Shown piece after piece: positions 1-64,000 of a stretch of DNA of 64,000 nt (positions are counted from its first letter, which is position 1; each line of letters begins with the position of its first letter). The DNA is from Verrucomicrobiales bacterium. Lineage in GTDB: Bacteria > Verrucomicrobiota > Verrucomicrobiia > Verrucomicrobiales > DEV007. The DNA lies in NCBI GenBank assembly GCA_029213065.1, contig JARGPH010000001.1, positions 310,001 through 374,000 of the forward strand, in the 5' to 3' direction. Position numbers and translations under genes: made by a program. The notes below the pieces were generated by a model, which worked only from the letters and a program-made list of their open reading frames with translations, was not told where the DNA came from and ran no database searches.

Positions 1-2087
1 AAAGACCTCGCCAGGGCGCCGCTCGCCTCGTGATCATCGCCATCGTTTTCAAGAATTTCGGCAATTTGCACCCCCACGGAAAGGGCCGCATCGAGAGCTG
101 GTTCGAACCGCTCCATCGCAAATTCGCATTCGACGATAGAAAGAGAATTTTCGTGAATTTTGATCGCCGCAGTCTTCGCCCAACTTTGATCCATCGCACG
201 AACCTCTCCCCAGAATCGCGAAGACTCGGTGAAGTAGTGGCGACCGATCGAGTACTCGCCGGACTTGATTGAGAGCTCGCCCAGTGATTCCTTGGCAATT
301 GCGATGTTCCGCACAAACTCAATGTTGGCGGTCGATGAATCGTCAAGCAGAGCGGTGTAGCGACGCTCGGCCTCGCCATAGACAGCGAGGGCTTTTCCGA
401 ACTCGCCCATCTCGCGATATATCTGCCCGAGATAAAAAAGGGCGTTCGCCGTCGAGACGATGAAATCAGGAGCATCCCCGTAGACTTCGATCAGGCGTTC
501 ATAATGCTTCCGCCCCTCGATCAGAGCTGCTGCCCGGTCCTCTCTGAAACCGGGAACATCGGTGTCTCTGTTCTCGAGCACGAGCTTGAAGAACTGGTCA
601 CCGTTTTCCTGGGTCTGACGCACAATTTGACGAGCCAGCTTGGCCTCCCCGACGAGCTGACTGCGGGAATCCTCGACCTCGTTCAACTCCGACTGCAACT
701 GGGTCGTGTTGCGCTGCTTGTCGAGAAGCTCTCTTTTATAAACGGAAGCCTGCTTCTCAACATCGGCCTGGAGAGCGGCCGCCTCCATCGACAACTCCTC
801 TTGAGCGTCCTTGAACTGAAAATAATTAAAGAGCGCAAAATAGCTCAACGGCAAAATCGCGATGAGGGCGACAACGGCTATCGCCTGCCACCGGATCAAG
901 GGGCGATGAACCACATCGCTGAAGAAAGTTCGAATCGAGGTGGGAGCGGATTCCCACTCGGGGGAAAACACAGGAGCGATGGAATCCTCAGCAGGTTCAA
1001 CGAGGGCAAGCCCGGCTCCCTCGTCAGAAAGAGGAACTGATTCCTCCTCTATCTCCCCCGCTTCAGGTCCATCCTGAACTGCAGGCTCGGACTTGGCAAC
1101 CGGCTCAGGCAAATTTGCAGCCACGGGGACCTTATCGGCTGCGGAGGAAAGCGAGTCCTCCGGAAGTCCTTTCCAAATCGTTTCGATCGACGAGGTGATA
1201 TCGATCATCGAGACCGGCCTTGATGAAGCATCAAAACTCAAACATTTCTCAATAATCCCCCTGAGACTCTTTTCCTTCTGATCGGCTGCCTCCGTGGGCC
1301 ATTCGACCGATTTCTCGAGTTCAATCTGATCGAGAACGTGCTCCGAAACCTCGGTCAACTGGCCATAGGAAATGGCGGTGGCGTGTTCAAACAGCTCCGG
1401 CTTTTCGACACTACGATTCCAGAGGTGGTCGAGCCGCGGAAGGTGCCCCGTAAGCAGCTGAAAGGCAATCACGCCAAAGGCGTAGACATCCCACTGTTTG
1501 CCGCGCCCGTCGGAAAAATCTCCGGTCATGAGCTGCTCAGGGGCGGTGTAGAAGAGCAAATCTCCCGCTTCAAGGTAATGAAGCCCGCCCATGAAGATCT
1601 GACCAAACTCGCTCACCTGAACTTGATGCCCCGATTGCGCATCCCCGGTCAGATAGATTTCAGAAGGCCTCAGGCCTCCATGGAAAATGTTCTCGGCGTG
1701 AATCGCGCTGAGAACCGAAGCGAGATTGCGGACTAAATCCTGCGCCTGATCGTCCTCGACCGCACGCATGAGCCGCTTCAGCGAACTTTGCTGCCACTTT
1801 CCCGAATTAGTCCCCTTCCAGCCGAAGAACGGAGTCGCATAAGCGGTCAAGCTTTCACGATTCTGGAAAGTATAATCATGAACCTTCGCAACCCCTTCGA
1901 TTCCAAAGCCCGGCTTCGCAAAACGCTTTAAGTAACTGTAAATGAACTGGTCACTGGTCGCCTGAGCTTTAAAAACCTTAATCAAGCGCTTCTCGCGGCC
2001 CTGATAGTCGGCCACAAAGCTCCATCCGAACGGATCTTCATCGAGTAGATCCAAATACTCGTAACCGGGTAGTGTCGGGAGGCGCAT
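1..2087 (-). CDS. Pseudokinase-like membrane protein with TPR region (C-terminus beyond window)
   Basis: About 695 residues are visible; the 3' end runs off the left edge of the window. Translating the minus strand from the ATG at 2087 gives a protein-kinase-like fold. A VAIK-type lysine (LIKVF, K37), an APE-like segment (YTAPEQL, about 180-186) and a subdomain IX-like WDVYAFGV are present. The catalytic loop reads HGGLRPSEI (136-144) instead of HRDLKPxN, and the DFG position reads SEFG (159-162). Both catalytic aspartates are therefore missing, so a pseudokinase is more likely than an active kinase. An acidic linker, one membrane helix at about residues 396-418, a coiled-coil stretch and TPR-like helical repeats follow, so the kinase-like part should be cytoplasmic. 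An in-frame TAA lies close upstream of the start and no Shine-Dalgarno site is obvious. The role is probably scaffolding or signalling; the partner is unknown. Confidence 0.82.
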   Translation of the reverse strand, partial: MRLPTLPGYEYLDLLDEDPFGWSFVADYQGREKRLIKVFKAQATSDQFIYSYLKRFAKPGFGIEGVAKVHDYTFQNRESLTAYATPFFGWKGTNSGKWQQSSLKRLMRAVEDDQAQDLVRNLASVLSAIHAENIFHGGLRPSEIYLTGDAQSGHQVQVSEFGQIFMGGLHYLEAGDLLFYTAPEQLMTGDFSDGRGKQWDVYAFGVIAFQLLTGHLPRLDHLWNRSVEKPELFEHATAISYGQLTEVSEHVLDQIELEKSVEWPTEAADQKEKSLRGIIEKCLSFDASSRPVSMIDITSSIETIWKGLPEDSLSSAADKVPVAANLPEPVAKSEPAVQDGPEAGEIEEESVPLSDEGAGLALVEPAEDSIAPVFSPEWESAPTSIRTFFSDVVHRPLIRWQAIAVVALIAILPLSYFALFNYFQFKDAQEELSMEAAALQADVEKQASVYKRELLDKQRNTTQLQSELNEVEDSRSQLVGEAKLARQIVRQTQENGDQFFKLVLENRDTDVPGFREDRAAALIEGRKHYERLIEVYGDAPDFIVSTANALFYLGQIYREMGEFGKALAVYGEAERRYTALLDDSSTANIEFVRNIAIAKESLGELSIKSGEYSIGRHYFTESSRFWGEVRAMDQSWAKTAAIKIHENSLSIVECEFAMERFEPALDAALSVGVQIAEILENDGDDHEASGALARS

Positions 2088-2132
2088 TTACGATACTTAA
2101 ACGAACAATGGAGGAAATACTTATAACTGAAA

Positions 2133-2432
2133 TCACCCCTCAATGGCAACTCTGGTGATTCTTTCCCACTCGCTGTCGATCTGGGACTTGGAAATGGGCG
2201 GCTCGCCCGCACGTTGATACCAATAGGCTGAATTTCCAAAATCTCCTTCGATGGCGTGCAATAGACCGTGAATCCACGAGCCCATCTTCGAGGGGAGATC
2301 CTGCGCGATATCGTGCGATGCCTCCCACTCTCCCTTCTTCAAGTGCCAAAGCGACTTGAGCTCGGGAGAGAGGTCTGCTGCGGGAGCATCATCATCCTGC
2401 ACAGACTCCTGAAACGCATCAAAATTCATCAT
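2133..2432 (-). CDS. Small conserved hypothetical protein (99 aa)
   Basis: A compact soluble protein with no signal peptide or membrane segment. It has an acidic N-terminus (about residues 5-22) followed by a Trp/His-rich core: SLWHLKKGEWEASHDIAQ, then SWIHGLLHAIEGD and SAYWYQRAG. These features look like a genuine small family that I associate with planctomycete and verrucomicrobial genomes, but I know of no assigned function. Two adjacent ATG codons (2432 and 2429) could both serve as the start. It sits on the same strand between yejF (stop at 2516) and the pseudokinase gene (start at 2087), and may be co-transcribed with either. Codon use resembles its neighbours. Confidence 0.7.
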   Translation of the reverse strand: MMNFDAFQESVQDDDAPAADLSPELKSLWHLKKGEWEASHDIAQDLPSKMGSWIHGLLHAIEGDFGNSAYWYQRAGEPPISKSQIDSEWERITRVAIEG

Positions 2433-2515
2433 CGAACCAGTTTAGATCTCTTAAAGACCTCCGGCAAGGGCACTTTTCAAAACCTTGCACGATCGGAGCA
2501 GTGCCAATCCTTCGT

Positions 2516-4156
2516 TCAAGCTCTTCGAGCGCGTTTGTGGAGATCTCCGGGAACGGGGACAGCGTCGATCAAATTACGCGTGTATTCCGACCGGGGATTC
2601 TCGATCAGGTCGACGGTCTGCCCCGCCTCGACGACCTTTCCATGCCTCATCACCGCTGTCCGGTCACAGATACGCTTCACGACGCTGAGGTCGTGGGAGA
2701 TGAAAAGATAGGCAAGTCCGAGCTTGTCGCGCAGTTCCATGAGAAGATCAATCACCTGCGCCTGAATCGTAACGTCGAGCGCGGAGACCGCTTCATCGCA
2801 GACCACAAACTTAGGCTTCGGTGCCACCGCACGCGCCACGCAGATCCGCTGGCGCTGCCCCCCTGAAAACTCGTGGGGGTAGCGGTTCATGTTGTCGGCA
2901 GGAAGGCCGACTTCCTCCAGCCAGTGGGCCGCAACCTCTTTGCGATCCCCTTCGAGGAGATTGTGCTCGATGAGCCCTTCCGTGAGAATTTCCAGGACGG
3001 TGAGGCGCGGGTTGAGCGACGAAAACGGATCCTGAAAGATCATCTGCATCTCCTTCCGGTAGGGCAACATCGCGTGATAACCCAGCCCGCGAATGTGATT
3101 TCCTTCGAAAAGTATCTCTCCTTCCTGCGATTCCTCTAAAGCGAGAATGGATCGTCCCAGGGTTGTTTTCCCACTGCCGGACTCGCCCACGATTCCGAGG
3201 CACTCCCCCGCAAACAAATCAATCGAGACATCATCGACCGCTTTGATCCAGTCGACCGTCTTCGCAAAAACACCGCTCTTCACCGGAAACCAGGTTTTGA
3301 GATGCTTCACCTCAACAAGTGGCTTGGCATCCTCGTGGCGATCCGGCTGGGCAATCGGCTCATCAGTGAGGCGGGGAACCGCAGCGAGCAACTGCTGCGT
3401 GTAAGGCTCCTGCGGATTGTTGAAAATCGGCTCGACGTCGCCCCGCTCCACGACCTTGCCGTCCTTCATCACGAGGACACGGTCCGCGAGTTCCCAGATC
3501 ACTCCCATGTCATGAGTGATGAAGAGAATCGAGGTATCCTCTTTTTTCATCTCGAGAATGAGATCAAAAATCTGAGCCTGCAGCGTCACATCGAGCGCGG
3601 TGGTCGGTTCGTCGGCAATAATCAGTTTCGGCTGCAGAATCAGCGCCATCGCAATCATGACGCGCTGGCGCATCCCACCCGAAAACTGAAACGGGTATGA
3701 CTTGGCCCGCTCTTCGGGATCGGGGATCCCCACTTTCCCCAACCATTCGACCGCTCTCGCCCAGGCAGCTTCCTTCGTCACCTCGGGATCATGAATCCGC
3801 ACCACTTCCGCGAGCTGCGTGCCCACAAAGTGGAGCGGGGACAAGGCCGTCATCGGCTCCTGAAAAATCACACTGATGTCTTTCCCCCGAATCTTCCGCA
3901 TCTCTTCGACAGGCAGCTTCAAAATATCGCGTCCCTCGAAAAGAATCTTACCGGTTTCGACCACCCCCGGAGGACTTGGGACGAGTCGAAGCGTCGACAT
4001 CGCACTGACCGACTTCCCACTCCCCGATTCTCCTACCAATCCCACAATCTCCCCGGGACGGATATCAAAAGAAACATCATCGACCGCACAGATCCGTCGA
4101 CCTTCGACATCGAAGGTAACCGTCAGATTTTCCACGCTTAGCAGTTTGTCAGACAT
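2516..4156 (-). CDS. yejF: Microcin C/oligopeptide ABC transporter, fused double ATPase (YejF-like)
   Basis: A 546-residue protein with two complete ABC ATPase domains in tandem, the arrangement of YejF and of DppD-DppF fusions. Domain 1 has Walker A GESGSGKS (42-49), Q-loop IFQEP (near 98), signature FSGGMRQR (158-165), Walker B LIIADEP with the catalytic Glu, and H-loop ITHD. Domain 2 has GESGSGKT (324-331), [13 protein letters not shown] (430-437) and [11 protein letters not shown]. All catalytic residues are present in both halves, so it should power the YejBE permease at the inner membrane. The ATG at 4156 was preferred to the upstream one at 4216 because it leaves 4 bases after the yejE stop and starts the standard [11 protein letters not shown] leader; the longer form would overlap yejE. 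It is the last gene of the yejA-B-E-F operon. Confidence 0.95.
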
Positions 4157-4160
4157 TACG

Positions 4161-5753
4161 TTACTCAAGTTTCGAATTGGTTCGAGGATCAAAAGCCGCA
4201 CGAACGCCTTCCCCAATGAAAATACCCAGCAAGCTCACGATAAAGAGCGCCAGTGAAGGATAAAGAATGAGCCACCACGCGTATTGCTGGACCTGCCCCT
4301 GGTCGAGGAGGTTCCCCCAACTCGGCGTTCCCGGAGGCAGCCCGAAGCCGAGGTAGTCGAGCGCGGTAAGCATGAAAATCGAACCCACAAGCGAGAAGGG
4401 AAAGAACGTAATCACCGGAACGAGCGCGTTCGGGAGAATGTGGCGGAACATGATTTTCCACCGTCCGATTCCCATGACGCGGGCGGCTTCAACAAAGGGA
4501 AGTTTCCGAAGACGCAGGAACTCGGCTCGCAAATAATAGGAGATTCCGATCCAGTTGAAGATCCCGTAAATGATTCCGAGGAGCACGAAGCTGCGCCCAT
4601 AAATCGAGCTGAGCAGAATCATGATAAGAAGGAAAGGCATCGCCTCCCAGATCTCGGTAAGCCGCTGACCGACCATATCAATCTTCCCGCCGAAATACCC
4701 CTGAATCGATCCCAGAAAAATTCCTATCACGTAGGTGAAAATGACGAGGATAATCCCGAACAAAAGTGCGGTTCGGGTGGCGTAAAGGATGCGAACACCA
4801 ACATCACGTCCACTGTTATCGAGACCGAAGGCATGCCCTTTAACCGGGCGGAACGGAAACTCCACCGTCTCTTTCTCAAACTGCACCGCAAATTTACCAT
4901 CCGTGTCTGAAACGGAAAGTGTCTCCTGGGGAACCACCATGGCCTCTTTAGCCGTCTCGAGAATTCTCGCCTTGTTCTCATCCGAGAAACGATCCCACAA
5001 GGCGGGCTTTGCAGAGACGAATTCCATCTCCGGAGTCATCACGGCGCGCTCATCCGCTTCCTTTCCCGCCTTCCGCGTCATCGAGAGTCGCACCAGTTTC
5101 GGAGCACGACTCCTCGGTTTCGCGGCATCGAGTTCAAAAAGAATCCCCTCCTCATTCGTCGCCGATACGGCATCATCCGCCTTATTCGCAAATCGAAGCG
5201 CGATCCCTCCGCGAATTGGCTCCGGCACCGAAACGCCCTCAACCTCCAGTGGCTTGCGTCGAATCTCGAGATCCGAGGTCTCCCCGTAAAATCCCGCGGC
5301 ACCACGACTGCGCTGAATCACCGATTTGCTGTCGATATCGACAGTGGCAACCTGATCCTCCGCTGAGAAGGTCAATGTCAGGGTCGGATCAATCTCAATC
5401 TGAGACGGCTCGAGCGATTCCTCCGGGCCGTTTCTCACCAGCGGCCAGAGCATCCAGTTGTCTTCGTTTTCCTCAAAAAGTGGAAGCTTCTCCAAATCCT
5501 TGTAACGGGGACGTGTCTGGACTTCCCCGCCGGTGAACTCACTCTGAGGATAAAACTTAAACACGGGGACGTAGAGCTTCCCGTTCGCCTTCACCAGAAA
5601 CGGTTTATCGTTTGCGATGAAGTTTGAAAACAAGCTGATCACAAAAATGGCGACGAGAAGAGTCAGAGCCCATTTGGCCCGCTTAATCTGGCCGAAACGA
5701 CGCAGACGGCGACGCGTATTCGGATCGAGAACGGCTGTGAAAAATCCTCCCAT
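4161..5753 (-). CDS. yejE: Peptide ABC transporter permease YejE with enlarged periplasmic insert
   Basis: Inner-membrane permease of the DppC/YejE family. It has a cytoplasmic basic start, helix 1 at about residues 28-46, and a following segment FIANDKPFLV that matches YejE. The permease core starts near residue 310 (GLDNSGRDV, then about five helices) and carries the ATPase-coupling EAA loop EAARVMGIGRWK. At 530 residues it is far longer than the roughly 340 of E. coli YejE. The surplus lies between about residues 110 and 300, in the periplasmic loop after helix 1, and looks like a beta-rich domain. It shares one base with the yejB stop (TAATG junction at 5753), which implies coupled translation. 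The transporter type is clear; the role of the insert is unknown. Confidence 0.93.
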   Translation of the reverse strand: MGGFFTAVLDPNTRRRLRRFGQIKRAKWALTLLVAIFVISLFSNFIANDKPFLVKANGKLYVPVFKFYPQSEFTGGEVQTRPRYKDLEKLPLFEENEDNWMLWPLVRNGPEESLEPSQIEIDPTLTLTFSAEDQVATVDIDSKSVIQRSRGAAGFYGETSDLEIRRKPLEVEGVSVPEPIRGGIALRFANKADDAVSATNEEGILFELDAAKPRSRAPKLVRLSMTRKAGKEADERAVMTPEMEFVSAKPALWDRFSDENKARILETAKEAMVVPQETLSVSDTDGKFAVQFEKETVEFPFRPVKGHAFGLDNSGRDVGVRILYATRTALLFGIILVIFTYVIGIFLGSIQGYFGGKIDMVGQRLTEIWEAMPFLLIMILLSSIYGRSFVLLGIIYGIFNWIGISYYLRAEFLRLRKLPFVEAARVMGIGRWKIMFRHILPNALVPVITFFPFSLVGSIFMLTALDYLGFGLPPGTPSWGNLLDQGQVQQYAWWLILYPSLALFIVSLLGIFIGEGVRAAFDPRTNSKLE

Positions 5754-6799
5754 TACGCTTCTTTTCCAAAGTTAATGCGAGGATCCACAAGCACGTAGCA
5801 AAAGTCGGAGAGGACCCGACCTAACAAGCTCAGAATCGAGGTGAGACCGAGCGTGCCCATGAAGATCATGTAATCCCGGCCGACGATGGCATCGAGCGTC
5901 AGCATCCCGATTCCGTTAATCGAAAAGACCCGCTCGATCAAAACCGACCCGGCAAACATGAGCGTAAGAATTCCGCCGATTCCGGTAACGATAGGGATCA
6001 GCGCGTTGCGAACCGCATGCCCCCAGATGGCCCGTCGCATCGTGCCTCCCTTTGCGAGAACCGTCCTCACGTAGTCCTGCGAAATCTGATCCAGCAGAGA
6101 GTTTTTCATGAGGATGGTCAGAATCGCAAAGTTGCCGATCACGTAGCAAAGCACAGGGAGAAACATATGATGCGCCTGATCTTTGACCTTTTCCCAACCG
6201 GTCAGGGAATCCCACTCCTCGGACCTGAAACCGCCGATGGGAAACCAGTCGAAAAAGTTGTCAGAAGTCCCGCTGAAGAGCGTTTTCAAAATCATCCCGA
6301 AGGCAAATGCGGGAATCGCATAGAGAATCAGGACGACCACAGACGAGAGCATGTCAAAGGTCGAACCATTGCGAAGCGCCTTGGCAATACCAAGGGGAAC
6401 ACAGATCAAATAGGTGAGCACAAACCCCGTCACCCCGAAGGTGAGGGAAATAGGAAAACGCTCCTTGATGAGCTGCCACACTGTCTTGTTGTTGTATTTG
6501 TAGGAATAGGATTTCATTCCCATCATGTCAGTGAAGAGCCATTTCCCATAGCGAACCAGAAACGGCTTATCGAAACCAAACTCCCGCTCAATCGCCTCTC
6601 TTTGATCCTGGGTAATCGAACTCGATGCGCCCGCTCCGGAACCCGACTCACCGCCGCCCATCCCGCGCATCTGAGCGATGCGCTGCTCGACAGGACCTCC
6701 GGGCAATACCGTGGTGAGACCGAAAACGATGAAAGTGATCCCCAGAAAAGTGGGGATGACGAGAAGCAATCGACGAATGAAATAGCTCAGGCGTTCCAT
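5753..6799 (-). CDS. yejB: Peptide ABC transporter permease YejB
   Basis: A 348-residue integral membrane protein of the DppB/YejB family, partner of YejE. The N-terminal helix (about 8-30: LLLVIPTFLGITFIVFGLTT) is followed by a periplasmic loop containing LPGGPVEQ and a Gly/Ser-rich linker (about 45-60). FGFDKPFLVRYGKWL is the family's typical pre-helix segment. About five further helices follow, with the ATPase-contact loop ending in RNALIPIVTGIG. The length is normal for YejB. It lies 27 bases after yejA and overlaps yejE by one base, so the order yejA-yejB-yejE-yejF is the usual operon order. Confidence 0.94.
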   Translation of the reverse strand: MERLSYFIRRLLLVIPTFLGITFIVFGLTTVLPGGPVEQRIAQMRGMGGGESGSGAGASSSITQDQREAIEREFGFDKPFLVRYGKWLFTDMMGMKSYSYKYNNKTVWQLIKERFPISLTFGVTGFVLTYLICVPLGIAKALRNGSTFDMLSSVVVLILYAIPAFAFGMILKTLFSGTSDNFFDWFPIGGFRSEEWDSLTGWEKVKDQAHHMFLPVLCYVIGNFAILTILMKNSLLDQISQDYVRTVLAKGGTMRRAIWGHAVRNALIPIVTGIGGILTLMFAGSVLIERVFSINGIGMLTLDAIVGRDYMIFMGTLGLTSILSLLGRVLSDFCYVLVDPRINFGKEA

Positions 6800-6826
6800 G
6801 TGAATGAAAAATTCAGCAGGATACGT

Positions 6827-8629
6827 TTACTGGACCGGCTCAATCGCAACCGGAGTCGCGGCACCGGCATCAAACACCTTGTCGAAGTAGACTTCGCGAG
6901 GCGGCGCAGGCAATTTCTCGCCGCTTTCCTTGGCCGCTTCGAAATCATCCGCCTGGAATTCGTCGTTCCACCAGTAATCCACCGCAGACCACTCGCCGTC
7001 GTATTTACCGAGGACGTGGTCCGGCATTCCGAATTTGTTCCAGTAGAGCAATCTCGCGTAGCTGACATGCCAGAGAAGGATGTAAGGGGTCTCCTCATAC
7101 AAAATTTGATCGATCTCACGAATCACTTCGTGGCGTTCCTCAACGCTGTACATCTCACGAGTGCTGTCGATCAGCGCGTCCACTTTCTCATTCTTAAAGC
7201 CAGTGATGTTACTGCTTGCCTTCACATCAGCGGTCGCTGAATACCACATCGTCTCAGGATCTTTGATGGGACTTCCACCCCAGCTTGCCCAGGTCATGTC
7301 GTAATTGAATTCATCCATGTCGCGGGCCCAGGCCGCCCAGTCCTTCTGATCGATCTCGAGCTCGATGCCGACGTCTTTCAGTGCCTCTTCATAAATGAGC
7401 AAAAACTTCGTCGTGCTCGGATCACGGGTCAGAAAGTTGATCACGAAAGCTTTGCCGTCCTTTTCCAGCTTACCGGTCTTCGGATTCACCGCCCAGCCCG
7501 CTTCTTTGAGCAGCGCCCGCGCCTTCTCAACATCAAACTCAATGAGCTCATTCGGACAGGGATGTTCAGCATCCCAGAGGTCCGTCCAGTAGGATTTCGA
7601 AAGGTCATACTGATTGAACATGATCGTCTGATTCATCCGCTCGCGATCGAGGAGGTGGCTCAAAGCCTTGCGCACCCGCTTATCATCGTAGGGCTTTTTC
7701 CGCATGTTCATCGCGAAGCCCTGGAAAACGACCGGCTCGGAGTTGTGAACCGACTGCTTCACGACCCAGTTTTTCGCAAATCGCTCCCCTTCGGTCTCTT
7801 TGACCCAGCGACTCGAGGTGTAGACCGCAAAGAGGTCGAACTCGCCTTTATTAAACGCCTCGAAAGCAATGTCGCGCTGCGAATAGAAACGGTATTCGAT
7901 CGTGTCGAAATTCAGAATTCCCTCATTCTCAACCGAATCAGCGTTCCAGTAATCCTCACGCTTCTCAAGGCGCGCGTAGTGCTGCTCGTTCACCTCGCCG
8001 AGGCGATAGGGACCTGACACGACCGGAAATTCGAAATTCACTTTGTTAAAATCCTGATCTTTCCACCAGTGCTTCGGCATGACGCGAAACGCGCTGCAGG
8101 CCTGCAAATTTTTCCAATGCACCTCTTCAGCCTCGATCACGACGGTATGTTCATCGGTTGCCTCGATCTTGACGAGACGCTTCATCACATTCTGCAGGGG
8201 GCCGGTGAGGTGATCCGGATTCTTAATCGCATTGAAGCTCCAAACGACATCCTCCGAGGTGAGCGGCTTTCCATCACTCCATTTCGCCTTCGGATTGAGG
8301 TGAAAGGTAAAAAAGAGGCCATCCTCCGAGATTGACCAGCGATTCGCGAGTCCGGGACTGTCCTCCAGGGTTACCTGATCCGAACCGAGCAATGGCTCGA
8401 ACATGAGCCTGAAAATCTCGCGGGCAAAAACGTTGTTTTCGATCTGGTAGTTGAAACTCTTTGGAAACTGAGCCGCATACATCGAGATCTTGCCCCCTGG
8501 CTCTGCAAATTCGGACGCCAGAGGCGACATCGCCGGTTCCCAGCCTTCAGCGGGAAATTCTTCAGCAAAAAGGGCACCGCTGGCGGGGATCAGGGCGAGG
8601 ACGAGGGAAACGAGGCGGATTTTTGTCAT
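6827..8629 (-). CDS. yejA: Extracellular peptide-binding protein, family 5 (YejA-like)
   Basis: A 600-residue periplasmic solute-binding protein that would deliver oligopeptides to YejBEF. The N-terminus is a standard signal peptide (about residues 1-22, ending ASGALFAEE) with no lipobox cysteine, so it should be soluble in the periplasm. Family 5 features include FREIFRLMFEPLL-like and ANRWSISEDGLFFTF segments, then WSDGKPLTSEDVVWSF (about 115-130), the YejA-like middle region with KREDYWN, and a C-terminal YARLLYWNKFG. It is the first gene of the yejABEF operon; about 210 non-coding bases separate it from the divergent LamG gene, and the operon promoter is expected there. The precise substrate cannot be read from sequence. 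Confidence 0.93.
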   Translation of the reverse strand: MTKIRLVSLVLALIPASGALFAEEFPAEGWEPAMSPLASEFAEPGGKISMYAAQFPKSFNYQIENNVFAREIFRLMFEPLLGSDQVTLEDSPGLANRWSISEDGLFFTFHLNPKAKWSDGKPLTSEDVVWSFNAIKNPDHLTGPLQNVMKRLVKIEATDEHTVVIEAEEVHWKNLQACSAFRVMPKHWWKDQDFNKVNFEFPVVSGPYRLGEVNEQHYARLEKREDYWNADSVENEGILNFDTIEYRFYSQRDIAFEAFNKGEFDLFAVYTSSRWVKETEGERFAKNWVVKQSVHNSEPVVFQGFAMNMRKKPYDDKRVRKALSHLLDRERMNQTIMFNQYDLSKSYWTDLWDAEHPCPNELIEFDVEKARALLKEAGWAVNPKTGKLEKDGKAFVINFLTRDPSTTKFLLIYEEALKDVGIELEIDQKDWAAWARDMDEFNYDMTWASWGGSPIKDPETMWYSATADVKASSNITGFKNEKVDALIDSTREMYSVEERHEVIREIDQILYEETPYILLWHVSYARLLYWNKFGMPDHVLGKYDGEWSAVDYWWNDEFQADDFEAAKESGEKLPAPPREVYFDKVFDAGAATPVAIEPVQ

Positions 8630-8842
8630 AGGAACGGAAAATTCACAGGGCAGAGCCCATCAGGTCATGAATCTTGGTCAAAGATCGTTCAGGAACGTTT
8701 GAAATCAATTCCGGAAATCAGCACTCTGCCCCGCGCTCTTTGCTCTCTTTAACAGGTAAGAGGTGCTTTCCCGCTTCGAATCCCCTGCAAAAGCGGGTTG
8801 GCACGGAGCGGCTTTTCCGTTCTACTACCGAACCCACAAACT

Positions 8843-10105
8843 ATGATGGCTCATCACACTTTCTTTCAGTTCCTCTGTCTCACCACTTTCATTGCCCTCG
8901 CAGGCACTGCCACCGCAGCGGAAAAAGTCGACTCCGTTGTCAGCGTTCCCGGTCTCGTCGCGTTCTGGGATTTTGTGGAGCGTGAGCCCGAGGGAGAGAA
9001 GCGATTCATCGCCCACGTCCCCGAAGGCGCCTCAAACCGCTACCCGCTCGACGCCGCGAACTATGTGAAATCCCTCTGGGGAAAGGGCCCCGCCGCGACC
9101 TACGCCGATTTTCCCCTGCTCGGGAGAGGCCCTTTCGGGGAAGCCATTCAAATTGTGAAAGAAACGAACCCGGATTTCCGCCCCTTTCTCTCAGTCCCCC
9201 GCTCACGACTCCATGACTCCCCGCTCGACATCAAAGGAGAAGGAAAATCGGTCACCGTCGTTGTCTGGGCGATTCGTGAGAGCGGCAATCACGCCCTCGC
9301 CGGCATCTGGCACGAAGGCACCGATCTCAAGCAGAACGAAACCGTCGGGATCCGGAAAGTGGAACGGGGCCAGAGACAATACGCCCTCTTCGCAGGACTC
9401 AATAAAACCGGCAGCGCCTGCGGCCACGTTTCGGAAAACGGAGCGAGCTCGTTTCTGAACAAGTACGCGCTCCACAAGTGCAACTCGCTCGGCCTTTCAA
9501 AAGCGGTTCCCTCCGACGCCCCCGCGGAGGTGCTCGACGCCTCGTGGGAATGCTTCGCAATGACCTTCGACCATTCAAAAGACGAACTGACAGGTTGGCT
9601 CAACGGGGTCTCCGGAGATCGCTGGCTCGAGAATCCGAAAAAGAACGGACTGATCTCATCCGCCTACAACGCCTACATGCAGGGACACTATCACTCCCTT
9701 CCCGGCCTGCAGGAGGGCGAAGACGAAAACTTCCCCGCGCATCAGTATTACAACCCTCCCGAGGATGAACCTGTCACCACAGAAGTCCTCAAGGAGACCG
9801 ATAGCTACCGCATTGAGAAACGCGAATATCCCTTCACCAAAATCGAAATCGTATTCAGGAAAAGATCGAAAGGCGAACTCACCGAAGTGAGCCGGGACCT
9901 TGTCGCCCTGCGCCTCAACCCCTGGTGGTATCCTCACGGCATTTACGAACCCAGGGATGACGGCACCGGTGGCCCCTTCACGATCGGACGCGTCATCCAC
10001 AGCGCCAAGAGCGTCGGCTTCACCGGCTGGATCGGAGGAGTCGCCGTTTACGATCGCGCCTTAAGCGGCAAGGAGCTCGAAGCGCTCTCGAGGCTTTCGA
10101 AGTAG
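8843..10105 (+). CDS. Secreted LamG/concanavalin-A-like domain protein
   Basis: A 420-residue exported protein. The chosen start (ATG at 8843; a second ATG at 8846) places a clean signal peptide at residues 1-26, ending GTATAAEK; a start further upstream at 8798 would put extra residues before it. The mature part has the LamG-like opening LVAFWDFVE and closes with a segment typical of these lectin-fold domains (FTGWIGGVAVYDRALSG), where a structural beta strand ends the jelly roll. No catalytic motif is recognisable. Such proteins are common in Verrucomicrobiota and Planctomycetota beside sulfatases and may bind glycans, but this is inference. It is a single gene transcribed away from yejA, with a possible hairpin terminator downstream at 10240-10275. 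Confidence 0.85.
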   Translation: MMAHHTFFQFLCLTTFIALAGTATAAEKVDSVVSVPGLVAFWDFVEREPEGEKRFIAHVPEGASNRYPLDAANYVKSLWGKGPAATYADFPLLGRGPFGEAIQIVKETNPDFRPFLSVPRSRLHDSPLDIKGEGKSVTVVVWAIRESGNHALAGIWHEGTDLKQNETVGIRKVERGQRQYALFAGLNKTGSACGHVSENGASSFLNKYALHKCNSLGLSKAVPSDAPAEVLDASWECFAMTFDHSKDELTGWLNGVSGDRWLENPKKNGLISSAYNAYMQGHYHSLPGLQEGEDENFPAHQYYNPPEDEPVTTEVLKETDSYRIEKREYPFTKIEIVFRKRSKGELTEVSRDLVALRLNPWWYPHGIYEPRDDGTGGPFTIGRVIHSAKSVGFTGWIGGVAVYDRALSGKELEALSRLSK

Positions 10106-10239
10106 TTAGCGCTTATTCTGAATCGATTGGAGGCAGAATCCAATGCGATCCTCAGTCGATCCTCGATCATTCATCTCTCCCTCTGATTTTCATTCCTAAA
10201 CGTCAACAAGGACTGCTCCCGAAATCCACCAGGTGTGAG

Positions 10240-10275
10240 CCCGCGCTCCGTATCAGCAGACGTGGAGCGGGTTTT
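10240..10275 (+). terminator. Possible hairpin terminator after the LamG gene
   Basis: The left arm CCCGCGCTCC (10240-10249) can pair with GGAGCGGG (10264-10271), leaving a two-base bulge, and TTTT follows. It lies 135 bases past the LamG stop. The rest of 10106-10406 shows no coding signal. The distance, bulge and short T run make this only a moderate candidate. Confidence 0.35.
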
Positions 10276-10406
10276 CACCCCAATCGCTGCTACAGCCGCT
10301 TCATGGGCGAACTTCGCGACACCGCCAATCGACAAATAGTGATCAAAGTCACGAAAGGTTGCCCGCCCCGCTACCCCCTGACTTCTGCCCCCGCTTCTTC
10401 ACGACT

Positions 10407-11463
10407 CTAACCGACGACATCCTTTCGCAAATCGCGATAGGAATGTAGCTCGCCCCATCTCGCACCGCGCATTCGGCGCGCTCCGCTCGCACGCGTTGGA
10501 TCAGCTCGACCATTCGCCTGCTCGCGCAAAAACACCCCTTCGACAAAGCCGGCTGATCCTAAAATCGCGCCATCGCAAAAATACCTCACCCGGCAGCGAA
10601 GCGCTTCCGGTATCGTCATCGCCCCGCCTCGTTCCACAACTGCTTCGACCTTCTGACCCTCCATTCCGCGACGCGCCCCTTCACCTGTGATCTCATTCGC
10701 CTCGCGCGCCTCCCCTTCCTCATACAAAAACTGACGATACCGATTCATCGTCCGACGCCAATCGGTGCGCAGTTCATCATCACTCAGGCATTCCGCCATG
10801 ATCTGCCCTAATCCCTTTCGCGCGAGCTGCGCCCCACGCGTTCCTGAAATCGCTTCCGAGTAACCGCACCACCGGTAATCCTCAGGGCGCTTCACCAGCC
10901 CCGCCCTCACAGGATTGAGATCAATATAGGCGGCAACCGTCAGCAAAGCCATCTCGCTCCCCTCAATAAGAACGCTCTTGTAACGACCTTCCCAAAACGT
11001 CCCCCGACGTTTCAAGCGCTTGTTCATATAGCTCGTGATCCGCTGCTTGAACGACTTCATGAATTCCGACAACTTCCCTCGTCGCCTCTCATAGCGATCG
11101 AGAATCTCGCGGACATGACGGTCATCTCCCGCCGCATGCGCCCGCTCCAACTCCTGCCGTATCCCATCAACCACCAACGGCTCATACAATCCTTCCAGAT
11201 GTCCCAGAACCTCATCCTCCGAAAGCCGCTCGAGATCGCCTTCATCCGGAACCTCGATCAGGAGATGGAAATGCGGGGGTCGCCTTCGACTTGCCCATGA
11301 AGCAGTAGGTAACAACCCGAACGCCCAGGAACGCTTCCAACGACCGCATCATCTTCCTGAAAACCGCCTTATCCTTGTCTTTAAATACAATCTTCCGACC
11401 CACGACACGCGAGACACAGTGGTAAAACGATCGACCTTCCCCAAGCAAACGAGCAGTTCTCAT
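10407..11463 (-). pseudogene. REP-associated tyrosine transposase (RAYT, IS200-like), frame-disrupted
   Basis: Two minus-strand frames together give one Y1/HUH transposase. The N-terminal frame starts at the ATG at 11463 and reads MRTARLLGEGRSFYHCVSRV through VVTYCFMG. The protein continues in another frame as HFHLLIEVPDEGDLERL to the stop at 10407. Between the G of CFMG and the HFH (HUH metal-binding motif) lie 19 bases (about 11285-11303) where the family has only one codon (GNHFHLL). A net insertion of about 16 bases would explain both the frame change and the lost Asn. The C-terminal half is intact: YIDLNPVRAGLV, then the verrucomicrobial-type tail MTIPEALRCRVRYF and MRGARWGELHSYRDLRKD. 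RAYTs act on short palindromic REP sequences, and REP-like palindromes lie just upstream. The element is probably inactive unless frameshifting restores it. Confidence 0.82.
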
Positions 11464-11480
11464 GCCCTGAGACTATCACC

Positions 11481-11500
11481 AACTGTTCAAAACAACAGTT
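11481..11500. repeat. Perfect 7-bp inverted repeat just upstream of the RAYT
   Basis: AACTGTT (11481-11487) and AACAGTT (11494-11500) are exact complements around a six-base loop, 18 bases from the RAYT start codon. This may be a REP-type hairpin or a control site for the transposase. Its small size makes chance occurrence possible. Confidence 0.4.
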
Positions 11501-11512
11501 TTCAATTCACTG

Positions 11513-11527
11513 TTTGTCTGTCCCTTA
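11513..11527 (+). repeat. 15-bp repeat, left copy (inverted relative to 13535-13549)
   Basis: TTTGTCTGTCCCTTA here is the exact reverse complement of the sequence at 13535-13549. The two copies bracket the RHS-tip and signal-peptide genes. They contain a GGGACAGAC core, similar to the TAGGGGACAC of the palindrome at 11662-11683, and are candidate recognition or end sequences for the adjacent RAYT. Confidence 0.75.
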
Positions 11528-11661
11528 GAACAACCGATGGTGACGCGACCGCTGACCGAATCAGGGCGCATGTCCCTTGCTCTTTGACCGGGGCTACTCC
11601 GCTCAATGCGACAGCCGTTTGATGGAAGAGTTTCCCCTTGAGTCAAGGAATGTTGCCTAAC

Positions 11662-11680
11662 CCCCTACGCTATTTAGGGG
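11662..11680. repeat. REP-like palindrome CCCCTA/TAGGGG
   Basis: CCCCTA (11662-11667) and TAGGGG (11675-11680) form a perfect six-base stem with a seven-base loop, followed by ACAC. On the minus strand the right arm supplies the last codons and stop of the gene ending at 11674 (TCCCCTAA). The size and the nearby RAYT fit a REP/BIME element. It could also act as a transcript-end hairpin for the minus-strand module. Confidence 0.5.
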
Positions 11681-12387
11681 ACACTTCCTTCACCACTGCC
11701 TTCCAATTCAATTGAAACAGCAGGTCGAAAAAATGAACTAAATGTAGACAGCACGTCTGCGGACGAATCTTTCGTTTTAAACAAAATCAACCCCTCATTG
11801 GGTAAGCACTCTAAATCTTCGCACTCTACTACAATAATTCTTTCAAGATACATTGATAGAAAAAGCGCGAATTCAGAAGCGCTACTGTTAGGCGTAATAT
11901 CCTCTGCTACTTCCTTCAGCTTCTTTACAAAGTGCCCTTCGAATTCACCTAAAAAAGGCTCAGGAAGTGCACTGGTCCAGATTTTAATGGTTCTAAATAA
12001 GGAAGTATTTCCCTCTTCCGAACCAGCACCCCAAAAAAACGCCCTTGGAACCAAAACGGCTCCCTTGGTAGAATTAGTATTACCGAATTTGCTCGTAAAA
12101 TCTTCTGCAAAAAACAATGGTCTTACTCCTTTTTCTCTGAAAACGGAGGCATTTACTCTCGCAAATTTTGAATGATCTTCAATTAAGGGGATACGATTTA
12201 TTTCACTATTGCTTAATGCTTTCAAAGACACATTGCCGTCCTCTTCAGTGCTGGCTTCAAAAATTGTCCAGACTAACAAAGAGTTATATTCGCTTGCGGT
12301 AATTCCAATTAGAGCGCGATCTTCTGTCCGGGCCACCACGCACGAGAATGATAAAGCAATCGTCGCAATTCCTAGAATGTGTCTCAT
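11674..12387 (-). CDS. Exported protein of unknown function, candidate immunity partner of the RHS tip
   Basis: A 237-residue protein starting with a typical signal peptide (about residues 1-20, hydrophobic core ILGIATIALSFSCVVA). I recognise no family. The mature part is mixed alpha/beta with an acidic C-terminus and no obvious catalytic motif. It starts six bases after the RHS-tip stop on the same strand, so the two are surely co-transcribed; this is the classic position of an immunity gene for a polymorphic toxin, and a periplasmic location would suit a toxin that acts there. The gene is clearly more AT-rich than the surrounding chromosome, suggesting recent transfer with the RHS tip. Its stop codon lies inside the palindromic repeat at 11662-11680, so the original C-terminus may have been cut. 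Immunity function is inferred from position only. Confidence 0.7.
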   Translation of the reverse strand: MRHILGIATIALSFSCVVARTEDRALIGITASEYNSLLVWTIFEASTEEDGNVSLKALSNSEINRIPLIEDHSKFARVNASVFREKGVRPLFFAEDFTSKFGNTNSTKGAVLVPRAFFWGAGSEEGNTSLFRTIKIWTSALPEPFLGEFEGHFVKKLKEVAEDITPNSSASEFALFLSMYLERIIVVECEDLECLPNEGLILFKTKDSSADVLSTFSSFFRPAVSIELEGSGEGSVP

Positions 12388-12393
12388 GATTTT

Positions 12394-13347
12394 TTAGCGA
12401 TCATTTTCAATGGCTGCGCAACAAAGCGCTTCAACAGCTTGAGCAATTTTCCCTAAAAATTCGCCCACAAAGATTTCCTTGTTACTCATAAACGGTATTG
12501 TGACAGGTCGAGTGAGTTCACTCATATCGACGCCTGAAGAGTGACAACACTGGAAAGTGACATGCCCTGCATCATCCGGAGTGCCATCAATAATGCTTTT
12601 CAGAGTATAATACCGGCCCTTGAAATTCCCCTTTGCGTCTCTCCTCCCGTTCGGCTCGACAAGTGGGCTATCGCCCCACCTTGATCCGTGTAAAACCAAA
12701 AAATAGTAGTCCGCACCTGATGAAAGCTGATTCTGCAAGGCCTCCAAAGTAAGCGGAGAATTCGCGCCATGTTCGACAATTTCATAATTATTCCAAGGGC
12801 ACGTTATACCTTCATTTCCATCTTCGAAGTTTTTAATTCCTTGAGCAATATATTTTTCGACATTTGCTTTCGAAGTTATTGGACTTGATGACAACCATGT
12901 CCACGGTGGCCCGCCATTCCCGCCGCCGTTGCGATTCGGAATCGCACTCGGTCCAGCTCCGTGGGGACCAAGAATAATCTTAAGTTTCTCATTCCCCTCG
13001 AGTAACCCCAGCAGATCAACATACCCAACCCCATCATTCCCGACGAACCCATACAAGTTCACCCCACCCCGTTCCTGGAAAGGATCCCTGGACGCCCACC
13101 TGCCAGTTTGCGGCATATAATATCTGAAGCCGTAATAACTCCAGCCGGTCGACTCTTCCACTGGCTTCGTCGAAAATCTCCAGGAATTCGTTTCGGCTTC
13201 AGCTCCAGTTGACTCGGTTACATTGCCAAAAGGGTCGTAGCTGTATGCCGCTTTCAACTCGCCTGCTTCATCGATTAACTGTCCGACATTTCCGTTGGCA
13301 TCATAAGCAGGATAACGATGTTCATCGCTCCCAGTAATCGCTAGCAA
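12394..13347 (-). CDS. 5'-truncated RHS-repeat protein with C-terminal caspase/CHAT-like domain
   Basis: The nominal start is a TTG at 13347 (317 residues), but RHS homology continues upstream in the same frame (NSYLYDGWNLLAEVEENHKS) to a stop at 13534-13536 that lies inside a 15-bp repeat. The usual 1000-plus residue RHS shell is therefore missing. Visible are the last YD repeats (YDANGNVGQLIDEAGELKAA, then SYDPFGNV) and the RHS-associated core RYYMPQTGRWASRDPF through NLYGFVGNDGVGYVDLLGL, after which polymorphic tips begin (about residue 115). The tip has two motifs in caspase order: YYFLVLHG (His220) and VTFQCCHSSG (Cys267/268), about 47 residues apart, each after a hydrophobic strand, as in the caspase/CHAT His-Cys dyad. 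I infer a peptidase toxin tip. Expression from such a fragment is uncertain. Confidence 0.8.
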   Translation of the reverse strand: MLAITGSDEHRYPAYDANGNVGQLIDEAGELKAAYSYDPFGNVTESTGAEAETNSWRFSTKPVEESTGWSYYGFRYYMPQTGRWASRDPFQERGGVNLYGFVGNDGVGYVDLLGLLEGNEKLKIILGPHGAGPSAIPNRNGGGNGGPPWTWLSSSPITSKANVEKYIAQGIKNFEDGNEGITCPWNNYEIVEHGANSPLTLEALQNQLSSGADYYFLVLHGSRWGDSPLVEPNGRRDAKGNFKGRYYTLKSIIDGTPDDAGHVTFQCCHSSGVDMSELTRPVTIPFMSNKEIFVGEFLGKIAQAVEALCCAAIENDR

Positions 13348-13534
13348 GCCGCCAACGCCGCCTGCTCCCTGAAGTGATCCGCTCAGGTCACGGCCCCAGG
13401 TGTAACATTGATGATGAATGAGGTGGGATTTATGATTTTCTTCGACTTCAGCAAGGAGGTTCCAGCCGTCGTAGAGGTATGAGTTTGAAGTTTTCAGTTG
13501 GAAGTTTTCAGTCTCGGTCTTGCGAGAGATGTTT

Positions 13535-13549
13535 TAAGGGACAGACAAA
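13535..13549 (-). repeat. 15-bp repeat, right copy, truncating the RHS gene
   Basis: TAAGGGACAGACAAA here is the exact reverse complement of 11513-11527. Read on the minus strand it contributes the in-frame TAA at 13534-13536, immediately before the surviving RHS reading frame. It therefore marks a breakpoint between RHS-derived and unrelated sequence. Just inside it, two GAAGTTTTCAG copies occur in the RHS remnant. Confidence 0.75.
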
Positions 13550-14115
13550 TAGTAAGATGTTGCCCAACAAATGAGCCACACCCCCTATAAAACGGCCATT
13601 CATCCGATATCATATTTCAATTGAATGGTCTGCTTTGTAAGGTTTTTGGGGAAGCTCGGCCATGAAAATATTTCAGCGATGGAGATTTACCTGTATGTCG
13701 CGGTAGGAACAAATGAGATTGGGGTGCAGAGTCAGCTCGATGCTCTGAGTGTTCCTGCGTCTGCCCGGTTCCACTGTTTGCAAGCTGTAGAATGGATTGC
13801 GGAATCCGCTCTTTACGCTGGCCCTTGAGAAACGCTCGAGGCAACTCACGCTACTCTTTTGCGCTCGACAAAGTGGAGGCAAGGTTGATTTGTCGCGGGA
13901 AGAATGGCCACGGGAAGTCTTCGAAACATTTCCCGCACAAAGACACGAAGCCACAAAGCGGGCAGGATTCAAAAGCTTCCGCCCGATGCGCTTGGAACCC
14001 ATTGTAGGACGGGTGAACCTCCCTCGAAGCGAGATGGCAACCAAGGCACCCGACCATCCGGCAGCTCAGCTTTTGCGCATTTTGTGCTTTTTTGCGGCGA
14101 ATTCCTTCAGAGCCT
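13550..14115. other. Non-coding stretch with degraded and repetitive sequence
   Basis: No reading frame here has protein-like composition or a recognisable product. The stretch includes low-complexity segments of a type that looks dispersed in such genomes, for example CACAAAGACACGAAGCCACAA (13935-13955 region) and the repeat at 14071-14098. It probably represents debris between the mobile island and the sulfatase gene. No promoter or RNA gene is evident. Confidence 0.5.
14071..14098 (+). repeat. Dispersed 28-bp repeat, copy 1
   Basis: A 28-base element beginning TTTTGCG and ending GCGGC. It matches the element at 36076-36103 at 22 of 28 positions with no gaps, and most differences are T/C. 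Both copies lie just beyond the stop codon of a minus-strand gene (here about 18 bases after the sulfatase stop). Confidence 0.6.
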
Positions 14116-15513
14116 TCACTTCTTCCCACCGGACATCTCCTTCACTTTAAACTCCCAGTTCGGAGAGGGTTCGTGGGCCTTGGCGAAAATCTCTTCGGCC
14201 CGCTTCACAAGATCGGGGCGGACCGCTGCGAGATCTTTCTCTTCGGCGATGTCTTTGGCCAAATTGTAGATCTTGATAGGTGCGTCGGGATTTTTGCTGA
14301 TCCCGAGTTGCAGGGCTTTCCAGTCACCCCAGCGGGCTGCTTTTTTACCACCCTGCTCGTAGAATTCCCAGTAGAGGTAGTCGTGCGCTTTTTGATCCTC
14401 TTTTCCGAGGAGGGTCGGAACCATGGAGATACCGTCGACATCGGCGGGAATCTCAGCGCCGGCGAGCTCACAGGCGGTCGGGAGGATATCCCAGTGGGCA
14501 GAGACCAGATCGGTGACGGTTCCGGGTTTAATCTTTCCAGGCCAATGGGCGATCATAGGAGCACGAATGCCGCCTTCGGTGAGGTCGCGCTTAAATCCGG
14601 TGAAGGGGCCGTTGCTGTTGAAAAATTTGGGATCGTGACCGCCTTCGCGATGCGGGCCGTTATCGGAGCTGAACAGCACGAGGGTGTTTTCGTCGATCTC
14701 GAGCTCTTTGAGAAGCGCCATCATTTCGCCGACCCCGTCGTCAACGAGAGTCATCATTCCGGCAAACGCGGCCACGGGATTTTTCACCTCGGTGCCGGCG
14801 TATTTGCCGACTTTGTCTTCACACTGAGGAAATTTTTCGCGAAAGGGTGCCGAATAGGAATCGGGAGAATGCATCGCCGCGTGGGGAATCGCGACGGGAA
14901 AGTAGACGAAGAACGGTTCATCTTTGTTGGCACGAATGAAATCGAAGGCTTCCTCCATGATGAGCGGATGCGTGTAGGTCTCGCCATCGAGCTCGACACG
15001 CTCTTTGTTTTTCCAAAGGTGGGTCGGATAATAGGAATGCGCTTCCCGCTGGCAATTGTAACCGTAGAATTGATCAAAGTGCTCGACCGGGTCGCTCGCG
15101 GAGCCAGGTGCTCCAAGCCCCCACTTCCCGAAGGCGCCGGTGGCGTAACCCGCCCTGGAAAGAAGGCGCGGGATCGTGACGATGTCAGCCGGCATCGGGG
15201 CCTGTCCCTCCGGCTGCACTTCACGGTTTCCGCGGACGTAGGCGTGTCCGGTGTGTTTACCGGTCATGAGCGAGCATCGCGTCGGAGCACAAACCGTGCT
15301 GCCCGAATAGTGCTGCGTGAATTTGAGCCCTTCGCTCGCGAGTCGATCGATGTTCGGCGTCGAAAAGAGTTCCTGCCCGTAACAGCTCAGGTCGCCGTAA
15401 CCGGCATCATCGAGGAGAAAATAGATGATGTTCGGTTTCTCAGCGGCCTGAGCGAACAAGGCGCTGAGCGATAACGAGAAAACGAAGACGAAGCGTTTAG
15501 CAGATTGAAACAT
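14116..15513 (-). CDS. Secreted sulfatase (arylsulfatase A family)
   Basis: A 465-residue exported enzyme expected to hydrolyse sulfate esters, probably on sulfated polysaccharides. The signal peptide covers about residues 1-24 (FVFVFSLSLSALFAQAAEK). The formylglycine signature is C75-A-P-T-R79 (VCAPTRCSLMTG), the cysteine-type site converted by a formylglycine-generating enzyme. The first metal ligands are D35-D36 in IIYFLLDDAGYGDLS, and the later metal site is DNGPHREGG. The C-terminal domain ends with a Lys-rich tail. Length and motif order are standard for family S1 sulfatases, which Verrucomicrobiota often hold in large numbers. No maturase is present in the window. It lies 41 bases after the mrp stop region on the same strand. 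Confidence 0.93.
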   Translation of the reverse strand: MFQSAKRFVFVFSLSLSALFAQAAEKPNIIYFLLDDAGYGDLSCYGQELFSTPNIDRLASEGLKFTQHYSGSTVCAPTRCSLMTGKHTGHAYVRGNREVQPEGQAPMPADIVTIPRLLSRAGYATGAFGKWGLGAPGSASDPVEHFDQFYGYNCQREAHSYYPTHLWKNKERVELDGETYTHPLIMEEAFDFIRANKDEPFFVYFPVAIPHAAMHSPDSYSAPFREKFPQCEDKVGKYAGTEVKNPVAAFAGMMTLVDDGVGEMMALLKELEIDENTLVLFSSDNGPHREGGHDPKFFNSNGPFTGFKRDLTEGGIRAPMIAHWPGKIKPGTVTDLVSAHWDILPTACELAGAEIPADVDGISMVPTLLGKEDQKAHDYLYWEFYEQGGKKAARWGDWKALQLGISKNPDAPIKIYNLAKDIAEEKDLAAVRPDLVKRAEEIFAKAHEPSPNWEFKVKEMSGGKK

Positions 15514-15554
15514 GGTTCCATTCTCGCCATTTCAGAACGCTCCGTCAACTCACG

Positions 15555-16598
15555 TTACACCGACACCAGTTTGCCGGCGAGCTCGGCGAATGCTTTCGAA
15601 ACCGAACTTTCGGCCGGGTCCATGTTGGCAATCGGGTCGCCGCTGTCGGCCCGCTCGCGGGTTGATGAATCGAGCGGGATCTGCGCCATGAGGGGAACAC
15701 CGAGACGCTCCGCTTCGACCTTCCCTCCCCCTTCGCCGAAGATGAAATACTTATCGCCGTGATCGCACTCGAACCAGGCCATGTTTTCGACGACGCCGGC
15801 GATGGGCACGTTGACCTTCTTGAACATCGCGGCGGCCTTCCTGGCATCGATGAGAGCGACTTCCTGCGGGGTCGTCACGAGCAAGGCGGCGTCGACTGCC
15901 ACGGTCTGCACGATCGTGAGCTGGATATCTCCGGTGCCGGGAGGCAAATCGAGAACGAGGTAATCGAGTTCGCCCCAAACGCACTGTCTCAGAAACTGCT
16001 GGGTGTAGCGGGTCGCGAGAGGTCCGCGAACAATCACCGGAGAATCTTCTTCGAGAAGAAATCCCATCGAGATCGCTTTGATTCCGTGGGCTTCAATCGG
16101 GACTATTTCGTTCTGCTCCGTGGCCATTGGCTGCTCATCGCTGGCACCGAGCATGAGCGCGACACTGGGCCCGTAGAGGTCGCAGTCGCAAAGTCCGACT
16201 TTGGCGCCGGTTTTACTGAGGGCGATGGCGAGGTTCGTAGCCACGGTCGATTTCCCAACGCCACCTTTTCCACTCGCTACCGCGATAATTTTTTTCACGC
16301 CGGGAATGCTGGACTGACCTGCTGCGGGGTTTCCACCGGTGACAGGCTCGGGCGGATCCTGAATATCAAAGTCGATCTTGATCTCACCGATTCCGTCGAG
16401 CGTTTTGAGAGCGGTCTCGATTCCTTCGTGAATGGTCCGGGGAATGTTGGGATCCTTGGTGGCGATACCAATTTTCACGGCGACGTCATTCCCGAGAACG
16501 GTGACGCCTTTAACGAGGCCAAAGGAGATAATGTCCCGGCTGAATCCCGGATAGTGAACTTCTCCCAATTTTTCGCGAACCAAATCTTCTGTAATCAT
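15555..16598 (-). CDS. apbC: Mrp/ApbC-family iron-sulfur carrier P-loop ATPase
   Basis: A 347-residue cytosolic protein with an N-terminal MIP18/DUF59 domain (about 1-80) and a ParA-like Mrp ATPase domain. The deviant Walker A is SGKGGVGKS (109-117), followed by DCDLYGPS (138-145) and DLPPGTGD (217-224). The family assembles and transfers Fe-S clusters. The usual C-terminal CxxC cluster-bridging motif is altered: the family pattern ENMxxFxCPxCG reads ENMAWFECDHGDKYFIFG, so only Cys278 remains. The ATG at 16598 was preferred to 16661 because the DUF59 domain starts at once with MITEDLVREKL; the longer form adds a non-conserved stretch. Confidence 0.92.
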   Translation of the reverse strand: MITEDLVREKLGEVHYPGFSRDIISFGLVKGVTVLGNDVAVKIGIATKDPNIPRTIHEGIETALKTLDGIGEIKIDFDIQDPPEPVTGGNPAAGQSSIPGVKKIIAVASGKGGVGKSTVATNLAIALSKTGAKVGLCDCDLYGPSVALMLGASDEQPMATEQNEIVPIEAHGIKAISMGFLLEEDSPVIVRGPLATRYTQQFLRQCVWGELDYLVLDLPPGTGDIQLTIVQTVAVDAALLVTTPQEVALIDARKAAAMFKKVNVPIAGVVENMAWFECDHGDKYFIFGEGGGKVEAERLGVPLMAQIPLDSSTRERADSGDPIANMDPAESSVSKAFAELAGKLVSV

Positions 16599-16670
16599 TA
16601 TGTCTGAACGAGTCGTCTTTGTTGATAGGCCAATACGCCCGGAAGTCCAATAAAGAGGCACATTTCCCCT

Positions 16671-17573
16671 CTACAAACCCTCCGCAGCTTTCCGGGCGAT
16701 GTCCGCAGTCGAGTTCTCATGGACAACCTTTTCCGCCTCGGCGATCGCCTCACGACTGATCATGGGCAAAGCGCCGGGAAGGTGCGTGATCCGCGGTGAA
16801 CAGGCCCGGAACTCCTTCGAATACTGATATTGCGGCCTTTCCAGAATCTGACTCGAGGGACCGCACTCCAGGATCCCGCCCTCATAAAAAATCGCAACGC
16901 GGTCAGCGACACCTTTGATCCCCCGAAGTCCGTTCATCGCAAGAACAACAGAGAGCCCGTAGTCATCACGGAGCGACGAGATCAGTTCGAAAAACTGCGC
17001 CTCGGCAATGCGATCAAGCCCGGCAGTGGCCCCGTCACAAACAAGCAGCCCGGCCCCGGACATGAGCGTTTTCATGAGGATGAGTCGCTTCAGCATGAGG
17101 GATGACAGATCGACCGAGAGCATCTCAAGGATGCGCTCCGGCTCGACAATCCCGACGGCATAGAAATAATCGCTCCAGTCACCCTCCCCCTTCGAACCGG
17201 TCAGCCGCGAACTTTCCCGCAGCCATTGCCTCACTTTCTGATTCGGATTCAGTTGTGAATGAGCGTCTTTCACGAGCACCGCGATCCGACTCCGACGGAG
17301 GTGAAGATTTTTCCTCCGATTCTGTCGCAGGATATCCTCTGATTCAAATTCGATGCTGCCGGAAATGACTTTGTCAGAGGGGCTGATCACTCCCGAAACC
17401 AACTGCGCGAGAAGTGATTTTCCACTGCCCGATTCACCGGCACAGACAAGGATCTCTCTCTCATGCAACTCGAGGGAAACATTTCGCAAACCGAGATCGC
17501 GCTCACCGAGCCCACGGGGACGCTCCACGGTGACGTTGCTGACGGTGAGTATTGGTTTCGTCCTTTCCTCCAT
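16671..17573 (-). CDS. Degenerate ABC ATPase of a peptide transporter operon
   Basis: A 300-residue Opp/Dpp-type ATPase domain in which only Walker A is intact (GESGSGKS, 46-53). The Q-loop reads VKDAHSQLNP where the family has FQDPxxSLNP (Gln replaced by Lys102). The signature reads LSSLMLKR (156-163) instead of LSGGQRQR. Walker B ends CDGATAGLD (179-187) with Gly181 in place of the catalytic Glu. The H-loop reads LAMNGL with Asn214 for His. The C-terminal regulatory extension typical of Opp ATPases is kept (RPQYQYSKEFRACSPR). It is the last gene of a four-gene operon with two permeases and a binding protein, and no second ATPase is present. ATP may bind, but hydrolysis looks unlikely without another subunit. 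The reading frame is intact, so it is maintained rather than a pseudogene. Confidence 0.88.
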   Translation of the reverse strand: MEERTKPILTVSNVTVERPRGLGERDLGLRNVSLELHEREILVCAGESGSGKSLLAQLVSGVISPSDKVISGSIEFESEDILRQNRRKNLHLRRSRIAVLVKDAHSQLNPNQKVRQWLRESSRLTGSKGEGDWSDYFYAVGIVEPERILEMLSVDLSSLMLKRLILMKTLMSGAGLLVCDGATAGLDRIAEAQFFELISSLRDDYGLSVVLAMNGLRGIKGVADRVAIFYEGGILECGPSSQILERPQYQYSKEFRACSPRITHLPGALPMISREAIAEAEKVVHENSTADIARKAAEGL

Positions 17574-17587
17574 AGCTCAATTTCTCT

Positions 17588-18469
17588 CTACCAGTATCGC
17601 TGCACTTCCCCGGTTCGCAGCAGTGAGGAAACTCTCCATCCCAGAAAGGAGAATATCATTACAACAATACTGGCCAACACTCCGGGATACACCGCCATCC
17701 AGGGAGCCTCGATAATGAGGTGCTGCCCATAGGCAATCATGGCCCCGCAACTGATCCGATTCCCTGTCACGCCGAGAAACGAAAGCATCATCTCAGCGAG
17801 CATGATCCATGGAATCATCACGGCAAAGGCACCGGCAAGACGCCGCAGCACCTTGGGTAAATCCCGATACATGATGATATCCCGTCGGGCCAAACCGAGC
17901 GCATAGCCGGCAACGACATCGAACTTTTCCTCCCCCTCTTCAAACCAGGAGGCAATCATCGGAGCCTGCTGAATTCCGATGAGAATGATCAGCGCCACCA
18001 TCACAGTGAGGAGACTCCCGCCGGAGCCTCCTGCCACGATTATCAGCAACACCATCGGAGGCGCGATGAACCCGGTTCGCCCGATAAGACGAATGAGACG
18101 AAAGCGATTCCCTCCCTGATCGAAAGCAAACAGCATCACAAAAGTGAGGGCGAGAAGGAGACCGAAACCGGAGCAAAGCACTGCCACGGCGAGTGAAGTA
18201 GCCATGGCAATACGACTGATTGTGAAGACATCCTTTCCGTGGCCTGTTGTCCCGAACCAGTGAACGGAATCGGGATCCTCCCAAAGGGGCTTATCCGGAA
18301 CGGAATACACCTCGGCCGGGCGGACATCGATTCCACTACCACCTGAAAAAAGCCATCCGGTAATGAGGAGATACAGCCCCGCGATGAAGACCACCCTCCG
18401 AATATGCCACACCCTCGCGAAGAGTGCCCCGAGCCAGAGAAGAGGCCGTGATTTGCGTTTGTTAGCCAT
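17588..18469 (-). CDS. Divergent peptide ABC permease (DppC-like)
   Basis: A 293-residue inner-membrane permease. Helix 1 (about 20-42: VVFIAGLYLLITGWLFSGG) is followed by a periplasmic segment with HWFGTTGHGKDVFTI, the DppC/OppC hallmark (GTDxxGRDV-like), and about five more helices. The coupling loop is weak: GYALGLARRDIIMYRDLPKVL. The start at 18469 overlaps the upstream permease stop by eight bases and gives MANKRKSRPLLWLG; a start 39 bases upstream would lie deep inside that gene. It is the third gene of the degenerate transporter operon, 15 bases before the ATPase gene. Confidence 0.85.
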   Translation of the reverse strand: MANKRKSRPLLWLGALFARVWHIRRVVFIAGLYLLITGWLFSGGSGIDVRPAEVYSVPDKPLWEDPDSVHWFGTTGHGKDVFTISRIAMATSLAVAVLCSGFGLLLALTFVMLFAFDQGGNRFRLIRLIGRTGFIAPPMVLLIIVAGGSGGSLLTVMVALIILIGIQQAPMIASWFEEGEEKFDVVAGYALGLARRDIIMYRDLPKVLRRLAGAFAVMIPWIMLAEMMLSFLGVTGNRISCGAMIAYGQHLIIEAPWMAVYPGVLASIVVMIFSFLGWRVSSLLRTGEVQRYW

Positions 18470-19328
18470 TGGTGACCTCCCCCGTTTGCAGGTGAACCGC
18501 GCAGTCACGCAGCCAGTTGATGATACTGATCAACCCGATGAGCCACATCGAACCGAGAATAATCCCCCCGTAGTTGGCGGCATTGACAGACTCAACGAGC
18601 AGGCTCCCCATGCCGCGATAACGAAAGGCGAATTCGATCCCGACGAGCAACCCGAAAAGAAGCGGAAGGGGACGATCAAGCGCTCGAATCAAAGAAATCC
18701 CCGCACCTTTGACGACGTGGTCGTAGAAGATGGATTCGCTGTTGTACCCGCCGACAAAAAGACCGTGAGTGTAGGGCCTCGACATCTCGGAAGAGATCGC
18801 ATTGAAAACAGACGTCATGAGCGAGGCACTTCCCGCAGCGATCAAGGGCAGAGCAACAATGAAGGCATGCCACCAACCGAGAAGGTCCGGGCCGGATGTC
18901 ACGATGACTTCATCGGCAAATCCGGGACGCTGCCAAATTGAGTAGGAGTAAATCGCTATAAGAATGACGAACCAGAATCCCGGAATCGCTGAGAACACCG
19001 AGAAAGGCAGCCTCAAAATGATTCCGATACGGTATCGACGAAGCCGGGCCGCGAGAAATCCCCATCCGTATCCGGTCAGCAGAACGCAGGATATCGCAAT
19101 CACGAGGACCCGCAGACTCGCCGCGCTTCGCTCACTGAAAAGAAGTCGAAAGCCGTCCATCCCCTCGACTTCACTTCCGAACGGCGTGTAGGAACCAGCC
19201 TGCCAGATGTGCTGATCTGAGCCGCCCAGACCGCAGAAAGCGAACTCGATCAGAAGCATGAGCAGGAGAAAGATCACACCGAGGCGGGCCGCTGAAAAGA
19301 AAAGGCGCTGGAGAATTAGACGGGTCAT
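18462..19328 (-). CDS. Divergent peptide ABC permease (DppB-like)
   Basis: A 288-residue membrane protein with a first helix at about 10-33, a long periplasmic loop (about 35-70) and five further helices, the DppB topology. The recognisable C-terminal landmarks are GIEFAFRYRGMGSLLVESV, corresponding to the DppB motif with E-x-xFxxxGxG, and the closing NWLRDCAVHL. The coupling loop (THGLFVGGYNSESIFYDHVV) departs strongly from the DppB consensus, and the protein is shorter than the usual 310-340. It overlaps the upstream binding-protein gene by four bases (ATGA) and the DppC-like gene by eight, so translation is tightly coupled. Confidence 0.83.
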   Translation of the reverse strand: MTRLILQRLFFSAARLGVIFLLLMLLIEFAFCGLGGSDQHIWQAGSYTPFGSEVEGMDGFRLLFSERSAASLRVLVIAISCVLLTGYGWGFLAARLRRYRIGIILRLPFSVFSAIPGFWFVILIAIYSYSIWQRPGFADEVIVTSGPDLLGWWHAFIVALPLIAAGSASLMTSVFNAISSEMSRPYTHGLFVGGYNSESIFYDHVVKGAGISLIRALDRPLPLLFGLLVGIEFAFRYRGMGSLLVESVNAANYGGIILGSMWLIGLISIINWLRDCAVHLQTGEVTNG

Positions 19329-21427
19329 GGCTCAACCGGCTGCAACGCCTCTTCCACGGCACTTTTCCGAACCCACCAGGCCCGGCTCCTTTCGAGGCCC
19401 GCCTTCCCGACCCCCAATCGCTGAACGATAGGCTCACCGCCCACACCCTCACGAATCACCTCCAGCGAATCAGCTCTCACCGTAATGAGACGCCCACTGT
19501 CGCCGATAAAAAGACAGGGCTGGAGCTCCGCGATCTCTTTTTGCAGCCTCGAAGTGAGCCGCTTCACATGGATGTTTTCCTCCTCGTAACGCAATTTAGT
19601 GACGGCCTCATCGACGAGCTGATTGCGAAGCCCGAATATATTGCTGCCGCTGCCGATTCCGGAGGAATGCCAGGTCGTGTAGCGATCCCGCTCAAGTGGC
19701 AGTTCCCAGTTTAAGATAAGCGCATCAAATTCGCGGGTTGAGAGACGGTCTCTCATCATCACTTCGCGGGAGACCGGGTCGAGTTCAACCGACACTCCCA
19801 ACGCAGACCACTGCGCGGCAAGTTCCTCCGCAAAATAGAGGTGATCCGAATTGCCCTCGTTCACGGTGAGCTTAAACGAAAACGGATTTCCCTCTGCATC
19901 GCGTCGAACCGCCGCCCCGTCTTCGAGCGTGAACCCGGCCTCATCAAGCATTCGCCCCGCCGCCACAGGATCATACAGGGGAAGCATCATTTTCTCATCG
20001 CAATAGGGAACCGCCGGATAAAAAAGACTTTCACTGGGTTGCTGGAACTGATCAATCGAATCCCGTCGCACCCTTTTCAAATCCACCCCTTTCGCCAGCG
20101 CGGTTCGCACCGAAATCCGGTCAAACGGCCCGGAGTCCAAATTCCAGGCGACGAAATGCTGGTAGCGCGGGAGGCAGGGAACGGTCTTCACCATTCCCGG
20201 ATTGCGCTCCGTCCACTTCACAAAGCGTTCATCCGGAACAATGACATGAAGCCGGTTCGATCGAATCGCGAGGAGGACCGATTCAAGTGATCCCGCCTCT
20301 TTGTAGACGAGACGCTTTTCCAGGGGCGGTTCGCGAAAGTAATTTTCATTCACCTCCAACTCCACCCCGCCATCGCGACGCCGCTTCACAAAACGGTAGG
20401 GGCCGTTTCCGACCGGATTGGCAAAAAACTGAAGTGCCTCCGCGGGCTTCTTCATTTTCGAAAAGAGATGAGCAGGAAGAACCGGCAGCTTTTCCCAACT
20501 CTCCAGCATCGTGGTCGGCTCATCATTACAATGAACCTTCAGGGTGAATTCGTCGACCCGCGTCAGGTCCTCGACGAACCAGAATGAATTTGCGAGAGGA
20601 AGCGATGAACCGGGCGCAGTGAACTGATTGTATGAGAAAAGAATATCATCCGCCCCGAAACGAACCCCGTCATGCCATCGCACATCGGTTCGCAACTTGA
20701 GCTCCATGACATGAAACGAGGTGTAACACTGCGTGCCCACGACCTCGATCTCGGGGTCCAGACTCCGGTTCGATTCGTAGTAGAGCTCGAGCTCTCTGAG
20801 GAACAGATCGGTGTCGCCTTTGAGAAATAGATTCACTGTGGAATCGCCCTCATACTCCAGCATTTTGATCTGAGTTTTCTCGACCGAGGCCTTTAAAAAA
20901 GTCTCAAATGACACCGCCACCGAATCCCGCAGACTCAGCTTTACGAGCAGGTAATCACCCAGCAGAACAGGGTCGATATTCCCGATCAGCTTTTTAGTGA
21001 GCCCGCCCTGAAACCCCTCAAGCCCGACCGTGAGAACCGTTTCATTTCGATCCACGGCCTCTGCATTGAGGCCGCCACTGAGAAACTCACCGGAGCGGAT
21101 CATCGCCTCGGTCTCTCCCGCCGCCTCTTCGCTCGCACAGCGTATCACGACGACAGTCTGAAAGGACCACGAATCAATCAGATTGGGGCGGAGGATCAAC
21201 TCATCATCACGCGTCAGGGTCGGCTCAAAAATGAGATCGGTGATCTCACGGGTGATCCCCTTTTGCGGAATGGCAGGGTCGAGATAGCCGACAGGTTCCC
21301 GGATCGCGGAAACCATCGCGGAACGATCATCGCTCAAGCTCAGGTCACTGACCCGGTTGAACAACCAAATCCCAACGCCGACAACAGCGATGGGAAAGGC
21401 ATAAAGTATCGCCCTGAGAAGGAACAT
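19325..21427 (-). CDS. Large family 5 solute-binding protein with internal insert
   Basis: A 700-residue binding protein, first gene of the degenerate transporter operon. It is anchored or exported by an N-terminal hydrophobic helix (about 5-24) without a lipobox or clear cleavage site. The opening PVGYLDPAIPQKGITREITD and LIFEPTLTRDDELILRPNLI are standard family 5. Between residue 90 and 238 there is extra sequence, after which the normal course resumes with ELKLRTDVRWHDGVRFGADD (242-261). The remainder is typical, with VNENYFREPPLEKRL and the C-terminal TTWHSSGIGSGSN-like region. The insert is absent from usual 520-600 residue members. It starts 88 bases downstream of the PQQ-propeller stop and overlaps the next gene by four bases. 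Confidence 0.87.
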   Translation of the reverse strand: MFLLRAILYAFPIAVVGVGIWLFNRVSDLSLSDDRSAMVSAIREPVGYLDPAIPQKGITREITDLIFEPTLTRDDELILRPNLIDSWSFQTVVVIRCASEEAAGETEAMIRSGEFLSGGLNAEAVDRNETVLTVGLEGFQGGLTKKLIGNIDPVLLGDYLLVKLSLRDSVAVSFETFLKASVEKTQIKMLEYEGDSTVNLFLKGDTDLFLRELELYYESNRSLDPEIEVVGTQCYTSFHVMELKLRTDVRWHDGVRFGADDILFSYNQFTAPGSSLPLANSFWFVEDLTRVDEFTLKVHCNDEPTTMLESWEKLPVLPAHLFSKMKKPAEALQFFANPVGNGPYRFVKRRRDGGVELEVNENYFREPPLEKRLVYKEAGSLESVLLAIRSNRLHVIVPDERFVKWTERNPGMVKTVPCLPRYQHFVAWNLDSGPFDRISVRTALAKGVDLKRVRRDSIDQFQQPSESLFYPAVPYCDEKMMLPLYDPVAAGRMLDEAGFTLEDGAAVRRDAEGNPFSFKLTVNEGNSDHLYFAEELAAQWSALGVSVELDPVSREVMMRDRLSTREFDALILNWELPLERDRYTTWHSSGIGSGSNIFGLRNQLVDEAVTKLRYEEENIHVKRLTSRLQKEIAELQPCLFIGDSGRLITVRADSLEVIREGVGGEPIVQRLGVGKAGLERSRAWWVRKSAVEEALQPVEP

Positions 21428-21514
21428 CCCTTCAAGTATAGCAATCGCGACGCGAATGCCAAACTTAGTTTAGGGATCTTAAAGGCTCAGGCGAGACGCA
21501 AAATCCAGTCGCCT

Positions 21515-22849
21515 CTATCGCAAATCGAGACAGATCATGCGATCCTGCCCCCGCACGATGAGGCGTCCGTTACTGAGCGCCATCGGTGACCAGAATTTAA
21601 AGTCAGGCACTTTGATTGTGCTGCGACCTTCCTGCTTCGCGATCTGCTCATCCACTTCCTCCTTTTTACCAAAGGTGTCATAGAGCGCGATTTCGTTGTA
21701 GCCTTCCGGAGACGGCTTCACCACCCGGAGGTAACCGACTTCGCCGTCCTGAATGAGGAGATGCCCGTCAACGAGGATCATATTGCCACGGCCCATGAAC
21801 GGATCGTCACCCGTGTGCCAGATCGTTTCCCCGTCAAAATTGAGACACATGAGACCACCGGTCTTGCGCTTGTCCCCCTTGTGATTGTCGTTCTCGTTTG
21901 CGAGAAGGTAAATGTGCTCACCGATCACAAACGGCGGATGCACCTGAGTGCCTTGAACGAGGTCGAAGACTTTCTCCACTTTCCAATCGTCCCCATCCCT
22001 GGTGATACGGGTCATGCAGGAACCGTTGCCGTATCCGCCGGTGAGAAAGACGAGTTCCTCGGTCACTTTCGTCGCGAACGGGATCGGAATCTTGTTGAAG
22101 TAGAGATCCGTTCTCCAAATCTCTTCACCGGATTCAGGATCGACACTGATCGTGGTGCCCTCCTCTTTCCCCTGGCTGTTGTAACTTGCCACAAAAACGA
22201 GCTGCTCGACGCCGTGCAAAGTCATGACAACAGGCGTGGAGTGAGAATCGCCGAGCTCCTTCGTTCTCCAAATCTCTTTCCCGGTCTTCTTGTTCAGGCC
22301 GATCAACCCGGCTTCCTTACTCATCGCAGGCACGATGAGAACATCGCCGACCACGAGAACACTCTGCGCCCAGCCCCACTTGGGAGGTTCTGCACCATAC
22401 TCATCCTGAATCGAAACCATCCAGTCCTGCTCGTGAGAATTCCGATTCACGCGAAAAACCTGACCGAACCCGCTCACGAAATACACCGCATCATCCTCAA
22501 CCAACGGGACACCGCGGCTTCCTGCGAAAGGCAATTTTCCGGGGTATTCAAAGCTGAACTCCCACTTTTCAGCCCCATCTTCCAGCGAAAGGCAAATAAG
22601 GCGGTCCTTTTCACCGAGATCGCGATCGACGAGAAAAACCTCATCGCCGGCAATCGCAGCAGCGCCCCAGCCCTCATTGAGTGACTTCTCCCAAAGTTGC
22701 TTCGGTGGATTCTTATCCCAGCCGCTGAGATTCAAGCCGGTCTCAGACGAGATTCCCTTCCGCGTGGGGCCCTGGAAATTAGGCCAATCTTCGGAGCGGA
22801 CGAGTGAAGTGGACAGTGCCACCAATAGAACGAGAGGGGTAATTTTCAT
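21515..22849 (-). CDS. Secreted PQQ-like beta-propeller repeat protein
   Basis: A 444-residue exported protein. From the ATG at 22849 the signal peptide is MKITPLVLLVALSTSLVRSE, and the mature protein begins DWPNFQGPTRKGISSETGL, the entry motif of verrucomicrobial and planctomycete PQQ-like propellers. Repeated blades show the pattern ALSLDGxxxW-like: LICLSLEDGAEKWEFSF, GLNKKTGKEIWRT, SVDPESGEEIWRT and LMCLNFDGETIWHTG. An upstream ATG at 22906 would add 19 residues before the signal peptide and is less likely. There is no sign of dehydrogenase active-site residues, so a binding or scaffold role is as likely as catalysis. Confidence 0.9.
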   Translation of the reverse strand: MKITPLVLLVALSTSLVRSEDWPNFQGPTRKGISSETGLNLSGWDKNPPKQLWEKSLNEGWGAAAIAGDEVFLVDRDLGEKDRLICLSLEDGAEKWEFSFEYPGKLPFAGSRGVPLVEDDAVYFVSGFGQVFRVNRNSHEQDWMVSIQDEYGAEPPKWGWAQSVLVVGDVLIVPAMSKEAGLIGLNKKTGKEIWRTKELGDSHSTPVVMTLHGVEQLVFVASYNSQGKEEGTTISVDPESGEEIWRTDLYFNKIPIPFATKVTEELVFLTGGYGNGSCMTRITRDGDDWKVEKVFDLVQGTQVHPPFVIGEHIYLLANENDNHKGDKRKTGGLMCLNFDGETIWHTGDDPFMGRGNMILVDGHLLIQDGEVGYLRVVKPSPEGYNEIALYDTFGKKEEVDEQIAKQEGRSTIKVPDFKFWSPMALSNGRLIVRGQDRMICLDLR

Positions 22850-22939
22850 CGCGGGAATTTGCCAAAGACGCCGCGCGACTTCAACCATCAAATTCGTTGG
22901 ATTCACGCCCTCACCAGTACCCCATCGGGCACCCCTGAA

Positions 22940-24349
22940 TCAGTAACTGCGACGCATGTGGCTGGGAAGAATATTGAGTTCCTCCCGATATTTAGCCACG
23001 GTCCGACGCGCAATCTCAATCCCCTTTTCCTTCAGCTCATCGACGAGACGCTGATCACTGAGCGGCTTCCGGGTGTCTTCATTGGCAATCAGCTCCGCGA
23101 GAGCCTGCTTCACACTCGTGTTACTCATCGAGACACCACTCTCGGTTTCGTAACCGGTCGTGAAGAAATACTTCATCTCAAAGACCCCGTGAGGCGTCGC
23201 GACATACTTCCCCGAAACGGCACGACTCACCGTCGTTTCGTGAACACCGACGACATCCGCAATCTGCGCCATGTTCATCGGCTTCAAGCGGGACGGCCCA
23301 TGTTCAAAAAACTCGGTCTGGCGCTTCACGATCTCACCGGCAATCGACCGAATCGTCTCCTGACGCTGATGAATACTCTTGATGAGAAATTTACCGGACC
23401 GGATCTTGTCGCGGATGTAGTTCCTCGCTTCCTTCCCGCCGCCCGAGGCCATGAGGTCTTTGTAGGAATTCGAAATTCGAAGTCGGGGGACCTGCTCGTT
23501 ATGAATTTCAACGACCCACTCAATCCCCATCCGGGAAACGGTGACATCGGGCGTCACATAGGTATTCAGATCCGAGCTCAAGCGACTGCCCGGCTTTGGA
23601 TCGAGACGTCCAATAAATTCAGCTGCCACCGAGATCTGCTCCGGCTGAACGCTCAGCTTTTTAGCAATTTGAGGATACCGGTGGCGGGCGAGATCATCGA
23701 GATGATGATCGACGATACGAAACTCCAGACTGTGATGCTTTCCGAGGCGCTCTAACTGGATGAGAAGGCAGTCGCGTAAATCTTCAGCCCCCACTCCGGC
23801 AGGATCGAAACTCTGAATCAGAGCGCGGCCCTCATCGAGCTCATCGAACGGGATTCCGAGATCAAATGACATCTCCTCGAGATCGACTTTCAAATACCCG
23901 TCTTCATCGATATTGCCCACGAGCATCTCGGCAACCGCGAGCGTCTCTTTTTTAGCATCTGAAAGGTGCACCTGATTCAAGAGGTGATCCTGAAGCGTGA
24001 TCGGCTCAACAATCGAGTCCATCACGAACTGATACTTCTCGTCGGCATCGTCCCGGCGCGGGGAGGCAACCCGGGCCTGACTCATGTACTCGCGCCACTC
24101 CTCCTCCTGTTGAGAAAGCTCCGCGAACTCTTTGTCGAACTCCTCGTCTTCGGAGGAACTGCCCACCTCATCCAATGAGATATCGGTATTTTCCTCCTCC
24201 AGAGTGGGATTGTCGACCAGCTCCTGCTGAATCAAATGCCGCAGTTCCAGAGTGGGAGTTTGCAACAACTGCAGACTCTGCTGCATCTGCGGCGCAATCG
24301 CCTGCTGTTGGTGCAGTCCTTGAGTTTGGTCAAAACGCTGTTCGGGCAT
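22940..24349 (-). CDS. rpoN: RNA polymerase sigma-54 factor
   Basis: A 469-residue sigma-54. Region I begins MPEQRFDQTQGLHQQQ and continues with the Gln/Leu-rich LAPQMQQSLQLLQTPTLEL-type helix. Region II is acidic (about 55-95). The core-binding domain follows (QDHLLNQVHLSDAKKETLAV), then the helix-turn-helix region (MAQIADVVGVHETTVSRAVSGKY). The C-terminal RpoN box reads ARRTVAKYREELNI, near canonical. The ATG at 24349 is preferred to 24391 because region I starts directly there. Genes under sigma-54 control cannot be named from this window; no clear -24/-12 promoter was found near it. Confidence 0.97.
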   Translation of the reverse strand: MPEQRFDQTQGLHQQQAIAPQMQQSLQLLQTPTLELRHLIQQELVDNPTLEEENTDISLDEVGSSSEDEEFDKEFAELSQQEEEWREYMSQARVASPRRDDADEKYQFVMDSIVEPITLQDHLLNQVHLSDAKKETLAVAEMLVGNIDEDGYLKVDLEEMSFDLGIPFDELDEGRALIQSFDPAGVGAEDLRDCLLIQLERLGKHHSLEFRIVDHHLDDLARHRYPQIAKKLSVQPEQISVAAEFIGRLDPKPGSRLSSDLNTYVTPDVTVSRMGIEWVVEIHNEQVPRLRISNSYKDLMASGGGKEARNYIRDKIRSGKFLIKSIHQRQETIRSIAGEIVKRQTEFFEHGPSRLKPMNMAQIADVVGVHETTVSRAVSGKYVATPHGVFEMKYFFTTGYETESGVSMSNTSVKQALAELIANEDTRKPLSDQRLVDELKEKGIEIARRTVAKYREELNILPSHMRRSY

Positions 24350-24617
24350 TATCGTGTGTAGTGGAGGAGCGGGGGGATCCAGACCATCCAATACTACGAT
24401 TTTATCTGCGAGTTAAGCGAAAATAAAGCAAAATTCGCACCAATCGTGATGTTTTTCTCAGAATAATTCAGTTTCCCGTAGAATCCCGCACCCCCTCTCA
24501 CTCAGGATAGAGGCTCAAAATTTGAAGGGTAAGAAAACTAATCAATAAAATCTGTTGTATATTATGGTAATTCTAATAAATTGTATTAATTAGACAGTTT
24601 TATCGATTACCTTTCAC

Positions 24618-25676
24618 ATGAAAGCGCTTCCCTTATACCTTTACGTTACAACGCTTCTTCTCGTGCCACTGATGGCCGAGGAGCCCCGGATCCGTCAGAA
24701 CGTTATCACCAATCAACCTTCCGACCACTGGGTGGAACTTGAGCCTGTCGAAATGGAGATTCAGGAAAAGGTTGAGCCGCGGGCAAACCCCACCTCGATC
24801 CCATCGTGGCAGACACGCTACACCCTCGGCCCCGGAGACACGCTCGATTTCTCGGTCTACGACAGACCCGACCTGACCCGCACAGAAGTGCCCGTCGCTC
24901 CCGACGGAACGATCAGCTACCTTCAGGCGATTGCAGTGAAGGCGAACGGCCTCACTCTCGATCAGCTCAGGACTAAAATTGAAGCCGATCTGGCGAAGTA
25001 TCAGAAAAACGTCAAGATCTCCATCAACCCGACAAAGATTCTCAGCAAAGACTTCGCCATCATCGGACGAGTCAAAAAGCCGGGTCGCTACACGCTCGAT
25101 CGCCCCACTTCGGTTCTCGAAGGCATTGCGATGGCGGAAGGCATCCAGGTCGGCTCAGTCGGTAACTCCGCCTACGAGCTTGCTGACTTTGATAAATCAT
25201 TCGTCGCCCGCAACGGGAAGAAGCTGAACATTGACCTGGCGAAACTCTACTTTGAGGGAGACTTCAGCCAGAATGCCTACCTTGAACCGGACGACTACAT
25301 CTTCGTCGCCTCCAATGTCGACAACGAAGTCTATGTGCTCGGAGCAGTGAACAATCCGGGTCGTCGCAAGATGCCGATGAAACTCACGATCACGAAAGCG
25401 GTCGCCGAGGCAGGCGGCTTCGTCGACGGGGCCTACCGCATGCGAGTCCTTCTCATCAGGGGCAGCATCCACAAACCGGTCGCCTCAATCGTCGATATGA
25501 AAGCGATCCTCGAAGGGCGCGCCAAAGATTTCGAAGTCAAGGATGGCGATATTATCTACGCGAACTACCACCCCTTCCACCTCGTCGATCAGGCATTGGA
25601 AAGCGCCATGACCACTTACGTGCAGTCCGTTGCCGCCCAGACACTGAATCAGAATTACTCTCCGATTCTCAACTAA
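24618..25676 (+). CDS. Polysaccharide export protein with SLBB domains (Wza-like)
   Basis: A 352-residue exported protein, signal peptide about residues 1-20 (LYVTTLLLVPLMAEE) without lipobox. The poly-export domain starts at the motif YTLGPGDTLDFSVYDRPDL (about 68-86) with VPVAPDGTISYLQAI. Two SLBB-type domains follow: AIIGRVKKPGRYTLDRPT (about 149-166) and VYVLGAVNNPGRRKMPMKLT (about 238-257), each leading into a helix and a closing GDIIYAN or DDYIFVA. It would form or line the outer-membrane exit of a capsule or exopolysaccharide. The gene lies 33 bases before a second export protein. The 268 bases upstream are strongly AT-rich at 24530-24610 and should hold the promoter. Confidence 0.9.
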   Translation: MKALPLYLYVTTLLLVPLMAEEPRIRQNVITNQPSDHWVELEPVEMEIQEKVEPRANPTSIPSWQTRYTLGPGDTLDFSVYDRPDLTRTEVPVAPDGTISYLQAIAVKANGLTLDQLRTKIEADLAKYQKNVKISINPTKILSKDFAIIGRVKKPGRYTLDRPTSVLEGIAMAEGIQVGSVGNSAYELADFDKSFVARNGKKLNIDLAKLYFEGDFSQNAYLEPDDYIFVASNVDNEVYVLGAVNNPGRRKMPMKLTITKAVAEAGGFVDGAYRMRVLLIRGSIHKPVASIVDMKAILEGRAKDFEVKDGDIIYANYHPFHLVDQALESAMTTYVQSVAAQTLNQNYSPILN

Positions 25677-25709
25677 TCAGTCACTCTCAATCATCATCAC
25701 CTTCTTAAG

Positions 25710-26849
25710 ATGAAAAAACTACTCGTCCCAATCAAAATGCTCGCGATCCTCGCCATAGGATCCCAGGCACTGACATCATGCGTTTCGCTGCGCCCTCCCG
25801 ACCGCGAGTTTCGCGCCGTTGCAGAGCATCCCTACATGGGCGGCGACGAAGAACTGATCCCTGACGCCGACGCCACGCCGGTCGCAAAAGAGCCCGTTTT
25901 TCAGTCGATCAAATGTGGTGCACCGCTCGACAAAAGCCTCCTCAGCCGCCCCACCGGTCCTTACCGGATCGGCCCCGGGGACATCCTCGATATCGAAGTC
26001 GCGGAAAACAAAGATACGCGGACCAAATCCACGGTCATGCCCGACGGAATGCTCTACTTCAACACCGCTCGCGGGGTAAACGTGAAAGGGAAAACGGTCA
26101 GGGAAATCTCGACTCTACTCTCGCATCAGCTGAAAGAGGATTACGTCAATCCAGTCGTAACCGTCAACGTCTCTAAAGCGGACAGTCAGCGTTTCTGGAT
26201 GCTGGGACAGGTCGCCAAGCCGGGCACTTACCCTATCACCAAACCAACCACCCTGGTTGACGCGATTTCGACAGGAAGCGGATTGCTCTCCGTCCGTGAC
26301 AGCGTCAACGTGAACAATCCCGAATCAGCCGACCTCGAACGTGCCGCGATCATCCGTGACGGAGAAGTGCTTCCAGTCAACTTCGACTCGCTTATCCGTG
26401 AAGGCGACATGAGCCAGAACATCTACGTGAATGCCGGTGACTACATCTTCATCCCGTCGCTTACCGCGAGCTCCATCTACGTTCTCGGACACGTTAACAA
26501 CCCCGGCCCGATCTCCTACGAAAGAGATCTCACGATGCTTGCCGCCGTGGCCGGAGCAGGTGGCCCCAAACCTGAAGCCGTCGTCACAAAAGCTCTCATT
26601 ATCCGGGGCGGACATCACAATCCCGAAGTCGCTGTCGTGAACTTCCGCGATATCATGAAAGGGTTCGATTCCGATCTCAGACTGGAAGCAGGAGACATCA
26701 TCTGGATGCCGCGGAGCAACTGGTCCAATGTCATCAAATACACTGGAGCCGTCCTCAACACCGCTGCTCAAGCCATCGCCGTCCAGGAAGGACTCGGCGT
26801 GCTCGGAGCAACCGGTGGAGCGGGCATTTCGATCAGCGCCGGCGGCTAA
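25710..26849 (+). CDS. Polysaccharide export lipoprotein with SLBB domains (Wza-like)
   Basis: A 379-residue lipoprotein, lipobox LTSC with Cys24 after a hydrophobic signal (MLAILAIGSQALTSC). The poly-export domain is YRIGPGDILDIEVAENKD (about 85-102) with STVMPDGMLYFNTA. SLBB domains follow at WMLGQVAKPGTYPITKPT (about 168-185) and IYVLGHVNNPGPISYERDL (about 256-274). The C-terminus ends in a Gly/Ala-rich segment (LGATGGAGISISAGG) of unknown role. It resembles the protein encoded just upstream, so the pair probably arose by duplication; the unlipidated and lipidated forms may work together in one exporter. No polymerase, flippase or tyrosine kinase gene is next to them here. Confidence 0.91.
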   Translation: MKKLLVPIKMLAILAIGSQALTSCVSLRPPDREFRAVAEHPYMGGDEELIPDADATPVAKEPVFQSIKCGAPLDKSLLSRPTGPYRIGPGDILDIEVAENKDTRTKSTVMPDGMLYFNTARGVNVKGKTVREISTLLSHQLKEDYVNPVVTVNVSKADSQRFWMLGQVAKPGTYPITKPTTLVDAISTGSGLLSVRDSVNVNNPESADLERAAIIRDGEVLPVNFDSLIREGDMSQNIYVNAGDYIFIPSLTASSIYVLGHVNNPGPISYERDLTMLAAVAGAGGPKPEAVVTKALIIRGGHHNPEVAVVNFRDIMKGFDSDLRLEAGDIIWMPRSNWSNVIKYTGAVLNTAAQAIAVQEGLGVLGATGGAGISISAGG

Positions 26850-26870
26850 ATCACCGGCTCAAGCCTGATT

Positions 26871-26891
26871 GACGGCAAACTAGCTGCCGTC
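26871..26891. terminator. Hairpin between convergent genes
   Basis: GACGGCA (26871-26877) pairs with TGCCGTC (26885-26891) around a seven-base loop, at the junction of two converging genes; it overlaps the end of the AIM24 gene. Neither side has a T run, so an intrinsic terminator is possible but not typical. Confidence 0.3.
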
Positions 26892-27905
26892 GATGAGGCG
26901 GCCGATTCCACCGAGGACACTTCCCTCGCCCTGCGAGGAACCGCCGGTGCTGGGAGCCGCCCGAATGACACGCTCAGCGAGACGCGAGAAAGGCAGACTC
27001 TGAAGCCAGACTTTACCGTGACCGCTCAAGGTCGCGAGGAAGAGCCCCTCCCCGCCGAAGAACATCGACTTCAAATTTCCGGCGCGCTCGATATTGTATT
27101 CGATTCCCGGAGCAAAAGCGACGAGACACCCCGTGTCGACCCGCAGCGTTTCCCCATTCAGTTCTTTCTCAATGATCGTGCCGCCGGCATGTAGAAACGC
27201 CTTGCCGTCCCCTCTCAGCTTCTGAAGAATAAAGCCCTCCCCTCCGAAAAAGCCGGTTCCGAGTTTGCGGTTGAAAGCAATCGTCACCTGAGTTCCGAAC
27301 GCGGCACAGAGGAATGAATCTTTCTGACAGGTCACTTCCCCGCCAATCGATTTCAGATCGACCGCAATGATTTTCCCGGGAAAAGGAGCCGCAAAAGCAG
27401 CGCGGCGTTTATGCGCTGTTCCCGCATGGGTGAAATGCGTCATGAAAATGGACTCGCCCGTAAGCGCCCGTTTTCCCACTGCGAGCAATTTTCCCATAAC
27501 GCCTTCGTTCGGCTGACTCCCGTCACCCATCTTTGCCTGAAAAGTAATATCCTGCTCCACGTAATTCATCGCTCCCGCCTCGGCGATAACGGTCTCACCG
27601 GGATCGAGTTCCACCTCTACGATCTGCATATCATCGCCGAAAATTTCGTAATCGATTTCGTGCGAAGTCTGCCCCATTGGCGAAATCGACTGTTGGATCG
27701 GAGGCGGCCCTGACGCTGCCACAGGAGCCGCAGCACCTCCGAACAAAGCCGGTAGCGCTTCACCCGCTGCCGTCCAGTTTGCCATCCCCGAACTCCAGAC
27801 GCGGGTGGCTGAAGTGATAGTCCCGTTCTGGACCAGTTCGGGAAGTCCGGACTCGGGGACCTGAAGTTGTTCGTTAGTTGCTGTTGCGTAGTGCCAGGTT
27901 TTCAT
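26880..27905 (-). CDS. GYF_2-AIM24 family protein
   Basis: A 341-residue protein with two domains. Residues about 1-55 ([14 protein letters not shown], then [14 protein letters not shown]) match the GYF_2 domain, often seen in proteins that sense membrane or cell-envelope state. Residues about 85-320 form the AIM24/TIGR00266 beta-domain: [52 protein letters not shown], and [36 protein letters not shown] split by normal spacing. No catalytic residues are known for the family, and its function in bacteria is unresolved. It is a single gene, separated by about 180 bases from the divergent LuxR-type regulator. Confidence 0.9.
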
Positions 27906-28083
27906 AAGAGGATGCTGAAACTCTACACATTTTTTGAAATTGGCAAAGCATCAACCGCATCGAAATACATGTATAGGAGAGCAACGGAAAAACCGCCACG
28001 ATTACTGCAAACGCCTCAATCGATCATCCGCGGAACCAAAAAATTGAGTAACTATTGCACGCTTCTCTACCAGATAGTTATGC

Positions 28084-28854
28084 ATGATTCCCGAATCAGA
28101 CGCCCGAAATATCATCAGCCTACTGGGCAGGGTCGCTTTGATGGAATCGTCCCGAAACGATCGCCGCACTGCCCTGCTCAACGGCCTTTCAAAACTGGTC
28201 GGAGCAGATGCGTGGCTATGGTTCACGGCGGCTCATACCATTGCGGGAGATCCCCCCGCGCACGCCGTCGTTCTCAAATCCGGATTCAGTGACGAACAAA
28301 TGGGATACCTGATCGAAGCCTCGGAATGTCCTGACATGACGAAATTGACAGCGCCCTTCTTTGAAGATTTCGAAAAAACAAAAGGTCAAACGACCCGATT
28401 GCGTCAGCAGATCGATCCACTGAATTTCTTTGACGAATCCGCTGTCTACGATCTGTGGAAAAAGGCCAACATCGGTCCCGTAATCCTGTCAGCCCGCCCG
28501 ACTTCCGACGGGCAGGTCAGCATGATCGGCCTCTACCGGAACTTCGACCGCCCCCTCTTCAACGAGCAGGATTCAAGGATCGCCCACATCGTCCTTTCCG
28601 AAATTCCATCCCTTCACGAAGCCATCAGCCCGGCCGAGCTCAATGGCGAAGTGACCGGTCTATCACCAAGGCTGAGGCAGGTTCTCAATCTCCTCCTCCA
28701 GGGTTCCTCGCGGAAAGAAATTGCCGCAGCCCTTTCCCTCTCGATTCACACCGTGGGAGACTACGTCGCGGAACTCTACCGGCGTTTCGATGTTCACTCT
28801 CAGACCGAACTGGTGAGACGCTTCCTCGTAGGAGACGGAGGAGATTCACCCTAG
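28084..28854 (+). CDS. LuxR-family transcriptional regulator
   Basis: A 256-residue regulator. The N-terminal part (about 1-180) is a GAF/PAS-like sensor with no recognised ligand residues. The C-terminal LuxR HTH (about 190-250) reads LSPRLRQVLNLLLQGSSRKE, IAAALSLSIHTVGDYVAELY and FDVHSQTELV, with the typical GxSxKEIA and HTVxxYV positions conserved. It precedes an oppABC set by 88 bases on the same strand and may control it, since many verrucomicrobial LuxR genes sit next to targets; this is inference. There is no adjacent histidine kinase and no receiver-domain Asp cluster, so it is not a typical two-component response regulator. Confidence 0.9.
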   Translation: MIPESDARNIISLLGRVALMESSRNDRRTALLNGLSKLVGADAWLWFTAAHTIAGDPPAHAVVLKSGFSDEQMGYLIEASECPDMTKLTAPFFEDFEKTKGQTTRLRQQIDPLNFFDESAVYDLWKKANIGPVILSARPTSDGQVSMIGLYRNFDRPLFNEQDSRIAHIVLSEIPSLHEAISPAELNGEVTGLSPRLRQVLNLLLQGSSRKEIAAALSLSIHTVGDYVAELYRRFDVHSQTELVRRFLVGDGGDSP

Positions 28855-28941
28855 CGCAACTCTCTTCCCGGGAATAAGAAGCGGAGTATCGCAATTCGCG
28901 ATTGAAAGACCGACGTATCCGGCAAACACTACCCCTGCCTG

Positions 28942-30618
28942 ATGCTTCCCCTTCCCCGCCATCAAACCCAACAGGGTTATCTCACTCACCTAACCCTCTT
29001 AGGTGTCGCCGTAGTGACGCTGCTGCTCTCTTCCGGCTGCAAGCGCGAGAGCAAAGTGGACATTGCAACGCGTGAGAAGATTCTCCTCCTCGGAAACGGT
29101 GCTGAACCCAAAGCACTCGATCCGCACCTCGTATCCTCGACCGGCGATTCGAATATTCTGCGGGCCATGTTCGAGGGGCTCGTGACCAATCACCCCTCAG
29201 ACGACACCATCCACGAGCCCGGTGTCGCGGAACGCTGGGAATCGAATGAGGACTTTTCCGAGTGGCGCTTTTTCCTGAGGAAAAATGCGAAGTGGTCCAA
29301 CGGGGATCCGGTCACGGCACACGACTTCGTCTACTCCTACAACCGCATCCTGCATCCCGAAATGGCGGGGCCCTACTCATCGATGCTCTATTTCCTCAAG
29401 AACGGGGAAAAATTCAATCAAGGCAAAATCAAAGATTTCGCCGAAGTCGGTGTAAAGGCGGTCAACGATTTCGAACTGCTCTGCACCCTGGAAAGTCCCA
29501 CTCCGTTTTTTCCCGACGTCGTCAAGCACACCACCTGGCTCCCCGTTCATCAGCCCACCATCGAAAAATACGGAGGCATGACCGATACCTTCACCGACTG
29601 GCAGAAACCGGGCAACAGCGTCAGCAACGGTCCCTTCGAGCTGACCGACTGGAGAATCAATGCCTATGTGAAAGTGCGCCGCAATCCTCACTACTGGGAC
29701 GCCGAAAACGTGAAGCCGAACGGGATCAACTTTTACCCGATCGATAACGCCTTTACCGAAGAAAAAGCCTTTAGAAACGGCCTCCTCCACGCTTCCTACA
29801 TTCTGCCGGCCAACCTCATTCCGCTTTACCGCGAAAGAGAAGATCCCGCTCTCCGCATGGAACCCTACAACGGAGTTTACTTTTACCGGTGCAACACCAA
29901 CCAGCCCCCGACCGACAACGCGGATTTCCGTCGCGCCCTCGCCTATGCGATCAACCGCGAAACGATCGTCAATTTCATCACCAAAGGCAACCAGCAACCC
30001 GCCTTCGGCTTTACCCCGCCAACCAAAGGCGGCTATGTCCCGCCGGAAGTCGTTTCCTACGACCCCGAAAAAGCACGGGCGTTCCTGAAGAAGGCCGGCT
30101 ACGAAAGCGGTGCTGATGTTCCCGAGTTCACTGTCATTTTCAATACCAGCGACGACCACAAATCCATCGCCGTCTCGATCCAGGACATGTGGAAAAAGAC
30201 CCTGGGAATCGAGAACGTGAAGATCGAAAACCAGGAGTGGAAAGTCTACATGGCCACCGTCGATGAAATGCGCTACGACGTCTCGCGTCTCGCCTGGATC
30301 GGGGACTACGTCGACCCCACGACCTTCCTCGGAATGTGGCGGACCGGCGACTCTAACAACCGCACCGGCTGGGGCAATTCGGATTTCGATCGTCTCTACA
30401 AAGAGAGCTTCTTCATCAGCGAGCCGAAGGAGCGATACGCGACCCTGCAGGAAGCGGAGTCCATCCTCCTCGAGGAGCTTCCCATCCTCCCTGTCTACTG
30501 GTACACGCGGGTCTACCTCCTCCACCCGGACGTCGAGAACTGGAATCCGCTCCTACTCGACAACCACCCCTACAAGCATATCGATCTCAAGGCGAAGGCG
30601 GGAGGTGACGGAAAATGA
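28942..30618 (+). CDS. oppA: Oligopeptide-binding lipoprotein (OppA-like)
   Basis: A 558-residue family 5 binding protein with a lipobox (LLLSSGC, about residues 27-33) after a hydrophobic segment, so it should be lipid-anchored. Family landmarks are AEPKALDPHLVSSTGDSNI, LRAMFEGLVTNHP, WRFFLRKNAKWSNGDPVTA and DFVYSYNRILHPEMAGPYSS, close to OppA and MppA of Proteobacteria. The C-terminus (ILPVYWYTRVYLLHPDVENW) is also OppA-like. It starts the oppA-oppB-oppC run; its last four bases overlap the oppB start (ATGA). It would bind short peptides for import. Confidence 0.93.
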   Translation: MLPLPRHQTQQGYLTHLTLLGVAVVTLLLSSGCKRESKVDIATREKILLLGNGAEPKALDPHLVSSTGDSNILRAMFEGLVTNHPSDDTIHEPGVAERWESNEDFSEWRFFLRKNAKWSNGDPVTAHDFVYSYNRILHPEMAGPYSSMLYFLKNGEKFNQGKIKDFAEVGVKAVNDFELLCTLESPTPFFPDVVKHTTWLPVHQPTIEKYGGMTDTFTDWQKPGNSVSNGPFELTDWRINAYVKVRRNPHYWDAENVKPNGINFYPIDNAFTEEKAFRNGLLHASYILPANLIPLYREREDPALRMEPYNGVYFYRCNTNQPPTDNADFRRALAYAINRETIVNFITKGNQQPAFGFTPPTKGGYVPPEVVSYDPEKARAFLKKAGYESGADVPEFTVIFNTSDDHKSIAVSIQDMWKKTLGIENVKIENQEWKVYMATVDEMRYDVSRLAWIGDYVDPTTFLGMWRTGDSNNRTGWGNSDFDRLYKESFFISEPKERYATLQEAESILLEELPILPVYWYTRVYLLHPDVENWNPLLLDNHPYKHIDLKAKAGGDGK

Positions 30619-31541
30619 AAACCGCCGTTTACATTCTTTCGCGACTCGCCCAGTCGATCTTTGCGCTCCTCTGCATCGTCACGATCACTTTCTTTCTGGC
30701 ACGCCTCGCTCCCGGCGGACCCTTCCTGGAGGAGAAAGCGGTGCCCGCCCACCTCATGGCGCAGATGAACGCGAAGTATGGCTTCGATAAACCCCTGCCG
30801 GTTCAGTATGCCCTTTATCTGAGTCGTCTCGTTCGCGGGGATCTCGGCCCCTCTTTCGGCAACAAAGGCTTTTCGGTGAATGAGGTCATTGCTGAAGGAT
30901 TTCCCGTTTCGTTGTTTCTCGGAATCATCGGACTCATCATCGCCTTGATCATCGGGGTCCCCGTCGGAGTCTTCGCCGCAGCGAAACGGAACACCGCAAC
31001 GGACTACGGACTGATGACCCTCGCCATGATCGGGATCTGCCTCCCCACCTTTGTCATCGCGCCACTGTTAGGAGAAATTTTTGCACTGAAACTGGGCTGG
31101 TTTGATGTCGCCCTGTGGGAGGACAGCACGGCATGGTTCCTCGGCGCGTTGACCCTTGGGCTTTACTACTCGGCCTACATCGCCCGCCTCACCCGGGGCA
31201 GCATGCTCGACGTCCTCAGTCAGGACTTTATCCGAACGGCCAAGGCCAAGGGCGTCGCGCCGGCTAAAGTCCTTTTCAAGCACGCTTTCCGCGGCGGCAT
31301 CACACCGGTCGTCGCCTACCTCGGGCCGGCGCTCGCGGGACTGATCGGAGGCTCGTTTGTCGTCGAAACCGTCTTCGGACTCCCCGGATTGGGACAACAC
31401 TTTATCAAAGCGGCGACGAACCGCGACTACTGGCTCATCAATGGAACGGTCACGGTCTTCGCGATTCTGATCCTCTTCATGAACTTCCTCGTCGACGTCA
31501 TCCAGGCGTGGCTCGATCCCCGCACCCGATCCAGAGATTGA
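30615..31541 (+). CDS. oppB: Oligopeptide ABC transporter permease OppB
   Basis: A 308-residue membrane protein, normal OppB length. Landmarks are the N-terminal ILSRLAQSIFALLCIVTITF, LAPGGPFLEEKAVP, and FGFDKPLPVQYALYL-like YGFDKPLPVQYA. The coupling loop reads FIRTAKAKGVAPAKVLFKHA, near canonical, and the C-terminus has GSFVVETVFGLPGLGQHF followed by a last helix and LDPRTR. Six helices are predicted. It overlaps oppA by four bases and is followed by oppC one base later, so the three are translated together. Confidence 0.95.
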   Translation: MKTAVYILSRLAQSIFALLCIVTITFFLARLAPGGPFLEEKAVPAHLMAQMNAKYGFDKPLPVQYALYLSRLVRGDLGPSFGNKGFSVNEVIAEGFPVSLFLGIIGLIIALIIGVPVGVFAAAKRNTATDYGLMTLAMIGICLPTFVIAPLLGEIFALKLGWFDVALWEDSTAWFLGALTLGLYYSAYIARLTRGSMLDVLSQDFIRTAKAKGVAPAKVLFKHAFRGGITPVVAYLGPALAGLIGGSFVVETVFGLPGLGQHFIKAATNRDYWLINGTVTVFAILILFMNFLVDVIQAWLDPRTRSRD

Positions 31542-31542
31542 T

Positions 31543-32463
31543 ATGAAGCCTGAACTGAATATCAGAACCGAAGAGATCGAGAAGGGCTCTTCCCTCGGCA
31601 GGGACGCATGGCTGCGCCTGAAGAAAAACTCCCTCGCGATGGTGAGCCTCTGGTTTTTCATCGCGGTGACCTTGATCTGTTATCTCGGCCCTCTTCTTCC
31701 GGGAGTGCCCGATCCCAACGTGACCCATCCGGATCTCCAGTCGATGGCGCCTTTTTCGGAGGGAACTTCCATGGAGGGACAGGAAGTTTACTACCTCCTC
31801 GGAAGCGATCACCTCGGTCGTGATATTTTCTCACGCATTCTCTACGGAGGTCGTGTCTCCCTCGCGGTCGGTTTTCTTGCGACTGCGGTCTCTCTGACCA
31901 TCGGCGTGATTTACGGAGCGGTGGCCGGATTTCTCGGTGGCCGAACCGATTCCTTCATGATGAGGATCGTGGACATTCTCTACGCCCTTCCCTTCATGAT
32001 CGTGGTTATCATTCTCACGACCTATTTTGGAAACAATCTTTGGCTGCTCTTCGTCTGCATCGGGGCGGTTGAGTGGCTCACGATGGCGCGAATCGTCCGG
32101 GGACAGGTCAACTCGCTCAAGAATCAGGAATTTGTCGAGGCCGCTCGCAGCCTCGGCCTTTCCAACTGGCGGATTATTTCCCGCCACCTCATCCCGAACA
32201 CAATCGGACCCGTCATCGTTTACACCACTCTCACGGTGCCCGCGGTGATGCGACTCGAAGCGATCCTCAGCTTTCTCGGACTCGGGGTTCAGCCACCGGA
32301 CGCGAGCTGGGGCTCGCTGATTAAAGAAGGCGCCGACCGCATGGCGAGCGATCCGGGACTGTTGATCTACCCGGCGATTGTCTTCGGTCTGACGCTCTTC
32401 AGCCTGAATTTCCTGGGGGATGGCCTGAGAGACGCACTCGATCCGAAGAGTTCGAAGGATTAA
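31543..32463 (+). CDS. oppC: Oligopeptide ABC transporter permease OppC
   Basis: A 306-residue permease. Helix 1 is about 30-53 (NSLAMVSLWFFIAVTLICYL), then the loop with YYLLGSDHLGRDIFSRILYG (the OppC GTDxLGRD motif) and five helices. The coupling loop FVEAARSLGLSNWRIISRHL is canonical and GVQPPDASWGSLIKEGADRM is the family C-terminal signature. No oppD or oppF follows; the next gene is a pseudopilin after a likely terminator/promoter region. The permease needs ATPases from another locus, for example the ones of the yej or other transporters. Confidence 0.95.
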   Translation: MKPELNIRTEEIEKGSSLGRDAWLRLKKNSLAMVSLWFFIAVTLICYLGPLLPGVPDPNVTHPDLQSMAPFSEGTSMEGQEVYYLLGSDHLGRDIFSRILYGGRVSLAVGFLATAVSLTIGVIYGAVAGFLGGRTDSFMMRIVDILYALPFMIVVIILTTYFGNNLWLLFVCIGAVEWLTMARIVRGQVNSLKNQEFVEAARSLGLSNWRIISRHLIPNTIGPVIVYTTLTVPAVMRLEAILSFLGLGVQPPDASWGSLIKEGADRMASDPGLLIYPAIVFGLTLFSLNFLGDGLRDALDPKSSKD

Positions 32464-32514
32464 TTCGAGCGGTAGCTCACTCACTTCAAAACGACGACCC
32501 ATCCTCCCTTTTTT

Positions 32515-32561
32515 AAAATGATTTACTTTGTGTTTACATTGTAAATCATTTTTGATATAAG
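32515..32561 (+). promoter_or_regulatory. Sigma-70-type promoter with overlapping 12-bp inverted repeat
   Basis: TTTACA (32533-32538), a 17-base spacer and TATAAG (32556-32561) give a strong -35/-10 pair. A perfect 12-base inverted repeat, AAAATGATTTAC (32515-32526) and GTAAATCATTTT (32541-32552), flanks the -35 box and could be an operator; as RNA it could also end the oppABC transcript. The expected start of transcription, six to seven bases after the -10, coincides with the ATG at 32568, implying a leaderless or nearly leaderless message. Confidence 0.6.
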
Positions 32562-32567
32562 CGAAGA

Positions 32568-33188
32568 ATGATCGAATCGCGCCCCAACCCAACGTTCCAG
32601 CCGCGCTCCCGCGTCGCTGCCTTCACCCTTCTCGAGCTCCTCGTCGTCATCTCCATCATCGGTATCCTCGCGGGAATGTTGTATCCCGCGGCTCTGGCGG
32701 TGATGGCTCACGTGAAAAAAACGCGAACCGAAAATACCGCAATCCACCTTCGAAATGCGATCAACGCCTACTACACCGAATATCGGAAGTTCCCCTGCGA
32801 GGCCGGAAAGAACGACGAGGCAACGATTCATCTCGTCACGGATACGGAATTAATGGACGTCCTCTGCGCCTCTCCCTCCGCGGTCAAGCAGGGCGGACTC
32901 AACCCACGCGGAATCGTGTTTTTCACAGCGAGGAATGCCCGCCCCATGGGGAACGGCAAGTATCACAACGGCCTCCGCATCGACGAAAGTGGCGGCGCCT
33001 CGCTCTACGATACCTGGGGAGAGTATTTCGAAGTCGCTCTCGACGGTGACAACAACGGGCGCATCGCCACTCCCGAATGGGACCGGGACAACTCGTCATC
33101 GGAGATCACCGAATCAATTCTCGTGTGGAGCAAGGGCCCGGACACGGAAGTCGACGGGGAAAAAGCGGATAACATTACGAGCTGGTAG
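32568..33188 (+). CDS. Type II secretion/type IV pilin-like pseudopilin (GspG-like)
   Basis: A 206-residue prepilin-like protein. The type III signal is FTLLELLVVISIIGILAGML (about residues 19-38) after a short basic leader, with the conserved Glu at mature position 5, so the prepilin peptidase would cut before the Phe. The remainder (NAINAYYTEYRKFPCEAG, WGEYFEVALDGDNNGRI) resembles the major pseudopilin GspG fold, including an acidic Ca-type loop. Other type II secretion genes are not adjacent. Verrucomicrobiota encode many stand-alone GspG-like proteins, so the assembly machine is probably elsewhere. The start at 32568 has no ribosome-binding site but retains the whole pilin signal. Confidence 0.9.
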   Translation: MIESRPNPTFQPRSRVAAFTLLELLVVISIIGILAGMLYPAALAVMAHVKKTRTENTAIHLRNAINAYYTEYRKFPCEAGKNDEATIHLVTDTELMDVLCASPSAVKQGGLNPRGIVFFTARNARPMGNGKYHNGLRIDESGGASLYDTWGEYFEVALDGDNNGRIATPEWDRDNSSSEITESILVWSKGPDTEVDGEKADNITSW

Positions 33189-33252
33189 AGCGGTCCAAAA
33201 GAGGTCGCCACTTGTAAGGGACGATCCTCTCGCAGTCGGCGATACTCTGCGA

Positions 33253-33639
33253 ATGAATGATACCCACGTGCGGATACTCGCTGTTACCATCGTCCTTTTC
33301 TTCGGCCTGATGCGATGGGCGCATCGATCCTGGGGAAAAGCGGCTCTATCAACCCTCTTCGCACCGCTCGTCGGCATCCCTCTCGCCGGCGTCACTTTTC
33401 TCGGCGTCACGATCCTCTTTAAACTCCTCAACGGGCTTCTCTCGACCTTCGATGTCGCGGTTCCTCTTTCCGCGATCAGTTTCATCGCCGGAGCCGTGAC
33501 GATTGGTATCACTTTGTGGCTTCTGGCGCTCTATTGCCGCGACCAGAGACACCTTTCCCTCGTCAGGAACGGGCCCGGATTAGGCGTCAGCTCGGCAGCC
33601 CCGACACCAAACGGCGTCTTTCGGCGGCGCTTCGGGTGA
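33253..33639 (+). CDS. Small membrane protein of unknown function
   Basis: The 128-residue frame starts at the ATG at 33253 (a second ATG overlaps at 33257 out of frame). It has about four hydrophobic helices (for example VRILAVTIVLFFGLMRW and FIAGAVTIGITLWLLALYC), a basic loop after the first helix and a hydrophilic C-terminal tail (about 105-128). I recognise no family. It lies 64 bases after the pseudopilin on the same strand and may be co-transcribed with it. The coding call rests on membrane-protein composition and intact length; a frame that begins further upstream overlaps the pseudopilin and is less plausible. Confidence 0.5.
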   Translation: MNDTHVRILAVTIVLFFGLMRWAHRSWGKAALSTLFAPLVGIPLAGVTFLGVTILFKLLNGLLSTFDVAVPLSAISFIAGAVTIGITLWLLALYCRDQRHLSLVRNGPGLGVSSAAPTPNGVFRRRFG

Positions 33640-33729
33640 AAATGTGACAAATATACCCTCGTGAACGTGCCATCAACTTCACCGCTTTTCTTGTTGCAAC
33701 TCTGTCTCAATTAGAAGAACCTAACTAAG

Positions 33730-33987
33730 ATGCCCAGCACAACGGTACAGGATTTGAAAATTGACAGCCTCCAGAGCCTCTCTCAGGCTCAGGTGGGATG
33801 TGATTTTCAGATCAAAGTGATCGAAGGCCCGGGCTGCGACCAACTTCGAAAACTGGGCTTCTGCGAAACACTTCAGGTTCGCAAACTCGCCGATGGTCGC
33901 AATCTCATCTGCAATGTTTGCGGTACCCGCATGGCAGTCAGCAAAGAACTCGCCGAGCAGGTAAAAGTGACTCCTCTCGAGGCTTAA
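33730..33987 (+). CDS. feoA: Ferrous iron transport protein FeoA
   Basis: An 85-residue SH3-like cytosolic protein. It has the FeoA-type core EGPGCDQLRKLGFCETLQVR followed by NVCGTRMAVSKELAEQVKV, matching the beta-barrel that binds the FeoB membrane part. An N-terminal extension of about 20 residues precedes it. It forms an operon with feoB (25 bases) and a small Cys-rich protein. The leader at 33640-33729 holds no convincing Fur site. Confidence 0.93.
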   Translation: MPSTTVQDLKIDSLQSLSQAQVGCDFQIKVIEGPGCDQLRKLGFCETLQVRKLADGRNLICNVCGTRMAVSKELAEQVKVTPLEA

Positions 33988-34012
33988 GACCCGGCGGGAA
34001 TTCATTTTTACT

Positions 34013-35887
34013 ATGGAATCCTCACAAGAAACCATTGCCCTCGCCGGCAATCCGAATTCAGGAAAAACGACGCTTTTTAACGCTCTCACCGGCTCTTCGG
34101 CCAAGGTAGGCAACTACGCAGGGGTCACGATCGATCTCAAGCACGGGGAATTTCACACCCCCCACGGGCGAAAATTGACTCTCGTTGATTTACCGGGCTG
34201 CTACGCGCTCGATGACTCCTCGCCGGATCAGGAAATTGCCCGCGCTGTCCTCAAAGGTGATCACGAAAAATGCCCGAAACCGGATCTGGTTATTTCCGTT
34301 ATCGACGCCTCGAACCTGGAGCGCCACCTTCAATTGACCCTCCAGATCATCGAGCTGGACATCCCCGTCATCGTCGCTCTGAACATGGTCGACATGGCCG
34401 AAAAGTCAGGCCTCCGTCTCGATCCCGTCAAACTCAGCGAGGAACTCGGAGTTCCGGTCGTCCCGATCCGGGCAGACAAAGGAAAGGGACTTATTGAACT
34501 GAAGCAGGCCATCGCGCACCCCCTCCCCCCTGCTTCGAAACCACACTGGAAAACAGGAGACGAAAAAGATCGCCGTGAATTCGGACTGAACGTCGCACAG
34601 ATCGCAGCGCGGCGCCCCGACCGGCAAACCAGCAGCAGCTCGGACAAAATCGATGCGATCGCTCTCCACCCCGTGCTCGGATGGTTTTGCTTCCTCGGAA
34701 TCATGTTCGCCCTTTTCTGGTCGATCTTTTCTTTCTCATCGATCCCGATGGGCTGGATCGAAAGCCTCCAGGAACTCCTCGTCGGTCAGGTCGAAGGCGC
34801 TATGGCGGAAGGCGATTTCCGCGACCTCATCACTCATGGAATCATTGAAGGTGTCGGTGCTGTTGTCATCTTCCTTCCGCAGATTCTGATGCTGTTTTTC
34901 TTCATCGGTCTCATGGAAAGTTCGGGCTACATGGCACGGGCAGCCTTTCTCATGGATGGGTTCATGTCGAAAGTCGGACTGAGCGGAAAGGCGTTCCTTC
35001 CGCTTCTCAGCTCCTATGCCTGTGCCATTCCCGGCGTCATGGCAACGCGGACGATCGACTCGGCCAAAGAACGGCTCGTCACCATTTTCGTCGCCCCCTG
35101 GATGAGCTGTTCAGCGCGACTTCCCGTTTACCTCCTCCTCGTTCCGATGCTGCTGGGCGGCAGCGAAGGAGGCGTGACCCAGGCCGCGATCTTCATGGCC
35201 ATCTACGTGGTGGGAACCCTCACCGCGTTTCTCGTCGCGCGAATTTTGAGGGGCCGCCTCGGACCGGACGAAGTCGAGCACCATTTCATGCTCGAATTGC
35301 CACCCTACCGCCTGCCGCAGTGGGGCTACATTTTCCGCCATGTCCTCGATCGGGGATGGGCATTCCTCAAAAATGCGGGAACGATCATTCTCGCGATCAT
35401 GATCCTGCTATGGGCCGCATCGACCTACCCCAAATCGGAGAGCGATGATCCGGCTGAGCAACTCGCACACACCGTCGTCGGACGCGTCAGCGCCGCGATC
35501 GAGCCCATCGTGAAACCACTTGGATTCGACGGCCGCACCGGCACCGCGATCCTGACCTCCTTCGCCGCCCGCGAAGTGTTTGTCGGCTCCATGGCCCAGC
35601 TTTTTCACGTCGAGGAAAGTGACGAAGAGACCGAAACCCGCACCCACATCCGCGAGCGGCTCGCCAACGAAACCTGGGCCGATGGAAGTAAAATGTTCAC
35701 TCCCGCCGCCGTAATCTCGCTGCTGATTTTCTACATCTACGCGCTGCAGTGTCTCCCCACCTCAGCGGTGGTCGCCCGCGAGGCAGGCTCATGGAAGTGG
35801 GCCGTCGGACAGTTCATTTTCATGACCGTATTCGCCGGTGTCGCCTCACTTATTGTCTACCAGACGATCACATTCTTCACAGGATAG
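34013..35887 (+). CDS. feoB: Ferrous iron transport protein FeoB
   Basis: A 624-residue Fe(II) transporter. The N-terminal GTPase domain has G1 GNPNSGKTTLFNALTG (13-28), the switch region VGNYAGVTID, G3 DLPGCYAL and G4 NMVD (near 124-127). After a helical spacer (about 165-205), the membrane domain has the Gate-like segments GVGAVVIFLPQILMLFFFIG and LSSYACAIPGVMATR with the Cys-containing motif, and MSCSARLPVYLLLVP. The C-terminal gate FDGRTGTAILTSFAAREVFV and final helices are intact. It is shorter than the 770-residue E. coli protein but typical for bacteria with small soluble linkers. The GTPase likely regulates the channel; FeoA precedes it. Confidence 0.96.
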   Translation: MESSQETIALAGNPNSGKTTLFNALTGSSAKVGNYAGVTIDLKHGEFHTPHGRKLTLVDLPGCYALDDSSPDQEIARAVLKGDHEKCPKPDLVISVIDASNLERHLQLTLQIIELDIPVIVALNMVDMAEKSGLRLDPVKLSEELGVPVVPIRADKGKGLIELKQAIAHPLPPASKPHWKTGDEKDRREFGLNVAQIAARRPDRQTSSSSDKIDAIALHPVLGWFCFLGIMFALFWSIFSFSSIPMGWIESLQELLVGQVEGAMAEGDFRDLITHGIIEGVGAVVIFLPQILMLFFFIGLMESSGYMARAAFLMDGFMSKVGLSGKAFLPLLSSYACAIPGVMATRTIDSAKERLVTIFVAPWMSCSARLPVYLLLVPMLLGGSEGGVTQAAIFMAIYVVGTLTAFLVARILRGRLGPDEVEHHFMLELPPYRLPQWGYIFRHVLDRGWAFLKNAGTIILAIMILLWAASTYPKSESDDPAEQLAHTVVGRVSAAIEPIVKPLGFDGRTGTAILTSFAAREVFVGSMAQLFHVEESDEETETRTHIRERLANETWADGSKMFTPAAVISLLIFYIYALQCLPTSAVVAREAGSWKWAVGQFIFMTVFAGVASLIVYQTITFFTG

Positions 35888-35894
35888 CGAGACG

Positions 35895-36020
35895 ATGGAA
35901 GATTGGCAGTCAGTCGCAGCAATCGCCACCGTGGCCCTCACGGTCATCATCATTATTTTCCGTGCGAAGAACGGGAAAGGCGGCGGTGGATGTGGCACCT
36001 GTGGCGACGGCGGGTGCTAG
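35895..36020 (+). CDS. FeoB-associated Cys-rich membrane protein
   Basis: A 41-residue protein that starts at the ATG at 35895, seven bases after the feoB stop. One hydrophobic helix (about 6-22: SVAAIATVALTVIIIIF) is followed by basic residues and a Gly/Cys-rich tail (GGGGCGTCGDGGC) with three cysteines in the pattern CxxCxxxxC. This matches the FeoB-associated Cys-rich family seen at the end of feo operons, which is thought to help iron handling next to FeoB. It is too short to be noticed by gene length alone, but operon position and tail make it convincing. Confidence 0.88.
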   Translation: MEDWQSVAAIATVALTVIIIIFRAKNGKGGGGCGTCGDGGC

Positions 36021-36075
36021 TCAGCGTAAAGGGGAATGGGCTTCATTCCTCTACCCCAATATTCAGAAGCCCCGC

Positions 36076-36103
36076 TTTTGCGACTTCTGCGCCTTTTCGC
36101 GGC
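36076..36103 (+). repeat. Dispersed 28-bp repeat, copy 2
   Basis: The same 28-base element as 14071-14098 (22 identities, no gaps, mainly T/C changes). It lies five bases past the stop of the minus-strand FRG gene and downstream of the feo operon, so it may mark or influence a convergent transcript end. Confidence 0.6.
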
Positions 36104-36108
36104 TGAGA

Positions 36109-36864
36109 TCACTCAGGAAAGCCCCACTCGTAAGCATCGGTGTGAGAGAAAATCTCACTGCGAATCTGCTGACACAATCCCGGCATTCCCGGAAAGAGCG
36201 TTCGTGCATCAATTCCCATCGTCGCGAGACGATTGCGTAAGTGGGATTTTTCGACAGCTGGAATCACCAGCTTGGCGAGATTGAGCCTGTCTTTACCCAA
36301 TTCAAAGAGCTCTTCGAAGCTCTCCGCCGTGGCATCTTCCTCCGGAAGCGGGTGCGAGAGGTAGCAGGTTTTCTGATTCAACATCGCCGGAGTCGTGTTT
36401 TGCGGACGATAGAGACGAGCTTCTTCAGGAACCTGCTCATAGTCGTGGGAAATCGTAAAACTCGAATCGCCGGGCAGAATACGCCAGACCGCTCCGTCCT
36501 CATTGGCAGGAGTTTCCTCCGTGGCAAAATAGAGAGCCACGAGAGCATTCTCCGACCAGGCCGAAAGTCGTGTCGGGAGACCGGCGTGTTGTCCCACCGA
36601 CATCCACTCAAGCTCACTGTCGGGCTTGAAGCCGATCTCGCCCGAACCACGCTGCTTGAGTGAGATCATGAAAGCGGCTTCCAGCTCTGCCCATGACTTG
36701 AACTCGGTCGAGGCAACCTCTTCACGCAACAAGGTCGGCAAGAGGGACCAATCCGCGTTGGAATGACCGCGATAGACCGGAATTCGCTGAAATCCCAGAG
36801 TAGGAACCATCTCCTGAATGAAATCTTCGATGCTGCCAATCGTAATAGTTTCAATTTCTTTCAT
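36109..36864 (-). CDS. FRG domain-containing protein
   Basis: A 251-residue soluble protein. The FRG domain begins near residue 25, with PVYRGHSNADWSLLPTLLRE as its entry motif, and continues with EAAFMISLKQRG and EWMSVGQHAGLPTRLSAWSE, where the GxPTRLLDW-like motif of the family reads GLPTRLSAW. NALVALYFAT is the typical end. FRG function is not established; members are often in accessory regions. The gene is divergent from an unknown gene, with an AT-rich spacer of 171 bases (36865-37035) that contains repeated TTCTCA elements, so the pair may share control. Confidence 0.87.
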   Translation of the reverse strand: MKEIETITIGSIEDFIQEMVPTLGFQRIPVYRGHSNADWSLLPTLLREEVASTEFKSWAELEAAFMISLKQRGSGEIGFKPDSELEWMSVGQHAGLPTRLSAWSENALVALYFATEETPANEDGAVWRILPGDSSFTISHDYEQVPEEARLYRPQNTTPAMLNQKTCYLSHPLPEEDATAESFEELFELGKDRLNLAKLVIPAVEKSHLRNRLATMGIDARTLFPGMPGLCQQIRSEIFSHTDAYEWGFPE

Positions 36865-36870
36865 CTCAAA

Positions 36871-36986
36871 TTCTCAATTTATGCTCGCGTTTTAAAATTT
36901 ATGAGAGATATTTGAATAACAAAGCAAAACTTTCGCTAATTACTCACTTTTGCCTCACGCATTCAATTTATTCTCATCTTTGAGAA
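36871..36986. promoter_or_regulatory. AT-rich divergent promoter region with TTCTCA repeats
   Basis: A spacer between divergent genes with strong AT bias. TTCTCA occurs at 36871-36876, a TGAGA half-site at 36902-36906, and a perfect palindrome TTCTCA-TCTT-TGAGAA at 36971-36986. The last lies 50 bases before the rightward start and could be an operator. The binding protein is unknown; the 37036-37515 product is a candidate. Confidence 0.4.
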
Positions 36987-37035
36987 CAGATTGCAATCAA
37001 AAAGTGAACATTAGCGATATTAACTTGTGAATTAA

Positions 37036-37515
37036 ATGAGCAAACCATCCCTAGACAGCTTCGTTTCGCTGATTCCCGAGCTCGAACTGAGTGATCTCAG
37101 GGCCCTGGAGATGGCTGTCAAGGTTGCCATCCAGATGAGATCTCAAGGTGATCTCACGATTGACTCGCCAAATCGATTCAGCAGCGACGAGGAAGGCCCC
37201 GGTCTCAATGAGCAGGCTGAGACGATCTTGAGCGGGATCGATGAATTTGAGCTAACTCTCGCAGATCAGGCACTTCTCGGCTCACTTATTCTCGGGGAGA
37301 AATATCATCAGGATACTTTCTCGAGTCGGGACATCAACGACATCATCGAAGAATGCGGTCGCCCGCGGGTCGCTCACATCACCTCCGCGATCGCAGGACT
37401 CACCTCCCGCTCGTATCTCGTCGGTCAGGACAACAAGTCGCTCAAGCTATCTAAAGAAGGAAGAGCCAAGGCACGCAGCCTCATTGGAATGGTGAAACGC
37501 AAAGCAGCGGCTTAG
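37036..37515 (+). CDS. Hypothetical protein with winged-helix-like C-terminus
   Basis: A 159-residue soluble, slightly acidic protein. The N-terminal half (about 1-75) is helical and unrecognised. The C-terminal half (about 78-155) has helices and a turn followed by a beta-hairpin-like segment (GLTSRSYLVGQDNKSLKLSK, then EGRAKARSLI), the shape of a winged helix. DNA binding is therefore possible but not shown. It is divergent from the FRG gene and overlaps the end of the LysR gene on the opposite strand by four bases. Confidence 0.65.
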   Translation: MSKPSLDSFVSLIPELELSDLRALEMAVKVAIQMRSQGDLTIDSPNRFSSDEEGPGLNEQAETILSGIDEFELTLADQALLGSLILGEKYHQDTFSSRDINDIIEECGRPRVAHITSAIAGLTSRSYLVGQDNKSLKLSKEGRAKARSLIGMVKRKAAA

Positions 37516-38411
37516 CGCCCTTTCCATTTCGGAGCGACCACTCCGAGAAACTCTCTTACCATAGGTTTCATTTCAACCCGGTGAGCGACCGCATGAGTGA
37601 TCCGCGACTTGCGATTCCTTGCTTCCACCAGTGGCACCCCATTACCTGTCAGCCGGTTCAGCGCTGCCGGTAGAATAGCTACACCGGAGCCTGCCACTGT
37701 CATTGCCGCAACGGCCTGCGCTCGCGAAGCCTCTTGAATGACGCGAGGGCGAAACCCCACTTCCCTGCATAAACCATGCAAATGAGAAACGAAGGCCGGA
37801 GCGGCCGAGGCGGAAATCATTACAAACGGCTCGTCTCCCAAGTCTGCAATCTTAACCCGCTCTGCTCCAGAAAGCGGATGAGCAGGAGGCAGAAAAGCCA
37901 TCAGGTCCTCGGCCCGCCATTCCGTCGTCACAATGCCGGAAGGGAGTGACTCAGGCACGATTCCGATAAACCCGATATCAAGCTCGCCTTTCTCGATCGA
38001 AGCGATCTGATCCGCCGGAAGCCTGTCCTTGAGATTCAGCTGCACCTCCGGATGACGCTTCCGGAAACGGGAAAAGACACGGACCAGCTCCTCCGACAGA
38101 ACAGCACTGACAAATCCGATCTCGATCTGATCAATCTCTCCTCCCGCGACCCGTTTCGCCGCCTGAGCGGCACGCCGAAGGTGTATTAAAATATCACGGG
38201 CCTCTTCACGAAAAACCTCCCCGGCCTTCGTCAATTCAACCTGACGGTTCGATCTCACAAAAAGCGGAGTGCCCAGTTTCTCCTCCATGTTTTTAATATG
38301 GCGGGAAAGCGGCGGCTGAGCCATGTGGAGGAGCTTCGCGGCACGGGTAAATGACAACTCTGCAGCCACCGCAAGAAAGCACTCCAATTCTCGAAAGGAA
38401 AAATCGTCCAT
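37512..38411 (-). CDS. LysR-family transcriptional regulator
   Basis: A 299-residue LysR regulator. The N-terminal HTH (about 4-62) is RELECFLAVAAELSFTRAAK, LLHMAQPPLSRHIKNMEEKL and GTPLFVRSNRQVELT. The effector domain (about 90-295) contains IEIGFVSAVLSEELV, a hinge at DIGFIGI, and AAMTVAGSGVAILPAAL, typical of the CbbR/CatR-type groups. It is divergent from ilvD with 86 bases between the start codons, so control of ilvD is a reasonable hypothesis. It converges with the gene at 37036-37515. Confidence 0.93.
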   Translation of the reverse strand: MDDFSFRELECFLAVAAELSFTRAAKLLHMAQPPLSRHIKNMEEKLGTPLFVRSNRQVELTKAGEVFREEARDILIHLRRAAQAAKRVAGGEIDQIEIGFVSAVLSEELVRVFSRFRKRHPEVQLNLKDRLPADQIASIEKGELDIGFIGIVPESLPSGIVTTEWRAEDLMAFLPPAHPLSGAERVKIADLGDEPFVMISASAAPAFVSHLHGLCREVGFRPRVIQEASRAQAVAAMTVAGSGVAILPAALNRLTGNGVPLVEARNRKSRITHAVAHRVEMKPMVREFLGVVAPKWKGR

Positions 38412-38429
38412 ATCAATCTGGTATCAATC
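38412..38429. promoter_or_regulatory. Possible LysR-type operator between lysR and ilvD
   Basis: Direct repeats ATCAATC (38412-38418) and ATCAATC (38423-38429), 11 bases apart (about one helical turn), lie at the start of the LysR gene. They may be an autoregulatory site, but no T-N11-A palindrome is clear. Confidence 0.25.
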
Positions 38430-38497
38430 GTAGATTTAAATAGTATTTCCATCTAGTGAATTTTGCCCCGATATTCACGACGAACCAATTACAAGAT

Positions 38498-40264
38498 ATG
38501 GCAAAAAAACCGAATCCGAAGAAGAAGGCTGCCCCGAAGAAGGCCTCTCAAAGAAAGAAGACGTCCGCGAAGAAAACGATCGAAGCGCATCGTCAGTTTT
38601 CATCTCCCATGCTGGATGGGCCTGACCGGGCTCCCAGCCGTGCCATGCTTCATCCTGTCGGTTTCACCAACGAGGATTTCAAAAAATCGATCATCGGCGT
38701 CGCTTCGACCTGGAGCATGGTAACGCCCTGCAACATGCACATCGACAAGCTCGCAAAGGAGTCGGTCAAAGGCGCTGATGCCGCAGGGGGAAAAGGCGTC
38801 GAGTTCAACACAATCACGATCTCCGACGGTATCTCCATGGGCACCGAAGGGATGAAATACTCACTCGTGAGCCGCGAAGTGATTGCTGACTCGATCGAAA
38901 CCGTCGTCGGATGCGAAGGCATGGACGGCATCGTCGCCATCGGTGGTTGCGACAAAAACATGCCGGGCTGCCTCATGGCAATCGCCCGCATGAACCGCCC
39001 CGGGATTTTCGTCTACGGCGGAACGATCAAGCCGGGTTGCTTCAAGGGAGAGGATGTCGATATCGTTTCTGTTTTCGAAGCGGTTGGACAGCACAGCGCA
39101 GGAAAGATCGACGACGAAACGCTCGAAGGGGTTACCGAAACAGCGATTCCCGGCCCCGGTTCCTGCGGTGGAATGTACACGGCCAACACGATGGGTAGTG
39201 CAATCGAAGCTCTCGGAATGAGTCTTCCCAACAGCTCGGCGCAGGCCGCAGTGAGCGATGAGAAGCTGATGGACTGTTTTGACGCCGGTGCCGCTGTCGT
39301 CAACCTGATCAACAAGAACATCCGACCACGCGACATCATGACGAAGAAGGCCTTCGAGAATGCGATCACAGTCACGATCGCTCTCGGCGGATCGACCAAC
39401 GCGGTGCTCCACCTTCTCGCGATCGCCAGCGCCGCTGGTGTGAAGCTTTCAATCGACGACTTCACCCGCATCGGAAAACGCGTTCCCGTCATCGCCGACC
39501 TCAAGCCGAGTGGCGCCAACGTGATGATGAAGCTCGTCGAGATCGGCGGCACTCTCCCGCTCATGAAAATGCTCCTCAACGCGGGCCTTCTTCATGGCGA
39601 CTGCATGACTGTGACCGGTAAAACCGTGAAGCAGAACCTCGCGAAAGTGAAGGCGAGCTACCCTGCCGGTCAGACCGTGATCCGCAGCGTTAAAAATCCG
39701 ATCAAGAAAGACAGCCACCTTGTTGTTCTTTACGGAAACCTCGCCCCCGAAGGTGCGGTTGCGAAAATCTCCGGCAAGGAAGGACTCACTTTCAAGGGAA
39801 CCGCCAAGGTTTACGATTCAGAGGAGAAAGCGATGACCGCGATTCTCGGAGGAAAAATCAAAAAAGGTGACGTCATCGTCATTCGCATGGAAGGCCCCAA
39901 AGGCGGCCCCGGAATGCGGGAGATGCTTGGGCCAACCGGAGCAATCATGGGTGCCGGACTCGGAAAAGACGTCGCACTGATTACCGACGGTCGCTTCTCC
40001 GGAGGCAGCCACGGGTTTGTGATCGGACACGTCACTCCTGAAGCTTTCGTGGGCGGACCGCTCGCGATTGTGAAGAACGGGGACGGTATCACGATCGACG
40101 CGGAAAGCCGTGAAATGACCCTTCACATCACGAAGAAAGAAATGAAGGAACGTCAGGCCAAATGGAAGCAGCCTAAGCCCCGCTACACCGCAGGCGTTCT
40201 CGCCAAATACGCGAAACTCGTGAACTCCGCCTCACAGGGTGCAGTGACCGACGCGGACCTCTAA
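38498..40264 (+). CDS. ilvD: Dihydroxy-acid dehydratase with Lys-rich N-terminal tail
   Basis: A 588-residue enzyme of branched-chain amino acid synthesis, converting 2,3-dihydroxy-3-methylvalerate or -isovalerate to the 2-oxoacid with an Fe-S cluster. Signatures are [20 protein letters not shown] (with the cluster Cys), [20 protein letters not shown], and the C-terminal [19 protein letters not shown]. The ATG at 38498 was preferred over 38456, because the extra 14 residues show no conservation-like pattern. Even so, the first 30 residues are an Ala/Lys-rich basic tail ([18 protein letters not shown], then KTSAKK) not seen in ordinary IlvD. It is divergent from a LysR gene. Confidence 0.96.
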
Positions 40265-40287
40265 GTCTGATTTAAAATAATCAATCA

Positions 40288-40328
40288 CGGCCCAATGGCA
40301 CATCAGGTGTGATTGGGCCGTTTTATTT
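40288..40328. terminator. Strong hairpin terminator between ilvD and the DUF2141 gene
   Basis: CGGCCCAAT (40288-40296) and ATTGGGCCG (40312-40320) form a perfect nine-base stem with a 15-base loop, followed on the plus strand by TTTTATTT. It ends ilvD. On the other strand, an A/T-rich tract follows the same stem, so it could serve both convergent transcripts; the downstream gene stop is at 40323. Confidence 0.85.
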
Positions 40329-40754
40329 GGTAACGAGAGCGATCACCATCGCAACAGGCTCATCCTTGATTTCAAAAGCACAGTCTTCGAATTTCGGTTT
40401 TCCTTTGGGGATCTTCTTGATCACCGAAAACGCAAGCGGCTCCTTCGGCATCCCGAGAAAATTACGATCCAGCTTTCCATTCTTATTGAGATCCTGAACC
40501 ACGGCAATCGCGTATTTCCCGGGTTTCAAATCATTGAAAACCACGACCTGATCCTCCGCAGTCTTCAGTTCGATTTTAGGAGACTCCGCCATCGGTGAAT
40601 CCGTGAAAGACTCCGCGGTCTGAAAAAGGCCTACGAGCAGATTGCCTTTAACCCCGGGAATATCGGTGACCCGAACCGTAAGCGCCGGTTCGTCCCCCTT
40701 TGCGGCAACGAATCCGATCAAGACGAGGAAAAACAATCCGAACAACAGTTTCAT
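40323..40754 (-). CDS. DUF2141 family exported protein
   Basis: A 143-residue protein with a signal peptide (about 1-19, LLFGLFFLVLIGFVAAKG). The mature protein matches DUF2141: LTVRVTDIPGVKGNLLVGLF, then FNDLKPGKYAIAVVQDLNKN and GKLDRNFLGMPKEPLAFS, with an EF-hand-like DLNKNGKLD. The fold is a small beta sandwich of unknown role. It is separated by about 80 bases from the larger CehA-type gene transcribed on the same strand. Confidence 0.92.
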   Translation of the reverse strand: MKLLFGLFFLVLIGFVAAKGDEPALTVRVTDIPGVKGNLLVGLFQTAESFTDSPMAESPKIELKTAEDQVVVFNDLKPGKYAIAVVQDLNKNGKLDRNFLGMPKEPLAFSVIKKIPKGKPKFEDCAFEIKDEPVAMVIALVTK

Positions 40755-40834
40755 AAATTGGTTTACGTATTTCGAAGCCGGTTGTTGCCCGGATTTTTAA
40801 AATAAAATGTCCCGCCTCTGAGAATAAACCGATT

Positions 40835-43495
40835 TTACCGGCCCAGCAGTTTTTCAACCGCTTCGACAGAGAGCCCTTTTACCGGCAGATCATAGCCGAG
40901 CGTATCGTAATTCGGCTCGAATCCCCCTCTGTCGACGTCAATGAAGATCGGATTGTTGTAGGCGCAGGGACGATACGAGGCCTGCGTGCTCGTTCCGAAG
41001 CCCTGCTGAAGCGTTTCGTTTTCACCGATCGCGACGACGATGAGATGCGCATCTTCACTGAGATCGAGTTTCAGCGTCTCCTGAAATCGCATCACAGCGG
41101 GCTTCTTCTCGAACATTTCGGGGTTTTTCTCGCGGGTGTAGTTGTAGCGCGGATCCTGACGCCCGTTCACCAGCACCTGAACGCGATCAATATCAAGCCA
41201 GTTGGAACACTGAACGCTTACCTTCAAGAGGACACTCCCGTTGCTCCGCTCGTGCCCTCCCGCAATCGTTCCCATCCCCGTCATCACTTTCAGAAAGGGG
41301 CCGCTTGAGACGATCATTCTCCCGTTTTTTGCCTGAGCGGAAACCTCGCGCCAGTCGATTTCCTCAGGATCATCCGAAGGGCTCGGGAGGTAGGTCCTCC
41401 AACTGCCGACACCATTACCGTAAACATGATGTGAGTCTGCCACCCCGATTCCCCAGACATCCAGCCCCTGATTCAAGAGCTGCAGCCAGATGAACTCACG
41501 ATGGTAGCTCACCTGCTTACCCAGCCCCGTCCGCGCCTTACCGATCGAAAAGGGCGCATCCGCTAAAATGTTAGTGCCGCGGTAGTTCTGCGTTTCGAGT
41601 CCGTCGAGCATATTCCCAAAATAGGCGTAGCCGCCGTCGGCCCGTCCATCGCCGTTCCGGTCGATGAAATTTTCGGTCATGTCAGGGTGATTGACATGAA
41701 CCCAGCGATCCGGCTCCTGCCCCTGATAATCACGAAGAACAATCGCATTCAAGCGCGGATCCTTCTGCCAGACCGGAGCTCCGCCATCCTGCTTCATCGG
41801 CTCGGGCTTCAAGGGAAAGGTATTGAAGTGCGCGCCCCTCCCCGTCAGTTCCATTCCGGGAACCGTGGTCAGAAACGGCGTGAGCCCCAACTCGGCGATC
41901 TGAGGTGCCCAGTCGTAGATCCGGTTGTGCTCCGTCGTCGGTGCGAATTCGATGTGCTCAGCCGCGAGGTTGATGAGGCGGTCCGGTGTCCCGCAGGTGT
42001 TGTCTCCGCTTGGCGTGGAATGATTGTGAAAGTCAGCGGAGATCCAGCCGTCTGTCCAGACCGTTCGCTCCAATTGCCCATCAAAGGCCACAACCTCTCC
42101 GGCGGCCACGGTGACATCCCGGGTGATCGCATCAAACTCGGGTCCCCGCGTCACGATAATTCGATACTCCCCCACTGGAAGCGGAACCGTGAAATCACCC
42201 GTCTCAGAATGCCACTGATCAACGCAGCCGTGAGCGCGATCGGTCGGACCCAGATTCACTTTCGAAGTTCCCTTGCGCGGATGAAATTGAATTTTACAGG
42301 GAGTGTCCTCCCCGTCATCGCCGACGATCTTAAACTGAATCGCAGCGCGCTTCGTCATCGTGCAATCCCAATCACTGATTCTGCCGGGAGCAATCGACAG
42401 CTTTCGCGAAACGGCATCCCGGCCAATATCCTCTGCGGTCGCGTCGAAGTCCCCGGCGATAAAGGCGAACTCGGCGACTCCTTTGTCGTTGGGGTAGGCG
42501 GGCACTGCGGGAGAATCCCCCACTTTGATCATCACTCTAGCATCCGTGACCGCCTTCTCATCCGGGGATGTAAAAGTCACTTTCACCCCACCGGTCGATT
42601 TCGAATCCCGAAATGCGGCGACCAGTCCGACCGCCGCCGCAGGAGACTCTGCCACAGCCAGAAAACGAGCAACCTTCATTTTCTCGCCGGGGCGGAGGTT
42701 CACTGAATCCCCCGTTGGAATCGTCGCCCCTCCGTCCTGCACCCAGGCAAAAGCGTATCCGCACTTGTGAGCCGGATTGATCGCATCAGCCCACTGAATT
42801 CCCTTGATGGTTCCTTTCACTCTCATTTGAGTCCAGAGATCCTTCACCGAAACCTTAGCCTCTTTGTCCGTTTCATTGATGAGATGCGTTTCAATCAAGA
42901 GCCCCTGCCAGCCATCCTCGAGCAGATAGAGATGCTGCCGCGAAATCCCGTCTTTCTTCGCTGCCGTCACCATCGTCTCGACTCCAACCCGCTGACGTTT
43001 CCCGCCAATATAGGGTTTCACATAGTTCACCGCCCCCTTCTGAGAGGCCGGTGAAAAAATCGTAATCTGATCGTTCGAGGCTCCCTTCAAAGTGAGATCA
43101 AAAAGGCAGCCCGGGGTCTCGTTCCCCTCCCCGTAAAAGGCGCTCATGTTAGGACGCCGCAGCGGCAGATTCCCCGAAATGACTGCTTCAATGCGATCAT
43201 TTCTCAAAACAAAATCCCCGACGATCCCGTCCGCCTCTTTTCCACCGGGGAGCATTCCGAATTTATCCGTCCCGATTTCGATCACTTCCACTCCAGCCGC
43301 CCGGCTCACTTCACCGGCGAGGAGAGCGAGATGGGCACGTTGCGGAAGGGCCGGCTTAGCCTCCGTCGCAGGACTCAGTGCAGGTCCCTTCTCTCTCGTT
43401 ACGACCTTCTCTTTTGCCTCTTGAGCGGAAACGGTCAGGCTCAGTGCCACGAGCCACGGGAGAATGAAAAGCGATCGAAAGCAAATCTGATTCAT
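40835..43495 (-). CDS. CehA/McbA-type metallohydrolase with PHP-like domain
   Basis: An 886-residue exported protein. The signal peptide ends at about residue 24 (LVALSLTVSAQEA). Residues 50-480 are beta-rich repeats of the carboxypeptidase-regulatory kind. The PHP-like metal site starts near residue 485: WISADFHNHSTPSGDN, then EFAPTTEHNRIYDW and VPGMELTGRGAHFNTFPL, which carry His/Asp/Glu ligands. A calcium-like loop DRNGDGRADGG and HVNHPD follow. The family includes CehA and McbA enzymes that cleave carbaryl, but natural substrates in this lineage are unknown. It is divergent from the M24 peptidase gene. Confidence 0.88.
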   Translation of the reverse strand: MNQICFRSLFILPWLVALSLTVSAQEAKEKVVTREKGPALSPATEAKPALPQRAHLALLAGEVSRAAGVEVIEIGTDKFGMLPGGKEADGIVGDFVLRNDRIEAVISGNLPLRRPNMSAFYGEGNETPGCLFDLTLKGASNDQITIFSPASQKGAVNYVKPYIGGKRQRVGVETMVTAAKKDGISRQHLYLLEDGWQGLLIETHLINETDKEAKVSVKDLWTQMRVKGTIKGIQWADAINPAHKCGYAFAWVQDGGATIPTGDSVNLRPGEKMKVARFLAVAESPAAAVGLVAAFRDSKSTGGVKVTFTSPDEKAVTDARVMIKVGDSPAVPAYPNDKGVAEFAFIAGDFDATAEDIGRDAVSRKLSIAPGRISDWDCTMTKRAAIQFKIVGDDGEDTPCKIQFHPRKGTSKVNLGPTDRAHGCVDQWHSETGDFTVPLPVGEYRIIVTRGPEFDAITRDVTVAAGEVVAFDGQLERTVWTDGWISADFHNHSTPSGDNTCGTPDRLINLAAEHIEFAPTTEHNRIYDWAPQIAELGLTPFLTTVPGMELTGRGAHFNTFPLKPEPMKQDGGAPVWQKDPRLNAIVLRDYQGQEPDRWVHVNHPDMTENFIDRNGDGRADGGYAYFGNMLDGLETQNYRGTNILADAPFSIGKARTGLGKQVSYHREFIWLQLLNQGLDVWGIGVADSHHVYGNGVGSWRTYLPSPSDDPEEIDWREVSAQAKNGRMIVSSGPFLKVMTGMGTIAGGHERSNGSVLLKVSVQCSNWLDIDRVQVLVNGRQDPRYNYTREKNPEMFEKKPAVMRFQETLKLDLSEDAHLIVVAIGENETLQQGFGTSTQASYRPCAYNNPIFIDVDRGGFEPNYDTLGYDLPVKGLSVEAVEKLLGR

Positions 43496-43621
43496 AGCCG
43501 CTATCCTCGCGAGTGGCAGCCCACGACGACAAGCCTATTTCCACCTTAACCACGTGAAACATAGACGCGCCCAATTCACCGCTTGAAAGCCATTTCCCTT
43601 TCAGGTTACGCTCCGCCCACT

Positions 43622-44737
43622 ATGTCTTTCCCATCCCCTCCGCTTGACGGCGCGCTGTGCCGCGAGCGCCAGAACCGGCTTCGCACCTATCTCGCCGAGA
43701 GGAATCTCGAAGCGGCGATCTTTTTCAATCGGCATTATGTTTACGCCCTCTCAGGCTACTGGCACGAGCAGCCACTGACCCCGACCGCGATTCTTGTCGC
43801 GCGGGACGGAGAGACTACCATTTTCACCCACGATGATTCTGCAGTCGCGCCGGCAGCCGATCGCAATGTCACCTACGTGCCGAACCACCTTTTCACCCTG
43901 AAACCGAATCTGAGCGGGTGCCTCGCGGAAGTTTTGAATCCCTTTTTAAAAACCATCAAAACAGCCGGAACCGAAGAGCAAACGCCGACGGCACTCATCG
44001 AAGGTCCCGACTGCCACGACATTTCCGAAGACTACCAATACCTGAGAAGAAAGAAGGACGCCGATGAGGTCGCTGCCTTCGAATTCACGATTCAATGCGC
44101 TTACCGGGCCTATGCCACGGCACAGAAAATCATTAAACCGGGCGTCACCGAGGTCGAGGTGATGGCGGCGATGCAGGAATCGGCGACTCTTGAAGCCGGT
44201 GAGTTTCTTTCCGGCTGGGGACAGGATTTCCAATGCGGCAGTCCCGGAGGATTTGCCCGCCACGGGCGAAAAATCGAAGCCGGGGAACTCTACGTTCTCG
44301 ACGTCGGCGTGGGGGTTCGCGGCTACCGGAGCGACCTGTGCCGCACTTTCGCGGTCGACGGAAATCCAAGCGACGCGCAGGAAGCAGCCCACGCTCGAAT
44401 TGTCGAAACCATGCAAATGGGCGAAGCAATGCTCAAGCCCGGTCAGTCATGCAGCGAAATGTATGAGCAAGTCCACGCCGGGCTCGAGGGGTGGAATGGC
44501 TACCAGTTTTTCCACCACGCCGGACACGGAGTCGGGCTGGACGCCCACGAGGTCCCTCGAATCAACCCGGGATGGAAGGACACCTTCGAAGTCGGGGATC
44601 TCGTCGCCTTCGAACCCGGCCTCTACGGAGCGGAGCTTCGCGGCGGAATACGACTCGAAAACAACTACCTCATCACCGAAGACGGTCACCGTCAACTTTC
44701 CCACTACCCGCTCGCTCTCACCTCGACCTCTGCTTGA
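43622..44737 (+). CDS. M24-family metallopeptidase (Xaa-Pro aminopeptidase-like)
   Basis: A 371-residue cytosolic enzyme. The pita-bread domain carries all metal ligands: Asp227 (YVLDVGVGV), Asp238 (YRSDLCRTF), His302 (HHAGHGVGLDAHE), Glu331 (AFEPGLY) and Glu346 (RLENNYLI). The creatinase/prolidase N-terminal domain is about residues 10-145. The ATG at 43622 was chosen because it gives MSFPSPPLDG; an earlier ATG at 43583 adds 13 residues. Substrate (Xaa-Pro peptides or a specialised creatinase-like compound) is not readable. The gene is followed 59 bases later by an aldehyde dehydrogenase, which suggests a shared catabolic operon. Confidence 0.9.
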   Translation: MSFPSPPLDGALCRERQNRLRTYLAERNLEAAIFFNRHYVYALSGYWHEQPLTPTAILVARDGETTIFTHDDSAVAPAADRNVTYVPNHLFTLKPNLSGCLAEVLNPFLKTIKTAGTEEQTPTALIEGPDCHDISEDYQYLRRKKDADEVAAFEFTIQCAYRAYATAQKIIKPGVTEVEVMAAMQESATLEAGEFLSGWGQDFQCGSPGGFARHGRKIEAGELYVLDVGVGVRGYRSDLCRTFAVDGNPSDAQEAAHARIVETMQMGEAMLKPGQSCSEMYEQVHAGLEGWNGYQFFHHAGHGVGLDAHEVPRINPGWKDTFEVGDLVAFEPGLYGAELRGGIRLENNYLITEDGHRQLSHYPLALTSTSA

Positions 44738-44796
44738 CGCTTCGTCAGTCTGGCCGACACTTCGACTCTCACTTTCAGAAAACACTTTCCAATCTT

Positions 44797-46359
44797 ATGT
44801 CACAGGAACCCGTTTTAGTCGCCGGAGAATGGCGAAATTCAGATTTTACAGGCACTTTTCAAGCGGAGAACCCCGCTACGAAAGAAGCCCTCGAAGCCGT
44901 CTACCCCATCAGCTCATGGGCGGACTGCGATGCCGCCCTCGATGCAGCAGCTGAGGCATTTGAAATTTTAAGAGAAACCTCCGGGGACAAAATTGCCGAG
45001 TTTCTTGAGGCCTTCGCGACCAATATCGAAGCCCGCGCCGAAGCACTCGTCGAAATGGCCCGGCTCGAAACCGCGCTTCCCGTGAGCCCGCGCCTCGCCG
45101 ACGTCGAACTTCCACGAACCACAGGCCAGCTCAGACAGGCAGCCGCAGCGGCCCGCTCCGGGAACTGGAAACAGCCCGTGATCGATTCCGCCAACAACAT
45201 CCGCTCCTGCTACAGCGCGATTGGTCCCGTCTGCGTTTTCGGACCGAACAACTTTCCTTTCGCCTTCAACAGCGCTGCCGGAGGTGATTTCGCCGCCGCG
45301 ATTGCCGCGGGAAACCCCGTCATCGCAAAAGCGAACTCATCGCACCCCGGAACGACGAAACTTCTCGCAGAAGCCGCTTTTGACGCGTCTCAGTCCACCG
45401 GAATGCCGACCGGAACGATTCAGCTGATCTACCGCACCAATCACGATATCGGGGGCCAAATGGTAACCGACAGCCGCGTCGGAGCCACAGGATACACCGG
45501 AAGCCGCGGCGCAGGGCTGGCCCTGAAAAAAGCAGCCGACGGAGCGGGAAAACCGATCTACCTCGAGCTTTCCAGCGTGAACCCTGTCGTGATTCTTCCG
45601 GGCCTGCTCGAGGCCAAATGCGATGCCCTCGCTGAAGAATTTGCCGGCAGCTGCCTCATGGGTGTCGGGCAGTTCTGCACCAATCCCGGTCTTGTTGTCC
45701 TCATCAAAGGGAACTCGACCGAGCGCTTTATTCAGGACGTCACCGAGCGATTCGAAGGCGCGGCCGTGGGAACCCTGCTTTCCGGTGCCGTCGAGAAGTC
45801 GCTTCACAAGAGTCATAAGATTCTCAAAGCAGCAGGCGTCGAGGTCTGCTGTGGAACCGGAGAAGGAAGCGGCAACGGCTATTGCGTCGCGAACACTCTT
45901 TTCCGCATCTCAGGCGAAGCCTATCTCAGAGATCCTGAAACGATGCAGACCGAGGCCTTCGGAAACTCGTCACTCATCGTTGTCGCGAAAGACCTCGATG
46001 AAGCTGCCGCTATCCTCGGAACGATGGAGGGTAACCTCACCGGATCAATCTACTCGAACGATTCCGATGCAGATGAAGCGGCCTACCGCAAGCTCGCCCC
46101 TATCCTTCGTCAGAAAGTGGGTCGCCTTCTCAACGACAAGATGCCAACCGGTGTCGCGGTTTCCCCGGCGATGAACCACGGCGGTCCCTACCCCGCAACA
46201 GGCCACCCCGGATTCACCGCGGTCGGCATTCCGGGCTCTCTGATCCGGTTCGCGATGCTGCAATCTTTTGACAATGTCAGACCTAGCCGTCTTCCAAACA
46301 TCCTCCAGGATGATTACAGCGGTTCCGCTCAAAGATTGATCGACGGCGTCTGGAGCTAG
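44797..46359 (+). CDS. Aldehyde dehydrogenase (2-oxoglutarate semialdehyde type)
   Basis: A 520-residue NAD(P)-dependent dehydrogenase. Catalytic Cys294 is in LMGVGQFCTNPGLV, and the general base Glu257 in IYLELSSVNP. FGPNNFPFAFNSAAGGDFAA and PVIAKANSSHPGTT are cofactor-side motifs typical of the alpha-ketoglutaric semialdehyde dehydrogenase group used in sugar-acid and hydroxyproline breakdown. The start at 44797 (MSQEPVLVAGEW) avoids reading back into the M24 gene in another frame. Together with M24 it may degrade proline-containing compounds, which is inference. Confidence 0.93.
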   Translation: MSQEPVLVAGEWRNSDFTGTFQAENPATKEALEAVYPISSWADCDAALDAAAEAFEILRETSGDKIAEFLEAFATNIEARAEALVEMARLETALPVSPRLADVELPRTTGQLRQAAAAARSGNWKQPVIDSANNIRSCYSAIGPVCVFGPNNFPFAFNSAAGGDFAAAIAAGNPVIAKANSSHPGTTKLLAEAAFDASQSTGMPTGTIQLIYRTNHDIGGQMVTDSRVGATGYTGSRGAGLALKKAADGAGKPIYLELSSVNPVVILPGLLEAKCDALAEEFAGSCLMGVGQFCTNPGLVVLIKGNSTERFIQDVTERFEGAAVGTLLSGAVEKSLHKSHKILKAAGVEVCCGTGEGSGNGYCVANTLFRISGEAYLRDPETMQTEAFGNSSLIVVAKDLDEAAAILGTMEGNLTGSIYSNDSDADEAAYRKLAPILRQKVGRLLNDKMPTGVAVSPAMNHGGPYPATGHPGFTAVGIPGSLIRFAMLQSFDNVRPSRLPNILQDDYSGSAQRLIDGVWS

Positions 46360-46379
46360 AGCTCGCCGGAGCCAATTGA

Positions 46380-46408
46380 ACAGGGTTGGGTCATGCACTC
46401 AACCCTGT
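46380..46408. terminator. Hairpin after the aldehyde dehydrogenase gene
   Basis: ACAGGGTTG (46380-46388) and CAACCCTGT (46400-46408) pair perfectly around an 11-base loop, 21 bases past the dehydrogenase stop. No T run follows. It lies between convergent genes and may end transcription, but is not a textbook intrinsic terminator. Confidence 0.45.
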
Positions 46409-46536
46409 CAGGTCGCATCATGAGATGACGCAATCAGCCTGGGGGATTGAGCAGGAAAAAGGCGGCGACCTGAGAGGCTTCGCGGACCATTGAAGAGAAT
46501 CGTCCCCGGCTGTTTCGATTCATCTGTTTCCCGCGG

Positions 46537-49377
46537 TTATTCCGGAGAAGCGGCTCCTGCGAGATCGAGATTTCGCTCAAGGAGCCAGGCACGCGCCGCT
46601 TCATTCTCGTGGAGCGCTGCCATCTTCATCCAGCGTCCCGCCTCAGTAAAATCGGCATCCGTGCCGAAGCCTGCTTCAAGGCAACGGCCCCACGCGACCA
46701 TCGCCTTAAGACATCCGCGCTCGGCGGCGGAACGAAAGGCTTCCGCGGCGGCATCCGGAGATTTCTCCGTCCCGCTCCCATTGGCATAACAAAGCCCCAA
46801 TTGATAGGTTGCCGAAGGCTTCTCCCCTCGCGAAGCCTTCTCAAGAAACTGAAACGCTGCAGCCGGATCAGAATCAATCAGCCACGTCGCGAGGAGTTCA
46901 CAGGATGAGATGTTTCCGGTTTCGGCTGAAGCCCGGAGCCGGGCCATGACAGCCTCATCCGGAGGGGCGAGTTTTGAATCATCAGAGAAAGCAAGCAGCG
47001 CGAGGAGGTAGCCGGCCTCGGAGTCTCCCAGCGCCGAGGCCGCAGCGAAGTGTTCCTGAATATCGACGACCGGGCTGCCCTTCCGCCAATGGATCAGCCC
47101 GAGAAGTCGCATTGCCTCCCGATTGCCTTGATTCGCCGCTGCATTAAGCCAGTCCATCAGTGACCCCGAATCGGAAAAATCGCGCAGCACTTGAATCTCA
47201 GGAACGAGAGCAAGCGCCCCGGGGTCCTCGCTCGAAAGAAGAAATTGCTCCAGTTCGTCGAGAGCCGCGGTCAGATGCACTTCATGACCGGATTCAAAAT
47301 CAGAGTGAGGGAACTGCAGTTCTTCTTCCGGAGCCACTTTCGTGAGCGGCTGATGATTCCCCGTGAGCACAAACCCCAACCAGGAAGCTGCCACAGCAGC
47401 AACCAGAGCCAAAAACCAAAGCGATGACCACGGCCACCATCCCCGCCTCTTCGCACCACCGTCAGCCTCCTCCGTCACCAAAGACTCTTTGTCTTTTTCC
47501 GACTCTTTGTCTTTATCTTTATCTTTATCGGGCTCCGACTCCGACTCCGACTCCGACTCCGACTCCGACTCCGAAGCCACAGCGGAAATTTCTACCTCCT
47601 CCTTAACTGGCTCAACAACATCTTCCTCAGGCCCGGAATCCCTTTCGACAGCAAGCCCGGTTCCCGACTCCAAATCGATCTCCTCCTGATACAGCGTTGC
47701 TGAAAGGACATGACTCAAACTTTGATCGGCAGCTTTCTCCTTTTTCTCCGGAGGTTTTTCAGCCTCGATAAAAAGGGCCTCCAACTCATCAAACAAACTC
47801 GTTTCACACTTCTCCGGCTCCTCCCTGAGAAGCTTTCGATAGCGTTCAAACAATTCGACGACCCGGTCCTCGAGCCCCAGGCCGGAGCGCACCGGCAAAC
47901 TCCACCGAAGGCGCTCACCGGTAAGCATAAAAAAGAGCACAGGCAGTCCCACTGATGAACGCCTCACCGCCTCAAACTGCTTTCCTGAATCACGCGCCAA
48001 CCTGCGAACACCGGTCGGCAGATTGACCCCCCGCTTGAGTGTTTCAACCGTCTGGTGCAACCGGAGCTTCAGTCCAAAATCGTTCAAGATCCCGGAACCC
48101 TTTCTTTCAATCAAATTCGCAACCCCGCTCACAGAGGAGGTTCCCGTGACCAGAAAGACATTGTCGGGTGGCAGCCACCAAACAGGGCACGATCCGACAT
48201 TTTTCTCCAGCCCCTCAATGGCATGAGATAATTTTTTCGCCAGCTCCCTCACCACGCTCAACTCAACCGGCCCGTGCCAGGCGATCAGAGAAGCGAGATC
48301 GACGCCGTCAATGCGCTCCTCACCGATCAAGGTAACCGGATCACGGTCCTCAAGATAGTTGAGCTGCAACTGATTCAACAATCCTCTCCCGGGACGACGC
48401 GTCGCGTTGTGATGCTGACTGAACCACCCTTCCCGCGGAATCGATCCCGGTCCCGGAACTAGCTGAATGTTAGCAATTCTCCCCCGAATCAACGAGGAAA
48501 CGGCGTAATACTCATCGTGACGCCCGAACTCCTCCGGCAACTCGAACTCAGCCTTATTCGGATACGTTCCGGCAAGACCGGTTCGCATCAGTTCCCGGAC
48601 CGGCATCCGTGGAAGCGGCGTCGCGTCCTCATCTTTCTCTTCGCATTCAGAGGCGAGCGCACCGAGAGCCGTTTTCAGTCGCCCGTACGCTCCGCCTTTA
48701 TCATCCAGCGCATCGAGAACGGCCTCCTTTACCGGATCGTCCAGCTCATCGAAATTGCGAGGAAGAGAGTAACGGGAAAACGTTCTTACCGGAATCCCCG
48801 CAATCAGTGAGCAAAATATCTGAGCAAAATGCCATTCAACGGGATGCTCCTGAACTTGGGAACCCGCCTTCGTCCAACCGTAGAATTCGGAGATAACCGG
48901 TCGCACTTCTTTTCGCATGTCGACGATCACCTCGATATTCAGGGTCATGAGCCGCTCAAAGGAATAGGGAAGCGATTCTATTGACTCGAACAGCTCGAAG
49001 AACTGCGTGATCCATTTTCCCGCGATGCAAAAAGGCACCTTTCCCGCCCGTCCGAGATAGGCGGGGAGCGGCTCACCATCGAGCATTTCATCGGCGTAAA
49101 AAAGCTCTTCGCCATCGCGACCCCACGAAATCAATCGCGAGACCGAGTCACTTCGAATATCAGCCATTTCAGACAATTCCTTCTGAAAGGCCTCCAGTTT
49201 ATCGCTGCGAACCGCAGCCTCCTCAAAAATATGAAGGCGGGTCAATCCCCAGCGCTCGCAGTCGAGAGTGAGAAGGATCTTTTCGTCAATCCCCTGCGCC
49301 GGCAATGTGACGACTTCACCGTTGCCGTCCCTGACGAATCGATATTGCGCAAACTCAGCGTGAGACGGTGCCTCCAT
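46537..49377 (-). CDS. Giant membrane protein with two degenerate kinase-like domains and SEL1 repeats
   Basis: A 946-residue protein. Residues about 1-235 look like a degraded kinase fold (EKILLTLDCERWGLTRLHIF, then GEELFYADEMLDGEPLPAYL). Residues about 300-540 look like a second one (LIGEERIDGVDLASLIAWHG, VVRELAKKLSHAIEGLEKN and WWLPPDNVFLVTG, where the HRDLKPxNVF loop has lost His, Arg and Asp). A low-complexity linker follows with alternating Ser-Glu and Asp-Lys (about 601-635). A single membrane helix (about 652-670, SLWFLALVAAVAASWLGFVL) and then SEL1-type repeats (NREAMRLLGLIHWRKGS; GEKPSATYQLGLCYANGSG; GCLKAMVAWGRCLEAGFGT) fill the C-terminus, which would be periplasmic. There are no signs of truncation. 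I infer a signalling scaffold, not a kinase. Confidence 0.8.
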   Translation of the reverse strand: MEAPSHAEFAQYRFVRDGNGEVVTLPAQGIDEKILLTLDCERWGLTRLHIFEEAAVRSDKLEAFQKELSEMADIRSDSVSRLISWGRDGEELFYADEMLDGEPLPAYLGRAGKVPFCIAGKWITQFFELFESIESLPYSFERLMTLNIEVIVDMRKEVRPVISEFYGWTKAGSQVQEHPVEWHFAQIFCSLIAGIPVRTFSRYSLPRNFDELDDPVKEAVLDALDDKGGAYGRLKTALGALASECEEKDEDATPLPRMPVRELMRTGLAGTYPNKAEFELPEEFGRHDEYYAVSSLIRGRIANIQLVPGPGSIPREGWFSQHHNATRRPGRGLLNQLQLNYLEDRDPVTLIGEERIDGVDLASLIAWHGPVELSVVRELAKKLSHAIEGLEKNVGSCPVWWLPPDNVFLVTGTSSVSGVANLIERKGSGILNDFGLKLRLHQTVETLKRGVNLPTGVRRLARDSGKQFEAVRRSSVGLPVLFFMLTGERLRWSLPVRSGLGLEDRVVELFERYRKLLREEPEKCETSLFDELEALFIEAEKPPEKKEKAADQSLSHVLSATLYQEEIDLESGTGLAVERDSGPEEDVVEPVKEEVEISAVASESESESESESESEPDKDKDKDKESEKDKESLVTEEADGGAKRRGWWPWSSLWFLALVAAVAASWLGFVLTGNHQPLTKVAPEEELQFPHSDFESGHEVHLTAALDELEQFLLSSEDPGALALVPEIQVLRDFSDSGSLMDWLNAAANQGNREAMRLLGLIHWRKGSPVVDIQEHFAAASALGDSEAGYLLALLAFSDDSKLAPPDEAVMARLRASAETGNISSCELLATWLIDSDPAAAFQFLEKASRGEKPSATYQLGLCYANGSGTEKSPDAAAEAFRSAAERGCLKAMVAWGRCLEAGFGTDADFTEAGRWMKMAALHENEAARAWLLERNLDLAGAASPE
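47509..47575 (-). repeat. Hexanucleotide tandem repeats encoding (SE)n and (DK)n
   Basis: TCCGAC occurs six times in a row (47534-47569), followed by TCCGAA, and NTCTTT occurs three times (47509-47526). On the coding strand they give Ser-Glu and Asp-Lys alternation just before the membrane helix. Because units are six bases, slippage changes length by two residues without shifting the frame. Confidence 0.85.
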
Positions 49378-49476
49378 ATTCAGGACAAAATAAATTCAAT
49401 TTGTGAACTTGGGTCAAACGGTAGATGTTTAGGCGGGGTTCGTCATTACAAAACCCTAAAATCCCGAGCAGAAATC

Positions 49477-50067
49477 ATGCGAACCAGCACCATCAATCGT
49501 AAGACAGGCGAAACCGATATCGAGTTGACGCTCAACATCGACGGAACCGGTCGTTCAGAGATCGATACCGGAGTTCCCTTCTTCGATCATATGCTCACGC
49601 TTTTTTCGAAACACGGTCGCTTCGACCTCACCGTGAAAGCGGACGGCGACACTGAAATCGATTTTCACCACACCGTCGAGGACACCGGCATTGTCCTCGG
49701 AGCGGCCTTCGCAGAGGCCCTTGGAGAAAAGCGCGGCATCTTCCGCTACGGCTCAGGGGATTTTCCCATGGACGAAACCCTCGTTCGGGTCGCGCTCGAC
49801 ATCAGTGGGCGTCCTTTCATCCAGTACGACGGACCTGAGAGCGTCCCTCACATCGGTGATAAATTCAATTTCACGCTCGTGGAAGAGTTCCTGCGCGCTT
49901 TCGCCTTCAACTCTCTCATGAATCTGCACGTCGCGATCCTCTACGGACGCGATCCGCACCACATGGCTGAAGGGGTTTTCAAGGGCCTTGCACGCAGCAT
50001 GGATGACGCCTGCCGTATTGATGATCGGATCGCTGATGTGATTCCGAGCACCAAGGACGTGCTTTAA
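49477..50067 (+). CDS. hisB: Imidazoleglycerol-phosphate dehydratase
   Basis: A 196-residue enzyme for step 6 of histidine synthesis. The two metal-binding helices are FFDHMLTLFSKHGRFDL and IDFHHTVEDTGIVLGAAF, with DFHHTVED giving the manganese ligands; the second half repeats them as VEEFLRAFAFNSLMNLHVAI and PHHMAEGVFKGLARSM. It is the stand-alone dehydratase form, without the phosphatase fusion of E. coli. The start at 49477 (MRTSTINRKTGETDIEL) is standard for the family; any longer reading would run into the promoter and divergent gene. hisH follows 28 bases later. Confidence 0.97.
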   Translation: MRTSTINRKTGETDIELTLNIDGTGRSEIDTGVPFFDHMLTLFSKHGRFDLTVKADGDTEIDFHHTVEDTGIVLGAAFAEALGEKRGIFRYGSGDFPMDETLVRVALDISGRPFIQYDGPESVPHIGDKFNFTLVEEFLRAFAFNSLMNLHVAILYGRDPHHMAEGVFKGLARSMDDACRIDDRIADVIPSTKDVL

Positions 50068-50095
50068 TTTTTCGACATACGGTTTACAGATCCTC

Positions 50096-50713
50096 ATGGA
50101 GAATCGTGTTGGCGTTATCGACTATGGTGGAGGCAATCTCCAGAACGTGCTTAATGTGCTCAAATTTCTGGGACACACCGGCAAGCTCGTCGATACGCCG
50201 AAGGACCTCGAGTCGATCGATCGGCTCATCTTCCCCGGCGTAGGCAGCTTCGGCGACTGCGTTGAAGACCTCGACCGGAAAAACCTCCGCGATCCCATCG
50301 CGGACTGGGTAAAATCTGATCGTCCCTTTTTCGGCATCTGCCTCGGATATCAGGCCCTCTTCGAAGGTTCGGAAGAATCACCGGGAGTCAAAGGTCTCGG
50401 CGTTTTCGAGGGGCAGGTGAAGCGCTTTCGCCCTGATTCAGGACTCAAGGTCCCGCACATGGGATGGAATCAGGTAAAGCCGGTCGATCCTGAGGCGGCG
50501 ATATGGAAGGATCTCCCCGATCCTCTCTACCTCTACTTTGTTCACTCCTTTTTCCCTTCGCCGGGCGATCAGTCTTTGATCAGTTCCACAACCGAATACG
50601 GTGAAGATTTTGCTTCGAGCATCGCACGCGGCAACACCTTTGCGGGTCAGTTTCACCCCGAGCGAAGCCAGGAATGCGGGCTCAAGTTAATTGAGAACTT
50701 CCTGACCGCGTAG
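50096..50713 (+). CDS. hisH: Imidazole glycerol phosphate synthase glutamine amidotransferase subunit
   Basis: A 205-residue glutaminase that supplies ammonia to HisF. Catalytic Cys82 (FFGICLGYQALF), His187 and Glu189 (GQFHPERSQ) are present, along with YGGGNLQNV and PGVGSFGDC. The length is normal. It forms an operon with hisB; hisA and hisF are not here. A perfect terminator hairpin follows at 50757-50780. Confidence 0.97.
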   Translation: MENRVGVIDYGGGNLQNVLNVLKFLGHTGKLVDTPKDLESIDRLIFPGVGSFGDCVEDLDRKNLRDPIADWVKSDRPFFGICLGYQALFEGSEESPGVKGLGVFEGQVKRFRPDSGLKVPHMGWNQVKPVDPEAAIWKDLPDPLYLYFVHSFFPSPGDQSLISSTTEYGEDFASSIARGNTFAGQFHPERSQECGLKLIENFLTA

Positions 50714-50756
50714 GTCAACACCCATCGGAAAGATGGTTGGACCCGAACAAAGTTCA

Positions 50757-50780
50757 GCCGACTCCGGAGTCGGCATTTTT
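50757..50780 (+). terminator. Intrinsic terminator after hisH
   Basis: GCCGACT (50757-50763), a CCGG loop and AGTCGGC (50768-50774) form a perfect stem, followed by ATTTTT. A second hairpin, TCCGGT/ACCGGA (50784-50800), lies between it and the converging dnaN stop at 50807 and may help end dnaN on the other strand. Confidence 0.88.
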
Positions 50781-50806
50781 GGATCCGGTTTGAGACCGGA
50801 GCGAAA

Positions 50807-51904
50807 TCAGCCTGCGACGCGCATCGGCATGATGACGTAGAGGAACGGCTCGTCGATCTTGAGAACGCCGGGGCTGCTCTCATCGATCAGATCGATGTAG
50901 ACTTCGTCCTGATCGAGATTGCGGAGCGGAGCCATCACAAACTCCGGATTGAAGGCGACGACGATCTTGGGACCGTCATACTTCACATCGATGCTCTCTT
51001 CGGCCTCACCGATTTCCGGGGAATTGGCAGCAATCGACACCTGGTTATCGGCGAAAGTAAATTTAATCGAGTTGGTTTTCTCGTTTACGAGGAGAGCAAC
51101 ACGCTTAACGGCGCTGTGAAGCACTTCGCGCTCGACCGTGACACGGTATTTTGCTTCACCGGGAATGACCTGACGGAAATTCGGATAGTTCCCCTCAATC
51201 AACTTGGTAATGAGGTGACTTTCGTTCAGTTGAAACGATGCCTGATTATTGGTCAGCGACACCTTCATTTCGCCTGAATCTTTGAGAAGCCGCTGCAGCT
51301 CGTTGACCGCTTTCGTCGGGATAATGACCGCGGACTCGTTCCCTGCCGGAAACTCGAGATCCTGCTCGACCATAGCGAGACGACGTCCATCAGTGGCGAC
51401 CAATGTCAGCATTCCCTCGCCGATGATGCAGTTTACGCCGTTAAGCACGTAACGGGTCTCGTCTGTGGAAATCGCATAAGCGGTCTTGCGAAGCGCGTCT
51501 TTCAGCAACTTCTGATCGATTGTAAATTCCTTGGCATCACCAAATTCGCCGATGACCGGGAACTCAGAATTCGGAAGACCCAGAATCTTGAAGAAACTCG
51601 GACCGCTTCGCACCGTGGCGGCATTGTCCTCGTTCACCTCAATCTTAATCTCACTGGTGGGCAGCTCACGAACAATGCTCGCAAGACGTCGGGCCGGCAT
51701 CGTCGTCGCCCCCGTCACCGAAACGTCTGCGGGAACCCGCACCGTAATCGTCACATCCAGGTCAGTCGTGGAAAGCTGCAACCCCAACTCGTCCGCCTCG
51801 ATAAGGACGTTGGATAAAATAGGCAGCGTGGTGCGTGAACTGACAACGTGCTGAACCTGGTTGAGCGCGTCCTGGAATACGTCTTTGTCGATCTGAAACT
51901 TCAT
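50807..51904 (-). CDS. dnaN: DNA polymerase III beta clamp
   Basis: A 365-residue sliding clamp with three repeated domains; landmarks are the N-terminal MKFQIDKDVFQDALNQVQHV, TTMPARRLASIVRELP, domain 2 ADGRRLAMVEQDLEFP-like TDGRRLAMVEQ, and the C-terminal peptide-binding end VIMPMRVAG. It tethers the polymerase and binds many partners through the C-terminal pocket. It follows dnaA by 71 bases in the usual dnaA-dnaN order, and a hairpin pair separates it from hisH. Confidence 0.97.
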   Translation of the reverse strand: MKFQIDKDVFQDALNQVQHVVSSRTTLPILSNVLIEADELGLQLSTTDLDVTITVRVPADVSVTGATTMPARRLASIVRELPTSEIKIEVNEDNAATVRSGPSFFKILGLPNSEFPVIGEFGDAKEFTIDQKLLKDALRKTAYAISTDETRYVLNGVNCIIGEGMLTLVATDGRRLAMVEQDLEFPAGNESAVIIPTKAVNELQRLLKDSGEMKVSLTNNQASFQLNESHLITKLIEGNYPNFRQVIPGEAKYRVTVEREVLHSAVKRVALLVNEKTNSIKFTFADNQVSIAANSPEIGEAEESIDVKYDGPKIVVAFNPEFVMAPLRNLDQDEVYIDLIDESSPGVLKIDEPFLYVIMPMRVAG

Positions 51905-51975
51905 TTCTATATACGCGGGAAACGGAATCTTGTACCCCGCCTCACTTTACGTCAATAGTAAGGTAAACGCTGCAC

Positions 51976-53490
51976 TTACTTCCCTTTAGGAGAAAATTTT
52001 CGAAAACTGGTGAATTGATCGTTGTCGGGGACGACCGGATCGTTGCCTCGCGGGTTCTGAGTCCCCCCTCCTCTGACAAGACGGCGCTTGATCAATTCGA
52101 CGGTGCTTTTGAAAGAAGCGGAGTCTTCACAACGCTTTTTCACCTTCTTCACCGCATAGATCACAGTGCCGTGATCCTTTGCAAAACAGGCAGCGACTTC
52201 GACGAGAGAAAGCTCAGTGAGCTGGCGGCAGAGAAACATCGCAACCTGCCGAGCCTCGGCGACCCGGGCGGTCCGTTTCTTCCCGTTGATCAAAGGCACA
52301 CTGACATCATACTGCTCTGAGACAGCACGCTTAATCTCCTCAGCATCAAGCTGTCGACCTTCCTGGACGTCGCAAATATCAGCAATCACTTCGTGGACAT
52401 CCGCTGTGGTCAGCTCCTCTTCATTCATCGTCGCTACCATGGCAACACGGATGAGAGCACCTTCGAGAACACGGACATTTCCTTTCACGCGCTCAACAAT
52501 CGCATTGATGAGATCATCGCTGACCTTCATGTCCCAGTCGTCACGCTTCCTGCGGAGAATCGCAGCGCGCGTCTCAAGGCCGGGGCGATGGATCTCAGCA
52601 CTCAACCCTGACTGAAAACGGGATACCAGTCGATCTTCGAGCGCATTGATCTCAGACGCGGGGCAATCACTGGCGAGAACCACCTGCTTTCGCTGGTCAT
52701 TCAATCGATTGAAGGTGTGAAAAAATTCTCTCTGCAGGCCCTCTTTTCTGCCCAGAAACTGAACATCATCGATGATTAAGAGGTCGGCTTCGCGATAACG
52801 CTTCCGAAATGCGGCGAGCGAGTTGTTCTGAATCGCATCAATGTAGTCGTTCGCAAACTGCTCCGCGGTCACCGAAATGATCTTCGACTTGGGGCGCTGT
52901 CGAAGCGACTCCCATCCGATAGCGTTGAGCAGGTGTGTTTTCCCGAGACCACAGGCAGAGTTAAAATAAAGCGGCTGATAAGTCCGTCCCGGATCATCAG
53001 CGACCGCTTTCGCCGCGGCCAATGCCAAATCGCAGTTTTCGCCCGCTACGAAATTATCGAACCGGAAGTTTTCAACCAATCCCGCAGAGAGGCCGCGCTC
53101 GAGCAATTTGGACTTGCTGATTGTCTGGGAAAGGACTTTCCCCTTTCCGGAAACTTCCTCGATCGCCACTTCAGGCTCTGGTTCAAGCGCATCCTCGGCA
53201 GGAGCGACCACGGAGACGCGAAATTTGTCACATTTCGACAGATATTTCTGAAATGTTGATATTACAGAATCTCTAAAATTCTCTTCCACCCAGATGGCAT
53301 ACATCGAGCCGGGTGCAGACAACACGACCCCATTCAGATCCACGGAGTCCAGGAGGAACCCCGTAAACCAGCGATCAAAAAGTGGATCGCCGAGATCGGT
53401 TCTGAGGTCATCTGAAACTAGTTTCCAAAGAGTGTTAAGTTGTTGTCTTTCTAAAGGTTCTTCTACATTGAGAGGGTAGATATTGTGCAT
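51976..53490 (-). CDS. dnaA: Chromosomal replication initiator DnaA
   Basis: A 504-residue initiator. Domain I (about 1-85) is followed by a linker and the AAA+ domain with QPLYFNSACGLGKTHLLNAI, Walker B LLIIDDVQFLG, sensor I and the arginine-finger helix. Domain IV has VAEARQVAMFLCRQLTELSL and CFAKDHGTVIYAVKKVKKR, the DNA-binding signature, with HGTV where most proteins have HTTV or HSTV. The P-loop begins with Ser (SACGLGKT) instead of Gly (GGVGLGKT). It has an extended C-terminal tail (about 475-504). It starts at 53490, upstream of dnaN. Confidence 0.96.
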   Translation of the reverse strand: MHNIYPLNVEEPLERQQLNTLWKLVSDDLRTDLGDPLFDRWFTGFLLDSVDLNGVVLSAPGSMYAIWVEENFRDSVISTFQKYLSKCDKFRVSVVAPAEDALEPEPEVAIEEVSGKGKVLSQTISKSKLLERGLSAGLVENFRFDNFVAGENCDLALAAAKAVADDPGRTYQPLYFNSACGLGKTHLLNAIGWESLRQRPKSKIISVTAEQFANDYIDAIQNNSLAAFRKRYREADLLIIDDVQFLGRKEGLQREFFHTFNRLNDQRKQVVLASDCPASEINALEDRLVSRFQSGLSAEIHRPGLETRAAILRRKRDDWDMKVSDDLINAIVERVKGNVRVLEGALIRVAMVATMNEEELTTADVHEVIADICDVQEGRQLDAEEIKRAVSEQYDVSVPLINGKKRTARVAEARQVAMFLCRQLTELSLVEVAACFAKDHGTVIYAVKKVKKRCEDSASFKSTVELIKRRLVRGGGTQNPRGNDPVVPDNDQFTSFRKFSPKGK

Positions 53491-53915
53491 TCTCGGGAAA
53501 ACGGTGTCGGGTTCGGGCTGGCGGTTGTGAGTGGAACGTATTTACACACAAGAGCACAAAAGCGGATCATCAAATTGTTAACCCGCTCATTATAAGCGTG
53601 TTACAAATCTAACTCGAACACATTTCCGTATATGCAATATTCGGAAAGAGTGGACGGACCCGCCCGTTTTTCACTTTTCCCCGACGATACATCTCGAATA
53701 AGGTAATAACCTCAATCTCAGGGAATAAAGCGGACGGGGCGGAAGCGGTGTGCGAAGCGTGTAACGAGACCGTTACATTTCAGACAGAAAAGGACAACCC
53801 AAAAAAACAACGAAATGCGGGTTTTTCAAAATTATGACCTTTGATTTCAAGGAAGAATCCAGCTGAGTAGAACAAACTCTATTTTTCAGAAAACAATTCA
53901 ATGTTTTTTAATATT
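53491..53915. other. Intergenic region upstream of dnaA, candidate origin of replication
   Basis: The 425 bases between dnaA and the symporter gene hold no gene. AT-rich blocks occur, notably 53880-53915. Near matches to a DnaA box (TTWTNCACA) are found at 53540-53548 (ATTTACACA) and 53542-53550 (TTACACACA), each with one mismatch, overlapping. This is weak support; oriC at dnaA is common but not universal. Confidence 0.4.
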
Positions 53916-55568
53916 TTACTCTTCCGAAGTGCCTGATTTTCCAAAGAGGAGTCCGGAAACCACTCCGAGGACGAAGGTAACGATGGTGGTAACCGGCCAC
54001 ATCCAGGCGGAAGCAATCGTCGATTTCACGCTCAAAGCGGCACCGCTTAAGGGATCTCCGATCAATTCGTAGGTGGGCAGGGACGCGAGAAATTGCGCCA
54101 GATCATTCGTCATAAAAAGCACCCAGACGTCGGTTCGGACGAAAACGACGAGGAGAAACGAAATGACCGCTCCGAGAACTAGACCGGGAACACTTCCCTT
54201 CCCTTTCCCGAGGAGAGCGACGAGAAACATGCCCAGAAGCGGCCCCACCGTGTAGGAGGTCATACCGAAGGCCAGAGGGAGAATATTGATGTCGGTCTTA
54301 TCCTTCACCGCCACGAGGATAAAGGTAAAGCCGGTGAGAAGTATCCCCCAGACGAGAACCAAAAGCCTCGACAGCTTCACCATACTGATGTGCTCGCTGT
54401 CGGTAAGATCCTGATCGGTTTTCTTGAACAGCGAAAGGGTTGTCTGGCTGAGAGCGGCCAGAATTGAGTCGAGACTGGAAATGGCAGCGGCAAAAATGCC
54501 GGCGAGAATCAAGCCGCGAAGAGCCACGGGAAGCTCTGTGACAATCCAGACCGGAAAAACCATGTCGCCTTCGCCCGGTTGCCCGCCTTCCCATTTCATC
54601 GCGTCCATGATCATCGGATCGGTGGGCGGATTGAGCTGGTAGAAGGTGAAAAGCGCGGCCCCCACAAAAAGCATGAGGACGGTCACGAGTTGACCGAACG
54701 AGCTCCAGATGATCGCCTTCCTCGCATGGGAGGGATTCTGACAACAGAACATTCGCTGCGCATTCAATTGATCCACCCCGAAAGCATTGAGGTTCAAAAA
54801 CGGCACCGCAATCAACGCGACCCAGAAAGTAAACTCGACATCCGGATCGAGACTGAAATTCCAAACCTGGAGCTTATCGACAACCGATCCATCAAATTGC
54901 TGAACTGAGCTCGCCGTCGCAATAAGTGTATCCCATCCCCCGGGGAAACTGACAACCATCCAAATCAGGGCGGTGAGCCCCCCGACGACAAAGAGGCCGA
55001 ACTGCATCACATCCGTCCAGATCACGGTTCTCATTCCACCCATCAATGTCCAGCCGATCGCGACGACACCGATCAGAATGATGCACCACTCGAAGGGAAG
55101 CGGTGTCACAATCTTAAGTGGCAGGGCAGCCACCAGCACCCTGACGCTCTGCGCGAGAATACTGCCTACGGTAAACAATACGGTAGCGAGCCGCTTCACC
55201 CCGTTACCGAGCCGATTCCCCATGTAGTCATAGGGGCTGTAGATGTCCTTTTCATAAAAGACCTTCACGAAGAAGATCCCGACAATGATACGGGCAATGA
55301 TCGAACCGATCGCCCATTGCAGATACGTGAAATCCCCCTGAAGGGCCATGACCGCGCCGGGAACACCAATGAAAGTTACCCCGCTGATCTCTGTTGCGAT
55401 AATCGATCCACTCACCGCCGGCCACGGAAGGGATCGCCCTCCGAGGAAGAAATCCTTAATGCTCGCCTGTTTTCCACGCATCCGATGCCCCACCAGCGTC
55501 GTGAGAAGCAAATAGCCGAAAACGACCATCCAGTCGATGGGAGTGAAAAACTGATGCAAACCTGTCAT
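53916..55568 (-). CDS. Sodium:solute symporter (SSS family)
   Basis: A 550-residue inner-membrane transporter with about 13-14 helices. The SSS opening is DWMVVFGYLLLTTLVGHRM, followed by DFFLGGRSLPWPAVSGSIIA and ATEISGVTFIGVPG, the sodium-binding segment. Later parts include GWTLMGGMRTVIWTDVMQF and LILAGIFAAAISSLDSILAA, another conserved helix. Substrate cannot be read; sugar, acetate or sialic-acid-like solutes are possible. It is transcribed toward lower coordinates, separated by 118 bases from the sulfotransferase gene. Confidence 0.93.
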   Translation of the reverse strand: MTGLHQFFTPIDWMVVFGYLLLTTLVGHRMRGKQASIKDFFLGGRSLPWPAVSGSIIATEISGVTFIGVPGAVMALQGDFTYLQWAIGSIIARIIVGIFFVKVFYEKDIYSPYDYMGNRLGNGVKRLATVLFTVGSILAQSVRVLVAALPLKIVTPLPFEWCIILIGVVAIGWTLMGGMRTVIWTDVMQFGLFVVGGLTALIWMVVSFPGGWDTLIATASSVQQFDGSVVDKLQVWNFSLDPDVEFTFWVALIAVPFLNLNAFGVDQLNAQRMFCCQNPSHARKAIIWSSFGQLVTVLMLFVGAALFTFYQLNPPTDPMIMDAMKWEGGQPGEGDMVFPVWIVTELPVALRGLILAGIFAAAISSLDSILAALSQTTLSLFKKTDQDLTDSEHISMVKLSRLLVLVWGILLTGFTFILVAVKDKTDINILPLAFGMTSYTVGPLLGMFLVALLGKGKGSVPGLVLGAVISFLLVVFVRTDVWVLFMTNDLAQFLASLPTYELIGDPLSGAALSVKSTIASAWMWPVTTIVTFVLGVVSGLLFGKSGTSEE

Positions 55569-55686
55569 GATGAAAGAAGTAGAGGGAGCGGATCAAATAC
55601 CGACCTCGCCTACCATGAAACCGCCGTGCCACTCGCAAAAGGAAAATCTTTCCTGAAATCGCAAACAATCGGATTAAACGGCGACC

Positions 55687-56301
55687 TTAAGAAAACGGGT
55701 CGAGATCATACCCGTAACGATCATCGCCTTTACACCGTTCCGCGACAATCTTCACCAGCTCGGGCTTACCTTTGAAATAGTCCTGCCAGGGGCGACGCTT
55801 GGTCTCGTTTATTTTCATTTCCGGAAGGCGGAGATCCTCAGGGAGCCCGCAAATCCGAATCATCGCGGCAAGGACCTGCTCCAGCCCTTCCTCAAAATGA
55901 AAGATGTGCTTCACGATGGGGCCTTCCCCGACGGCATCATTGAGAAAATACCCCTGGGGACCCAGCTCACGATTGAACGGTCTCGGGACGACCCATTCGT
56001 GGATAAAGGTTTCAAAGCTCGTCTCCCATGGCAACCAGGTGACAGGAGCATCAACGGGGGAAAGCTTTTGCCTGCGATATTCATACGATGAGACAAAGCG
56101 ATCAAACGGGTTCCTCACAATCGCAAACGTCTCCAATTCCCCGTATGCCTCCTTGCCGAGAATCGAAGCCATCTGGAATGCAGGCCCGTGATTTTCGATC
56201 AGTTCAGGATCAGTCTCAAAAGGCCGCAGGGTCTCTTCAAAGCTCGTGCCCCCATTTTTATTAATATGAATAAAGGCAAGTTGGTAATCTAAACAAATCA
56301 T
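55687..56301 (-). CDS. Sulfotransferase family protein
   Basis: A 204-residue protein with both PAPS-binding motifs: the 5'-phosphosulfate loop HINKNGGTSFEETL (12-25) and the 3'-phosphate segment AIVRNPFDRFVSSYEYR (60-76). The middle part is short, as in bacterial carbohydrate or lipid sulfotransferases of the Sulfotransfer_2 type. It overlaps the upstream glycosyltransferase-like gene by four bases (ATGA), suggesting action on the same glycan. Exact acceptor is unknown. Confidence 0.88.
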   Translation of the reverse strand: MICLDYQLAFIHINKNGGTSFEETLRPFETDPELIENHGPAFQMASILGKEAYGELETFAIVRNPFDRFVSSYEYRRQKLSPVDAPVTWLPWETSFETFIHEWVVPRPFNRELGPQGYFLNDAVGEGPIVKHIFHFEEGLEQVLAAMIRICGLPEDLRLPEMKINETKRRPWQDYFKGKPELVKIVAERCKGDDRYGYDLDPFS

Positions 56302-57668
56302 CTTAAAAACTGTTTTGCCGAGTTTTCGGCTATTTCCTGAATCGCCTGTCCATAGGCGTGGGCATGCCTAGTTCTGCGATGTGCATGCACCGAGACCACC
56401 CCGGATGGCGGAATTTCACAACGCCACTGCCCCCAGTTATGGGCGGTCCCGAACACGGTATGACGAAAGCGCTGAGAGAGATACCCCATACAATACTGCT
56501 CATAAAACCCACCCACTGATTCCATGTACAGTTCCATCCAGGTTTCAGCAATCTCAATCCGCGTCGCGAGAACGTAGCCGGCATTATGCCAACCATCGCG
56601 TTCAGCAATCGGAACATACTTTTGGCTGCCGGGGCGAATCGGAACTTTCAACTCCGGATTGGGCCAGTAAAAGGGACTCATCACCAAATCAACTCCGGAG
56701 AAAGTATCCTTCACCGCTGCAGTGAAGGTAATATCGCAATCCACTAACAAGGTCGGAACCGATTTCTCTTCAAGAACCCTGCGCAGTGCCTCCAGCTTCC
56801 ACCAGATCGGACCGGGCTTCCAGTAACTCGATTGATTCACCCCGTTGAAACGTTTTTCGACCTCACGAATCGATTCCTCTGTAATCACCGGCCTGAGCTG
56901 AACGCATTCAGAGGACGGAATCATTTGCGCGATCACTTCCATCGCCGTGGCCTCCGCCGCCCTGTCACAATAAAGAACGAACTCTGTATCAGGGTGATGC
57001 CCGACAACGCCGGGGATCAAACGCCACAGGTCATCTGCATAGCCCGCATCACAGACCGCGACAATACGCTCGACGCCGAATGCCCCCTCCTCAGACGGCT
57101 CCATCCGTTCCCCGCTGATGAGCCCCGTCGCCAGTTCCCTTACAATACGCTTTTGAAGAAAATTCGAAAAATCGAACGGCTCTCCATCGAACAACTGCAG
57201 CATCTCCGCCATCGCAGCAGCCCTTCTCCCGTCCCTGTTGGGAACTTTCGAAAAAGAGATAAACTTGGGTATCTCCTCATAACGGCGGAAATCATAGTCA
57301 ATCGGGACCCCGGGGTCGAAGGCAGCCAAAAATCCCGGCTTGTGATTAAAGGGAATCACCCCCTGCGCGCGGTTAAGATCGCGCACCCGGGTGAGCGATC
57401 CATCCAGCTCGACGTCCTCCCCGATCACGGTGAGCTCGGCACTGGGAGCGTTGAGGTTCCCGGGCTGATGAATAGAGGTTCGATAAATCGAGTGAGCCTT
57501 ATTCACCAGAATATTTTCCGAAGCAATCGCGACGGGCCTTCCCTCCGGTCTCGCTCGAATTGCGTCCCCTTCCGATGCAAACACGACGCTCTCGATATTG
57601 CAACGACGGGCGCTGGCCTCGCAGAGGCTCAACTTATTCGGATCATTACCGAAGAAATGTATAATCAT
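56298..57668 (-). CDS. Putative glycosyltransferase (GT-A-like)
   Basis: A 456-residue protein of unclear family. A GT-A-like fold is suggested by VERIVAVCDAGYADDLWRLI, TEFVLYCDRAAEA, the DxD motif VPTLLVDCDITFTAAVKDTF (Asp310, Asp312) and WHNAGYVLATRIEIAETWM, a pattern seen in nucleotide-sugar transferases. The N-terminal 200 residues are unusual and may be a separate domain. It is middle in a three-gene operon, followed by a sulfotransferase with ATGA overlap. I infer transfer of a sugar to an envelope or extracellular glycan. Confidence 0.65.
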   Translation of the reverse strand: MIIHFFGNDPNKLSLCEASARRCNIESVVFASEGDAIRARPEGRPVAIASENILVNKAHSIYRTSIHQPGNLNAPSAELTVIGEDVELDGSLTRVRDLNRAQGVIPFNHKPGFLAAFDPGVPIDYDFRRYEEIPKFISFSKVPNRDGRRAAAMAEMLQLFDGEPFDFSNFLQKRIVRELATGLISGERMEPSEEGAFGVERIVAVCDAGYADDLWRLIPGVVGHHPDTEFVLYCDRAAEATAMEVIAQMIPSSECVQLRPVITEESIREVEKRFNGVNQSSYWKPGPIWWKLEALRRVLEEKSVPTLLVDCDITFTAAVKDTFSGVDLVMSPFYWPNPELKVPIRPGSQKYVPIAERDGWHNAGYVLATRIEIAETWMELYMESVGGFYEQYCMGYLSQRFRHTVFGTAHNWGQWRCEIPPSGVVSVHAHRRTRHAHAYGQAIQEIAENSAKQFLR

Positions 57669-57677
57669 GCCGACCGT

Positions 57678-57980
57678 TCACGGAGCCTTGGGCTCGAGAG
57701 GCCCCCGTCCTGAATCGTCTCGACTACACGGGAAATAGGCACAATCCCCCACTTTCGCACCACTGACAAAGAGGCGGGAATCTCCGGGCTCACACCCTTC
57801 ATCGCAACGAAGATGAATAGGTTCCCACTCGGTCTCCTCATTCAGAAACGCTACAAAGTAATTGGAGTCCGGTTTTTCATTGATCGGATTACAGGAAACC
57901 CCTTCCACACACTCTGCGGGAAGCGCAGCATCTCCGGCGCATTCACTTTCTGTTCCACTCACATTCTGATCTTTCGACAT
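57678..57980 (-). CDS. Small Cys-rich hypothetical protein
   Basis: A 100-residue acidic protein with seven cysteines (SECAGDAALPAECVEGVSCN, then RCDEGCEPGD and DCAYFPC) and no signal peptide. Zinc or Fe-S binding is possible but unproven. The ATG at 57980 (MSKDQNVSGTE) was preferred to 57992. It starts the operon with the glycosyltransferase-like and sulfotransferase genes, ten bases upstream of the former. I do not recognise the family. Confidence 0.6.
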   Translation of the reverse strand: MSKDQNVSGTESECAGDAALPAECVEGVSCNPINEKPDSNYFVAFLNEETEWEPIHLRCDEGCEPGDSRLFVSGAKVGDCAYFPCSRDDSGRGPLEPKAP

Positions 57981-58181
57981 AACTCCTCTCAATAATTTCT
58001 GCAGTACTTGAATAGTTACTTTCGCGAGAGAGATTAGTTACTCAGCACAGCCACGACAATACAAAACCGAGGCAACCGCGATTCCTTTTCTATCCACCCT
58101 CACCTGAACAGGAACGCATACTTCACCGTCTCCAACTCAGATGGAGAAGATTGAGATGCCACTTCAGCTCAGGACACAAAA

Positions 58182-58210
58182 AAATACGATCCCGCGAAGG
58201 GATCGTATTT
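58182..58210 (-). terminator. Intrinsic terminator of the ATP synthase operon
   Basis: AAATACGATCCC (58182-58193) and GGGATCGTATTT (58199-58210) form a perfect 12-base stem with a five-base loop (GCGAA). On the minus strand the stem is followed by a run of seven T, 36 bases after the atpC stop. Confidence 0.95.
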
Positions 58211-58245
58211 AAAAGTTTTCGACGCAGAAGCTATCGAAGCGCTTC

Positions 58246-58644
58246 CTAGAGGCGGCGACGGCGGCGCTTGATATGAAGCTGTGCCATCGATTTTTGAATC
58301 AAAATCTGAACCGCTTCGATATCCTCGGGGGCAGTCTCAGCGAGCGCTTTCTGAGCGCTCTTGAGAGCCTCCTCGACAGCATTCTCGTCAATATGCGCCT
58401 CTTCCATCGCCATGTCAGTGAGCACTGAGACACGGTCATTGGAAATCTCAACGATACCGGTTCCGATCGCCAGAGAGGTTTCCTCGCCATTCTTGAGGTA
58501 GCGAAGCTCTCCGGGCCTGAGAGTGGTGATAAGAGGAGCGTGGGATTTTAAAATCCCCATCTCTCCCCCTTCTCCCGGCACGACGACACTGTCGATCTCG
58601 TCCGAAAACGCTTTCTTCTCTGGAGTGACAATATCAAGTCTCAT
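58246..58644 (-). CDS. atpC: ATP synthase epsilon subunit
   Basis: A 132-residue F1 subunit. The N-terminal beta-sandwich has MRLDIVTPEKKAFSDEIDSV, VVPGEGGEMGILKSHAPLIT and LRPGELRYLKNGEE. The C-terminal helical pair (about 85-120) can inhibit rotation in the ATPase direction. It ends in an Arg-rich tail (HIKRRRRRL). Last gene of the atp operon, with a strong terminator after it. Confidence 0.97.
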   Translation of the reverse strand: MRLDIVTPEKKAFSDEIDSVVVPGEGGEMGILKSHAPLITTLRPGELRYLKNGEETSLAIGTGIVEISNDRVSVLTDMAMEEAHIDENAVEEALKSAQKALAETAPEDIEAVQILIQKSMAQLHIKRRRRRL

Positions 58645-58675
58645 GAAAAAATCCGGGAGTGCTTACAGAAATCGC

Positions 58676-60091
<1,416 letters not shown>

Positions 60092-60170
60092 CTAGCTCCT
60101 GCTCGTTGAGGGATTTCGTTATCTTTCGTTAAATTGATTTTATACGTTTTTCAAAAATACAGATACTCTG

Positions 60171-61067
60171 TTACTCGAGGGCACGCATCGCCGTTGTAAT
60201 TTCGAGAAGCTCGGCAGTAATAGCAGCCTGGCGCTGCTTATTGTAGACGAGTGTAAGATCTTTGATCATATCCTCTGCGTTATCGGTCGCAGCTTTCATT
60301 GCCACCATCCTCGCACTGTGTTCAGAAGCACGTGATTCCAAGACCATCTGATACAGCTGGTAGTTCACATACTGAGGAACGATTGATTCGAGAACCCCGT
60401 TGGCATTCGGCTCAAAAATGTAGCCGCCATACTCGGGACCGGGGTTTACATCGACCGCTTCAGGATCACGCCCGACGCCGACAAAACTACTGTCACGACC
60501 GAGATCAATCGGACGAATCGGAAGCAGGGTCTCGAGCATAGGCTCCTGAGACATCGTGTTGATGAAATTCGTGAAGCCGATTTTAACACGATCAAAATCC
60601 CCGCTGAGAAACTTCTCGATGAGGAACTCGGAAACCTGTTTCGTCTCTGCAAAAGCAACCGGATCAACCACCGTAAAATCGGCGAGCAAATCCCGCTTCG
60701 TCCGCGCCAGATACTGACGACCTTTCGAACCGATGGTTACATACGTTGTCTTCCCTTCCTCACGCTCTGAGATGAGACGGAGCAGGTTCGTATTCAACGC
60801 ACCGCAAAGACCCTTGTCGGTTGTGACAAGCACGACCAGCTCGCGATCGCCTTCACGCTCCTTGAGAAGAGGATGATCCTCCTCAGAGGTCTGCTCCTTA
60901 AGATTAACGAGAACCTTATTCAGAAGATCGGCATAAGGACGTCCAGACATCGCCTGATCCTGCGCCTTCTTCATCTTAGAAGCCGCCACCAACTGCATTG
61001 CCTTGGTGATCTGGGCGGTGTTTTTAACCGACTTAATACGTCGGCGGATGTCGCGAAGGTTTGCCAT
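60171..61067 (-). CDS. atpG: ATP synthase gamma subunit
   Basis: A 298-residue rotor shaft. The N-terminal helix MANLRDIRRRIKSVKNTAQI and C-terminal helix KQRRQAAITAELLEITTAM-like QRQAAITAELLEITTAMRAL form the coiled coil that drives the alpha/beta hexamer; TDKGLCGALNTNLLR is the conserved middle segment. A longer insert around residues 190-225 (DPEAVDVNPGPEYGGYIF) is normal for many bacteria. Between atpA and atpD in the usual order. Confidence 0.97.
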   Translation of the reverse strand: MANLRDIRRRIKSVKNTAQITKAMQLVAASKMKKAQDQAMSGRPYADLLNKVLVNLKEQTSEEDHPLLKEREGDRELVVLVTTDKGLCGALNTNLLRLISEREEGKTTYVTIGSKGRQYLARTKRDLLADFTVVDPVAFAETKQVSEFLIEKFLSGDFDRVKIGFTNFINTMSQEPMLETLLPIRPIDLGRDSSFVGVGRDPEAVDVNPGPEYGGYIFEPNANGVLESIVPQYVNYQLYQMVLESRASEHSARMVAMKAATDNAEDMIKDLTLVYNKQRQAAITAELLEITTAMRALE

Positions 61068-61100
61068 GACTAATAAAGGATCAGGTCAATTCAGAAACAA

Positions 61101-62636
61101 TTAAGCCTTGTAGGAGCTCTTAAAATCTTCGATCGCCTGCTTGAGTTCTTCAGTAAGCTCAGGGCTCAGGGCCTTTTCGTTACGAATCTTATCAAGGAGG
61201 GAATCTTTACGTGTTGTGAGGAACTCTTCGAGTTTGTCCTGACAATCCTGAATTTTATTCACAGGGACGCTGTCGAAGTGACCGTTCTGCATCGCCCAGA
61301 GGAGACATACCTGAACCTCAACCGCGATAGGTGAATACTGAGTCTGCTTGAACAGCTCAACAATACGCTCACCACGCTGAATCTGCGCCTTGGTCTTGTC
61401 ATCCAGATCGGAACCGAACTGAGCGAATGCCTGAAGTTCGCGGAACTGAGCCAAATCGAGCTTCGTGGTTCCAGCCACCTTCTTAATCGCCTTGGTCTGC
61501 GCTGCAGATCCCACACGGGAAACAGAGAGACCAACCGAAATCGCGGGGCGAATCCCCTGATAGAAGAGGTCAGTCTCAAGGTAAATCTGACCATCCGTAA
61601 TCGAAATCACGTTTGTCGGAATGTAGGCGGACACGTCACCGGCCTGAGTTTCAATGATCGGAAGCGCCGTGAGCGATCCTCCGCCATTTGCCTCGCTGAG
61701 ACGCGCGGAACGCTCGAGGAGACGGCTGTGAAGATAGAAAACATCACCGGGATAAGCTTCACGACCGGATGGACGACGAAGAATCAGGGAAACCTGACGG
61801 TAGGCGACAGCGTGCTTGGAAAGGTCATCAAAAACGATGAGGGCGTCCATGCCGTTATCCATGAAATACTCTCCCATCGCAGCACCTGCATAAGGAGCAA
61901 GATACTGGTTGGTTGCGGAATCAGACGCAGAAGCGTTGACGACGATCGTGTATTCCATCGCGCCTGAAGCCTCGAGGGTCGCAATCGTTCTGGCCACGTT
62001 TGCCTGCTTCTGACCGACAGCCACGTAAATACAATAGAGTGGCTTGTGATCCTTCAACTTCCCTTCTTCAGCCGCTTTATTCTGCTGAGCCTGGGAAATA
62101 ATAGTATCAACGGCAACGGTAGTCTTACCGGTGGAGCGGTCACCAATGATCAACTCACGCTGACCACGACCAACTGGAATCATCGCATCGATCGCCATGA
62201 TACCGGTCTGAACGGGAACACTCACCGACTGGCGGGGAATAATACCGGGAGCAATCTTCTCAACCGGATATCGCTCCGTTGCGTCGATCTCACCTTTTCC
62301 GTCAATTGCCTGACCGAGTGTGTTAACAACGCGACCGAGAAGACCCTTACCAACAGGAACAGACAAAAGCTGACCGGTTGACTTCACTTCATCGCCCTCT
62401 TTAACGTGGAGTCCGTCACCGAGAAGAACGCATCCGACCTCAGTTTCCTCCAGGTTAAGAGCGAGACCGAACAACCCGCCGGGAAATTCGATCATCTCGT
62501 TCAGCATTACGTCGCTAAGCCCTTCAACTTTGGCGACACCGTCACCAATTTCGCGAACGATACCTACGTTCGATTTAGACACGGATGTCTTAAGGGCGGC
62601 GATTTCAGATTCCAGTTCCTGGAGAATGTTACTCAT
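61101..62636 (-). CDS. atpA: ATP synthase alpha subunit
   Basis: A 511-residue regulatory subunit. The P-loop is [15 protein letters not shown], with Ser where most bacteria have Gln (GDRQTGKT). [40 protein letters not shown] and [20 protein letters not shown] are conserved. Length and order are normal. It overlaps no neighbour; 31 bases separate it from atpH. Confidence 0.98.
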
Positions 62637-62667
62637 GACGTTTCGTCAGTTACAGTGGGTTTCTCAA

Positions 62668-63060
62668 TTAAAATTTCTCAGCAAGTCGCTCAAGGCGGTT
62701 CTTAACACTTCCATCCCATACGTCACTTCCCACGCGGATTTTCATCCCGCCGAGAAGCTCCGGATTCAAAGCGAATTCAGCCTCAACCTGATCGCCATAT
62801 TTTTTCTTCAAATCTGCTACTACGCTTTCCTTTACAGAAGGCTCAAGCTCAACAGCGCTTTCAACCAGCGCCTTGTATCGTTCCGTCTCGAGACGAACGA
62901 GACGCCAGAAAGCTTTGAGCAAAGCAAGATATCCACGCGGCTTCTTTTCAGCGATCTTGCGCACCACAGTGGCGACCACAGAAGTATCAAGCTTTCCGTC
63001 AACAAGCGAAGCTTCAAACAGCTTCTTGGCAGTCCTTGCTACTTCTTTTCCTGATCTCAT
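62668..63060 (-). CDS. atpH: ATP synthase delta subunit (short form)
   Basis: A 130-residue stator subunit between atpF and atpA. The helical N-terminal domain and the C-terminal ALNPELLGGMKIRVGSDVWD-like motif (ALNPELLGGMKIRVGSDVWD, then GSVKNRLERLAEKF) identify it. It is shorter than the 175-180 residues typical of E. coli delta, with a smaller N-terminal domain; still plausible in this lineage. Position and the C-terminal motif give the identification. Confidence 0.9.
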   Translation of the reverse strand: MRSGKEVARTAKKLFEASLVDGKLDTSVVATVVRKIAEKKPRGYLALLKAFWRLVRLETERYKALVESAVELEPSVKESVVADLKKKYGDQVEAEFALNPELLGGMKIRVGSDVWDGSVKNRLERLAEKF

Positions 63061-63093
63061 AGTAATTACGCTGTGTCGCAGTTCGAATCAGAA

Positions 63094-63594
63094 TTACAAT
63101 GCCACCTGTCCGGCAGTCTCTTCGTTGATGCGCTTCTGATCACCATCATCCAGCACCTTACCGGTTACCTTGGATGTTGCATCGATAACAAGACGACCAA
63201 AGTCTCTTTTCAGCTCATTCATAGAGCTTTCGTGCTCAAGACGGGAAGCTTCACGGGCCTTCTCGATAATCTGCTGTGCCTCATTGACAGCCTCCTGAGT
63301 CTTCTGACCGCGAACCGCTTCAGCACTTTCACGAGCCTCGGTGATCAGTCGCTCAGCGTCACGGTTGGCATCGTCGAGCATTCCCTGAATCCGCTCCTCA
63401 GCGCGAGCCACTTCAGCGTCGATCTTTTTGATATTCGCCTCACCCTCTTCGATCCGTGAACGGCGTGCATTCAGCATCGCAAGAACAGGCCCGAAAGCAT
63501 ATTTGGAAAGCACAAAGTATACGATCAGAACAATGATCACCTGCGCAATAAACTTAGGCCAAGCAAACCCGAATTGTTCAATAATACCTTCCAT
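63094..63594 (-). CDS. atpF: ATP synthase b subunit
   Basis: A 166-residue stator stalk. One membrane helix (about 10-32: FAWPKFIAQVIIVLIVYFVL) and a long charged helix/coiled coil (about 45-145) follow the standard b-subunit layout, with FGPVLAMLNARRSRIEEGEA at the neck. Located between atpE and atpH; one copy only here, so it may dimerise. Confidence 0.95.
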   Translation of the reverse strand: MEGIIEQFGFAWPKFIAQVIIVLIVYFVLSKYAFGPVLAMLNARRSRIEEGEANIKKIDAEVARAEERIQGMLDDANRDAERLITEARESAEAVRGQKTQEAVNEAQQIIEKAREASRLEHESSMNELKRDFGRLVIDATSKVTGKVLDDGDQKRINEETAGQVAL

Positions 63595-63642
63595 GAGAGA
63601 AAACCGTTAGTTGAGAAAAATTTGTGCGTTCAGCAAAAAAGT

Positions 63643-63680
63643 AAAAAAAGGAGAGACAGCCCGCAGCGGCGAACCGCCGC
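63643..63680 (-). promoter_or_regulatory. Hairpin plus T-run between atpE and atpF, possible attenuator
   Basis: GCGGCG (63666-63671), AAC and CGCCGC (63675-63680) form a perfect six-base stem. On the minus strand it comes 25 bases after atpE and is followed after 16 bases by a run of seven T (63643-63649). This could partially terminate or stabilise the message, helping to make more c subunit than b. Confidence 0.5.
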
Positions 63681-63704
63681 AGACCGCCAAAACCTGATTC
63701 AAGG

Positions 63705-63965
63705 CTAGCCTTGAAGAGCCATGATAAGCGCGTAAATCGCGATCGCCTCGGCGAGCGCCATTCCGATAATGGCGATTGTAAGGATGTTACCGAAAGCAGA
63801 TGGGTTACGTCCCACTGCCTGCGCTGCAGCCATACCAATCAAACCAATTGCAATACCGGAACCTGCACCTGCAACCGCAAGAGCAAAGTTACCGTTGAAT
63901 CCTGCAGCAGCAGCTTCAGCAGCTGGAGCTGCAGCAGCAGCGAGTGTTGTAATAGTATCAATCAT
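63705..63965 (-). CDS. atpE: ATP synthase c subunit
   Basis: An 86-residue membrane rotor protein. Helix 1 (about 27-50) has FALAVAGAGSGIAIGLIGMA, and after the RNP loop, helix 2 (about 58-82) has LTIAIIGMALAEAIAIYALI with ion-binding Glu73. The residue after the Glu is Ala, not Ser or Thr, so protons are more likely than sodium. An Ala-rich N-terminal extension (about 1-22) precedes helix 1. atpB would be expected just outside the window on the right; the last 35 bases show no gene. Confidence 0.97.
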   Translation of the reverse strand: MIDTITTLAAAAAPAAEAAAAGFNGNFALAVAGAGSGIAIGLIGMAAAQAVGRNPSAFGNILTIAIIGMALAEAIAIYALIMALQG

Positions 63966-64000
63966 GATAGTTTGTTTTTACTTTTTCTTCGTCACCGCCC

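Follow-up and report, generated by a model that had tools for sequence, protein, structure and literature searches.

The locus lies within a 64,000-nucleotide stretch of a Verrucomicrobiales genome (contig JARGPH010000001.1), hereafter the window, in which an ORF of 317 aa occupies positions 12394-13347 on the minus strand. Together with the open frame above it and the genes and repeats on either side, the locus comprises the following features:

13530-13553, plus strand: REP-like repeat TGTTTTAAGGGACAGACAAATAGT, at the end of the RHS frame
13006-13539, minus strand: 3' portion of a 5'-truncated RHS core, ending ...VDLLG (TIGR03696, E 4.2e-22, and reading of the frame)
12394-13005, minus strand: tip (toxin-like) domain of 203 aa plus stop, a predicted caspase-like cysteine peptidase
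12682-12693, minus strand: LHGS motif with His220 (tip residue 106), the predicted catalytic His (from the sequence; kept in the relative)
12532-12549, minus strand: CCHSSG motif with Cys267/Cys268 (tip residues 153/154), Cys268 being the predicted nucleophile (from the sequence, the relative and alignment with the C14 Cys)
11674-12387, minus strand: 237-aa exported protein with an N-terminal signal peptide, a predicted immunity protein
11509-11532, minus strand: inverted copy of the REP-like repeat (92% complementary), beyond the other end of the tip-partner pair
10407-11463, minus strand: REP-associated tyrosine transposase in two frames (NF047646, E 1.7e-12, 47 bits, below the cut-off)

The first-pass annotation had read the ORF as the C-terminal end of an RHS protein, and domain searches bear this out. 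The Rhs_assc_core domain (TIGR03696) covers residues 37-115 (E 4.2e-22; 78.5 bits against a cut-off of 32.5), an RHS repeat match falls at residues 15-52, and the core precedes a variable C-terminal tip of 203 aa, which is the layout of an RHS polymorphic toxin. The TTG at 13347 is a mechanical and unconvincing start. Upstream of it the same frame still encodes canonical RHS core (YLYDGWNLLAEVEE...TWGRDLSGSLQGAGGVGGLLAITG) until it meets a stop near 13542; no ATG, GTG or TTG occurs in that frame between 13347 and the stop, so the RHS gene is 5'-truncated. Since there is neither an N-terminal delivery domain nor a complete RHS shell, and no RHS sequence beyond the stop near 13542, the locus is classed as a 5'-truncated orphan RHS tip cassette and not as a complete toxin. 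The remaining RHS cores of this genome all lie in short frames too, and its collection of orphan tips looks like a store. In one of the other genomes an RHS tip array was seen (G051:C37:10409-20540), with five RHS cores on one strand within approximately 10 kb, each inside an open frame some 600 aa long.

The RHS frame, which extends to about 13539, is broken off at a REP-like repeat, and two inverted copies of this 24-bp repeat flank the tip and its downstream gene. The copy at 11509-11532 lies approximately 45 bp upstream of the REP-associated transposase gene, which is frameshifted; a relative of this transposase may have produced the repeats. The REP-like repeat (TGTTTTAAGGGACAGACAAAYAGT) is dispersed in the genome, with further near-identical copies at L108:4565, at L110:2661, 2684 and 3756, and at L112:2630. 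The repeats were considered as borders of a mobile toxin cassette, an idea rejected because other places in the genome have copies with no RHS gene; they are thus dispersed repeats, and mobilisation of the cassette is only a possibility. One copy is situated 87 bp past a second orphan RHS tip and its partner (L108:2491-4478, G000:C52). This tip has no Pfam match and overlaps the partner, a 259-aa signal-peptide gene, by 4 bases; the cassette is laid out as in the window, with an unrelated tip.

The tip itself (query P0001, window:12397-13005:-, 203 residues) gave no match when searched against Pfam, NCBIfam, PHROGs, PADLOC and PDB sequences, and matches to griffithsin were discarded as chance hits arising from a Gly/Ser-rich stretch. 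It is unique in its own genome, where no second copy was found. Relatives were sought in genomes of the family (75), order (387), class (384) and phylum (388), and 84,980 species were scanned with a sequence pattern. The sole relative recovered was in a Verrucomicrobiales MAG of a second genus (JAEUHH010000047.1, G016:C17), with 34% identity over residues 2-202; no further relatives were found in the 388 phylum and 384 class genomes, and none in plasmids, phages or viral contigs. The 68 identical positions out of 203 concentrate in the blocks CxWNNYE, PLT..ALQ, LHGS, CCHSSG and ALCCAA..ND, and the conserved residues include five Cys and three His (C69, H79, H106, C153, C154, H155, C195 and C196). 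At such a low overall identity, we infer that these blocks have the appearance of an active site.

The residues and positions given in the first reading of the sequence are correct: the strand YYFLVLHG terminates in His220, which precedes a Gly, and VTFQCCHSSG carries Cys267 and Cys268, 47 and 48 residues further on. The tip contains the hydrophobic strand, His-Gly and subsequent strand-x-Cys expected of a clan CD peptidase. The arrangement is above what would be expected by chance, as a pattern of a hydrophobic strand, HG, 38 to 58 residues, then strand-x-C occurred just once among 429 unrelated ORFs and never when these were reversed, versus ORFs of 26 of the 53 Peptidase_C14 or CHAT loci; both motifs are moreover kept in the sole relative.

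Reference sets of 29 Peptidase_C14 and 22 CHAT domains were gathered from relatives and their profiles compared with that of the tip and its relative. Against the C14 alignment the pair profile scored 26.3, with tip His106 and Cys154 (His220 and Cys268) set on the HG and CC dyad positions. None of 200 column shuffles and one of 200 block shuffles scored as high, and the reversed profile reached 15.2. The match to the CHAT profile was weaker (20.4, with six of 200 as high in each shuffle control). Single-sequence C14 scores stood only moderately above controls, being equalled or exceeded by 14 of 250 real-protein decoys for the tip and by 4 of 250 for the relative. A local Peptidase_C14 HMM did not detect the tip, and the Pfam search gave no match to the family HMMs PF00656 or PF12770. 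The tip is thus not filed under either Pfam family, though it may work like them.

AlphaFold2 was run once with the tip sequence by itself and once with its relative added, and the models were poor (mean pLDDT 51, pTM 0.54). Both models place the elements as strand-helix-strand-helix-strand(His)-helix-strand(Cys)-helix, which is the order of a caspase core and hence compatible with the proposed fold. No caspase or CHAT structure was among the listed Foldseek and VIA-align matches of either model; those listed were background alpha/beta folds such as prolyl-tRNA synthetase, CinA, AMPA receptor domains and SiaP, with Z below 8 or Foldseek E above 0.1. Models of such low confidence are insufficient to settle the fold of the tip, and they are too poor for the absence of caspases from the fold searches to carry weight.

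We favour, with moderate confidence, the reading of the tip as a caspase-like peptidase. The initial suggestion of a caspase dyad is partly supported: the order, spacing and conservation of the motifs, the predicted strand context and a C14 profile match that is weak but specific together make a dyad of the caspase type the best reading, whereas the low confidence of the models, the listed fold matches and the negative HMM search speak against it. The chief structural objection is the length of the tip. The C14 domains compared have approximately 75 to 100 residues past the Cys versus 49 after Cys268, so that the half beyond the catalytic Cys would be reduced.

This short segment, together with the negative C14 HMM search and a list of fold matches free of caspases, is what sustains the strongest alternative, which likewise sees a toxin-immunity cassette but would make the tip some other His/Cys enzyme, or a domain stabilised by metal or disulfides, outside clan CD. 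The conserved Cys and His residues could indeed form a metal site or disulfides. We nevertheless consider this alternative rather unlikely, as the order, spacing and strand context of the two motifs suit clan CD and the pair profile exceeds its shuffled controls against C14.

The gene below the tip was also correctly noted at first sight: it is co-oriented, encodes a signal peptide and lies directly downstream, its ATG beginning 6 bases past the tip stop. The exported partner has no match to a Pfam family. In the MAG that carries the related tip, a 249-aa signal-peptide gene follows 24 bases downstream. Direct BLASTP similarity between these two partners is not significant and their global alignment gives a z of about 3. 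On sequence similarity, the two are related through a third protein (G051:C521), which matches the window partner with a BLASTP E of 2e-6 over 210 residues and is colinear with the MAG partner at 20%. A profile built from the three proteins found the same three only among the 387 genomes of the order; two of these three genomes hold the tip, and in both the partner adjoins it. A rare tip thus stands beside a rare and conserved partner family in two genera, as in a toxin-immunity pair, which supports the likely assignment of tip and downstream gene as such a pair; the exported partner would then probably protect the cell that makes it.

The linking protein is encoded in an array of five small ORFs on one strand, mostly with signal-peptide-like starts (L111:34-3295, G051:C521). 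Two dissimilar ORFs of this array share their endings (QAAKGKGLQSSPAL / QAATGKGLQPSPAL), and this points to recombination within a locus of the polyimmunity type; the array resembles the heterogeneous polyimmunity loci named by Zhang et al. (2012; PMC3482391).

Downstream partners with such N-termini appear to be common in this bacterial family. By a simple hydrophobicity score, which is not a signal-peptide predictor, a strongly hydrophobic N-terminal segment was present in 11 of 14 ORFs downstream of RHS tips versus 11 of 50 window genes. This excess of exported or membrane-anchored partners suggests that many RHS toxins of the family act at the cell envelope.

For the cassette as a whole we favour, at somewhat better than an even chance, an orphan RHS tip with its immunity gene, in which the tip would be a caspase-like (clan CD) peptidase neutralised by the exported partner. 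A complete RHS protein that carried the tip, natively or through recombination, would release it into a neighbouring cell. There the tip would work as a cysteine peptidase of clan CD, its dyad formed by His220 and Cys268, while in kin the 237-aa exported protein would block it, either in the periplasm or at the cell envelope. The present gene, having no start codon and no N-terminal delivery part, is probably a silent reservoir cassette. A more specific proposal, that the tip is a minimal clan CD peptidase, reduced past the Cys, with exported immunity and antibacterial action in the periplasm of rivals, is tentative.

The intact frames of tip and partner (203 and 237 codons), and motifs kept against a relative of 34% identity, make it improbable that the locus is a decayed RHS remnant that no longer has a function and its motif an inherited relic, even though the start codon and N-terminal part are absent, the frame is cut at a REP-like repeat, the RHS cores of the genome are all in short frames and a frameshift interrupts the transposase gene close by. 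Polymorphic toxin systems normally include silent orphan tips, so the remnant reading is in any case compatible with a caspase-like peptidase as the role of the domain. A serine alpha/beta-hydrolase, in which LHG would serve as the oxyanion motif and C-H-S-S-G would form a variant of the nucleophile elbow, is very improbable and was rejected: LHGS and CHSSG are similar to HG and GxSxG motifs, but the tip in the window has no His anywhere after CHSSG and hence lacks the catalytic His of such an enzyme, too few residues follow CHSSG, and there is no Pfam match. An L,D-transpeptidase (YkuD) was likewise rejected, as on general knowledge its Cys motif and spacing differ.

Among known families, Peptidase_C14 (PF00656, including metacaspase-like members) shares with the tip the HG and C-C-(H/R) contexts, their spacing and a weak profile match, whereas the tip is undetected by single-sequence HMM search and its region past the catalytic Cys is much reduced. 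The CHAT family (PF12770) has colinear Thr-helix-strand-HG and strand-x-C contexts over 118 columns; its profile match is weaker (20.4), however, and its AC(D/E)TG motif is absent from the tip. At the level of the locus, the truncated core, the tip and the partner immediately downstream resemble orphan Rhs/CDI tip cassettes, from which the window cassette differs in the signal peptide on the partner and in its position between REP-like repeats.

The closest precedent is Tox-Caspase, described from comparative genomics as a caspase-like fold with conserved H and C, which occurs with RHS repeats and has the immunity partners Imm36 and Imm57; its members were considered mostly releasing peptidases, and likely toxins when C-terminal, and verrucomicrobia are absent from its phyletic list (Zhang et al., 2012; PMC3482391). 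Our tip resembles it in its C-terminal position, association with RHS repeats, order of H then C and predicted role as a toxin. It lacks HMM-level similarity to Peptidase_C14, is shorter after the Cys, and has an exported partner of no Pfam family in place of Imm36 or Imm57. As caspase-type RHS toxins were already predicted in 2012 (PMC3482391), the tip is not the possible new toxin class that the first-pass annotation envisaged; what is new here is an uncatalogued family of a probable caspase type, the kind itself being known. Caspase-like RHS toxin tips have been predicted from architecture (PMC3482391), and our literature search found none that had been studied biochemically. With tip and partner both intact, and a clear residue pair to mutate, the present locus is a convenient test case for them.

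Follow-up and report, generated by a model that had tools for sequence, protein, structure and literature searches.

A Conserved Pseudo-ATPase in a Peptide-Type ABC Operon of One Verrucomicrobial Family

Introduction

ABC importers are ATP-driven pumps. The closest described systems to the one discussed here are the Opp, Dpp, and App importers—DppABCDF and OppBCDF of Escherichia coli, OppABCD and DppABCD of Mycobacterium tuberculosis, and AppA of Bacillus subtilis—with which it shares a family-5 substrate-binding protein (SBP), OppB/OppC-type permeases, and the DppD/OppD fold of its ATPase. It differs from them in having one ATPase, which is without catalytic residues, and an SBP with a membrane helix and an insert of about 150 residues. 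Loss of the signature, the Walker B Glu, and similar residues from an ABC domain is also seen in systems with one degenerate site, such as the type I exporters reviewed in PMC7756269 and RbsA/NupO of B. subtilis (PMC11466899); there, however, one consensus site is retained per complex, whereas our operon encodes none. A search of the open-licence PMC literature turned up no description of a peptide importer with a dead ATPase, although one may exist all the same.

Here we describe a conserved pseudo-ATPase system—an importer stripped of its ATPase chemistry in one family of Verrucomicrobiales and kept there by purifying selection. The window is a 64,000-nucleotide stretch of a Verrucomicrobiales genome (GCA_029213065.1, contig JARGPH010000001.1, positions 310,001 to 374,000), and all coordinates below refer to it.

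The Operon and Its Genes

An earlier note on this DNA, made from the letters alone, had described an operon of a binding protein, two permeases, and a single ATPase, all with open frames. This arrangement is borne out by the frames, Pfam, and NCBIfam, with one redefined start: the genes for the SBP, permease B, permease C, and the ATPase lie in that order on the minus strand at positions 16671-21427. The SBP (19325..21427, 700 aa) is a family-5 protein of the OppA/AppA/NikA type (Pfam SBP_bac_5, 7.3e-47, over residues 241-575); fold searches match family-5 SBPs, as in Opp/Dpp importers, and the best sequence match is AppA (1xoc). Its AlphaFold2 (AF2) model predicts an N-terminal membrane helix at residues 2-29 and an insert at residues ~88-240 with secondary structure; whole-model fold searches, which are dominated by the SBP domain, identified no relative of the insert.

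Two OppB/OppC-type permeases follow, again as in Opp/Dpp importers. Permease B (18462..19328, 288 aa; Pfam BPD_transp_1, 4.3e-11; Opp2B, 6.4e-13) overlaps the SBP stop by 4 nt. Permease C was listed as a frame at 17588-18508 with a GTG start at 18508; the likelier start is the ATG at 18469, which is preceded by GGAGG at 18476-18480 and conserved in the genus, giving a gene at 17588..18469. Pfam gave no match for permease C; it matches the OppC/NikC families of NCBIfam, the best being Opp2C at 3.5e-21, which is below the cut-off of that family. EAA-type residues are changed in both permeases. The docking loops keep their Gly, and the remainder is eroded about as much as the rest of the protein: mean retention in the genus is 0.19 in the loop and 0.27 outside it for permease B, and 0.28 in both for permease C. 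Preferential loss of the docking loops is not supported by these means, and the loops therefore give no specific sign of altered coupling.

The ATPase gene (16671..17573, 300 aa; Pfam ABC_tran, 1.6e-15) encodes a protein whose fold is predicted to be kept: the AF2 model has a pLDDT of 83, its best PDB matches are DppD/OppD, and against 8z21_C the TM-score normalized to the query is 0.80. Around the operon, rpoN, a PQQ-propeller gene, and mrp are flanking genes common to subsets of the loci only, and no regulator gene common to all loci was found among those of the family. In some loci an RsmB/F-type methyltransferase gene lies between the ATPase gene and mrp.

Loss of the Catalytic Motifs

We read the ATPase motifs beside those of an intact ATPase encoded at 2516-4216 of the window, and the coordinates given here are again on the minus strand. 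Walker A is intact (GESGSGKS, 17415..17438). In the motif table the Q-loop Gln is replaced by Lys102 (17268..17270), the signature LSGGM of the intact ATPase reads LSSLM at residues 156-160 (17094..17108), the catalytic Glu of Walker B is Gly181 next to a retained Asp180 (17031..17036), and the switch His of the H-loop is Asn214 (16932..16934). Walker A and the Walker B Asp are thus all that remains of the canonical set (Walker A, Q-loop Gln, LSGGQ, Walker B Glu, and H-loop His). A complete canonical site in an ABC dimer needs the signature of one subunit and the Glu and His of the other; as a single protein here is missing both, a dimer with an intact partner should still be without a complete canonical site.

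The operon occurs in 38 of the 74 genomes of the window's family, across seven genera. We recovered the ATPase from 36 of these genomes; in the other two the locus lies at a contig end. The LSGG signature, with its Gly pair, is missing from all 36, and none of the 35 that are readable over all motifs has the full catalytic set. Within the genus, the Q-loop Gln and the signature Gly pair are absent from all 23 ATPases and the H-loop His from all 22 (one ATPase, L059, is truncated by the end of its contig and was counted for Walker A, the Q-loop, and the signature only). The Walker A Lys is kept in 18/23 and lost in 5/23, and the Walker B Glu is kept in 10/22; nucleotide binding, and perhaps slow turnover, is therefore possible in many genus members. 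Other genera show intermediate stages of loss, the Q-loop Gln being kept in some and the switch His in others, and the g18 members keep both Gln and Glu. New residues have also become fixed: in the genus pseudo-ATPase, Glu254-Phe255 takes the place of the Ala-Leu of intact relatives, and a C-terminal segment, ISREA..EAE...H, is newly conserved.

Loss of the ATPase gene was considered for two genomes (G057 and G058) and rejected, as a genome-wide look found the degenerate ATPase elsewhere in both; here the operon is split and the dead ATPase kept. At the threshold used, 8 of 33 genus genomes are without the SBP, which indicates that the operon is dispensable.

Intact Orthologues Outside the Family

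In other families of the class, orthologous single-ATPase operons (L107, L138-L177) have the same order, SBP-B-C-ATPase, where complete, and an SBP that likewise carries the insert and the anchor; their ATPase, in contrast, is fully canonical, with Lys, Gln, GG, Glu, and His kept in 30/30. We conclude that the ancestral state was a one-ATPase peptide importer whose chemistry was lost in one family. The four changes singled out by the earlier note—signature, Walker B Glu, Q-loop Gln, and H-loop His—are all present, and the genus counts set against these 30 place them beyond chance.

Class loci were fetched from 40 of 43 non-family genomes, and the 30 intact ATPases comprise L107 and 29 of these 40 loci. 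In the other 11 class loci the stretch fetched contains no orthologous ATPase; these loci do not enter the motif counts, and neither do an ABC-F gene (L093) and unrelated ATPases in L139 and L159. One further intact ATPase (L195) was found later and stands outside the 30. The idea that eleven class loci hold orphan SBPs was dropped, since permease B lies elsewhere in nine of the ten such genomes searched (G504 was outside this search; in G417 permease B was not found). With missing genes found elsewhere in the genome, no gene loss is claimed.

Selection on the Pseudo-ATPase

Because pairwise dN/dS is partly saturated, we used a codon model, which is itself rough at the tree lengths of 3-12 seen here. 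ATPase omega is 0.097, 0.104, and 0.079 in three clades of 6, 5, and 4 sequences, similar to the values for the partner SBP (0.103, 0.112, and 0.051), and omega = 1 fits worse by 343, 286, and 224 lnL units. No in-frame stop was found in any family orthologue row listed. The ratio of ATPase to SBP divergence is 1.15 in the genus versus 0.64 in intact relatives, indicating that constraint on the ATPase is altered, not gone. Random decay, which the earlier note had named as the outcome that would overturn its proposal of a repurposed ATPase, is rejected by the low omega and the open frames; the note's account of a degraded, possibly repurposed ATPase emerges stronger than it was made, given a family-wide loss under purifying selection.

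Proposed Function and Alternatives

Taken together, the complex probably now serves a purpose other than ATP-driven pumping. Our best explanation, which we hold at a little below an even chance, is that the dead ATPase serves as a scaffold in a ligand-responsive membrane complex, either a sensor or a gate. In the window's family, an ancestral peptide-type importer with one SBP, two permeases, and one ATPase has been left without ATPase chemistry; on our reading it would no longer pump with ATP. The dead ATPase would be a scaffold on the cytoplasmic side of the two permeases, and these together with the membrane-tethered SBP would form the responsive complex; binding of a ligand outside would change the conformation of the permeases and pseudo-ATPase, and this change could either signal to a partner in the cytoplasm, possibly by way of the C-terminal segment that is newly conserved, or open a passive path. 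We rank a receptor or regulator somewhat ahead of a passive gate. The broader claim—that in the whole family a peptide ABC importer has become a receptor complex working independently of ATP, with the pseudo-ATPase as its signalling or gating subunit—is offered slightly more tentatively.

A less likely reading, and on balance a doubtful one, is that the permeases are driven by the intact ATPase of another peptide system, either the Yej-type protein at 2516-4216 or a DppDF pair, leaving the dead subunit as a place-holder or competing regulator. Sources for such borrowing are plentiful: related Opp/Yej-type ATPases occur in all 32 genus genomes searched, the Yej-type double ATPase has all motifs and lies 12 kb from the operon, and shared ATPases are known for type I importers (PMC7658222). 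However, the Yej-type ATPase belongs to its own intact SBP/permease set (2516-8629), and in the relatives examined this set and the operon are on separate contigs (for example C7 and C9 in G025, C53 and C42 in G003, and C2 and C41 in G006). The close linkage to an intact partner ATPase that the earlier note had listed as evidence against its proposal is thus present in the window, but not kept in relatives. The fetched family loci hold one Opp-type ATPase each, with no second one beside the operon; the description of the ATPase as lone stands, and no partner encoded with the system supplies one consensus site. Permease-like constraint (omega about 0.1) is not expected of a place-holder, and the changed EAA-type residues of both permeases, together with the fact that intact ATPases have permeases of their own, further argue against a borrowed motor.

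Equally unlikely in our estimate is an ATP-independent channel or facilitator, in which the loaded SBP opens the permease path and the sole task of the dead ATPase is to shut it on the cytoplasmic side. That an ABC protein can become a channel is known from CFTR, and the motif counts and omega values fit this reading as they fit the scaffold explanation; however, an SBP combined with a downhill channel would yield little net uptake.

That ATP still drives import, by an unorthodox chemistry, is very improbable: the retained Walker A Lys, the frequent Walker B Glu, and the g18 members with Gln and Glu speak for it, but the signature Gly pair is missing throughout the family, the His throughout the genus, and in some members the Walker A Lys itself. 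Slow decay with residual conservation is the least probable reading, for although some genus genomes lack the operon and the ATPase evolves faster than in intact relatives, the frames carry no stops, omega = 1 is strongly rejected, and the genes are kept across genera, even where the operon is split.

Implications

ABC operons of this kind call for caution before they are annotated as peptide importers. Across this lineage, under selection, the sole ATPase of an operon has lost its ATP chemistry; together with the intact form in sister families and the half-way stages between them, this makes up a natural series—one that lets us ask what role an ABC domain has without hydrolysis.

The operon and its degraded ATPase

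The operon lies on the minus strand (16671-21427) and encodes a family-5 binding protein (SBP, 19325-21427), an OppB-type permease (B, 18462-19328), an OppC-type permease (C, 17588-18469) and a single ATPase (16671-17573). Reading frames overlap by a few bases at SBP/B and B/C, and 14 bases separate permease C from the ATPase. For permease C, the GTG start as listed (17588-18508) is probably wrong—the ATG at 18469, behind GGAGG, agrees with the genus. From their translations we named a PQQ-propeller gene and an rpoN-type gene upstream of the operon, and an Mrp/ApbC-type gene and a sulfatase downstream. The genome comprises 5.9 Mb in 80 contigs. Also in the window are a complete second peptide/microcin-type (Yej-like) system (2516-8629, minus strand), with a fused double ATPase bearing all motifs, two permeases and a 600-aa SBP, and, by reading only, a frame whose translation resembles a REP-associated or IS200-like transposase (10407-11315) and the C-terminal part of an RHS-repeat-like protein (12394-13347).

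Pfam clearly recognises the operon's ATPase as an ABC domain (1.6e-15); its closest NCBIfam models are NikD, OppD, CntF and CntD, all far under their cut-offs. Comparison with the window's intact double ATPase (2516-4216) shows that Walker A is intact (GESGSGKS), and the four changes claimed in the earlier note are borne out: the signature reads LSSLM, Gly181 stands in place of the Walker B Glu, Lys102 in place of the Q-loop Gln and Asn214 in place of the H-loop His. An AF2 model from a ten-row alignment (pLDDT 83) has DppD/OppD as its top solved-structure matches (8z1x_C and 8z21_C; TM to query 0.75 and 0.80), and the protein is predicted to keep the fold, not the chemistry.

Permeases B and C have also diverged from their intact counterparts; all sequences retain the Gly of the EAA loop (Gly194 in B, Gly205 in C), while most other EAA-loop residues have changed to about the same extent as the rest of each protein. 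The family-5 fold is retained in the SBP (against 5u4o, Z 27.7 with an rmsd of 4.6 across 455 residues). A predicted helix at residues 2-29 is interpreted as a membrane anchor, and an insert at about residues 88-240 contains two predicted beta-alpha-beta-beta-alpha-beta-like stretches. The N-terminal helix and the insert of about 150 residues, for which the prediction shows strands and helices in a tandem ferredoxin-like arrangement, are common to family-5 SBPs across the class (loci L138-L177).

Distribution and motif states

The SBP is found in 25 of the 33 genus genomes (E <= 1e-60) and the ATPase orthologue in 23, with a sharp gap in E-value between orthologues (at most 3e-39) and ordinary ABC ATPases (at least 1e-27); the only two genomes with the SBP and without the ATPase (G017, G021) have loci that stop at contig ends. 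Family-wide, 38 of 74 genomes carry the SBP, 35 at 1e-60 and three (G071-G073) at 3e-56 to 4e-60. Gene order is kept save at contig ends or operon splits: G057 has the SBP alone at one site and B-C-ATPase-mrp at another, and G058 has SBP-B-C at one site and the ATPase at another.

Genus ATPases retain the Walker A Lys in 18/23, the Q-loop Gln in 0/23, the first and second signature Gly in 1/23 and 0/23, the Walker B Glu in 10/22 and the H-loop His in 0/22. Among the 11 from other genera of the family, Lys is kept in 9, Gln in 3, Glu in 9 and His in 3, with the first signature Gly in none and the second in one—never both. Two relocated ATPases (L191, L192) also lack Gln, both signature Gly and His. 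From these counts, signature loss is common to all 36 family ATPases, and the loss of Gln, Glu and His, all altered residues that the earlier note had wanted compared across related genomes, reached differing extents in different genera. Two sets of loci represent intermediate stages of ATPase loss: L094, L098 and L099 have lost Gln and the signature and retain the switch His, and L104-L106 have lost the signature and His and retain Gln and Walker B.

Intact relatives and origin of the loss

Outside the family, every catalytic residue is present in 30/30 orthologous ATPases (one of family f4 and 29 from 40 class loci), and likewise in a 31st (L195). Their operons share the SBP-B-C-ATPase layout, and their SBP is likewise anchored and carries the insert; the insert is therefore not tied to ATPase loss. 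Profile matches to the middle permease frame(s) were only weak at the f4 loci. In another outside family, f23 (L148, L150, L152, L154, L157 and L158 with L193-L201), the SBP gene is parted from its permease gene; the latter is found at another site in the genome, frequently with no C or ATPase next to it.

The SBP tree places the 34 family rows on one side of a branch (SH-aLRT 94), whereas in an earlier alignment three family rows (g18) split off with support 81; a single origin of the loss is thus likely, not proved.

Selection on the operon

The earlier note had also proposed dN/dS for each gene, and codon models in three genus clades gave omega values that are rough owing to long tree lengths and still far below 1: 0.097, 0.104 and 0.079 for the ATPase (6, 5 and 4 sequences), 0.103, 0.112 and 0.051 for the SBP, 0.099, 0.048 and 0.074 for permease B, and 0.083, 0.091 and 0.068 for permease C. 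Fixing omega at 1 cost the ATPase models 343, 286 and 224 log units. Values for mrp were 0.045 and 0.024 (two clades run), and those for intact orthologous ATPases 0.042 (family f31) and 0.079 (family f58, where an overlapping start may have raised the value).

Relative to its own SBP, the ATPase diverges faster than in intact relatives: the ratio is 0.64 in the intact relatives, 0.99 in the family's other genera and 1.15 in the genus. Intact relatives have 115 ATPase positions fixed at 95%; at least half of the genus retains the residue at 45 of them, and less than half at the other 70. Newly fixed positions in the genus include Glu254-Phe255, where the intact group has Ala-Leu, and an ISREA..EAE...H segment at the C-terminus. 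Constraint on the ATPase has changed and is not absent.

How the complex may work

The ATP sites of an ABC dimer each combine Walker A and B of one subunit with the signature of the other. The window ATPase is without signature, Glu and His, so it has no complete canonical site, either as a homodimer or with an intact partner. ABC systems with one degenerate site beside a consensus site are described in two papers (PMC11466899, PMC7756269); our search of open-licence PMC papers turned up no account of a peptide importer operon with a dead ATPase as its sole one.

Borrowing of another ATPase by the operon is possible, since other related ATPases are present in all 32 genus genomes searched. The complex may be a sensor or regulator, a gate, or a seat for a borrowed ATPase. 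With no complete canonical site, it is in our view not an ATP-driven pump, and the pseudo-ATPase would be a scaffold linking SBP-dependent permease movement to something else.
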